DNA from: an uncultured Saprospiraceae bacterium
Lineage (GTDB): Bacteria > Bacteroidota > Bacteroidia > Chitinophagales > Saprospiraceae
Assembly (NCBI GenBank): GCA_937959375.1
Contig: CALGLS010000016.1
Location: 1-36,283, forward strand
Direction: 5' to 3'
Length of the DNA: 36,283 nucleotides
The position numbers were made by a program, and so were the translations under genes. This document shows positions 1 to 36,283 of this stretch, piece after piece. Within the stretch, counting starts at the first letter, position 1. Each line of letters begins with the position of its first letter. The notes beneath the pieces were generated by a model that had not been told where the DNA came from, made no database searches, and saw only the letters and a program-made list of their open reading frames with translations.

Positions 1-76
1 GTTGAATTCTGAATTTTGAATCGCTGATTTTTGCCTTCTACCGTGTTAAGGGGAAAATCAAAATTCCGAATTCAAC
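1..76. repeat. Imperfect inverted repeat at the window edge
   Basis: Bases 1-19 and 58-76 are inverted copies of each other over 19 positions with one mismatch (base 10 against 67), built around GTTGAATTC and GAATTCAAC and separated by 38 bases. No gene is visible around it. It lies beyond the end of the first cargo gene, so it could be a distal hairpin or an intergenic repeat whose left context is missing. A related string, TCAAAATTCCG, recurs near 32785. Confidence 0.6.
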
Positions 77-139
77 GATTCATTATTATCCTTCTTTTAC
101 CCCGAATGAGCATTTAAAATAGACTTATGTATATACAGT

Positions 140-208
140 AGGCTGACCAGACGGGCATTTTACATTTAGACCCTGTTCCGAATGCCAAACTCAATTAACG
201 GTCAGCCT
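140..208 (-). other. Nested hairpin downstream of the first T9SS cargo gene
   Basis: AGGCTGACC at 140-148 pairs perfectly with GGTCAGCCT at 200-208. Inside it GGCATT at 154-159 pairs with AATGCC at 181-186. On the minus strand this lies 19-87 bases after the stop codon of the gene at 227-2167. There is no T-run on its far side, so it is not a classical intrinsic terminator. It may be a 3' stabilising structure or a weak terminator. CCTGTTCCG occurs twice, at 172-180 and 206-214. The rest of 1-226 holds no gene that I can see. Confidence 0.5.
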
Positions 209-226
209 GTTCCGGCTTCGGTCTCC

Positions 227-2167
227 TTAATCCCTCACCAGATTTAATTTCTGATTAGCAATTAGTGCATTTTTATCATTCACTGTCAGGTAATAAATTC
301 CAGCATTTAGCCCTAAGCTTGACAGATCAATAAATGACTCTCTTTCATTTCTAGCATCAATTTCTGTAATAAAAACTTGCTTACCGGTTGTATTGGTAAT
401 AATCATCTGAATACTTTCTTTCCCAAAATCTCCTATCCATCTAACATTAATTCCGCGACTAGCGACTACCGGATTTGGGAAAACATTAATTTTTGCTTCT
501 TCCATTTTGATTATCGCTGTTACTATTTTCGAATATTCAAATTGACCGTCAAAGTCAACTTGCTTTAATCGATAATAGTTTTCACCAAAATAAGGTTTAT
601 CATGTTCGTAGGTATAATATTGGATTTCATCAGTAGTTCCATTACCTGTTACATGACCTACAGGAACATAGTCTCTACCGTCCACACTGTGTTCAACAAT
701 AAAGTAATCGTTGTTTAATTCCGTTGCTGTTTCCCAAGTCAAAACGACTGCTTCATTATCTACTACTTGCGACCTAAAGCTCACCAATTCTACTGGTAAT
801 GCCGACGGATTAGGTTGTCTGGTTGACAATTGGAAAGCACCTCCTACATTATCATTAAAAGCATACATTCGAATGTAGATATACTCGTTGGCCAAGTCTG
901 CATCATTGATTTCCAACTTAGCTCCAAATGGATTTTGACTACCAAAATAATTACAAGCAAATTGAGTTAGATTTCCACAAACTCCAGTGTAGGCAGTTAG
1001 TACTGGTTTTACATCGTAGGTTTCATCTACTTTAGTATCAATAACCAACTCTCCATTTGAAGGCACCTGTACATAAAACCAAATGTCTTTACCTGTAAAC
1101 AGTCCACAGGTAGGTTCCGCTCCATCATCTTGCGAGTACTGATTGGTATAAGGCGTGTACCTATCGATGTCTGAGATATCCTTTAACTCAATGGCATCCG
1201 AACAGACATCAAGACGAGGTTCTACAACTAACATATCGAAGGTTCCTCCCCATTTATCATTATCCCCAAAAACTTGAATCATGATGTCTTCTCCAGCTAG
1301 ATCAGCATCGTCAATAATTACTTCTCCTCCAGCATCTCTTGAACCATAATCGCTACACTCATAAAGCGTCATTGCATCATAGTTTTCGCCTTCGACAGTA
1401 TAAACTACAACAACAGGATTAATGGTTCCTGGGTTCGTTTCAACAACCAACTTACCACTCATCGGTACTTCTGATTTAAACCAAAGGTCACCTCCTTTGT
1501 ACTTTCCACATTCAGGGTTATTGTAACCATATGTTTCACTTGTAGATTCAGTACTAAAAGTTTGAAACTCGAATGTACATTGCTTATCACTCAATTTTAA
1601 TGCTGAGGAAGGGCCATCGTTAGGCGGTGCAACATCTTCAAGAATAGAGGCCCTTATTTGAAACTCTCCTCCTACGTTAGATCCATACCTAAACACTCGA
1701 ACATAAATATATTCTCCAGCAAGATCTATATCCTGAATTCGAATTAGACTATTTATATTCCCTTCTTGAAGACCTATTTCTGAACAAACATATTCTGTCA
1801 AATTACTAGGAGTTCCTGTGTAAGCAGACATCACTACTTTAGGATTTGTATTAGTTTTAGCTTCAATCTGCATATTCCCAGAAGCTGGTACAATCATTTT
1901 AATCCATACGTCTGCCCCACTATATGAGCCACAAGAAGGAAGTGGTTGCACCAAAGAATTGGAAGCTAACTCATTTGTAAATGTATGCATTTGATTGCTA
2001 AACGCTACAGGAATTTCTATAGCATTTGTTGGATTATCATTAATGGGTTGTGCATAACTAACAGTTGTCGCTAATATAAAAAATAGCGCTAAGCAGATTG
2101 TTTTTTGGATTGCTCCGATGATGTAATAATTGTTTTCTTTTCTAGTATTTGGTTTGGCTTTACTCAT
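227..2167 (-). CDS. Secreted T9SS type A cargo with three PPC-like repeats (paralogue 1)
   Basis: Predicted secreted or surface-anchored protein of 646 aa, exported by Sec and then by the type IX secretion system. Residues 1-39 form a long signal peptide ending SYA before QPIND. Three repeats of about 140 aa follow (roughly 41-178, 179-318 and 319-450). Each contains a [D/N]xxxxAIxL start, a CGxYxGxDxWF-like core, a Cys pair and an [AG]xxIxI[RQ]xF/Y tail, resembling pre-peptidase C-terminal (PPC) or jelly-roll modules. Residues 455-560 form a fibronectin-like linker (ALPVELVSF, YYRLKQVDFDG) usual in T9SS proteins. Residues 562-646 form a type A sorting domain (NVFPNP, GIYYLTV, final KLNLVRD). 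No catalytic motif is seen, so an adhesin, matrix or binding role is inference. It is the first of three tandem paralogues, and its C-terminal third is almost identical to that of the next one. Transcription is probably monocistronic from the sigma-54-type site at 2298-2343. Confidence 0.85.
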   Translation of the reverse strand: MSKAKPNTRKENNYYIIGAIQKTICLALFFILATTVSYAQPINDNPTNAIEIPVAFSNQMHTFTNELASNSLVQPLPSCGSYSGADVWIKMIVPASGNMQIEAKTNTNPKVVMSAYTGTPSNLTEYVCSEIGLQEGNINSLIRIQDIDLAGEYIYVRVFRYGSNVGGEFQIRASILEDVAPPNDGPSSALKLSDKQCTFEFQTFSTESTSETYGYNNPECGKYKGGDLWFKSEVPMSGKLVVETNPGTINPVVVVYTVEGENYDAMTLYECSDYGSRDAGGEVIIDDADLAGEDIMIQVFGDNDKWGGTFDMLVVEPRLDVCSDAIELKDISDIDRYTPYTNQYSQDDGAEPTCGLFTGKDIWFYVQVPSNGELVIDTKVDETYDVKPVLTAYTGVCGNLTQFACNYFGSQNPFGAKLEINDADLANEYIYIRMYAFNDNVGGAFQLSTRQPNPSALPVELVSFRSQVVDNEAVVLTWETATELNNDYFIVEHSVDGRDYVPVGHVTGNGTTDEIQYYTYEHDKPYFGENYYRLKQVDFDGQFEYSKIVTAIIKMEEAKINVFPNPVVASRGINVRWIGDFGKESIQMIITNTTGKQVFITEIDARNERESFIDLSSLGLNAGIYYLTVNDKNALIANQKLNLVRD

Positions 2168-2297
2168 AAAAAAATTCTAATTGAATTATTATCGGGGAGT
2201 AACTTTTTGATTACAGGTTAGTAAAGGGGGAAGAAAAAAGAGGGGAAAAATAGTTATCTCACTTAAAGTAAAATGGACTATAGACTTTTACTTCATG

Positions 2298-2343
2298 AGC
2301 CAAAAATATGCCACCTAAGCTATTAGAAATAAAAAGTGTGACA
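2298..2343 (-). promoter_or_regulatory. Sigma-54-type promoter with upstream TGTCAC box, paralogue 1
   Basis: Read on the minus strand, TGGCATATTTTTGGC has GG and GC separated by exactly 10 bases (GC complement at 2299-2300, GG complement at 2311-2312), the geometry of a -24/-12 sigma-54 promoter. A TGTCAC box (GTGACA on the plus strand, 2338-2343) lies 26 bases from the GG. Transcription would start near 2287, giving a leader of about 120 nt that carries three C-runs (2194-2197, 2226-2230, 2242-2245 as G on the plus strand). The rest of 2168-2550 holds only the terminator of the next gene. Confidence 0.6.
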
Positions 2344-2476
2344 GTTCATCCTCGCTGAAAAGTAAAAAAAGTAACTGCTGCCAAGGGTTTTCATGATTAA
2401 ATAACCTTAAATTTACATTTGTTAAAATTTAGTCCCAGAAAATAAGTAAATGCTCATAACTAAAAAATTGTCTCAA

Positions 2477-2515
2477 ACAAAAAAGAGTTAGTAACTCTCC
2501 TACGATTACTAACTC
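2477..2515 (-). terminator. Intrinsic terminator of paralogue 2
   Basis: GAGTTAGTAA at 2485-2494 pairs perfectly with TTACTAACTC at 2506-2515 (11-nt loop). On the minus strand the stem is followed by a T-run (A-run at 2478-2484 on the plus strand). It is 36 bases beyond the stop codon of the gene at 2551-4503 and separates it from paralogue 1. Confidence 0.8.
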
Positions 2516-2550
2516 CTTTTGACAAAAAATTAATTATGTAACTAAAACAT

Positions 2551-4503
2551 TTAATCTCTCACCAGATTCAATTTCTGATTAGCAATCAATGCATTTTTAT
2601 CATTCACTGTCAAGTAATAAATCCCAGCATTTAGCCCTAAGCTTGAAAGATCAATAAACGATTCTCTTTCATTTCGAGCATCAATTTCTGTAACAAATAC
2701 TTGCTTACCTGTTGTATTGGTAATAATCATCTGAATATTTTCTTTTCCAAAATCTCCAATCCACCTAACATTGATTCCGCGACTAGCAACTACCGGATTT
2801 GGGAAAACATTAATTTTTGCTTCTTCCATTTTAATGATTGCTGTTACTATATTCGAGTATTCAAATTGACCATCAAAATCTACTTGCTTTAGTCGGTAAT
2901 AGTTTTCACCAAAATAAGGCTTTACATGCTCGTAAGTATAGTACTGAATCTCATCAGTCGTTCCATTACCTGTTATATGTCCAACTGGAACATAATTTTT
3001 GCCATCCACGCTATGCTCAACAATGAAGTAATCATTGTTCAATTCAGTTGCCGTTTCCCAAGTCAGTATTACTGCTTCGTTATCTACAACCTGTGATCTA
3101 AAACTTACTAGTTCTACTGGTAGTGCAGAAGGATTTGGTTGTCTGGTTGACATTTGAAATACGCCTCCATTAGGATCACTGAAAGCATACATTCTAATGT
3201 AAATGTATTCGTTAGCTAGGTCTGCATCATTGATTGTTAATTTAGATGCGAATGCGTTTCCACTCCCAAATAAGTTACAATCATATTGAGTTAAGTTTCC
3301 ACAGGTTCCAGTAAAAGCTGAAAGTACTGGTTTAACATCGTAGGTAGCATCTACTTTAGAATCGATTACTAATTCTCCGTTTGCAGGTATTTGAACATAA
3401 AACCAAATGTCTTTATCAATGAACCCTCCACAAGTTGGTTCTGTTCCGTTTTGTTCAGCGTATTGATTGGTATAAGGAATATACTTGTCTATTGCTGAAA
3501 TATCTCTTAATTCAATGGCATCAGAACATACATCTAGCCGTGGTTCCATAACAACAATGTCGAAGGTACCTCCCCAATAATTATAATCTGCAAAAACCTG
3601 AATCATAATCTCTGTACCTGCAAGATCTGCATCATCTATAATAATTTCACCTCCTCTGTCTCTTTTCCCATTAATGCTACAACTATATTCTTCCATCGCT
3701 TCATAATCACCAGAAGCAAGATTTTCTTCGTCAATAGAATAAGCTACTACAACAGGATCCATTGAGCCTGGGTTTGTTTCAATCACTAATTTACCACTCA
3801 TCGGTACTTCTGCCCTGAACCAAACATCTCCTCCTTCATAATTACCACAGGATGGTTCATTAAAGCTTTCAGTTTCAGTAGCTGATACCGTTGTAAATGT
3901 TTGAAATGTAAATGTACATCCATCATCATTTAAAACAACGGCATTTGCAGGATTGTTATTTGAAGGTGCTATTCCATCTAAGAAATAGGCTGCCAACTCA
4001 AATTGTCCTCCTATGCTTGATCCATATCTAAATACTCGAACATAGATCTCCTCCCCTCCAATCGTTATATCATTTATTCTTAGAGAACTACTCTCATCAG
4101 TGTTTGATGCATCTTCCGAACAAGCATATTCTGAAAAACTACCTGGGCTACCTGTATAAACCGAAAAAACTACTTTAGGATTTATACTGGTCTTTGTTTT
4201 AATTGCCATGTGCCCAGATGATGGCACCGTCATTTTAAACCATACATCCGCTCCTGCATATGATCCACAAGAAGGAAGTGGCTGAACTAAGGAATTGGTA
4301 GCAAGTTCATTGGTAAACGTAAAGTAAACGTCACTAGGTGATACATCAAAAAGGATTGCTCCAGATGGTTTATCATTAATTGGTTGCGCATAGCTAATAA
4401 CAGTACCTAGAAAAACGAATAACGATAAGGCTATCACTTTTTTTATTGATCCGAGGATCAAAGGTTTTATTATTTTTTTAAAGTTTGGTTTAATTTTAAT
4501 CAT
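2551..4503 (-). CDS. Secreted T9SS type A cargo with three PPC-like repeats (paralogue 2)
   Basis: A 650-aa paralogue of the neighbouring 646-aa protein with the same architecture: signal peptide to about residue 39 (SYA before QPIND), three PPC-like repeats with CGxYxGxDVWF cores and paired cysteines, the ALPVELVSF/YYRLKQVDFDG linker and a type A sorting domain. From NPSALPVELVSF to the end (about 194 residues) I count only 8 differences from paralogue 1, whereas the second repeat differs at roughly 40% of positions. This fits partial gene conversion or selection on the sorting region. The second repeat carries a small insertion (around ENLASGDYEAM) relative to paralogue 1. No enzymatic motif is visible. 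It has its own terminator and sigma-54-type promoter, so it is probably transcribed alone. Confidence 0.85.
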   Translation of the reverse strand: MIKIKPNFKKIIKPLILGSIKKVIALSLFVFLGTVISYAQPINDKPSGAILFDVSPSDVYFTFTNELATNSLVQPLPSCGSYAGADVWFKMTVPSSGHMAIKTKTSINPKVVFSVYTGSPGSFSEYACSEDASNTDESSSLRINDITIGGEEIYVRVFRYGSSIGGQFELAAYFLDGIAPSNNNPANAVVLNDDGCTFTFQTFTTVSATETESFNEPSCGNYEGGDVWFRAEVPMSGKLVIETNPGSMDPVVVAYSIDEENLASGDYEAMEEYSCSINGKRDRGGEIIIDDADLAGTEIMIQVFADYNYWGGTFDIVVMEPRLDVCSDAIELRDISAIDKYIPYTNQYAEQNGTEPTCGGFIDKDIWFYVQIPANGELVIDSKVDATYDVKPVLSAFTGTCGNLTQYDCNLFGSGNAFASKLTINDADLANEYIYIRMYAFSDPNGGVFQMSTRQPNPSALPVELVSFRSQVVDNEAVILTWETATELNNDYFIVEHSVDGKNYVPVGHITGNGTTDEIQYYTYEHVKPYFGENYYRLKQVDFDGQFEYSNIVTAIIKMEEAKINVFPNPVVASRGINVRWIGDFGKENIQMIITNTTGKQVFVTEIDARNERESFIDLSSLGLNAGIYYLTVNDKNALIANQKLNLVRD

Positions 4504-4635
4504 GGTGTTTATTATTGGAATACAATCAATGAATAATTGAGGGAAATCAACCAGGGGATTAAATGGAGGATGTAAGAGAGAGGAAAGAACCGGGGGTTTC
4601 CAAAAATGGAATGGTTCGACTTACAATATTTGTCA

Positions 4636-4681
4636 AGCCAAAAATATGCCAAGTTAGTATTAGAAGGCTAAAATCGTGACA
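4636..4681 (-). promoter_or_regulatory. Sigma-54-type promoter with upstream TGTCAC box, paralogue 2
   Basis: Minus-strand TTGGCATATTTTTGGC gives GG-N10-GC (GC complement at 4637-4638, GG complement at 4649-4650). The TGTCAC box is GTGACA at 4676-4681 on the plus strand, again 26 bases from the GG. The predicted start near 4625 leaves a leader of about 122 nt with C-runs (plus-strand G at 4541-4543, 4554-4557, 4592-4596). Outside these boxes the intergenic sequence is only weakly similar to that of paralogue 1. The rest of 4504-4892 contains the terminator of paralogue 3 and nothing else I recognise. Confidence 0.6.
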
Positions 4682-4820
4682 GAAGAAACAGCGAAAAAAA
4701 AATAAAAAGTGAACATTGGTAAGGGTTTTCATCTTCAAATCAAGACAAATGCTTACCTATAAAGTGCTTATAAAACTCACCTAATTTGTGTCGAAAATAA
4801 CTTTATTATCATTTTTTTAC

Positions 4821-4854
4821 AAAAAAAAGTGCTTATGCGACCAAGCATAAGCAC
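4821..4854 (-). terminator. Intrinsic terminator of paralogue 3
   Basis: GTGCTTATGC (4829-4838) pairs perfectly with GCATAAGCAC (4845-4854) around a 6-nt loop. On the minus strand the stem is followed by eight T (A-run at 4821-4828). It lies just beyond the stop of the gene at 4893-6866. Confidence 0.9.
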
Positions 4855-4892
4855 CGTTTATTTTTATTACAAATAAAAAACAAGTCACAATT

Positions 4893-6866
4893 CTAGTCTT
4901 TTAACAAGTTTAATTTTTGATGGGTAATCAATGCATTCTTATCACTAATGGTTAGATAATAATGACCTGCATCTAAATTAAGTTTTGAAAAATCGATATA
5001 TACTTCCCGCTGATTCTTAATGTCAACAGACTGTTTTACAACTTGTCTTCCAACCGAATTGGTTATACTGAGTTGAACGACTTCTTTACCAAAGTCTCCA
5101 TTCCAACGAATGCTAATACCTCCTGTAGCTAATGCGGGATTAGGATACACGTTGATTTTTGACTCTTCCATTTTTATAACACCATGTATCACTCTAGAAT
5201 ATTCATACTGACCATCGAAGTCAACTTGCTTTAGTCGGTAGTAGTTTTCACCAAAGAACGGTTCGTCATGAACAAAGCTATAGGTCTGTCGTTCTGAGGT
5301 CGTCCCCTTTCCTTTAATGTGTGTAACCGGTGTATAATCTTTTCCATCTGTACTATGCTCAACGATAAAGTAATCGTTATTCAACTCAGATGCGGTTTCC
5401 CAATACAAGGCGACTTCTTCATTATTAATCACCTCAGATTTGAAAGCAACCAAATCCACAGGCAATGCTGCAGGCTGCGTGGTTGACATCTCAAAACGGC
5501 CACCTACTGCATCCTCATAAGCGTACATTCTCACATAGATATATTGGTTCGAAAGATCCGAATCATTGATGTCGATTTTTGCTCCAAAAGGATTATCTAG
5601 ACTTCCGAAAAAATCACATGCATACTGAGTAAGATTTCCACAAGACCCTGTATAAGCAGTAAGAACAGGTTTTACACCATAGGTTTCATCTACCTTCGTA
5701 TCTATTACGAGCTTTCCATTTGATGGAACTCGCATGAGAAACCAAATATCTTTTCCATTAAAGACCCCACAGGTAGGCTCAGTTCCATTAACAGTTGCAT
5801 ACTGATTGGTGTAGCCAATATATTTTTCGACGAGTGCAGCATCGGCGAGTTCAATCGCATCTTCACATACATCCTGCTGAGGTTCCACTATTGCTATGTC
5901 AAAAGTCCCCTCTCCTCCTACCTGCGTACTAATAGCTCGAATACGGATGTTTTTCCCAGCTAGATTTAAATCATCAATTATTACTTCTCCTCCAGTATCA
6001 ATCATACCATTTTTGCTAAAGGCATATTCTTCTAATTCTCCACAATTACCTTTATATACAACTATCGCCGGTATAATAGTACCTGGGTTTGTTTCTATAT
6101 TTAGCTTCCCACTAGCTGGCACAGTTGCCATAAACCAAATATCTTTTACATCACAACCTACACATTCCACAGGGATATTTAGATCAGTTGTTGCGGAAGC
6201 ATCTACTGTAGAAAAAGATTGAAAATCAAAGGATCCTTTTTCTGTCGTTAATTCTATCGCCTGACTGCATTTGTCATTTGCAACATTAATTGACTGAAAA
6301 TTATATACGCTAATATCAAAAGTTCCTCCTACTGTTGAACCAAATCGGAATACTCTTATATAAATTTCATCTCCAGCCTCCACATCAGCATCATCCAAAT
6401 TAGGGTTAAGTTTAACACGACTACTAACACCTAAATCAGTTGATGGTGTACTTTTAGAGCATTTGATTTCTTCTAGATTATTGCAATTATTTTTGTAGAT
6501 ACTCACTACTACTTTAGGATTCAAAGTAGTGGCTAAATCAATAGCAATCTTATTTTCGGGCATTACTATTTTAAACCAAACATCCGCTCCTTGGTATTGT
6601 CCACATTCGGGTGCCGATACATTGGATCCAGTTGCTAATTCATTGGTATAGGTCGCATATGTTCGCTCTGACATAACATCTAATGCAATTGCTCCAGAGC
6701 AATCATCATTAATAGGTTGTGCAAAAGCGGTTGAAGTTCCCATCAAAAGAAACACTACAATTAGTGTAATGCTGTGGATTGATTTAATCATCAATTTAGT
6801 GTTTAGGTAACTTTCGTAAAAAGTTAATGCGCCAATGGCTTTTTTGTTCTGAATTGTTTTGCTCAT
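4893..6866 (-). CDS. Secreted T9SS type A cargo with three PPC-like repeats (paralogue 3)
   Basis: The 657-aa and most divergent member of the tandem triplet. Order: N-terminal extension, signal peptide ending AFA before QPINDDC (about residues 26-49), three PPC-like repeats with CGxYxGADVWF-type cores, the ALPVDLVAF linker and a type A sorting domain (NVYPNP, GHYYLTI, final KLNLLKD). The second repeat has CVGCDVKDIWF instead of CGxYxGxDxWF. The start is uncertain. I keep the upstream ATG because its MSK opening matches paralogue 1, but the ATG at 6791 (MIKSIHS) would give a more normal signal peptide. Sequence similarity to the other two is even along the protein, unlike the pair 1/2. Function unknown; surface binding or matrix is a guess. 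Preceded by its own sigma-54-type promoter. Confidence 0.83.
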   Translation of the reverse strand: MSKTIQNKKAIGALTFYESYLNTKLMIKSIHSITLIVVFLLMGTSTAFAQPINDDCSGAIALDVMSERTYATYTNELATGSNVSAPECGQYQGADVWFKIVMPENKIAIDLATTLNPKVVVSIYKNNCNNLEEIKCSKSTPSTDLGVSSRVKLNPNLDDADVEAGDEIYIRVFRFGSTVGGTFDISVYNFQSINVANDKCSQAIELTTEKGSFDFQSFSTVDASATTDLNIPVECVGCDVKDIWFMATVPASGKLNIETNPGTIIPAIVVYKGNCGELEEYAFSKNGMIDTGGEVIIDDLNLAGKNIRIRAISTQVGGEGTFDIAIVEPQQDVCEDAIELADAALVEKYIGYTNQYATVNGTEPTCGVFNGKDIWFLMRVPSNGKLVIDTKVDETYGVKPVLTAYTGSCGNLTQYACDFFGSLDNPFGAKIDINDSDLSNQYIYVRMYAYEDAVGGRFEMSTTQPAALPVDLVAFKSEVINNEEVALYWETASELNNDYFIVEHSTDGKDYTPVTHIKGKGTTSERQTYSFVHDEPFFGENYYRLKQVDFDGQYEYSRVIHGVIKMEESKINVYPNPALATGGISIRWNGDFGKEVVQLSITNSVGRQVVKQSVDIKNQREVYIDFSKLNLDAGHYYLTISDKNALITHQKLNLLKD

Positions 6867-6991
6867 GATAAATGGTCTTAATTAAAAAAAAACAAGGGGA
6901 GCAAATAAATAGGAGGAGTAATTGTTTGTGGGAGGAGAATAAAACAATCGTGCCATAGAAAATAGCACTAGTGATTTTATACTTTTTAAGT

Positions 6992-7037
6992 AGCGAAAAT
7001 AATGCCAAGCAAGTAGCACATTCCAATAAGTGTGACA
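6992..7037 (-). promoter_or_regulatory. Sigma-54-type promoter with upstream TGTCAC box, paralogue 3
   Basis: Minus-strand TTGGCATTATTTTCGC keeps GG-N10-GC (GC complement 6993-6994, GG complement 7005-7006). The GTGACA box at 7032-7037 is again 26 bases from the GG, the same spacing as in both other paralogues although the surrounding sequence differs. The predicted start is near 6981 and the leader about 115 nt, with one CCCC run (plus-strand G at 6896-6899). The rest of 6867-7225 holds only the subtilase terminator. Confidence 0.55.
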
Positions 7038-7065
7038 TGCAAAATAATGCAAAAATCAAATTAGT

Positions 7066-7111
7066 ACCAATAAAAACAGGATGTTCTGATATGGAATCAG
7101 AACATCCTGTT
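7066..7111 (-). terminator. Intrinsic terminator of the subtilase gene
   Basis: A perfect 16-bp stem (7075-7090 with 7096-7111, 5-nt loop) made of AACAGGATGTTCTGAT and its complement. On the minus strand it is followed by TTTTATTGG. It lies about 115 bases after the stop of the gene at 7226-9091 and about 30 bases before the TGTCAC box of the next promoter. Confidence 0.8.
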
Positions 7112-7225
7112 ATATGTTAAAATCAATGATTTTTGACGAAAGTGTTCAATGTAGAGAGCCTCTTTGCCTCATACATCTCTGATTTTAGAAGATAGTTAAA
7201 TCTACAGACATCCTATAAAATCTAA

Positions 7226-9091
7226 TTACTTCAAATCTTTAATTGCTCGAATGAAGCCTTTCACGTCTTTTGCTAGCATTCTTTTTTGCAATGCTTGAGC
7301 GTCCGCTTTTCGTGAAAAAGCGCCAACAACTATTTTATAAACGGTACGACCATCTAACTCGTTGATACTTACAATTATCGGTTCACTAAACATATTCTGA
7401 AGCTTTTCAGCTTGAATTAGAACATTTCCATATTCTGCGAAAGCACCAATTTGCACTCCAAAGCCTTTCGCCTCTTGTTTGGCCACATTAAATCTAAAAA
7501 TTCCACGTCCGGTAGAAATCGTATCTCCAACTTCAGGTTCTGGATCTGCCACGCCATCTCTCATTCGAATTGCTTCGGCCACAGCCTTATCTGCGTTGAT
7601 TCGTCCATGACCATATTTTTTAGAATGCCCGTTGACATATTCAGAAGGCGAACCAATTTTATCTGCTGTTTTTGTGATGATTTTTTTAACTTCTGCTGCG
7701 GTCAATTCTGGATTTACCGAAAGGATAAGCGCACAAATTCCAGCTACTAATGGACAAGAACTAGAAGTTCCACCAAAATGTTTGTAGCGATCACCTCTTG
7801 ACTTTCCATCTCGCCAATAGCGAAAATCTCCGGTTTCCCATGACACACCTTCATCCCACCAAGCTCGTGCAGCCGTAATTGGCCAATCACCATTAGAAGG
7901 GGCACAGATGGTTACCTCTCTTCCACGGTTAGAGTAAGACGCGTGTTCATCTTTACTTGTACATGCAGCTACTGCGATAACATCAGGATGTGCAGAATAG
8001 AAACTTACAAAATCAAGATCATCGTTACCAACTGCATATATAATGATGCAACCTTTTCCGTTTCGTCCTTTACGTGCTGCTTTAGAGATGGCCTCTTCTT
8101 TAAGTGGGCTTAGCGCAAATGCTGGATCGGTTGTTCCCCAACTGCAACTAATGATATCAGCTCCATTGTCGATACAGTAATCAAACATTTGTTCTGTTGC
8201 CCGAAGGCTAAAAGATGTACCACTAACAGGCATAAACTTAGCGTTAGGTGCAGCCCCAACAATACCAGTTCCATTACTTGCAGCGACAGCGACACTTGCG
8301 CATGGCGTACCATGTGTAAAGCGAGAATCTCCTTGCTCCAGTTCACTTGAATTGGTCCAAAGATCAAATGGTTTGTGTACTTTATCCTTGAGATCGGGGT
8401 GCGAGAGATCGAATCCGTTATCGACTACTGCCACAACTATTGAAGGCGATCCTAGGTTGCCAAGTCGTTTCCATGCGTCTACTACTTTTGCATCAGCTCC
8501 TCTTTTTATTGGCCAATTCGCATCTATAATATTTCCATTATTTTCAAGGTGCCATTGATGATCTACTAAGGTATCTATAGGTTCATCAAAGTCGTATTCA
8601 TCAACGAAGGTGTCGATATCAGGTTCAGCAACCTTAACTAAAGAAGTATCTTGAAGCCATTGAGCGACTTTAAGTGGGTTAGGGGAATTTTTGGTAACAC
8701 GTGCCACTACCTGCGTATCGCTACGTCGCTCCACTAATTCGAGTTTATACTCATCAAGCGCCAAATGCTGTTCTTCTTTACTCGTTCCATCTTGGAAAAT
8801 GATGTAGATCTCACCAGTGGGAACTAGCGGTCTGCTGCTGGCACCTTCTATATAATAAACATGGGTACCAACGTCAACTTCCTTTTTCTTTCGGACCTCA
8901 TCCAGTTTATTATCTAATGAATTGCTTCCTTTGTCGAGGGTGACAATATTAAATCCGCCAAGATTTTTAAACACTTCTTTCTTGACGTAATTTTTATCTG
9001 CAATTGATTTTTTTGATTTGATACCAACAAAACGGCCACTTTTCTTTAAAGTGACTTCTCCTTTGCCGCTTCTAATTTTAATCTTGCTCAT
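7226..9091 (-). CDS. Subtilisin-like serine peptidase (S8) with C-terminal SPOR domain
   Basis: Predicted serine endopeptidase of 621 aa. Residues about 90-165 look like a fervidolysin-type inhibitory prodomain (GEIYIIFQDGT and following). The catalytic domain spans about 170-510 with D224 (VAVVDNGFDLSHPDL), H260 (HGTPCASVA), oxyanion N356 (YAVGND) and S443 (GGTSSSCPLVAG). Residues about 545-621 (GFGVQIGAFAEYGN, YKIVVGAFSRKADAQAL) match a SPOR domain, which in other proteins binds denuded peptidoglycan. No signal peptide or membrane segment is visible, because the protein opens with a basic polar stretch (MSKIKIRSGKGEVTLKK), and no T9SS sorting domain is present. Export route and location are therefore unclear. 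An upstream start inside 9092-9318 would not add a clear signal sequence. It stands alone between divergent promoters and its own terminator. The peptidase assignment is secure; a role in processing the neighbouring cargo is speculation. Confidence 0.88.
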   Translation of the reverse strand: MSKIKIRSGKGEVTLKKSGRFVGIKSKKSIADKNYVKKEVFKNLGGFNIVTLDKGSNSLDNKLDEVRKKKEVDVGTHVYYIEGASSRPLVPTGEIYIIFQDGTSKEEQHLALDEYKLELVERRSDTQVVARVTKNSPNPLKVAQWLQDTSLVKVAEPDIDTFVDEYDFDEPIDTLVDHQWHLENNGNIIDANWPIKRGADAKVVDAWKRLGNLGSPSIVVAVVDNGFDLSHPDLKDKVHKPFDLWTNSSELEQGDSRFTHGTPCASVAVAASNGTGIVGAAPNAKFMPVSGTSFSLRATEQMFDYCIDNGADIISCSWGTTDPAFALSPLKEEAISKAARKGRNGKGCIIIYAVGNDDLDFVSFYSAHPDVIAVAACTSKDEHASYSNRGREVTICAPSNGDWPITAARAWWDEGVSWETGDFRYWRDGKSRGDRYKHFGGTSSSCPLVAGICALILSVNPELTAAEVKKIITKTADKIGSPSEYVNGHSKKYGHGRINADKAVAEAIRMRDGVADPEPEVGDTISTGRGIFRFNVAKQEAKGFGVQIGAFAEYGNVLIQAEKLQNMFSEPIIVSINELDGRTVYKIVVGAFSRKADAQALQKRMLAKDVKGFIRAIKDLK

Positions 9092-9464
9092 TGTCTTCTA
9101 TTGTATGAGTTAATTGGGTATAAACATATGCAATATGCTTTTATTACCCATGCAAGATAATAAAGAAACAGTTGTATATCCAAATCAATGAAAATAAAGG
9201 TTTCTATGTATGTTATGTTCATCTTATTTATTTCCTGATGAAAATAAATGTGACAGAAATCATTAAAAAGTTTTTTGCTTTTATATATTAAATAAATTGA
9301 CATATGTGTTTTAAACACTTACATTTGTAACCAGAGATGACCGTTTGTACAATTTTGGGATTAGGTTTTAGAAAAAAGAAGTTGTTTAAATAGGTCTCAT
9401 CCATCAAATTTTCGCAAAGCATTTGGTTGCGGAAATGATTGCTTAAAAATCACTGTGAACACTT
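9092..9464. other. Divergent intergenic region
   Basis: The region separates the minus-strand subtilase from the plus-strand gene at 9465. It contains the good promoter at 9297-9327 for the plus strand. I find no convincing -7 or -12/-24 element for the subtilase. A lone GTGACA occurs at 9250-9255, but no GG-N10-GC partner sits at the spacing seen in the cargo promoters. The longest open frame here (9088-9318, minus) has no features of a gene. Confidence 0.5.
9297..9327 (+). promoter_or_regulatory. Bacteroidota housekeeping promoter for the 9465 gene
   Basis: TTG at 9297-9299, a 20-base spacer and TACATTTG at 9320-9327 match the Bacteroidota sigma-A consensus (TTG, 19-21 bases, TAnnTTTG). 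The predicted start near 9334 gives a leader of about 130 nt to the ATG at 9465. Confidence 0.6.
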
Positions 9465-9869
9465 ATGAAACATCAAAACAACTCCGAGCAGCTGTCCCAG
9501 CTGTCTCCTCAACTCATTATTAAGGACGTATATTCTATCATCGATTCTCGTATTCAATACATTGAATATCAAGCACATTGTCGATTGAGGAATAGCATCA
9601 AAAACAGTGTACAAGTATCTACAGCTAAAACAGCTATGGGTTCAAATAGTGATACTTCAACTATGCTTGCGAATAACTTTGATCAAATGCTAAGTTTTGT
9701 AAGTGGCTTAGAAACACCTCTAAAGCTTTTGCAGATATTGAAGACCTGGTTAAGAGAAGATAATCTTGCTTTGATCATGAGTTTGCTTTACAACAATACC
9801 TATCTCAAATACTCAGAGGATCACCTTGAACAAATGCTAAAAGAAGAAAGAGTAGAAATTTTAGCTTAA
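9465..9869 (+). CDS. Hypothetical protein, 134 aa
   Basis: I do not recognise a family. The protein is soluble, largely helical by composition, has no signal peptide or membrane segment, and has a Gln/Ser-rich N-terminus. It is preceded by a good promoter and followed 164 bases later by a histidine kinase gene on the same strand, then by a receiver-like gene, so a regulatory role is possible only by association. No paired Cys/His motif, helix-turn-helix or HPt signature (HxxKG) is visible. An imperfect AT-rich hairpin follows the stop at about 9872-9920, with a T-rich tail, so it may be transcribed separately from the kinase. Confidence 0.6.
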   Translation: MKHQNNSEQLSQLSPQLIIKDVYSIIDSRIQYIEYQAHCRLRNSIKNSVQVSTAKTAMGSNSDTSTMLANNFDQMLSFVSGLETPLKLLQILKTWLREDNLALIMSLLYNNTYLKYSEDHLEQMLKEERVEILA

Positions 9870-10033
9870 AAATTTAATTTGGAATAAGCTAGAGTATTCT
9901 TAGCTAATTCAAATTTCTACTTTTTGTTTCATTGTTAATTTATCCATCCGTTGCAACCGCTTTGCTTTTGTATCGTATCAAATTACGATTCAAAAATCAG
10001 AGTAATCCTCCAACAAATCAAAGACATTAATTC

Positions 10034-10807
10034 ATGCAAAAATCTATGCTTTTTAAAACTCAGACCAGAAGATTTGAAGACGACTTGGATGAGAAGATCC
10101 GAGAACTCGAAAAAGATACAGAGCAACTATCACAACTCAATACGAATGTGCATGACATCGTAAATTCGGCTGCACACAATCTCCGAACTTCTCTTGTTGT
10201 AATAAAAGCTTATTCTAATTTGCTAATGCACTATGATGGTGAAGAGAAACGAGAAGCGCTAGATCACATGAAGAACTCTGCATTAAAGATGGAGCGCATT
10301 GTCAATCGAATGATTGAGCTCACAGATATACAACGCAATGAGGAATTTACGGAGCAAATGCTCAATTTCGATGAAATCGTTGAGGAGGTAAAGCTACATT
10401 TGGCAGATGATATTCAAGTAACTGAGCCAAAGTTTACCTATACCTATGACATTGAAAACATTCATTATAACAAACTCAGCTTATTCACTATTCTTTTCAA
10501 TCTAATAAGCAATTCAATTTTATATCGAAGCGATGAACCATTGCACATTGATATCAGAACGAGGAGAGAAGATGGTTTTGTAGTACTTAGCGTAACTGAC
10601 AACGGCAAAGGCATTGATTTAAATCGTGACTTACAACGATTATTTAAACCCTTCACAAGAGTTACGATAGAAAATGATGGCTTGGGTACTGGATTATTCC
10701 TCATCCGATCTATTGTAGAGAAGAACGGTGGCAAAATTAAAATTGACTCCTTACCAAACACAGGAACAACGGTACAAATATTTTTAACGCCATCTGTAGA
10801 ATTCTAA
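10034..10807 (+). CDS. Soluble HNLR-type sensor histidine kinase
   Basis: Cytoplasmic histidine kinase of 257 aa, expected to autophosphorylate on His and pass phosphate to a receiver Asp. Residues 10-45 form a charged coiled coil without sensor domain or membrane helix. The HisKA box is SAAHNLRTS with H48; Asn after the His is common in Bacteroidota kinases. The ATPase core has an N-box (NLISNSILYR, N156 and N160), G1 (VTDNGKGID, D189-G193), F-box (LFKPF, F204) and G2 (GLGTGLFLI, G216-G220). All catalytic motifs look intact. It is short because the input module is absent, so the signal probably arrives through a partner protein. The flanking 134-aa and receiver-like proteins are candidates. 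The start is the first Met of the frame; Met5 is an alternative. Confidence 0.88.
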   Translation: MQKSMLFKTQTRRFEDDLDEKIRELEKDTEQLSQLNTNVHDIVNSAAHNLRTSLVVIKAYSNLLMHYDGEEKREALDHMKNSALKMERIVNRMIELTDIQRNEEFTEQMLNFDEIVEEVKLHLADDIQVTEPKFTYTYDIENIHYNKLSLFTILFNLISNSILYRSDEPLHIDIRTRREDGFVVLSVTDNGKGIDLNRDLQRLFKPFTRVTIENDGLGTGLFLIRSIVEKNGGKIKIDSLPNTGTTVQIFLTPSVEF

Positions 10808-10903
10808 GCTTATTAAAAAAAGATACCTATTATATTCTGAATAAATCTGCAATTACCGAATTAGATTTCACAGCGACCAAAACAATTTAATTACATAAAA
10901 AAA

Positions 10904-10918
10904 TGGTACAATCTATGC
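10904..10918 (+). promoter_or_regulatory. Weak sigma-54-like site before the receiver-like gene
   Basis: TGGTACAATCTATGC has GG (10905-10906) and GC (10917-10918) separated by 10 bases and lies 44 bases before the ATG at 10962. The match to TGGCAC-N5-TTGC is only partial and no TGTCAC box is found upstream, so chance occurrence is quite possible. Confidence 0.25.
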
Positions 10919-10961
10919 TTAAAGTTTAGTGTACTTTTTCCTAATAATTAAATAGTTTTCC

Positions 10962-11372
10962 ATGAATGATCACTTTAATTGCCTATTTATCCTACCCCAA
11001 ACTAGAAACGAAAACAATCAAAACTACTATACTGCTTCAAAGCACTTTCCAGTAAACACTCATTTTGAGTATGGGCATGAAGCCGCTTTAAATTATATAA
11101 AGCATTGCTCTTCTGAAGCATATCCTTCTATTATCGTTTTTGAAGAATCCTTAGGTTTTGAAAAGAACGTAGCATTTATTGAAGAATATCGCGCACAATT
11201 CTACCTTTTCAATATTGATACCCTCTTGTTTAGTTGTGATTTAAATGCTTCTAAACAGCAAAAAGAAGTCAAACAATATCCTGCCATGATTTCAGGTACC
11301 TTGCCACTTCCTTTTAACAAGCAAGTATTTATGAAAAACGTGTTCCCGTTACTCACAGTTTACATGGTTTAA
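10962..11372 (+). CDS. Degenerate receiver (CheY-like) domain protein
   Basis: A 136-aa protein whose length and pattern suggest a stand-alone receiver fold. Residues 56-76 (SIIVFEESLGFEKNVAFIEEY) align without gaps to the usual DIIFLDxNMPxMNGWEFLEEY stretch of small Bacteroidota response regulators, and LPLPFN near residue 114 occupies the place of the KPF segment. Key residues are missing: the phosphoacceptor Asp is Glu61, the N-terminal acidic pair is absent (CLFILPQTRNEN), and the conserved Lys is Leu. It could thus be a phosphorylation-independent or constitutively active-like receiver. It follows the histidine kinase by 154 bases on the same strand. The fold assignment is an inference from pattern; a plain hypothetical protein is the alternative. 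Confidence 0.55.
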   Translation: MNDHFNCLFILPQTRNENNQNYYTASKHFPVNTHFEYGHEAALNYIKHCSSEAYPSIIVFEESLGFEKNVAFIEEYRAQFYLFNIDTLLFSCDLNASKQQKEVKQYPAMISGTLPLPFNKQVFMKNVFPLLTVYMV

Positions 11373-11382
11373 TATGAATCGT

Positions 11383-11428
11383 CACATTTCTAATTTAAGG
11401 TCTGATCAGATCTTAAATTAGAAATGTG
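11383..11428. repeat. 46-nt near-perfect palindrome without loop
   Basis: Bases 11383-11405 and 11406-11428 are inverted copies over 23 positions with a single mismatch (11400 against 11411), with centre TCTGATCAGA. It begins 10 bases after the stop of the receiver-like gene. No T-run follows directly (TCTATCAAG), so it is not a standard terminator, although a transcript would fold into a very strong hairpin. It could also be a protein-binding palindrome. The following bases to 11578 hold nothing else that I recognise. Confidence 0.75.
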
Positions 11429-11578
11429 TCTATCAAGTCAACATTCCTCTTTTTTATTCCCACATCACTGTTACTATTTTCAACACAAGTGAGCATATTG
11501 TCTAAATCTCCGGACACCTCGCTTTTCAGGTATTTCATTTCTGACCTTTTACCCTTAACTTTAAATTACAATCATCTA

Positions 11579-11624
11579 CGTCACAAGAATTAAAACAAGA
11601 TTCTGACGATGGCGCGATTGTTGC
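11579..11624 (+). promoter_or_regulatory. Strong sigma-54-type promoter with CGTCAC box
   Basis: TGGCGCGATTGTTGC (11610-11624) differs from the sigma-54 consensus TGGCACG-N4-TTGC at one fixed base; GG is at 11611-11612 and GC at 11623-11624. A CGTCAC box (11579-11584) ends 27 bases before the GG, matching within one base the arrangement at the three cargo genes on the other strand. Transcription would start near 11636, leaving a leader of about 100 nt before the ATG at 11738. Confidence 0.65.
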
Positions 11625-11737
11625 TTTTTTGGCTCTTAGAAGCGTCTTTATCCTTAGTTAAACGGGTAAAATTCTACTAAAAGACGACTCAACAACTACT
11701 GACAAGCACACCTGTTCAACAAGTTATTCTTAATACT

Positions 11738-13276
11738 ATGAGAAATTTAAAAACTATCAAGGCGCTAGCCTTTGTACTAGCGATCTGTATCTTTTTTGCT
11801 TCCTGCAAAAACTTTGAAGACTTTAATGAAATTGAAGAAATTGAATTGAATGGTGAATATGCCATTCCTTTGATTAACTCTTCTGCAAGTTTGCAAGACA
11901 TCCTTGACGAGACTGGCCAGCAAAACGACTTATCGGGTTTGGTCATTGAAGATGATGGCAGCATGAAAGTCACCTATCAAAATGAAGCAATTACGCAGCA
12001 CATGTCAGATTTCTTCGACGAAATTCCTTCTTTTCCACTTGTAATTCCTTTCAACTCTAATCAAATTCCATTTGATATTTTTGAAAATGTAGAGGTTAAA
12101 CAATTTAATCTTAAAGCAGGAACACTTTCATTTGATTTGGAATCTAATTATGAAGAAAACATCAACGTGCTCATTACCATTCCTAATCTAGTGAAGGATG
12201 GCATTGCATTTAATGTGACTCAGACTATTGAGTATAATGGCAATGCACCTGCTACTGCGAGTATTCCACCTATTGACTTGGCAGGATATGCTTTTAATTT
12301 ACCGAATGGTGAACTAGAAGTTTACTACCAAGCCAATAATAACAGTGGTGATAATCTACCAATCAATCCTATCATGGGAATGGCTGAAGGATGGGATTAC
12401 GAATACATGGAAGGTATTTGGGAAAAAGATACCATCAGTCTTGCTAATGACACACTAGACATTGACATTTTTGAAAACTGGGTGGACGGTAACATCAGTT
12501 TTGCGGATCCAAGTTTATCTATAATGATTGAAAATTCTTTTGGCTTCCCAACCATGGCTCAGATTGAAACATTAAAAGTCATCACTGGTTCTGGAGAAGA
12601 AATGATCTTAGAAAGTTCACTTTTTGATACGCCTTTATATTTGGAATACCCAGCATTGAACGAACCGAATACTATGAAACAAACTGTTTTGACTTTCAAT
12701 AGTACCAATTCAAATATTGCAGATGTTCTAAACTCAAAACCAACTCAAGTTATTTACAGCATAACGGCTGTCATCAATCCGGCTGAGAATGCTATCGTAA
12801 ACGGTTTTATGACTGATCAAAGCACCATGTCTATTGCATTAGAAACGGAGCTTCCAATCCACGGATCAGCGAGTGGTTTTGAAATTGAAGAACCACTAGA
12901 AAGTGATTTATCAGATTTAGACAATATCGAATGGGCTGAATTCAAAATCATTACAGACAATGGGCTACCTGTTGACTTAGGCATACAATTGTATTTCACA
13001 AATGATGAAGGTGAAAAGATAGACTCCCTTTACAACGGTTACGAAAGATTGACAGAATCTGCGGCAGTCAATAATACTGGAGATGTCGTAAACGCTACTC
13101 AAAAAGTAACATTAGTTGAAGTTTCTGCAGAGCGAATGGAAAACATAAAACAAAGTAATAACCTAATGGTGGGAGTAACTTTCTCAACCGTAGATGGTGG
13201 AAACACACCCGTTAAAATTTTGACAAGCCACCAACTTGACGTAAAAGTCGGGATGAAAGTAGGTGTCAAAAACTAA
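11738..13276 (+). CDS. Large outer-membrane-type lipoprotein of unknown function
   Basis: Predicted lipoprotein of 512 aa. The N-terminus has a basic start, a hydrophobic core (ALAFVLAICIFF) and a lipobox ending at C23 (FASC). The mature protein is acidic, beta-rich by composition and rich in Asn and Asp, with no catalytic motif that I recognise. The sequence after the lipid-anchor Cys is Lys-Asn-Phe followed by acidic residues. The next gene starts 57 bases downstream and encodes a DUF5723 outer-membrane protein; the absence of a terminator between them indicates an operon. Transcription probably starts from the sigma-54-type promoter at 11579-11624. A role as partner of the DUF5723 protein is inferred from context only. 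Confidence 0.75.
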   Translation: MRNLKTIKALAFVLAICIFFASCKNFEDFNEIEEIELNGEYAIPLINSSASLQDILDETGQQNDLSGLVIEDDGSMKVTYQNEAITQHMSDFFDEIPSFPLVIPFNSNQIPFDIFENVEVKQFNLKAGTLSFDLESNYEENINVLITIPNLVKDGIAFNVTQTIEYNGNAPATASIPPIDLAGYAFNLPNGELEVYYQANNNSGDNLPINPIMGMAEGWDYEYMEGIWEKDTISLANDTLDIDIFENWVDGNISFADPSLSIMIENSFGFPTMAQIETLKVITGSGEEMILESSLFDTPLYLEYPALNEPNTMKQTVLTFNSTNSNIADVLNSKPTQVIYSITAVINPAENAIVNGFMTDQSTMSIALETELPIHGSASGFEIEEPLESDLSDLDNIEWAEFKIITDNGLPVDLGIQLYFTNDEGEKIDSLYNGYERLTESAAVNNTGDVVNATQKVTLVEVSAERMENIKQSNNLMVGVTFSTVDGGNTPVKILTSHQLDVKVGMKVGVKN

Positions 13277-13333
13277 CTTGTTTTATTAAATCTAGTGTTG
13301 TTTAAAACCAACTTCAATCAAAAAAATAATCCA

Positions 13334-14659
13334 ATGATTAAGAAAATAATATTTAGCCTATCGTTTTGTTTGATTGCTTCGATAACCATACATGCGCAGC
13401 AATTAGGTTTATACTTTTTGGATGGTGTCATTCAGGCCAACCATCTCAACCCAGCTTTTGCACCAAAGCAAAAAGTAGTGAACTCATTCCCTGGACTTAA
13501 TGCTGGATTTAGCACAACCTTGGGAGCATACAATGATTTTGTCACTGTTAATTCAGAAGGTGTTGGTGTGTTGAATGGAGATGTCGTAATGCAACAACTC
13601 TCTGATAAGAATTTTATCCGTGGAGGATTCAACCTGCATACGATGCATAGCGTAATTGGCAAAAAGAACTGGCGCATCATTGTTAGCAATAGTATAAAAT
13701 TTGATACTTATGTAAATATTCCTCGTGACCTAGCTAGCTTAGCAATCGAAGGAAATGCCGCAGCGGTGGGCCAGACATTTAATATTGGTCCTGACCTCAA
13801 CATAAATGCCTATAGTGAAACTGGTTTTGGTTTTATGTGGAAATTTGGTGAAGTAAATGTTGGTGGTAAAATAAAATTACTAAGTGGATTGGCGAATGTC
13901 AGCACCGACAAAACAGCTGCTTCAGTTACTACTGATGAAGAATATTACCAACTCGAAGCGATGACCGATTACCGTATCAATGCTGCTGGATTAGTCGATA
14001 TCAAAAACCCGACAGACCTTAGCACATTTGAAATGGATTGGAAACTGGATGAAATTACATTTAGTGATATGTTTGACAATTTAAGCGTTGGCCTTGACCT
14101 AGGAGCAAGTGCAAAGTTTATTGACAAGAAGCTAACGGTATCGGCCTCAATACTTGACATCGGTAAAATCAAATGGAAAAACAATCCTTATAACTTCTAC
14201 AGTCAAGGTGCATATCGATTTGAGGGAATTGATGCTAGAGATTTAGTTGAAGAAGATGAATTGTCTTTTGAAGGTACCTTGGATACGCTTGACGGCATTT
14301 TCAACTTTGCAGAAACAAATAGTACCTACAAAACTTCATTACCAACAAAAGCATACTTTAGTACAAACTACAAGATTCACAAATTTTTTAGTGCTGGAGG
14401 TATGCTTTATTATGAAAAGTATAGAGGACAAAATTTTGGAGGATATGCCTTAAACGCTAGTGCACATTTCTCTCAGGTACTTAATGTTGGTTTAACTTGG
14501 TCTTCTGTTTACAAAACAAGTAGTCTAGGGGCACATTTTGCATTAAAGGTTGGGCCAGTACAACTGGTTGCACTTACAGATAACATCATGGCTGCAATGA
14601 AGCCTTATGACAATCAAAACTTTAATGCGCAGTTTGGTTTGAACCTCGCGTTTAAGTAA
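13334..14659 (+). CDS. DUF5723-family predicted outer-membrane protein
   Basis: Predicted exported beta-barrel protein of 441 aa. The signal peptide is MIKKIIFSLSFCLIASITIHA before QQLGLYFLDG. The opening GLYFLDGVIQANHLNPAFAP is the hallmark I associate with the Bacteroidota family DUF5723, distantly reminiscent of PorP/SprF openings (LNPA). Alternating hydrophobic and polar residues and the final FGLNLAFK are typical of barrels. I chose the ATG at 13334 over an in-frame GTG at 13295 because the longer version would put 13 polar residues before the signal peptide. It is the second gene of a pair with the lipoprotein and is closed by a strong terminator. The biochemical function of the family is unknown to me. 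Confidence 0.78.
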   Translation: MIKKIIFSLSFCLIASITIHAQQLGLYFLDGVIQANHLNPAFAPKQKVVNSFPGLNAGFSTTLGAYNDFVTVNSEGVGVLNGDVVMQQLSDKNFIRGGFNLHTMHSVIGKKNWRIIVSNSIKFDTYVNIPRDLASLAIEGNAAAVGQTFNIGPDLNINAYSETGFGFMWKFGEVNVGGKIKLLSGLANVSTDKTAASVTTDEEYYQLEAMTDYRINAAGLVDIKNPTDLSTFEMDWKLDEITFSDMFDNLSVGLDLGASAKFIDKKLTVSASILDIGKIKWKNNPYNFYSQGAYRFEGIDARDLVEEDELSFEGTLDTLDGIFNFAETNSTYKTSLPTKAYFSTNYKIHKFFSAGGMLYYEKYRGQNFGGYALNASAHFSQVLNVGLTWSSVYKTSSLGAHFALKVGPVQLVALTDNIMAAMKPYDNQNFNAQFGLNLAFK

Positions 14660-14684
14660 GGAAAAAACCGCCTTTTTTACTAAG

Positions 14685-14723
14685 CAGCCCAAGCTCAACA
14701 AAGTGAGTTTGGGCTGTTTTTTT
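14685..14723 (+). terminator. Intrinsic terminator of the lipoprotein/DUF5723 operon
   Basis: CAGCCCAAGCTCA (14685-14697) pairs with TGAGTTTGGGCTG (14704-14716) with one G-T wobble around a 6-nt loop, followed by seven T (14717-14723). Confidence 0.9.
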
Positions 14724-14992
14724 ATATAAAAAGCGTCTAATACATTTCCTGTCACTCCGTAATTCGCAACAACCGTTCACCATTAACCAATAACCGTTTT
14801 CTCAAAGTACATTGTCTATGTCTTTTCTTTAAAACATTTTTACCAAACATTCGTAAAATCGATAGTACATCAAAGTAAAAAACGGATTATTGGTTTGATC
14901 CTAAGAAATAGAATTTGATGCAGATTAAGAAAAACATCTGTTTATCTCTCCTGCACCTATTTACCGATTTTTAGTTTAGAGATTCAATATGT

Positions 14993-15029
14993 AAGGCACA
15001 ATACCCAGTTTGAGTATTGGCCTTTTTTT
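14993..15029 (+). terminator. Orphan plus-strand terminator, possible end of a small RNA
   Basis: AAGGC and CAATAC (14993-15004, one bulged A) pair with GTATTG and GCCTT (15014-15024), followed by a T-run to 15029. No plus-strand gene lies between it and the previous terminator at 14723, and the neighbouring symporter gene is on the other strand. The 270 bases before it have no ORF of note and I find no clean TAnnTTTG promoter. It may end a small RNA, catch read-through, or be bidirectional, although the minus side lacks a T-run. Confidence 0.55.
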
Positions 15030-15067
15030 ATGTCCTTATCACAGTGATCGATAAAGGAGAAAAGGTC

Positions 15068-16573
15068 TTATTTATTAGAGGCAGTTGCAGGATAAGAAAT
15101 AATCAACAAGCCTAGGAAAGTAATAAGACCATTGACGATCAACAATTCAAAATCGAATTGGTATCCAAATAGAAGAAGTTCTGAGTATTTATTTAAGAAG
15201 AAGGTGATTATCGGAGCCGCGATACAAACGATTGGAGTCAAACGATCTTGAATGTTTCTTTTCATAAAGAAACCAAAAGAGTACAATCCCAATAATGGCC
15301 CGTAGGTATAACCTGCAATTTTAAAGATCTGCGCGATTACCGCCTTGTCATTAATATTCCAAAAAACGAGAATAACCAAAAACAACAAAAAAGAGAAACC
15401 AAGATGTACCAAAAACCGCGTTTTCTTCATCGCAGCCTCCTCCCCTTCTCTCTTTTCAAAATCTAAAAAGTCAATACAAAAAGAAGTCGTCAAAGCTGTC
15501 AATGCTGAATCTGCACTAGAGTAAGCAGCAGCGATTAGACCGAGTATAAAGACAATGCCAATGGTGGGTGTCAAATGTTGTAATGCAATTGTTGGATACA
15601 ATAAATCTGTTGCTACTTTCATTTCACCATCTACCATTTGAGTTGGTATTTCGATTCCAACTTCCCCTGCATAGATAAAAAGCAATGCCCCAAGTGTAAG
15701 GAAAAGTAAATTTGCAAATACCAAAACGATACTAAACCAGAACATATTTTTTTGTGCCTCTCCTATCGATTTACAACTCAAATTTTTCTGCATCATATCC
15801 TGATCCAATCCAGTCATAACAATGGCAATTGAAGCTCCTGCTAAAAACTGTTTAAAGAAATTCTTCTTATCTCCCCAGCCCCCTTCAAAATAAAAAATCT
15901 GAGAATACTCACTATTTCTAACGGTTTCAACCAATCCTCCAACAGATAAATCTAATTTCTGACCAATCACAATAACGGTAAGCGTCACCGCTAATAGCAT
16001 ACAAAACGTCTGCAAAGCATCCGTCCAAACAATCGTTTTAATACCTCCTCTAAATGTATAAATCCAAATCAAACCAATAGTCATCAACACCGTTCCCCAA
16101 AAGGGAATTCCATAGTGATGCATCACAAATTCTTGTAAAACAATCGCTACCAAATACAATCGAAAGGAAGCACCAATCGTACGAGACAGCAGAAAGAAAG
16201 CTGATCCTGTCTTGTAAGAAGCTACTCCAAATCGCTCTTCTAGATAAGTATAAATGGAGGTAAGGTTAAGGCGATAATACATCGGCATCAATACTGTGGC
16301 TATCACAAAATATCCCAGTAGATAACCCAATACCATTTGCATATAAGAGAACTGCCGTAGCTCTACCCAACCAGGAACTGAGATGAAAGTAACACCTGAT
16401 AGAGAAGCTCCAATCATTCCAAAAGCAACAAGGTACCAAGGAGATTGGCGATTGGCTAGAAAGAAATCTTTGTTATTAGTATCCTTCCCCGTAAAATACG
16501 ACACAAGCACCAGCACAAAAAAGTATGCTGCAATGATAAACAATATGAGACTTGGTGAAAGTTGTTCAATCAT
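15068..16573 (-). CDS. Sodium:solute symporter (SSS family)
   Basis: Inner-membrane secondary transporter of 501 aa with about 13 predicted membrane segments, of the SSS/solute:sodium symporter family, which couples Na+ entry to uptake of a small organic solute. The opening (FFLANRQSPWYLVAFGMIGASLSGVTFISVPGWV) is the family's first-helix region with the typical ASLSG/SGVTF discontinuity; the Na+ site motif region around AAYSSADSALTALTTS is also present. The substrate cannot be read from the sequence; sugars, amino acids, nucleosides and sialic acid are all used in the family. It lies 90 bases downstream of upp on the same strand, but the substrate link to uracil is not supported. I see no T-run terminator directly after it. 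Confidence 0.88.
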   Translation of the reverse strand: MIEQLSPSLILFIIAAYFFVLVLVSYFTGKDTNNKDFFLANRQSPWYLVAFGMIGASLSGVTFISVPGWVELRQFSYMQMVLGYLLGYFVIATVLMPMYYRLNLTSIYTYLEERFGVASYKTGSAFFLLSRTIGASFRLYLVAIVLQEFVMHHYGIPFWGTVLMTIGLIWIYTFRGGIKTIVWTDALQTFCMLLAVTLTVIVIGQKLDLSVGGLVETVRNSEYSQIFYFEGGWGDKKNFFKQFLAGASIAIVMTGLDQDMMQKNLSCKSIGEAQKNMFWFSIVLVFANLLFLTLGALLFIYAGEVGIEIPTQMVDGEMKVATDLLYPTIALQHLTPTIGIVFILGLIAAAYSSADSALTALTTSFCIDFLDFEKREGEEAAMKKTRFLVHLGFSFLLFLVILVFWNINDKAVIAQIFKIAGYTYGPLLGLYSFGFFMKRNIQDRLTPIVCIAAPIITFFLNKYSELLLFGYQFDFELLIVNGLITFLGLLIISYPATASNK

Positions 16574-16662
16574 AGATGTTGGAAGTTCGTTTATTAGCTA
16601 AGCACCTCTAAATTAGTGCGGGACGAAGTTACTAAAATCTTCAAAATAAGATACAAATCTTA

Positions 16663-17313
16663 CTAGTCTTGTAATTTTGAACCAAAAGCTAAATCACCTG
16701 CATCTCCCAAACCAGGAACGATGTAAGATTTAGCCGTCAATTCTTCGTCAACAGCACCTAACCAAAATTTAGCTTCGGGATAGAGACGTTTAAGGTAATT
16801 ATAACCATAGGTAGAACAAACTACTGAGGCAATATGCAACTGCTTAGGTGTACCATAATCGGCTAAGGCTTTTATGCCTACATCCATTGACGCTCCAGTA
16901 GCCAACATCGGGTCTACGATTATCAAATGGCAGTCATCTAGGTTAGGACAAGAGATATAATCAAGCTTGATTTCGAAGGTACCATCCTTGTGATGTTTCC
17001 GAAAGGCAGATAAAAAAGCATTTTGAGACTTATCAAAATAGTTGAGAAAACCTTGATGAAATGGTAAACCAGCTCGCATGATGGTCGCTAATACAACTCG
17101 TTCAGCAGGTAGATCGATCTTGGCAACTCCCATAGGAGTCTCGACATCATTGGACTTATAAATCAGTGTTTTACTGATTTCATAGGCAAGGATTTCTCCT
17201 ATTCGTTCCAGATTTCGTCTGAAACGCATGCTATCTTTCTGTACTGTGCTATCTCTCAGCTCTGCGAGAAAAGTATTTGCAAGTGAATTCCGATCGTCGA
17301 GTATAAAGGCCAT
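16663..17313 (-). CDS. upp: Uracil phosphoribosyltransferase
   Basis: Cytoplasmic pyrimidine-salvage enzyme making UMP and pyrophosphate from uracil and PRPP. At 216 aa it is the normal family length. The PRPP-binding loop is VDPMLATGAS (about residues 133-142), the conserved TIMRAGLPF segment is at 78-86, and the uracil-binding C-terminal segment is IVPGLGDAGDLAFG. All key motifs look intact. A CAAATCTA string at 17331-17338 (TAGATTTG on the minus strand) fits the Bacteroidota -7 element TAnnTTTG and would give an extremely short leader, but no good -33 TTG is found. It is flanked by a deacetylase-like gene upstream (137-base gap) and a symporter downstream, all on the minus strand. Confidence 0.93.
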   Translation of the reverse strand: MAFILDDRNSLANTFLAELRDSTVQKDSMRFRRNLERIGEILAYEISKTLIYKSNDVETPMGVAKIDLPAERVVLATIMRAGLPFHQGFLNYFDKSQNAFLSAFRKHHKDGTFEIKLDYISCPNLDDCHLIIVDPMLATGASMDVGIKALADYGTPKQLHIASVVCSTYGYNYLKRLYPEAKFWLGAVDEELTAKSYIVPGLGDAGDLAFGSKLQD

Positions 17314-17450
17314 AGTTATTTGCTTTGCGCCAAATCTAATGAAAATAATTTGGAACTGAGGTTTGGAAATACCTTAAGTATTGAATGAAGTGGTTTGAAA
17401 GCTTGTTGGACTAGCCAGACAGCCTCCGACAAAGACTAGGTGTTCGTATT

Positions 17451-18776
17451 TTATGCCTTCTTCTCGCTTGCTGCGGCTGCGAATGAAGTGTACATGCTCT
17501 GCCATCCATCCCAGCCCATCAGAGAAGAGAATGAACTATTGTGCCAAATGCTAATAAGCGTTCCGTCAACCGCTTGCACTTCATCGATGATTCTTTGACA
17601 GGATTCAAGAGCCGCTGAAGGACTAAGTCCCAGATAGTTTTTAAGTGTTACGTCCATGATTTGAAATGGAAAAACTATTAATGCTGTTTCTTTCTCATTT
17701 TCTAGGTCATACCATTGGAAAGGGTGGCTAGTGGATGCTCGAAAGCCAAGTGACTCAGCGTAGCCCATTGTATAATCAGCATTGATACCAAGCGCCAAAA
17801 GACGTTGATAAGTATCTGGGAAGGATAATTTTAAAAAATGTTGTCGACTCGTTTTTATAGGTTGACCGCTAATAGACCGGAGGTCCTTTATTTCTTTTTC
17901 CAATTGATTGGCATCTGTATTAGAGGCGTAAGAGGGGTGAATCCCAATTTGGCTTTTGGCACAAAGCCTATGGACTAGATCGTGCATGGCTGGATGTTCT
18001 GGCGCTGTATTTTTGTCATAAGTTCCATAAGCTCCGAATAAGAAGAAATAAATAGCTTTCAGCTCATGTTTTTCATGCAAATGATCTAAAAAATCGAACT
18101 TAAAATATGGGTCGGGTTCACTTTTATTGAGGACTGTAAGTCTTGTCGAGAAATCACCAAATTGGCCTTTCAGCAAATCCTTCATTGCTCCTCCGAAAGT
18201 TCTCCAAGGTTTTTTATGTAAATAAGCCCAACCAAAGTCTATGTCAATGGTAGGTATAAATGCATAAGCTTTTGATTTAACTGGAGTAAATTGGAACCGA
18301 TTTACCAATTGGCCGTTAATGTACATTAGCCACTGATCGACAAGTGGCTGCTCTAAAAAACCATATTTGAAAGCCTGACTTTGCCTGGCCGTAAAACGTC
18401 CGTGATTGTCGGGGTCGAAAGGTAAATATTCCTCATACCTACTGAGTAGATAAAAAGCCATTGATAAAAAATCGAAGGAAAGATCTGCACCAGTATTATC
18501 AATTCCAAAAAGTGTAGGTAATTGATCTGCTGAGCTAAAATTGATTTTTTGAGGGCGAATATCATTTTCCAATATGAAATCATGTAAAGGAATAATGAAG
18601 GATTTTACCTTGGCATTTTGAGAATTGCCGTAGTGAATTCGAATTTTATCAGAGGCCGCAAAATGTTTGTAATCACAGGTAAACTCAATAGAATAGGCCA
18701 ATACCTTTGAAAAAAGGTGTTTGACAATATATTCAATGCGTGGATTAAGCTTTTTTGTATAAAAAATCAAATTCAT
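17451..18776 (-). CDS. DUF7033/polysaccharide deacetylase-like protein
   Basis: A 441-aa protein without signal peptide. Residues 1-160 correspond to the N-terminal region (DUF7033) found before a NodB-like domain in Bacteroidota. From about residue 168 a polysaccharide deacetylase-like barrel follows: FIPTIDIDFGWAY with the metal-type D-x-D, IGIHPSYAS (H/S pair), SRQHFLKLSFPDTY (R and H), and a C-terminal SIWHNSSF motif. These are positions expected for a zinc-dependent carbohydrate esterase, so removal of an acyl group from a cell-surface or capsule sugar is likely; the substrate is unknown. Lack of a signal peptide suggests a cytoplasmic step in glycan building. It is divergent from the coiled-coil/GTPase operon (179-base gap). 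Confidence 0.75.
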   Translation of the reverse strand: MNLIFYTKKLNPRIEYIVKHLFSKVLAYSIEFTCDYKHFAASDKIRIHYGNSQNAKVKSFIIPLHDFILENDIRPQKINFSSADQLPTLFGIDNTGADLSFDFLSMAFYLLSRYEEYLPFDPDNHGRFTARQSQAFKYGFLEQPLVDQWLMYINGQLVNRFQFTPVKSKAYAFIPTIDIDFGWAYLHKKPWRTFGGAMKDLLKGQFGDFSTRLTVLNKSEPDPYFKFDFLDHLHEKHELKAIYFFLFGAYGTYDKNTAPEHPAMHDLVHRLCAKSQIGIHPSYASNTDANQLEKEIKDLRSISGQPIKTSRQHFLKLSFPDTYQRLLALGINADYTMGYAESLGFRASTSHPFQWYDLENEKETALIVFPFQIMDVTLKNYLGLSPSAALESCQRIIDEVQAVDGTLISIWHNSSFSSLMGWDGWQSMYTSFAAAASEKKA

Positions 18777-18954
18777 CCCATAATTTATGGTGTAAAAAGA
18801 AGGAATGCCCTAAATTCGGATTTTTTATTATATTTATAGTCTTATCCCCCAAGCAAAATAGTTGGTAATCAAATAATAACGAAACCAGCTAGTCACAAAT
18901 ACTTCTATTTTCTCTTGTTAGTTTACCCTTTCAATACTTTATTAATATTTAATT

Positions 18955-19311
18955 ATGTCAAAAAAAGAGAACAACAACGCTACCATGATGCCAGGTGAAA
19001 TAGGAATGATTAGAGATATTCTAATGGGTCCTCAAATGGTAAAGATCGAAGAGCGGTTCGAAGCTTTAAATGCTAAATTTCAAGAATTAGAGGAAAGTTT
19101 GGATAGAAAAAGCCAAGACCTAGAGCAAAAAGCAACGCAGCTTAGCTCACTCGAAAAAGAGGTAGATACTCAATTTTCTGCTATCGAAAAGAAATTGGAA
19201 AGCAGTGTCGAAAAACTCGAAAAAATGATTGAGAAAGTAGACACTACCAGTAAAGCTAAACTCGGTAAAATGCTAAGCGATATTGGTCAGAAACTAATGG
19301 ACAATAGATAG
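18955..19311 (+). CDS. Coiled-coil protein, first gene of the small-GTPase operon
   Basis: A 118-aa soluble protein. Residues 13-26 (PGEIGMIRDILMGP) form a short helix-like motif. Residues 27-105 are an almost uninterrupted heptad coiled coil (IEERFEALNAKFQELEESL and following) rich in Glu, Lys and Leu. No catalytic residue is apparent. The motif LRxILxG near its start resembles LREIILRDD at the start of the next protein, which suggests a shared N-terminal module. Only 17 bases separate it from the 291-aa protein, so they are surely co-transcribed. I infer a scaffold or oligomerisation role for the downstream GTPase machinery; the exact function is unknown. Confidence 0.7.
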   Translation: MSKKENNNATMMPGEIGMIRDILMGPQMVKIEERFEALNAKFQELEESLDRKSQDLEQKATQLSSLEKEVDTQFSAIEKKLESSVEKLEKMIEKVDTTSKAKLGKMLSDIGQKLMDNR

Positions 19312-19328
19312 TCGGCGATTTCCTGCTA

Positions 19329-20204
19329 ATGAACAAGATCCAACATAGCGCAGAGGAGGAACTAATGCTCAAAAGGTTACGCGAGATAATTCTTCGTGAT
19401 GACCGGGCAGAGCTTTCGAATTTGCAAAATTTGATCAATGATCCTAAGCAACTTTCAAGTAAGGTCTCTCCTATTATTGATGAGCACATCGATTTTCTAA
19501 AACAGAATTTTCCTGTAGAATTTGAAAAAGCAGTAGACAAACTGGTAGAAAAAAAGATCGTAGATTCTCAAGATCAAATCGTCAATCTAATATATCCCAA
19601 ATTAGATGTGATGATCAAGAAGTATGTCACTTCTATGTTCCAAAAACTAAAAGATTCGATTGATGAACGTCTTGATGGTGTAAAAACGACTTTCAGTTTT
19701 AATGGTATTAAAGCTCGAGTTACCTCCATTTTTACTGGTGTCAAACAAAGTGACATCATACTAACAGATATCGGTGCGGTGGTCATTGAAGAAATATTTA
19801 TTATCCAGCAAGACTCTGGACTGTTGGTTGCTGCCGCTTCTAAATCAAAGCACCTAGATCAGGATGTAATAGCTGGCATGCTTACTGCAATTAAGTCATT
19901 TGTTGAAGATGCGTTTGACAAGGGAAGTGAAGATTTGGAAATGATTCGATATGAAAATTCTAAAATCTTTCTACTTAACTTTCAATCTTATTATTTCGCA
20001 GTTTCCCTTACAGGCTCCTTATCCGAGATAGAAAAAGAGAAATTGTCAGAAGAACTGATTACATTTGCAAAAGAAGATCTCCCATTCAATATGAATGACA
20101 TTACAGAGGCGTCATTTAAAGAGACTTCAGATAAACTAGACCAAAGCTTCTTTGCAGAAGCTCGCACTAAAGAAAATCAAAAAATCGACTCCCAAAATGA
20201 TTAG
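19329..20204 (+). CDS. Helical plus longin/roadblock-like partner of a small GTPase
   Basis: A 291-aa soluble protein with two parts. Residues 1-115 are helical: LREIILRDDRAELSNLQNLI, DPKQLSSKVSPIIDEHI, then IVNLIYPKLDVMIKKYV. From memory this pattern also precedes OmpA domains in cyanobacterial and proteobacterial envelope proteins, but no OmpA domain is present here. Residues about 145-255 (IEEIFIIQQDSGLLVAAAS, QDVIAGMLTAIKSFVEDAF, KIFLLNFQSYYFAVSLTG) read as an alpha/beta longin or roadblock-like domain. Its stop overlaps the GTPase start by 8 bases, implying translational coupling. I infer that it is a regulator, GEF/GAP-like factor or landing platform for the GTPase. An earlier unrelated annotation as OmpA-like would be misleading. 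Confidence 0.65.
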   Translation: MNKIQHSAEEELMLKRLREIILRDDRAELSNLQNLINDPKQLSSKVSPIIDEHIDFLKQNFPVEFEKAVDKLVEKKIVDSQDQIVNLIYPKLDVMIKKYVTSMFQKLKDSIDERLDGVKTTFSFNGIKARVTSIFTGVKQSDIILTDIGAVVIEEIFIIQQDSGLLVAAASKSKHLDQDVIAGMLTAIKSFVEDAFDKGSEDLEMIRYENSKIFLLNFQSYYFAVSLTGSLSEIEKEKLSEELITFAKEDLPFNMNDITEASFKETSDKLDQSFFAEARTKENQKIDSQND

Positions 20205-20679
20205 TAAAAAAGTAATATTAACAGGAAGTTTTGGCGTAGGAAAAACTTCACTTTTCAATAAATTCATACACGACAAGTTCAGTGACAAGTACTTAACGAC
20301 TATTGGAGTAAAGGTGAATAAGAAAAGCGTAACAGTAGATGGCCAGGAGCTCTCTCTCTTACTTTGGGATATCGCAGGTGAAGTATCTCAAGAAAAGGTC
20401 CCCACCTCTTTTTACCTTGGAGCAAGTGCCATTATCTTTGTTTTTGATCTTACTCGTCCTTCTACTTTCAATCAAATTGCATCTAACATTAACTACCTAA
20501 AAGGTATTTCTGGTGATGCGATTATAAAAGTTGTTGGAAACAAGCATGACCTTGTAGATGCCGAAGACATTGCTCAAATTAAAGAAACAATTGAAACACC
20601 TTGGGATATTTTGACTTCTGCCAAAACTGGTGCGAATGTAGAGGAACTATTCCACGGACTTGCTAAAGAACTTTTATAA
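20197..20679 (+). CDS. Rab/Ras-like small GTPase
   Basis: Small GTP-binding switch protein of 160 aa, the size of a bare G domain. G1 is GSFGVGKT (residues 10-17), G2 Thr is in YLTTIGV (T34/T35), G3 is WDIAGE (D58, G61), G4 is NKHD (115-118) and G5 is SAK (141-143). The residue after DIAG, Gln61 in Ras, is Glu62, so intrinsic hydrolysis may be altered. There is no C-terminal cysteine for lipidation and no signal peptide. I chose the ATG at 20197 over the ORF start at 20152 because it places the P-loop normally and overlaps the preceding stop by 8 bases. The fold belongs with the prokaryotic Ras superfamily (MglA/Rup groups), but the partner next to it is not a recognisable MglB. A strong terminator follows. 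Confidence 0.9.
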   Translation: MISKKVILTGSFGVGKTSLFNKFIHDKFSDKYLTTIGVKVNKKSVTVDGQELSLLLWDIAGEVSQEKVPTSFYLGASAIIFVFDLTRPSTFNQIASNINYLKGISGDAIIKVVGNKHDLVDAEDIAQIKETIETPWDILTSAKTGANVEELFHGLAKELL

Positions 20680-20700
20680 GAGATTCTTTTACAAAAGCTT

Positions 20701-20745
20701 AAAACTCCTGCAAGGCATCAAATGTATGTTTTGCAGGAGTTTTTA
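20701..20745 (+). terminator. Intrinsic terminator of the small-GTPase operon
   Basis: AAAACTCCTGCAA (20701-20713) pairs perfectly with TTGCAGGAGTTTT (20731-20743) around a 17-nt loop, with the T-run continuing to 20744-20745. It is 22 bases after the GTPase stop. Confidence 0.88.
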
Positions 20746-20875
20746 TTTAGGCTAAGCCTTATCAAGTATTGTCCCTATTTTTTGAAAGAAATATCTGCTT
20801 TTTTCGATCATATCGAAATTATTCCGTCCTCCTACCTACTTTTTGACGGTTTTTATTTGTTATCACATGCATCTT

Positions 20876-20890
20876 GGGTTTAATTTTTGC
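20876..20890 (+). promoter_or_regulatory. Possible sigma-54-like site for the 21007 gene
   Basis: GGGTTTAATTTTTGC has GG (20877-20878), ten bases and GC (20889-20890), with a good TTGC at -12 but a poor -24 box, about 105 bases before the ATG plus 12. No TGTCAC box lies at the usual distance. A second GG-N10-GG arrangement occurs near 20924. Weak evidence; the rest of 20746-21006 shows nothing else. Confidence 0.25.
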
Positions 20891-21006
20891 GTTAAAATGC
20901 ATATATTAAGACTTTATCCTTGGTATTTTCATTGGACTTTAAACAATGTACAACAATCGAGAATAAATTGCTGTTATAAGATTTTCAAGAACTATCACCA
21001 GAGATT

Positions 21007-21816
21007 ATGAAAAAATCCTTATTCCTAAGCCTTTTTGCCTGCTTTCTTGGCCTATCTGTCCAAGGACAAGTTACCTTTCAGCCTAAGCAATTCAATAGTC
21101 CTCAAAGCAAAGGCATCGTTTACGATAAAGAATTCTCTGTAGATGTTCGTCTACATACCAATGGACTTGCCTTCGCCGCAAATTTTGGTAAAATCAAAAC
21201 CTTCTATAAAACTCGTTACTACCACTTTGAAATTGGCGAGCTTCGCCATCCAAAGCAAGAACGTCAAAATCGTGATTGGGCAGGTGGAAATAATTCAAAG
21301 TCATCAAAGTCATTCTTTCTTGGTAAAAAGAACAATTTCTATGTGGTTAGAGCTGGTATTGGTGTAAAAAAATACTTTTCTGAAAAAGCTCGTGAAAGAG
21401 GTCTTGCCATAGGCATGTCTTATGCTGCTGGTCCATCACTTGGACTGATTAAACCATACTACCTTGAAATAATCAGACCTACTGACGAACCGCTCTACCC
21501 AGAAGTAGTCAGCGAAAAATACTCTTCTGAGAATGCAGGTGAGTTTCTCGACTTTTACTCGATATATGGTGCTTCTGGCTTTACAAAAGGCCTTAGTGAG
21601 ATTCGCCCATTACCTGGTTTACACGGAAAACTAGGGGTTCACTTCGACTGGGGAGCCTTCGATGAATACGTAAAAGCAATAGATGTTGGGGTTATGGTAG
21701 ACGTTTACCTCAAGAAAGTACCTTTGATGGTTGAAAATGACGCTATTACTAACACCGAAAATCATCCTTTTTTCATCAATCTTTACTTAACTTTGCAATT
21801 AGGCAAGCGCTGGTAG
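21007..21816 (+). CDS. Predicted exported outer-membrane beta-barrel protein
   Basis: A 269-aa protein with a clear signal peptide (MKKSLFLSLFACFLGLSVQG before QVTFQ). The mature part alternates hydrophobic and polar residues with many aromatic and glycine residues (YYHFEIGELRHPK, FYVVRAGIGVKKYF, FFINLYLTLQLGKRW), typical of a 8-12 stranded barrel, and ends with the aromatic Trp common in barrels. I recall similar proteins next to lipA in other Bacteroidota, but have no function to offer. It stands between the GTPase terminator and lipA, which begins about 200 bases later on the same strand without an obvious terminator between them. Confidence 0.75.
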   Translation: MKKSLFLSLFACFLGLSVQGQVTFQPKQFNSPQSKGIVYDKEFSVDVRLHTNGLAFAANFGKIKTFYKTRYYHFEIGELRHPKQERQNRDWAGGNNSKSSKSFFLGKKNNFYVVRAGIGVKKYFSEKARERGLAIGMSYAAGPSLGLIKPYYLEIIRPTDEPLYPEVVSEKYSSENAGEFLDFYSIYGASGFTKGLSEIRPLPGLHGKLGVHFDWGAFDEYVKAIDVGVMVDVYLKKVPLMVENDAITNTENHPFFINLYLTLQLGKRW

Positions 21817-22021
21817 TAGCGCCTTTCAGAGTTATACTCCATTTTAAGTCATTACTTATTCCTTCTTGCCACTTTTATAAGTCCTTTTGTCTATATCTGA
21901 CCATAAAGGCTGAACACTAATCACTCATAGTTGTTGAATTATTCATTGAGCTTTCGCTGAACGACTGATACAACCACTAGCGATTACTTGTTATTTGATA
22001 AAACACTTTGCCAGAAATATT

Positions 22022-22894
22022 ATGATAGAATTACCAATCGTAGATAAAAGAGAGCCTAGAAGAAGAAAGCCGGACTGGCTTCGTGTAAAATTACCTATTG
22101 GCGAAAACTTCAAAAAAGTACGCGCACTGGTTGATGAATACAACTTACATACTATCTGCCAAAGCGGAAACTGCCCTAACATGGGTGAGTGCTGGGGCGC
22201 TGGTACTGCGACCTTCATGATTTTGGGTAACACTTGTACACGCTCATGTTCATTCTGTGCTGTAAAAACTGGGCGACCACCTGAATACGATGCGGATGAA
22301 CCACGGCGTGTTGCAGAAGCCATTTCACTGATGCAGGTTAAGCATGCTGTAATTACTTCCGTAAATAGAGATGAACTCAAAGATCGTGGTGCTGAAATTT
22401 GGCACCAAACGATCAAGTCGATCAAAGAACTTTCTCCAACTACTACCATTGAGACTTTAATTCCTGATGTACGCGCCAACTGGGAAGCATTAGAACGAAT
22501 GATTAGTGCTGGTCAAGAAGTTGTTTCGCACAATATTGAAACCGTGGAACGACTTTACAGAATGGTTCGGCCACAGGCAAAATATGCACGAAGTCTGGAG
22601 CAAATCAAACGAACCAAAGCTTTTGGTAAACGAACAAAGACTGGTTTCATGGTTGGTCTTGGCGAAACAGAAGATGAGGTACTGAAGACAATGGATGACC
22701 TGATTGAAAATGATTGTGACGTACTGACTATCGGTCAATACCTACAACCAACAAAGATGCACTTGGAAGTTGCAGAATATGTTCATCCTGATGTGTTTGC
22801 AAAATATCATGAAGAAGGAATGAAGCGAGGTTTTGATTTTGTGGAGAGTGGCCCTTTGGTTCGGTCTTCTTATCACGCAGAGCGTCATTTGTAG
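22022..22894 (+). CDS. lipA: Lipoyl synthase
   Basis: Radical SAM enzyme that inserts two sulphur atoms into octanoyl groups on lipoyl domains of 2-oxo-acid dehydrogenases and the glycine cleavage system. The auxiliary cluster motif is C46-x4-C51-x5-C57 ([12 protein letters not shown]), the radical SAM motif C72-x3-C76-x2-C79 (CTRSCSFC), and the conserved C-terminal RSSYHA segment supplies the Ser ligand. Length 290 aa is typical. I chose the ATG at 22022 ([10 protein letters not shown]), which matches the usual N-terminus in the phylum, rather than an upstream TTG at 21995. It converges on the alkaline phosphatase gene with a shared bidirectional terminator. Confidence 0.96.
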
Positions 22895-22913
22895 AAACTA
22901 TGTTATAATTCAT

Positions 22914-22959
22914 AAAAAAGCACACTAACGGATACATCATCTGCTAGTGTGCTTTTTTT
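22914..22959. terminator. Bidirectional terminator between lipA and alkaline phosphatase
   Basis: AAAAAAGCACACTA (22914-22927) pairs perfectly with TAGTGTGCTTTTTT (22945-22958) around a 17-nt loop. A-run on the left and T-run on the right allow it to serve lipA on the plus strand and the phosphatase on the minus strand. Confidence 0.9.
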
Positions 22960-22978
22960 ATTTTATGCTATAACTTAC

Positions 22979-24145
22979 TTAGTCTTTTTCCTCCACAATC
23001 AACTCACGTCCTGGTCCTTTAAAGCCAAATGCTTCACGAATCTTATCATAAATAGCGGTGTTTTCATAAATACCACTGAAGATTTCTGCTTGAGGACCGT
23101 AAGCAAATACTGGAATCAAGTCTGCAGTGTGATAACCTGTTGTAAATTTAGTTGCCAAGCTATCCATTTTAGAACCTTGCACAATTGAGTAACCTCCAGT
23201 CTCGTGGTCCGCAGTAACGATAACAAGTGTTTCACCATTCTTTTCTGCAAACTTATGCACGGCACCAATCGTTTTATCAAAATCAAGCATTTCTGTAATG
23301 ATGTACTCCGAATTGTTTGCATGACCTCCCCAATCAATTTGTGATCCTTCAATCATCAAAAAGAATCCTTCATCACTTCGCTTTAGCAAATGCTTGATGC
23401 CCATTTTGCTGGCTGCACGTAAATAACCTCTACCTTTCGATACTGGTAGTGGATCTGCATCTGCTGTGAAATATCCAAAATTTTGATTCTTTGGTATAAA
23501 CACTTTTCCTAGTTCTTCTGTGAAGTAATCAGAAATGGTGTAGTTTTTATCTTTCAATTCAGCAATCAAATCTCGGTCATCGCTTTCGCGGCGATCAAAA
23601 TATTTTTTTCCACCACCAACGAAAAAATCAATTTCGGTATCCAAAAAATCATCTGCAATATCTTCGTACATATTTCTTCTTTTCTCATGTGCGATAAATG
23701 CTGCTGGAGTTGCATGTACAATAGTAGAAGTGGCGACCATCCCCGTAGCAAGATTATTTTCCTCTGCCTCTTCCAATATCGTTTTAACTCCAATGGTATC
23801 ATTATTTACACCAATTGCTCCATTATACGTTTTAATTCCGCTAGCAAAAGAAGTTGCAGCTGCAGCAGAATCCGTAATGAGTCCACTACTGGCATGTGTT
23901 TTATGTAATCCAATGACGGGAAATTTTTCTAAGTTTAGTTTATTACCATTCATGTACATTCCAGCAGTGATCTGGGTTATTCCCATACCATCTCCAATCA
24001 TTAATATGATGTTTTTGGGTTTGGTTATACCTCCATTCATATGGACACCTGAGTTTGGAGGAAGTGCCCCCTCACTTGAAGCATGTGGTTTGGGATTGCA
24101 AGAAATGACAGAAATAAGTAGAAAAAGTAGCGCCAGATTCTTCAT
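22979..24145 (-). CDS. Alkaline phosphatase lipoprotein
   Basis: Metal-dependent phosphomonoesterase of the PhoA family, 388 aa, anchored as a lipoprotein (lipobox VISC with C16). The zinc/magnesium ligand D52 is in MIGDGMG; the nucleophile is S93 in DSAAAATSFASGIKTYNGAIGV, which follows the E. coli DSAASATAWSTGVKTYNGALG pattern. HEKRRNMYEDIADDF carries the expected Arg, and IEGSQIDWGGHANN and VTADHETGG carry the later Asp and His metal ligands. All motifs look intact. It likely releases phosphate from organic phosphoesters in the periplasm or at the surface. No PHO-box-like site was evident in the 102 bases upstream. The frame at 23730-24176 on the plus strand is its antisense shadow. Confidence 0.94.
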   Translation of the reverse strand: MKNLALLFLLISVISCNPKPHASSEGALPPNSGVHMNGGITKPKNIILMIGDGMGITQITAGMYMNGNKLNLEKFPVIGLHKTHASSGLITDSAAAATSFASGIKTYNGAIGVNNDTIGVKTILEEAEENNLATGMVATSTIVHATPAAFIAHEKRRNMYEDIADDFLDTEIDFFVGGGKKYFDRRESDDRDLIAELKDKNYTISDYFTEELGKVFIPKNQNFGYFTADADPLPVSKGRGYLRAASKMGIKHLLKRSDEGFFLMIEGSQIDWGGHANNSEYIITEMLDFDKTIGAVHKFAEKNGETLVIVTADHETGGYSIVQGSKMDSLATKFTTGYHTADLIPVFAYGPQAEIFSGIYENTAIYDKIREAFGFKGPGRELIVEEKD

Positions 24146-24247
24146 AGTAATGAAAGCCTTTTTTTGTGATTGCTAAAATATAAGGCTCTAAGTTAATTGT
24201 TTTTAACTGAATTACTTACGAAGTTCTTTAAAAACAAGCACAAAGGA

Positions 24248-25345
24248 TCAGGCTAACAGATAACGTTTACCAGGTAAAGATTTAATCAAACCTTTAAATT
24301 CCAAGTCCAAAAGCTCTCCAGCCATCTCACTATTTGTGAGTGCTAGTACGCTATTTATTTGGTCAACACTAAGTTGTTCGGTTTTCGTGAGGAGTTCTAT
24401 AATTTCTTTCTGGTTATTATTAAGCTCTACAAATAATGATTTTTGAATTTGTTTTGGTTTTGACTTTGCTCCCCATTGCATCACATAAGCCAAGTCTTTA
24501 GCTCCTTCGAGCAATGCTGCTTTATGTGATTTGATCAGTAAATTACACCCTTCACTTTGTTTATCTTTTATCCTTCCAGGAAAAGCAAAAACGTCTTTGT
24601 GATATTGATTGGCATAATTGGTTGTGATCATTGACCCACCTCTTCTTGGAGTTTCAACAACGACTAAGGCATCACAAAGTCCTGCTACAACTCGATTCCG
24701 CATAGGGAAGTGTGGTCCATCTGGTCCGTAGGTATGTGCAAACTCTGTCAAGAGTCCTCCCTGTGCCGTCATCTCCTTGGCAATTTTTCTATGAGCAGCA
24801 GGATAGATCGTACCAAGGCCATGCCCGAGTACACCTATTGTTGGAATTTCTGTTTCCACACATTTTTTATGTGCAACGACATCAATTCCAAATGCAAGTC
24901 CACTAATGATCGTAACGTTGTAACTTTTCAATTCTTCTACAAATTCTTCACAGATTATTTTTCCCGTAGCCGTTGGTTTTCTGGTACCAATAATCCCGAC
25001 GGTTCGTTCTGCATCAAGATTAGCATTGCCTTTAAAGTAAAGCAATATTGGTGCATCAGGAAGATGTTTTAATCTCGAAGGATAATTGTCATCTAGAAAA
25101 TAATATGGTTTAACATCATGTTCTTCCATAAACCTCATTTCTAATTCAGCTAGTGCCAACACATCTTGCTTGACAATAGAGTTGGCCGTTTCTGCACCAA
25201 TACCTGGAATTTTTAGAAGTGCCTTTTTTGAACTTTTAAAAACAGCTTCTACCGATCCGCAATAACTTATCAGATTTTTACCATTGACCGCACCTACACG
25301 AGGTATCAGAGTAAGTGCAATTTGGTAGAGTATTTTTTGATCCAT
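24248..25345 (-). CDS. dprA: DNA-processing protein DprA
   Basis: Cytoplasmic ssDNA-binding protein that loads RecA on incoming DNA during natural transformation. The 365 aa order is an N-terminal helix-hairpin-helix region (LIPRVGAVNGKNL, IPGIGAETANSIVK), the Rossmann-like core (TVGIIGTRKPTATG, IISGLAFGIDVVAHKK, IGVLGHGLGTIYP, FPMRNRVVAGLCDALVVVE, RGGSMITTNYANQ, FAFPGRIKDKQSEGCNLLIK) and a C-terminal winged-helix domain (about 305-365). All hallmark motifs are complete. It is transcribed alone, since divergent to the SH3 protein and followed by the phosphatase after about 100 bases. dprA is widely kept even where competence is unproven. Confidence 0.95.
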   Translation of the reverse strand: MDQKILYQIALTLIPRVGAVNGKNLISYCGSVEAVFKSSKKALLKIPGIGAETANSIVKQDVLALAELEMRFMEEHDVKPYYFLDDNYPSRLKHLPDAPILLYFKGNANLDAERTVGIIGTRKPTATGKIICEEFVEELKSYNVTIISGLAFGIDVVAHKKCVETEIPTIGVLGHGLGTIYPAAHRKIAKEMTAQGGLLTEFAHTYGPDGPHFPMRNRVVAGLCDALVVVETPRRGGSMITTNYANQYHKDVFAFPGRIKDKQSEGCNLLIKSHKAALLEGAKDLAYVMQWGAKSKPKQIQKSLFVELNNNQKEIIELLTKTEQLSVDQINSVLALTNSEMAGELLDLEFKGLIKSLPGKRYLLA

Positions 25346-25724
25346 AGTTTTTCTTTCAATTCTAAAATGATTCCATTTGGTTTAGAAAGATTTGAAGGTC
25401 TGAAGGGGGACACCATCGCGAGCCTGTTTAAAATCAGATAGATTCCGCATATGACGTGTCCTGCAAACCTTATATCCTTCTAACTTTCAAAATCTTCATT
25501 CCTCTCTCCTTCTTAAGAGTATCTAACTAAACAAAAATCGTCTAGCTTCTTTTTTTTCAAGCGTTCTTATTCACAATTTATCGTAATTTCTTTTCAAAAA
25601 GAGGAGATTTACTTAATTTTCATCGATGTTAAACGAATAAGTTGTTAATAATTGAAGACCTTTACAAACATCAAAGCTACTTTTGCTAAAAAGCTTTAAT
25701 TCAATCATACTTTAAGAAAAGACC
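25346..25724. other. Divergent intergenic region between dprA and the SH3 protein
   Basis: It holds the promoter at 25652-25685 for the plus-strand gene. No ORF, repeat or hairpin of note was seen in 25346-25640, and I find no clear dprA promoter. Confidence 0.4.
25652..25685 (+). promoter_or_regulatory. Bacteroidota housekeeping promoter for the SH3-domain gene
   Basis: TTG at 25652-25654 and TACTTTTG at 25678-25685 (TAnnTTTG) are separated by 23 bases, slightly longer than the usual 19-21. The predicted start near 25692 leaves about 33 nt before the ATG at 25725. Confidence 0.45.
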
Positions 25725-26324
25725 ATGGCAAAAAAAACAAAGAAGCGTGTTTTACCAGGAATCGAAATCATTATTGTTCTTGTTTTCTTTTTGAGTTTTA
25801 TCATGTGGGCAATGGCACAATGCAGTGCTAAAAAGTCATCTTACGTTGACGAAACAGAAGAAGAACTTACTGATGATGCAACAACTGAAAGCTCTCCGGT
25901 TAGTTCGATCATTTCTGATTTAACGCAATCTAATACTTCACAGCGACCAACCTCTGAAGCCAACCAACAAATGAATGGTTCAACTGCTGGACAAGCAAAT
26001 AGAAGCACTTCTCGTCCAGTAGCTCCTCCAAAAGTAGAAACTGTATATGCGACCAAACTCTTTGTCACGATTGATGGCTTAAAGTTTAGAACAGGTCCAA
26101 GCATGGATAGTACTATTCTATTTATTTTACCAATCGATCAGGAACTTGAATTTATGAATGAAGTTTCCGACAGTACTCAAGCAATTTCACTAGGCAATGG
26201 CGTCATTGCAAATGAACGTTGGGTCAAGGTGCGCCACCGAAAAGGCCATGAAGGTTGGGTTTATGGAGCTGGTGTGAATTATTTCAAAACAGCACCTCCT
26301 GCTCCTTCATCTTCTACACAATAA
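25725..26324 (+). CDS. Membrane-anchored bacterial SH3-domain protein
   Basis: A 199-aa protein with a basic N-terminus, one membrane helix (IEIIIVLVFFLSFIMWAMAQC, about 13-33), a long low-complexity Ser/Thr/Gln linker (about 40-108) and a C-terminal bacterial SH3 (SH3b) domain at about 112-190 (LKFRTGPSMDSTILFILPIDQELEF, ERWVKVRHRKGHEGWVYG). SH3b domains usually bind peptidoglycan stem peptides or other cell-wall elements, so a wall-associated role is plausible. The Cys following the membrane helix is not in a good lipobox, and an inner-membrane anchor facing the periplasm is the better reading. It converges with the glucosaminidase-fold gene. Confidence 0.78.
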   Translation: MAKKTKKRVLPGIEIIIVLVFFLSFIMWAMAQCSAKKSSYVDETEEELTDDATTESSPVSSIISDLTQSNTSQRPTSEANQQMNGSTAGQANRSTSRPVAPPKVETVYATKLFVTIDGLKFRTGPSMDSTILFILPIDQELEFMNEVSDSTQAISLGNGVIANERWVKVRHRKGHEGWVYGAGVNYFKTAPPAPSSSTQ

Positions 26325-26364
26325 AATAAATAATCCATTGCCCAGTTCTTTAAATAAAAGAAAG

Positions 26365-26391
26365 CCGGAATTGTCTTTTCAACAATTCCGG
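26365..26391 (-). terminator. Hairpin terminator for the glucosaminidase-fold gene
   Basis: CCGGAATTGT (26365-26374) pairs perfectly with ACAATTCCGG (26382-26391), loop 7 nt. On the minus strand the stem is followed by a T-rich CTTTCTTTTATTT, so it suits the convergent minus-strand gene ending at 26487. Confidence 0.6.
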
Positions 26392-26437
26392 TCTGACGTA
26401 AAACTATAACTATACTTATCTATAATGGAAGTCAAAT

Positions 26438-26483
26438 TAAGTCCTTGAACAAATTAAGCTCAGGGACTTAGTTTTAGTTTTTG
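26438..26483 (+). terminator. Hairpin terminator for the SH3-domain gene
   Basis: TAAGTCCTTGA (26438-26448) pairs with TCAGGGACTTA (26460-26470) with one G-T wobble, followed on the plus strand by GTTTTAGTTTTT. It lies beyond the SH3 gene and just before the stop of the convergent gene. Confidence 0.55.
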
Positions 26484-26486
26484 TGA

Positions 26487-27257
26487 CTATTTCTGGTCAT
26501 ACTTTGTCAAATCATATTTATCAATAATTGAAATTAACTTACTTGCCAAATTGTCTATGTCAAATGATTTGGATTTTTCTAAACCTTTCGCCCAAGCTTT
26601 ATAATCTTTATTACCTAAAGCAAGCAACTTTTGATTCGGACCTGTAGTAACGTAAAGTGAATGATCTCTGAAACTTGTCCATGCATTTTCATAATGCCGG
26701 AAGCAAGCATCATTGTAGGTTCCACTCCCACCTTTCCAACCACTCACACAAGGCAAGGCAAAATGATTATTTCCACTCAAAGACATATCTCTTTGTCCAG
26801 CAAAACTTTGCAACATCGCATTCGCTAAAATTATGGAAGATGGAACTCCGAATTTTTTTCTTTCATTGATGGCTACGTTAGCAAAACGATTTAAATAAGC
26901 TCGCTTCGTCGACTCATCAATTGTTTTAACCTCAGGTTCTGAAACTTTCACAGCTTTGCCTTTTCCAATAAACGGAATATCTATCATGTCAAAAAGAGAA
27001 GTACTATTACTACTACCAGCTTTAGCAACATCAGTGATCTTAGCACTTGGCTTAGCTTTTTTCTCCAACTTCTTATGATGCACCTCTTCTTTAAGTGGCA
27101 CATGTTCTTCTTGTCCATCTAAAGGACTATTCAGATTAAAACTGAAACTCAAATCTTTTCTTAAAAAAACGAAGGCAATAAGGGCGATCATTATGATTTT
27201 AAACCAATTGGCCCGTACGTACGCCTCCACCCCACTCTTTGTTATTGTTCGTTGCAT
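26487..27257 (-). CDS. Membrane-anchored glucosaminidase-fold protein lacking the catalytic Glu
   Basis: A 256-aa protein with a membrane helix (WFKIIMIALIAFVFL, about residues 18-32), a basic linker and a C-terminal glucosaminidase domain (about 118-256) resembling the FlgJ/AcmA lytic family (PF01832). Recognisable segments are PSSIILANAMLQSFAGQRD, GNNHFALPC, FRHYENAWTSFRDHS, and YKAWAKGLEKSKSFDIDNLASKLISIIDKYDL. In active members the first segment reads AQxxLESxxG and the Glu is the catalytic acid; here it is Gln150 (MLQSFAG). The protein may therefore bind peptidoglycan without cutting it. The start at 27257 is preferred over 27320 because the latter adds 21 residues with no counterpart in the family. 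The start is divergent from the barrel gene at 27551. Confidence 0.8.
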   Translation of the reverse strand: MQRTITKSGVEAYVRANWFKIIMIALIAFVFLRKDLSFSFNLNSPLDGQEEHVPLKEEVHHKKLEKKAKPSAKITDVAKAGSSNSTSLFDMIDIPFIGKGKAVKVSEPEVKTIDESTKRAYLNRFANVAINERKKFGVPSSIILANAMLQSFAGQRDMSLSGNNHFALPCVSGWKGGSGTYNDACFRHYENAWTSFRDHSLYVTTGPNQKLLALGNKDYKAWAKGLEKSKSFDIDNLASKLISIIDKYDLTKYDQK

Positions 27258-27481
27258 GATTGTAAAATTTAAAAGAGGAATAAAATTGTAAGCACAAGAT
27301 AAAACATTTTGTTTATACAAAACAAGTAATTTTTAAAATAAATTGTTTTAAAAATGATTTTTCAAAACACACCTTCATTTACAGACAGTTACATATGCTT
27401 CATATAATAAATATCAAATTCATCATGACAGACAATCCTAAGACTTTCTTAAAAGCTTATAAATGCAATTGAAAATTTACC

Positions 27482-27489
27482 TAATTTTG
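27482..27489 (+). promoter_or_regulatory. Possible -7 promoter element for the 27551 gene
   Basis: TAATTTTG (27482-27489) fits TAnnTTTG and sits 62 bases before the ATG. No TTG lies at the usual upstream distance, so confidence is modest. Confidence 0.3.
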
Positions 27490-27550
27490 TAATCCTAAGC
27501 AGTTTATGTGTTGAGCTACTAGCTTAAACAAATCACCTAATACAAATAAC

Positions 27551-28261
27551 ATGAAACTACACGCACCTATATATAACAGCAATTGGAACTTAGTACTTCT
27601 TTGTTTCTTTTGTCTTCAATTCCTTTCTACGCAATCCAATGCTCAATTTAATATCAAAACGGGTTATAGCTTTTCGTATAATGCGCCAGAGGTCAGTAGC
27701 AAAATATTCAGTGACTTCAATGACGCCAATGCTGCTTGGCTAGATAATAAATTCAAAGACTTTCGTTGGATGCATGGATTGCATTTGGGAGCTCGCTATC
27801 GCTTTGCTGATGCAATTGGGATTGAGTTTGGCTGGGTTTCTAGATTTGACAAAACAGATGCAGAAGGGGTCGACATGACAAGTAATGAGGATTTTTACAA
27901 AAAGTATTTCTTTTCCCAAAATCAAATTCATTTTGCATTGGAAACGCTATTTACTGAACATATAGGAATTGGTGCTTCTTTCAATTATGACATACTCTCC
28001 ATAAAAGCACGAAACGAAAGTAAAGGAAGCAAATCCAAGATATTAAAAGAGAATAACTATAGCAGTGATTTTTTCTTCACTTATTATACCGCTTCCAACA
28101 ATGGTGTTCGATTTGGAATTAGACCATATGTTCGTATTCCTTGGACGGAAATAGATTATAGAAGCTTAGCAAACGATCTTAATGAAGCCACTGTTACAAC
28201 GCCCCTGAAAGATAAAACAATGCATTTTGGCATTAGCCTACTCTTCTTCAACGGAAATTAA
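27551..28261 (+). CDS. Predicted outer-membrane beta-barrel protein
   Basis: A 236-aa protein with a rather long N-terminal signal (hydrophobic LVLLCFFCLQFLSTQSNA before QFNIKTGYSFSY). The mature part has barrel-like strands (GLHLGARYRFADAIGIEFGWVSRF, IHFALETLFTEHIGIGASFNYDIL, GVRFGIRPYVRIPW, HFGISLLFF) ending near Phe. The pattern suits a small eight-stranded OprF/OmpX-like or outer-membrane protein with soluble loops, but no specific family can be named. It is a single gene with its own strong terminator. Confidence 0.72.
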   Translation: MKLHAPIYNSNWNLVLLCFFCLQFLSTQSNAQFNIKTGYSFSYNAPEVSSKIFSDFNDANAAWLDNKFKDFRWMHGLHLGARYRFADAIGIEFGWVSRFDKTDAEGVDMTSNEDFYKKYFFSQNQIHFALETLFTEHIGIGASFNYDILSIKARNESKGSKSKILKENNYSSDFFFTYYTASNNGVRFGIRPYVRIPWTEIDYRSLANDLNEATVTTPLKDKTMHFGISLLFFNGN

Positions 28262-28304
28262 TAAGGTACTTACTAAAGAAGAAAAGTAACAAGGACACAA
28301 ACCA

Positions 28305-28337
28305 CAAAAGCCCGATCTTAAAAAGATCGGGCTTTTG
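28305..28337 (+). terminator. Strong intrinsic terminator after the 27551 gene
   Basis: CAAAAGCCCGATCTT (28305-28319) pairs perfectly with AAGATCGGGCTTTTG (28323-28337) around a 3-nt loop, 44 bases after the stop. The T-run is part of the stem on the plus strand. Confidence 0.9.
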
Positions 28338-28358
28338 TAATAGTAAGTCCTTTTGTTA

Positions 28359-28423
28359 TCCAAAGAGCTTCTTTGGAAGATTCGTTTAGTTGAAAGCGAC
28401 CACAATATATGGTGCGCTTTTTT
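28359..28423 (+). other. Two further hairpins, second with T-run
   Basis: TCCAAAGA (28359-28366) pairs with TCTTTGGA (28370-28377). Then AAAGCGACCA (28393-28402) pairs with TGGTGCGCTTT (28410-28420, one bulge) and runs into six T (28418-28423). Together with the terminator before them this is a chain of three hairpins without an intervening gene. It may be a fail-safe terminator or a small structured RNA. The remaining bases to 28601 hold nothing I recognise. Confidence 0.45.
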
Positions 28424-28601
28424 AATGGTTGTAAAGTTCTCCTGAGCCTGAAAGTCGCTTGTGGTTAGCAAGCTTGTAATTGTAAGTTTTGTAAGATTCG
28501 TTACTACAAATTTAAACTAAAATTACTCGCTGCGCATACCCCTCAAGCGGTATTTATCATATTAGCTCAGATCAATATAAGGAAGTGATCAAATTACGTT
28601 A

Positions 28602-31600
28602 TTAATTAAAGACACTAAACTTTATAACTTCCAATCCACCTTCATAGCTAATTTGAATATAATACATACCCCCCTCATTTGGAGCTTCGAAGCTCTCCGT
28701 GTTGTTTCCAATCATTAAATTCAGATCAGTCGATTTTACTATTCTACCATTATTATCAACCACTTTCAGCTCTACATTTTGCATTTCTGGCGATGTGATG
28801 TGAACATTTACAAGCCCTCCTCTATTTACCAAATTGGGTGTTATGTCCATTGTCATGGAAATCTTCCCAATAGAACCTGTAGAAGTCGTAAATCCAACTT
28901 CATAAACAAATTCAGCAGTACAACCCTGACCATCTGTAATGGTTAATGTATAATTACCTGCTGGTAATCCCATCAAATCTTCTTCTGTCGAACCTGTACT
29001 CCATAGATAAGTATAGGGGGTTTGTCCTCCGCTTGGTGTAATATTCAGCATGCCATTGTTGATGCCATTATCATCTGTTATCTCAACCTCTGTTTCAATC
29101 TCACTCAATACCACAAGGTTCAAAGTCACCATCGTTTCGCAACCTGAGTTAGACGTAACCAGTTGTTCATAAACGCCATCTGTATCGTAAATCATTCCAT
29201 CCAACTCATACAGCTCTCCAATACAAATAGATGCATCAATTGTTGTCTCCGTCGGAATTACCGTCAAGGTCAAATAAACGGTACTATCACAACCATTGTA
29301 TGAATCCAAATTGATTTCAAACATACCCGTTTGATCATAGCTTTCGCCACCCACCTCATAACTTGCACCTGCACAAATAGTCTCACCTATAAATACTTCC
29401 ACCTCGTTTACAGTCAATTCTAAAATGACAATACTATCACAACCATTAGGCGTTGGATAAGCAGCCTGGTAAATCCCACTTTCATAATAGGGTACATTGT
29501 CAAAAACAAAATGATCGCCCTGACAGATCGATGCTTCTATAGTAGAGCTGCCTGCTGGCAAAACACTTAACACTAAATTGACGGCAACTTCGCAACCACT
29601 ATTCAAAACAAGTTCACCATCATAAGTCCCTGCAGTTGTCAATGTATCTTCACCAAATACGTAAACACTACCTTGGCAAATTTCTTCTTCTAAATAATAA
29701 GTAGTCGGTGCAAAACTAAGTTGCATGATTACTGTACTATCGCATCCGTCGGCTGAAATAAATGTATTGGTGTAAGTTCCATTCTCAATATAATTACTGG
29801 TTCCAAATACATAAAATTGTTCATCGCAGGCAGTAATCGAAACGGTTTCTGTTAGCTCTTGCAAAACAGTTAAGTTTAATAACACGGCACTATCACAACC
29901 AAATGTTGAGGTCAGCAAGACTTCGTATGTTCCGCTTTCAGAATAGCTATTCGATTCCCAATCGTAGGTTTCTCCATTACAAATAGTCGCTTCAAATTCT
30001 GTGAGTGTGAATTCATTCACAACTGTTAAGCTAAGGTTGACAATACTATCACAACCAGTGCTAGCAGTCAAAGTTTGGGTGTATTCACCAGTTGTATTGT
30101 AATCTACTGTTCCAAGGGTATAGACATCACCGTTGCAAATTTCTACGGCTACATCAACATCTGTTGGGCTTACCAATAAGTTGAGTACACTAATTGTTTT
30201 ACAAGCTCCATTATCTTCAACATGCTCATACTCTCCCGCCAGATAAATATCTTGACCTCCGAAAGCATAACTATCTCCTTCACAAATAGTGACGGCTAGG
30301 TTTTCTGTAATCGTACAGCTAAAAATCCCAATTGCATTTTCTGAAAAACCTGTTGCATAAATATGCTGACCATTGGAAGTTAAGTTAACGGAACTCGCAC
30401 CTTGGATTCCATTCGTGTTTTCCATTCCATCAATTGCAACTGATAGTTGATTTAATTCACCTGTTGTTAAATCACGTTCGAACACACTTACTGCGTTTGC
30501 CGCAAAGGCAGAAACATATAAGTAAGTTCCGTCATTGCTAACTTGCAAATCAGTAGCACCATTCAAACCTTCTAACATGCCTCCAGCAGCAACATCTTGA
30601 TATATAGCCATTGGCGTGAGTGTACCATCGGTTTGATTTCTTGCAAATAGATTGACCGCATTATCGTCTTCACTAGTAGTATATAAAAATTGTCCGTCTG
30701 AACTAATGCTAATTGCATTGATTCCATCGAGGCCATCCAGACCAGCTTCACCATCTTTTAGTCTTTCGACAAAAGTCAAATCCCCTGTACTAAGGTTTCT
30801 TTGAAAAACTGCGATACTAGCTTCTTCACTACCTGCAGCATATAGGAACTGACCATCTGCACTAATTTCTAAATCAACAACACCTTCAATTCCATCCACA
30901 CCAAGTACACCATCAAAGTAGACCGTTTCATAATTCAACATTCCATTGCTTGTATTTCTAGAAAAGACACCAATCCCATTTTCCAATGAGGCGGCACTGT
31001 ATACAAACATTCCATCGGGACTAACAAGCACTTTACTAACACCACTCAATCCATCCGTTCCAAAGAGTCCATCTTTCATTCGCCCTAAATAAGAAAGCAT
31101 TCCTGTATTTGCATTACGCTCAAAAATTGCGATGGATGCATCCCAAAAACCTGCAGCATAAACATGGTCGCCGTCAGGACTTACCATCAGTTGTTTGATT
31201 CCGTTCAAGCCATCATTGGCACTACCGTCTTCAATCATTCCAAGATAATTGAGCATACCCGTGCTTGCATCACGTTCGAAAATCGTCAGTGCATCATCTA
31301 TCTCTCCTGCAACATATACATGCTGGTTATCTGGGCTTATTGCCAAATTGCTGGTTCCTTCTATTCCAGAAAGGCCCGTTGTATTACTTGAGTTAATGAC
31401 ATTATTAAACGTCAAAGAACCGCTTGTATTTTCAACATCAAAATGAAGTACTCCATTCCCACCTAAACTAGTGACATACATTTCTGAATGATCATTTGCG
31501 AAAGCGAGATTAGTTGGATAGTCCAAACCAGTTACGCCACCTGTTCCATTTTGAATCACATTTTGCTCTGTCAAGTTACCAGTCAATTGATTCATTCCAA

Positions 31601-32585
31601 ATATAGTAATCGCATCATCCAATGCAGAGAGTGTATAAATATAGTTTCCTGTTTTGCTAACACCGATTGCCTCAACCGAAGAAAGTGCATCCGAATCTAC
31701 TCCATCCATATAACTTGTTAGATAACTTAATTGCCCCGTTGAAGATGAGCGTTGAAATACAACGACTGCATTTTCACCAGAGGCAAAAACATATTTTCCA
31801 TCAGGGCTAATCGCAATTGCGGTAGCGCCATTGATCCCTTGTACATTTCCTTGCCCGTTTACTACTGCGCTTTCATATATTAGTGTTCCAGTTTCTGGAG
31901 ATATTGAAAACGTTGTGATGGCATTATCTCCAAAACTAGTCACATAGGCATGTCGACCATCAGCGCTTAGTACTAAATCTAAAGGATAAGTCATATAATT
32001 ACCACCATTACCAGCGTCTTCAACGAGTTGTTGTGTCGTCAATTGACCGGTGATTACATTTCGTTTAAAAACTGTAACGGCATCATCATTGGAGCTGACT
32101 AGGTAGATGTAGTTTCCATCTTTTGTAGATCTAATTTTTAGCGCTCCTTCCATTCCAGTAATTCCACCTTCATTGTCTTTTAATATTTCTACTAGTGAAA
32201 GTTTACCAGTGATTTCATCTCTTTCGAAAATAGTCAAAGCACTTTCGGTAAAACCACTGGTGTAAACATGTCTTCCATCGGGGCTTACTAAAACGGCTTG
32301 TGTTCCTTCCAGACCACCAACACCGTTTACACCATTTCGATAAGCTTCAACATAGCTAAGCGCGCCAGTATTGAGATCTCGTTCAAATAGACTCAGGGCC
32401 ATGTCATCAAAACTGGTAATGTAAACATGTTCTCCATTAGGACTAACAGAGACAGAAGAGGCATTGTCAAGGAATGGACTTCCATAGCCTTCATAGACAA
32501 ATTGCTCATAATGCAATTGAGCATTTAGAGGAAATACAACAATTGCAACAAGTGCAAGACAATACAAAAGAGTAGAACTTTTCAT
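28602..32585 (-). CDS. Giant T9SS type A cargo with two predicted beta-propellers
   Basis: Secreted surface protein of 1327 aa. After the signal peptide (about 1-22, FPLNAQ) come 14 repeats of about 50-55 aa (roughly 23-768) of the form VSPDGxHVYxxGxxDxAxxxFxRxxxTGxLxY, as in lactonase/YncE-type seven-bladed propellers. Fourteen equals two full propellers. Residues about 769-1163 hold eight repeats of about 49 aa with a [ST]ICxGExYxxG opening and a GCDSxVxLxLTV end. A SprB-like repeat (about 1164-1233; [33 protein letters not shown]) and a type A sorting domain (about 1234-1327, ending IKFSVFN) complete it. The propellers may bind ligand or partner. The GCDS repeats look like extended surface stalks. 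No active-site residue can be assigned. The leader holds a short inverted repeat. Confidence 0.87.
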
Positions 32586-32627
32586 GTCATGGAAATTTAA
32601 TGAAACTGAAATGTGGTTTTATATGTG

Positions 32628-32662
32628 GTAGTTTAGGCAGGACTATGCAAACGCTAAACTAC
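32628..32662. repeat. Inverted repeat in the leader of the 1327-aa gene
   Basis: GTAGTTTAG (32628-32636) and CTAAACTAC (32654-32662) are perfect inverted copies around 17 bases, 43 bases upstream of the start codon. It could be a leader hairpin or an operator. Confidence 0.55.
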
Positions 32663-32829
32663 TTAAGTAACCAAGCCTATGCTTTCCAATTGGTTTGCAT
32701 ATTCTTGATTATCTTTTAAAATATTCTTGAGTTAGAATGACCATTTTAGATAGGAATGGCTGATCCCAAAATAAAATAGGAGTCAAAATTCCGTTGAATT
32801 GGAAATTCAAAATTCAAGTTTATTTATAT

Positions 32830-32872
32830 TAAGAGCCGGCTCGGGTTTTGGGAAAAAAGTTTTTCGCCGGCT
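32830..32872. repeat. GC-rich inverted repeat AGAGCCGGC / GCCGGCTCT
   Basis: AGAGCCGGC (32830-32838) and GCCGGCTCT (32864-32872) pair perfectly over 9 bp around 25 bases, with T-rich sequence on both sides. GC content is far above the surroundings. Unknown role; a terminator or protein site. Confidence 0.55.
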
Positions 32873-33135
32873 CTATTTCTTTAGATGAGCGTAAATCACA
32901 GAAGAGATCAGCTCATAGTATGTTTAGCAGTTTAAATTCAATATTATTTTAATACCAAAACCTATACCAAATAGTATTAATATTTTAATATCAAAATATC
33001 TAAACTATAAGCTACATGACAAATAACATTTAAACATATTTGTATAAGACTGGCTGTTAATTCTTTTAATTAGATTCTAAAGAAATATTCGAGATAGGAT
33101 TAAAAGTGAATTATTTCACATATTTATTTCGCTAA

Positions 33136-33178
33136 AATCAAGAAACCCATTCGAATTACATGATAATCCGAATGGGTT
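33136..33178 (-). terminator. Intrinsic terminator of the PorP/SprF gene
   Basis: AACCCATTCG (33144-33153) pairs perfectly with CGAATGGGTT (33169-33178) around 15 bases. On the minus strand it is followed by TCTTGATTTT. It lies 26 bases beyond the stop codon at 33204. Confidence 0.75.
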
Positions 33179-33203
33179 GCTATATTTTATGAAAATTAGC
33201 TGA

Positions 33204-34226
33204 TTAAAAATTAGGACAGCGAATTTTAGTTGGCCTTTTATTACCCCAAGAATCAAGGATATGGATGACTGAAAATTCTGGTCCACCAGCTCCTCTACTT
33301 GCTTTTGTTAAACTTGAAATATTAATATCGTATGTCAAACTTAAGAAGGTATTTTTAAAATCCATTCTTACAGCTGCTACTATGGCATCCGTTCCGAGAT
33401 AATTTTTCTCAGCGTACCACCTTAACCATCCTCCAAAATATAATGCGGATGCTGAGGTTGAATTCCGATTACTATTCATAGAGGTTTTGTATTTCCAATA
33501 CGAACCTATAGTAATTTCTCTATGTGGTCCTTGATCCATAAAAATGAAACTCGGCATTACAGTATTCTTGCGATTAACTTCTACATCTGCACCACCATGA
33601 AAAACATATTTTCGGTAAGCAACTAAACTTTCACTCAACTCATCATCCTTATAAAAAGAAACATCTGGCCGATTAAGATGCGAAGCAGAAACCCCTAAAT
33701 AGATATTGGAATAGCGGTCGAAGTTGTAAAACCAAGCTAAGCCTGTATTGATATCAACATATCTGATTTTATCCGGCGCATTTCCTGGTTCTGTATCGAA
33801 AGCAACAATTTTAGAAAAATCTACTCTATTACTAATCATTCCACTTTGTAAACCAAAAGCAAAGTAATGGCTACCCAAAGTTTTCAAAACTGATACACTT
33901 CCTAAAACGGCAGTGGTAGTAAAGTCAAGATCTCCTGCCTTATCTGAAATGATATTCAAACCTCCGGCAATAATGTCCTCTCGATTAAATTCAAACATTC
34001 GCATGTCCACAGAACCTGCAAAAGTCCTATATCCTTTTGTCAATCCATTCCATTGGCCTCTGGAGTTACCTATAAAGCGAACCTGACCGTTAAAAAGCCC
34101 TGTCATAGCAGGATTCAATATGGTTGGCGATGCATGGATATGAGAAAAATGCACGTCCTGTGAAAACAGCGAAGCTGGTAACATACAAAGTATGCTCAGC
34201 AAAAGCTGGTATACAATTTTATTCAT
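33204..34226 (-). CDS. PorP/SprF family type IX secretion system outer-membrane protein
   Basis: A 340-aa outer-membrane beta-barrel protein with signal peptide (MNKIVYQLLLSILCMLPASLFS) and the family hallmark right after it: HFSHIHASPTILNPAMTGLFNG, then RFIGNSRGQW. It continues with GGLNIISDKAGDLDFTTTAVLGSVSVLKTLG, typical for PorP/SprF. Members work with T9SS type B cargo such as SprB; the type B cargo gene lies directly upstream on the same strand, so the two probably form a cargo/partner pair. It has its own terminator and a good sigma-54-type promoter. Gene symbol withheld because the clade has many paralogues. Confidence 0.92.
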   Translation of the reverse strand: MNKIVYQLLLSILCMLPASLFSQDVHFSHIHASPTILNPAMTGLFNGQVRFIGNSRGQWNGLTKGYRTFAGSVDMRMFEFNREDIIAGGLNIISDKAGDLDFTTTAVLGSVSVLKTLGSHYFAFGLQSGMISNRVDFSKIVAFDTEPGNAPDKIRYVDINTGLAWFYNFDRYSNIYLGVSASHLNRPDVSFYKDDELSESLVAYRKYVFHGGADVEVNRKNTVMPSFIFMDQGPHREITIGSYWKYKTSMNSNRNSTSASALYFGGWLRWYAEKNYLGTDAIVAAVRMDFKNTFLSLTYDINISSLTKASRGAGGPEFSVIHILDSWGNKRPTKIRCPNF

Positions 34227-34366
34227 GGTTATGATGTTGGTCTATGTATTCTAAAATAAACTCAGGGGGAATATTACAATGGGGGAAATATAAACTTGTT
34301 GAATGCTTCTTAGATTAATAAGTTATTTTGAGTCGTAGTACTCAATATACTTTCTAATTACAAACT

Positions 34367-34407
34367 GGGGGAAAGGGGATAAAAATACGGGGAGTAAAGA
34401 ATGGGAG
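34367..34407. other. Cluster of G-runs on the plus strand (C-runs in the leader RNA)
   Basis: Five G at 34367-34371, four at 34375-34378, four at 34389-34392 and three at 34403-34405, with further runs at 34265-34269 and 34281-34285. Read from the minus strand these are CCCC/CCCCC runs in the leader. Four runs of three or more G within 39 bases could form a G-quadruplex in the template strand. Confidence 0.5.
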
Positions 34408-34425
34408 AAGTACACTTATTAAAAG

Positions 34426-34441
34426 GCAAACCTCATGCCAA
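34426..34441 (-). promoter_or_regulatory. Strong sigma-54-type promoter of the PorP/SprF gene
   Basis: Minus-strand TTGGCATGAGGTTTGC fits the -24/-12 consensus (TTGGCACG-N4-TTGC) with a single T for C change; GC complement at 34426-34427, GG complement at 34438-34439. The start would be near 34414, giving a leader of about 190 nt with five C-runs. It lies directly after the T-run of the upstream gene's terminator. No TGTCAC box was found at the spacing of the other sites, since that place is occupied by the terminator stem. Confidence 0.6.
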
Positions 34442-34470
34442 TAAAAAAGTCCCGAACAAAGTTCGGGACT
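34441..34470 (-). terminator. Intrinsic terminator of the type B cargo gene
   Basis: AGTCCCGAAC (34448-34457) pairs perfectly with GTTCGGGACT (34461-34470) around a 3-nt loop, followed on the minus strand by TTTTTT (34442-34447). It is about 200 bases beyond the stop at 34670; the stretch 34471-34669 between shows nothing else. Confidence 0.9.
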
Positions 34471-34669
34471 CGATAATAGAACAAAATGGTTTACAAAAAA
34501 TAATTAGTTCTTCATGGAAAAAACCTGATAAACGCTGAGTTTTTCTCGATTATTTTCCATCTATATTTCTTTATTAGCCTTACCTAAAACTTCATCGAAG
34601 CGAAGCCTTATTTAAGCTATTTCAAGCGATTAAATCCACTCATTTACAGTGAATTTAATCCATGTTAAT

Positions 34670-36283
34670 TTATTTCAATATCGTTACGTTACCCGTCACT
34701 GTAAACGGTTTATCATTCAAACATGTACCTTCTAGATAGTAAACATATACACCAGGACTCAATGCTTGTCCTCGGAATGTACCATCCCACAAGTCACCTG
34801 TTATGTCATTCGTTTCAAATATCAATTCACCCCAACGATTATAGATTCTTAGTAAGCTCACATCATTCACTCCCTCATACTTAATTAAGAATTCATCATT
34901 AGCACCGTCACCGTTTGGAGAAACAATATTAGGTATCTCTAAGTTACTGTAGATACAGGCATCTTCTACTCTCAAAACAAATTGATCTGAGTTAGAACAT
35001 CCTGCCTCACTGTAAGCTTCTAAGTTATAAGCTGTCGTTGATTCTGGACTCACTGTGATTTCTGTACACCCTACACAAATCTCAACACCTTGATCATTTG
35101 TCCAAACTAAGGTCGCATCCGGATCACTCACTTCTGCAAACAAAGTAACCGAATCACCTTTTATTACTGATTCCTCAGAGATAATCGCCACTTCAGGTAT
35201 TGTATTTACATAAACCGTAACTTCTATTTCAACTATAGCTCCTTGACATCCAATCGTCGTAACTGTATAGGTCGTTGTCTCTGATGGCGAAGCAACAGGA
35301 TCTATACAATCTGTACAACTCAGTCCGATCGCAGGTGCCCAAGTAACTGAATCACTTCCACTTACAAACAGATCAATTGATTCTCCTAAACAGATTGACT
35401 CATCTGCTGATAGCAGCTCAATCGTTGGTAATACATTCAGCGTTACCGTTACTAAACTATCACATCCTGTATTGGTAGTTAGATTATCAGTGTAGATACC
35501 TTCTTCTGTTTGGTAAACTCCGTTGATCAAAATGCTATCACCATCACAAATGGTTTCTTCATATGTCATTTCATAAACTGGATTAACAATCAACTCTGAC
35601 ACAACGATACTATCACAACCATTCGCGTTGCTAATCAAGGTATCGATATAGAAACCAGATTCGCTTTGCAAGCCGCCTCCTAATTCAATACTCTCACCTT
35701 CACAAATATTCACTATAGATGATCCGTAGAATACTTGCATGACTTCTAACACAGTTACAATCACACTATCACAATTATAACTATTGGTCAAAGTATCTAT
35801 ATAGGTTCCTGATTCAGTCTGATCAGCTCCAGCAGCATAATAGCTTTCTCCATCACATATAAACACTTCTGAAGTATCTTGATGTGTAGGATTCACTAAT
35901 AAATTGGTAACGATGATACTATCACAATTATTGATCGTTAGCAAGCTGTCTACATATACACCTGTTGCAGTTTGGAAGTCACCTCCAGCTAAATATTCAT
36001 CACCTTCACAGATCACTACATTCATAGTATCCTGATAAACTGGATTCACATAGAGTGTAGTTATGATGTACTGAGGACATCCATTTCCTCCAATCAAAGT
36101 ATCGCTATAAATTCCAGGTTCTGTCTGGTCATCTCCACCTGCAAAGTAGGTTTCACCTTCACAAATGAATGCGTTCAAATTAAATGTAAATACATCGATG
36201 ATTGTCAATTCTAGATTCACAATACTATCGCAGCCTTCTGCACTTGTCAACACATTTGTGTAGTTACCTCCTACTGTGTAAAG
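34670..36283 (-). CDS. T9SS type B (CHU_C) repeat protein, partial at right edge
   Basis: C-terminal part of a large secreted, surface-exposed protein; 537 codons are in the window. The frame stays open to the edge: codons before 36253 read LYTVGGNYTN and continue the repeat, so the true start lies beyond 36283. Six repeats of about 50 aa (first one partial) have the form [ILV]C[ED]GExYxxGGxxQTxxGxYxDTL...NxCDSI, as in the 1327-aa neighbour. Two PKD-like or immunoglobulin-like segments follow (TIELLSADESICLGESIDLFV, TIPEVAIISEESVIKGDSVTLFA). The last about 90 residues are a gliding-motility-type CHU_C sorting domain (IPNIVSPNGDGANDEFLI, LLRIYNRWGELIFET, DLWDGTFRG, GVYVYYLEG, GNVTILK). Adhesin or gliding-like role inferred. 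The PorP/SprF gene follows. Confidence 0.88.
   Translation of the reverse strand, partial: LYTVGGNYTNVLTSAEGCDSIVNLELTIIDVFTFNLNAFICEGETYFAGGDDQTEPGIYSDTLIGGNGCPQYIITTLYVNPVYQDTMNVVICEGDEYLAGGDFQTATGVYVDSLLTINNCDSIIVTNLLVNPTHQDTSEVFICDGESYYAAGADQTESGTYIDTLTNSYNCDSVIVTVLEVMQVFYGSSIVNICEGESIELGGGLQSESGFYIDTLISNANGCDSIVVSELIVNPVYEMTYEETICDGDSILINGVYQTEEGIYTDNLTTNTGCDSLVTVTLNVLPTIELLSADESICLGESIDLFVSGSDSVTWAPAIGLSCTDCIDPVASPSETTTYTVTTIGCQGAIVEIEVTVYVNTIPEVAIISEESVIKGDSVTLFAEVSDPDATLVWTNDQGVEICVGCTEITVSPESTTAYNLEAYSEAGCSNSDQFVLRVEDACIYSNLEIPNIVSPNGDGANDEFLIKYEGVNDVSLLRIYNRWGELIFETNDITGDLWDGTFRGQALSPGVYVYYLEGTCLNDKPFTVTGNVTILK

Follow-up and report, generated by a model that had tools for sequence, protein, structure and literature searches.

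Three tandem genes on the minus strand of a contig from an uncultured Saprospiraceae bacterium are preceded by the same arrangement of promoter signals, and the question that they raise is which sigma factor reads these promoters and what the TGTCAC box at their upstream end is for. The window, by which we mean the whole stretch of DNA analysed (36,283 nt, contig CALGLS010000016.1), belongs to an incomplete Saprospiraceae assembly of 4.98 Mb that is 72% complete. The original prediction, made from the window alone, proposed a sigma-54-type promoter and a TGTCAC box at invariant spacing before each gene, and considered the box as a possible mark of a T9SS-cargo regulon.

The paralogues and their composite promoters

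We considered the following features, in which the predicted starts were placed from the -24/-12 element, 12 bases past the GC:

227-2167, minus strand: paralogue 1, 646 aa, GBD_T9SS_assoc repeats and type A T9SS sorting domain
2551-4503, minus strand: paralogue 2, 650 aa, architecture as paralogue 1, 73% identical to paralogue 1
4893-6866, minus strand: paralogue 3, 657 aa, architecture as paralogue 1, 53% identical to paralogues 1 and 2
2343-2298, minus strand: composite of promoter 1 (P1), TGTCACACTTTTTATTTCTAATAGCTTAGGTGGCATATTTTTGGCT
4681-4636, minus strand: composite of promoter 2 (P2), TGTCACGATTTTAGCCTTCTAATACTAACTTGGCATATTTTTGGCT
7037-6992, minus strand: composite of promoter 3 (P3), TGTCACACTTATTGGAATGTGCTACTTGCTTGGCATTATTTTCGCT
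2338-2343, minus strand: TGTCAC box of paralogue 1, predicted -56 to -51, invariant across five promoters of two species
4676-4681, minus strand: TGTCAC box of paralogue 2
7032-7037, minus strand: TGTCAC box of paralogue 3
2298-2313, minus strand: sigma-54-type -24/-12 element of paralogue 1, TGGCATATTTTTGGCT, GG 2312-2311, GC 2300-2299, predicted start about 2287
4636-4651, minus strand: sigma-54-type -24/-12 element of paralogue 2, TGGCATATTTTTGGCT, GG 4650-4649, predicted start about 4625
6992-7007, minus strand: sigma-54-type -24/-12 element of paralogue 3, TGGCATTATTTTCGCT, GG 7006-7005, predicted start about 6981
2168-2287, minus strand: predicted 5' leader of paralogue 1, 120 nt, G-poor and pyrimidine-rich, its start taken from the -24/-12 element
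4504-4625 and 6867-6981, minus strand: predicted 5' leaders of paralogues 2 and 3
L037:3888-4000 and 6697-6813: predicted 5' leaders of the two copies of the sister species (see below)

The letters read directly at these coordinates are TGTCAC-N24-TGGCAT-N7-GC in 3/3 promoters, with the same distance from the box to the GG, and every position originally given for TGTCAC, for the GG and for the minus-strand GG-N10-GC with its TGGCAT was exact. By itself TGTCAC is no more frequent in the window than chance predicts (12 occurrences seen vs 14.8 expected), and hence the weight of the argument rests on the composite and on its spacing.

The C-terminal sorting domain of type A scores over the curated cut-off with both PF18962 and TIGR04183, and the products are predicted to be T9SS-sorted secreted surface proteins; the AlphaFold model has a mean pLDDT of 59.5. 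The three paralogues adjoin the gene (7226-9091) of an S8 protease that has a SPOR domain. A pair of genes (9465-10807) lies divergent from the protease and the cargo cluster, one for a protein of 134 aa that has no known domain and the other for a soluble histidine kinase that lacks a sensor domain, and ORFs of equal sizes and arrangement (134 and 258 aa) adjoin the cluster of the sister species. This pair is a candidate for a possible regulator.

Among the named relatives, an uncultured Saprospiraceae bacterium of the same genus (locus L037, contig CAKZUK010000188.1, which is contig C188 of genome G001), here called the sister species, is the closest. Two genes of the family are found there: one, of 657 aa, is the orthologue of paralogue 3 and 73% identical to it, the other is a shorter copy (369 aa), and the exact composite lies before both (from 3832 and from 6641). 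From the short copy (6814-7923) a middle part is missing, approximately residues 180-450 of paralogue 3, but the promoter and the two ends of the protein are retained. The remaining copies share only 50-53% protein identity with paralogue 3 and its orthologue, which means that there was time enough for the promoters to diverge.

The predicted leaders agree in length across the five copies (113-122 nt). They contain 7-10% G, with TCCCC or CTCCTCC tracts, and no strong RNA fold common to the copies was found in them. In the sample of genes described below, CCCC occurs in the last 120 bases before 10/51 sorting-domain genes vs 32/360 others (p = 0.03, with the five family members counted). The interval between the protease gene and promoter 3 holds an inverted repeat, AACAGGATGTTCTGAT...ATCAGAACATCCTGTT (7060-7115), largely retained in the sister species, which is probably a terminator and occupies the place where an enhancer might lie.

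Conservation of the boxes and choice of sigma factor

Aligned without gaps from the box, the five promoters of the two species agree in all 14 motif letters. The 24-base spacers are 29-50% identical between copies (71% for the one orthologous pair) and the flanks 30-55%. When the five promoters were aligned on the -24/-12 element, the longest invariant run upstream of it was TGTCAC itself, i.e. 6 bases, while Markov resampling of the five upstream regions gave runs of at most 4 in 20,000 trials; this test assumes independent sequences and so overstates the evidence for close pairs, and a version with four lineages reached the same maximum. In the spacers of paralogues 1 and 2 the stretch TTCTAATA recurs, displaced by one base, with the total spacing equal, which suggests compensating indels and selection on the distance.

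It could be argued that the promoter was copied together with the gene, so that the match is for the most part a legacy of the copying, with constraint on the sigma-54 element alone and no present function for TGTCAC. Every carrier of the composite is in fact a paralogue or an orthologue of one family, and P1 and P2 retain further common stretches, e.g. ATGAAAACCCTT. We consider this account improbable, because between the deep lineages spacers and flanks are near random identity (29-50%) while TGTCAC is kept at 6/6 letters in 5/5 promoters, and because an invariant run of 6 never arose among the resamples. Since 14 letters were kept in promoters whose spacers are mostly 29-50% identical, the conservation, which is far above chance and beyond the simple memory of a duplication, is most likely due to selection on both boxes and on the distance between them. 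The original prediction of selection on both elements amid diverged DNA is therefore sustained, spacers being mostly near random identity with the distance kept in 5/5. Against this explanation as a whole it counts that a single genus, hence few lineages, lies behind the five copies.

As regards the sigma factor, GG-N10-GC, within a TGGCAY-N7-GC element, is intact in 5/5 promoters, i.e. the three of the window and the two of the sister species. The full -12 consensus TTGC is absent: T at -15, G at -13 and C at -12 are present, and at -14, where the sigma-54 consensus has T, the five copies have G, G, C, A and G. TTGC is a consensus and no requirement, and its most conserved part is GC; accordingly, the deviation at -14 lowers the quality of the match and membership is still possible. 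The genome of the window encodes an RpoN with activator-interacting (AID), core-binding and DNA-binding domains (on contig C324), and rpoN is encoded in the sister species too, so the genome-wide absence of this gene, which had been named beforehand as a point against the prediction, is not what we found.

The sigma-54 activator domain gave three strong matches in the genome of the window and five in that of the sister species. Reading of their sequences gave an intact GAFTGA in L215, L216/L219 and L218/L221 and an altered one in L213 and L214/L217, and a Fis-type HTH is present in L214, L216 and L218. The altered loops, GSFTSA and GAFTDA, occur in two families of activator homologues (L213, L214, L217), and on account of these loops the proteins may not activate sigma-54.

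A different reader of these promoters would be the housekeeping sigma-A of Bacteroidota acting via TATTTTTG, with the likeness to GG-N10-GC being coincidental. The -7 box of the Bacteroidota housekeeping sigma factor is TAnnTTTG, as described in PMC9723704, and it is perfect in P1 and P2. It is broken, however, in P3 and in both sister copies (present in 2/5), P3 and its orthologue showing a shift of one base; nor is a TTG conserved at a constant upstream place (-33), whereas GG and GC are invariant. We judged sigma-A recognition by TAnnTTTG together with a TTG approximately 17-23 bases upstream, and this is not the pattern that we observed; recognition by sigma-A thus appears quite unlikely. 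We also considered TGTCAC as the -35 of an extracytoplasmic sigma promoter and rejected this, as the spacer has no conserved -10. With GG-N10-GC invariant, TAnnTTTG variable, the predicted leaders alike in length and both rpoN and activators encoded, it is probable that sigma-54 promoters precede the five copies, as originally predicted for the three of the window.

Extent of the composite

We scanned the genome of the window (5.0 Mb) for the composite and found it with zero mismatches in only these three places; with mismatches allowed, the number of matches equalled that of a reversed-pattern control. At the observed spacing it occurs only in the three promoters of the window's genome and in the two of the sister species, all of this family, and when the gap was relaxed to 10-38 bases we obtained one extra site, in the window's genome, with a shorter gap. 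The composite is absent from 394 other Bacteroidia genomes (395 including the window's own, the sister species being outside this sample), and none was found in the 3-kb upstream-side stretches of the nearest relatives in other genera (E 1e-60 to 1e-94).

To these we added an upstream scan of 411 genes (about 0.8 Mb), in which sorting domains were recognised by a simple C-terminal sequence pattern. The original suggestion that TGTCAC generally marks a T9SS-cargo regulon finds a hint in this sample, as the hexamer precedes 10/51 sorting-domain genes vs 14/360 others; without the five known members the figures are 5/46 vs 14/360 (p = 0.05), to which we give little weight. The five extra TGTCAC matches, on the other hand, lack a -24/-12 element. 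In the sample the composite precedes none of the 46 other sorting-domain genes and none of the 360 other genes, and it is likewise absent from the 394 Bacteroidia genomes and, at the observed spacing, from the rest of both genomes. Matches to T9SS sorting domains number at least about 150 per genome in the window's genome and in the sister species. Enrichment before T9SS genes had been set beforehand as a test, and the scans of the genome and its relatives gave no composite outside the family. Since the composite is confined to one family of paralogues in one genus, the T9SS-cargo regulon is unsupported and in our opinion scarcely credible. The composite is a family-specific promoter variant of one genus and no general signal of secreted proteins.

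Elsewhere in the window, positions 34425-34440 of the minus strand hold a sigma-54-like site, TGGCATGAGGTTTGCC, which immediately follows a terminator-like hairpin and precedes a PorP/SprF gene (33204-34226) by 214 bases. In the sister species the best match is 52% identical, and the 260 bases upstream of its start contain no site of this kind.

Role of the box and comparison with known systems

Other sigma-54-like sites conserved in both species, before genes for an M48-like lipoprotein, a LuxR-type response regulator and an inorganic pyrophosphatase (names read from the sequences), have no TGTCAC within 150 bases upstream, so the box is not part of sigma-54 recognition. It is also the only upstream element that we found conserved, and no conserved dyad or enhancer was found farther upstream in the five promoters. 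A palindrome or a PHO-box-like direct repeat around TGTCAC was looked for and rejected, none being found. Most activator sites are palindromic and the surroundings of TGTCAC differ in this respect, which counts, together with the deviation at -14 and the failure to find a conserved enhancer, against the explanation that we prefer. TGTCAC is most likely the recognition site of a second, predicted regulator, in register with the sigma-54 polymerase.

Taken as a whole, our explanation, which we hold with moderate confidence and which rests on comparison of sequences, is that each paralogue has its own sigma-54 (RpoN) promoter plus a TGTCAC-bound regulator at a fixed distance. Sigma-54 RNA polymerase on a -24/-12 element needs an activator for opening. 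The polymerase would bind TGGCAT-N7-GC and wait as a closed complex until it is opened by an ATP-driven enhancer-binding activator, which would either be bound upstream or act from solution. The regulator on TGTCAC (about -56 to -51) would have to sit at a fixed 25 bases from the -24 element, i.e. approximately two and a half helical turns upstream of it, and would serve as a co-activator or as a promoter-proximal limiting site, either by way of the docked polymerase or through the DNA loop that joins activator and promoter. Distance would matter if the regulator contacts the polymerase or shapes the loop. From the common promoter it would follow that the copies of the family are co-regulated.

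Sigma-54 promoters normally allow a variable distance to regulator sites, and an exact distance kept amid changed DNA points to a rigid contact. In its strongest form, an undescribed Bacteroidota regulator on TGTCAC would touch the sigma-54 polymerase directly from a fixed position of about -53 and in strict dependence on distance, in contrast to the distance-tolerant enhancers of classical sigma-54 promoters; we regard this form as rather unlikely. We would put on the same footing the possibility that the enhancer-binding activator itself binds TGTCAC, as a close, governor-like or low-affinity site, and that there is no second regulator. Several activators are encoded in both genomes, and at the E. 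coli glnAp2 promoter low-affinity governor sites of NtrC lie between enhancer and promoter (PMC3870243), but the box has no inverted repeat, and one asymmetric hexamer kept at a constant distance would be an unusual site for a dimeric activator of the Fis type.

The reading with a second regulator can be compared with three systems. With glnAp2 it shares a sigma-54 promoter and regulator sites between enhancer and promoter; the governor there consists of the activator's own low-affinity sites, whereas here there is one asymmetric hexamer at one fixed distance (PMC3870243). In synthetic sigma-54 enhancers, a protein bound in the loop tunes the output with helical periodicity (PMC4740811), an effect of helical phase that would explain selection on exact spacing, although these are engineered E. 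coli constructs and no natural Bacteroidota case.

Flavobacterium psychrophilum is also a member of the Bacteroidota with -24/-12 promoters before exported and T9SS-dependent surface proteins, and with rpoN and a few enhancer-binding activators. Mapping placed its sigma-54 promoters (motif SM4) upstream of chaperone genes, of remFG-sprCDBF and of genes for exported proteins whose function is unknown, and the promoter of remFG-sprCDBF, a gliding/T9SS adhesin operon, was tested by mutation (PMC9723704). By this precedent, sigma-54 control of T9SS surface proteins is not new. The F. psychrophilum motif comes from mapped starts before unrelated genes, while here we have one paralogue family and sequence only, and the main text of PMC9723704 has no TGTCAC box at about -53. 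Among the matches listed in our search of the open-licence literature, we did not find a TGTCAC element with sigma-54 promoters in Bacteroidota. The new part is the box, specific to this family, that stands at about -56 to -51 and keeps one distance from the sigma-54 element. The composite is small and easy to mutate and offers a test case in a phylum where control by sigma-54 has received little study, and it adds a Saprospiraceae example to the link that Flavobacterium provides between sigma-54 and T9SS surface proteins.
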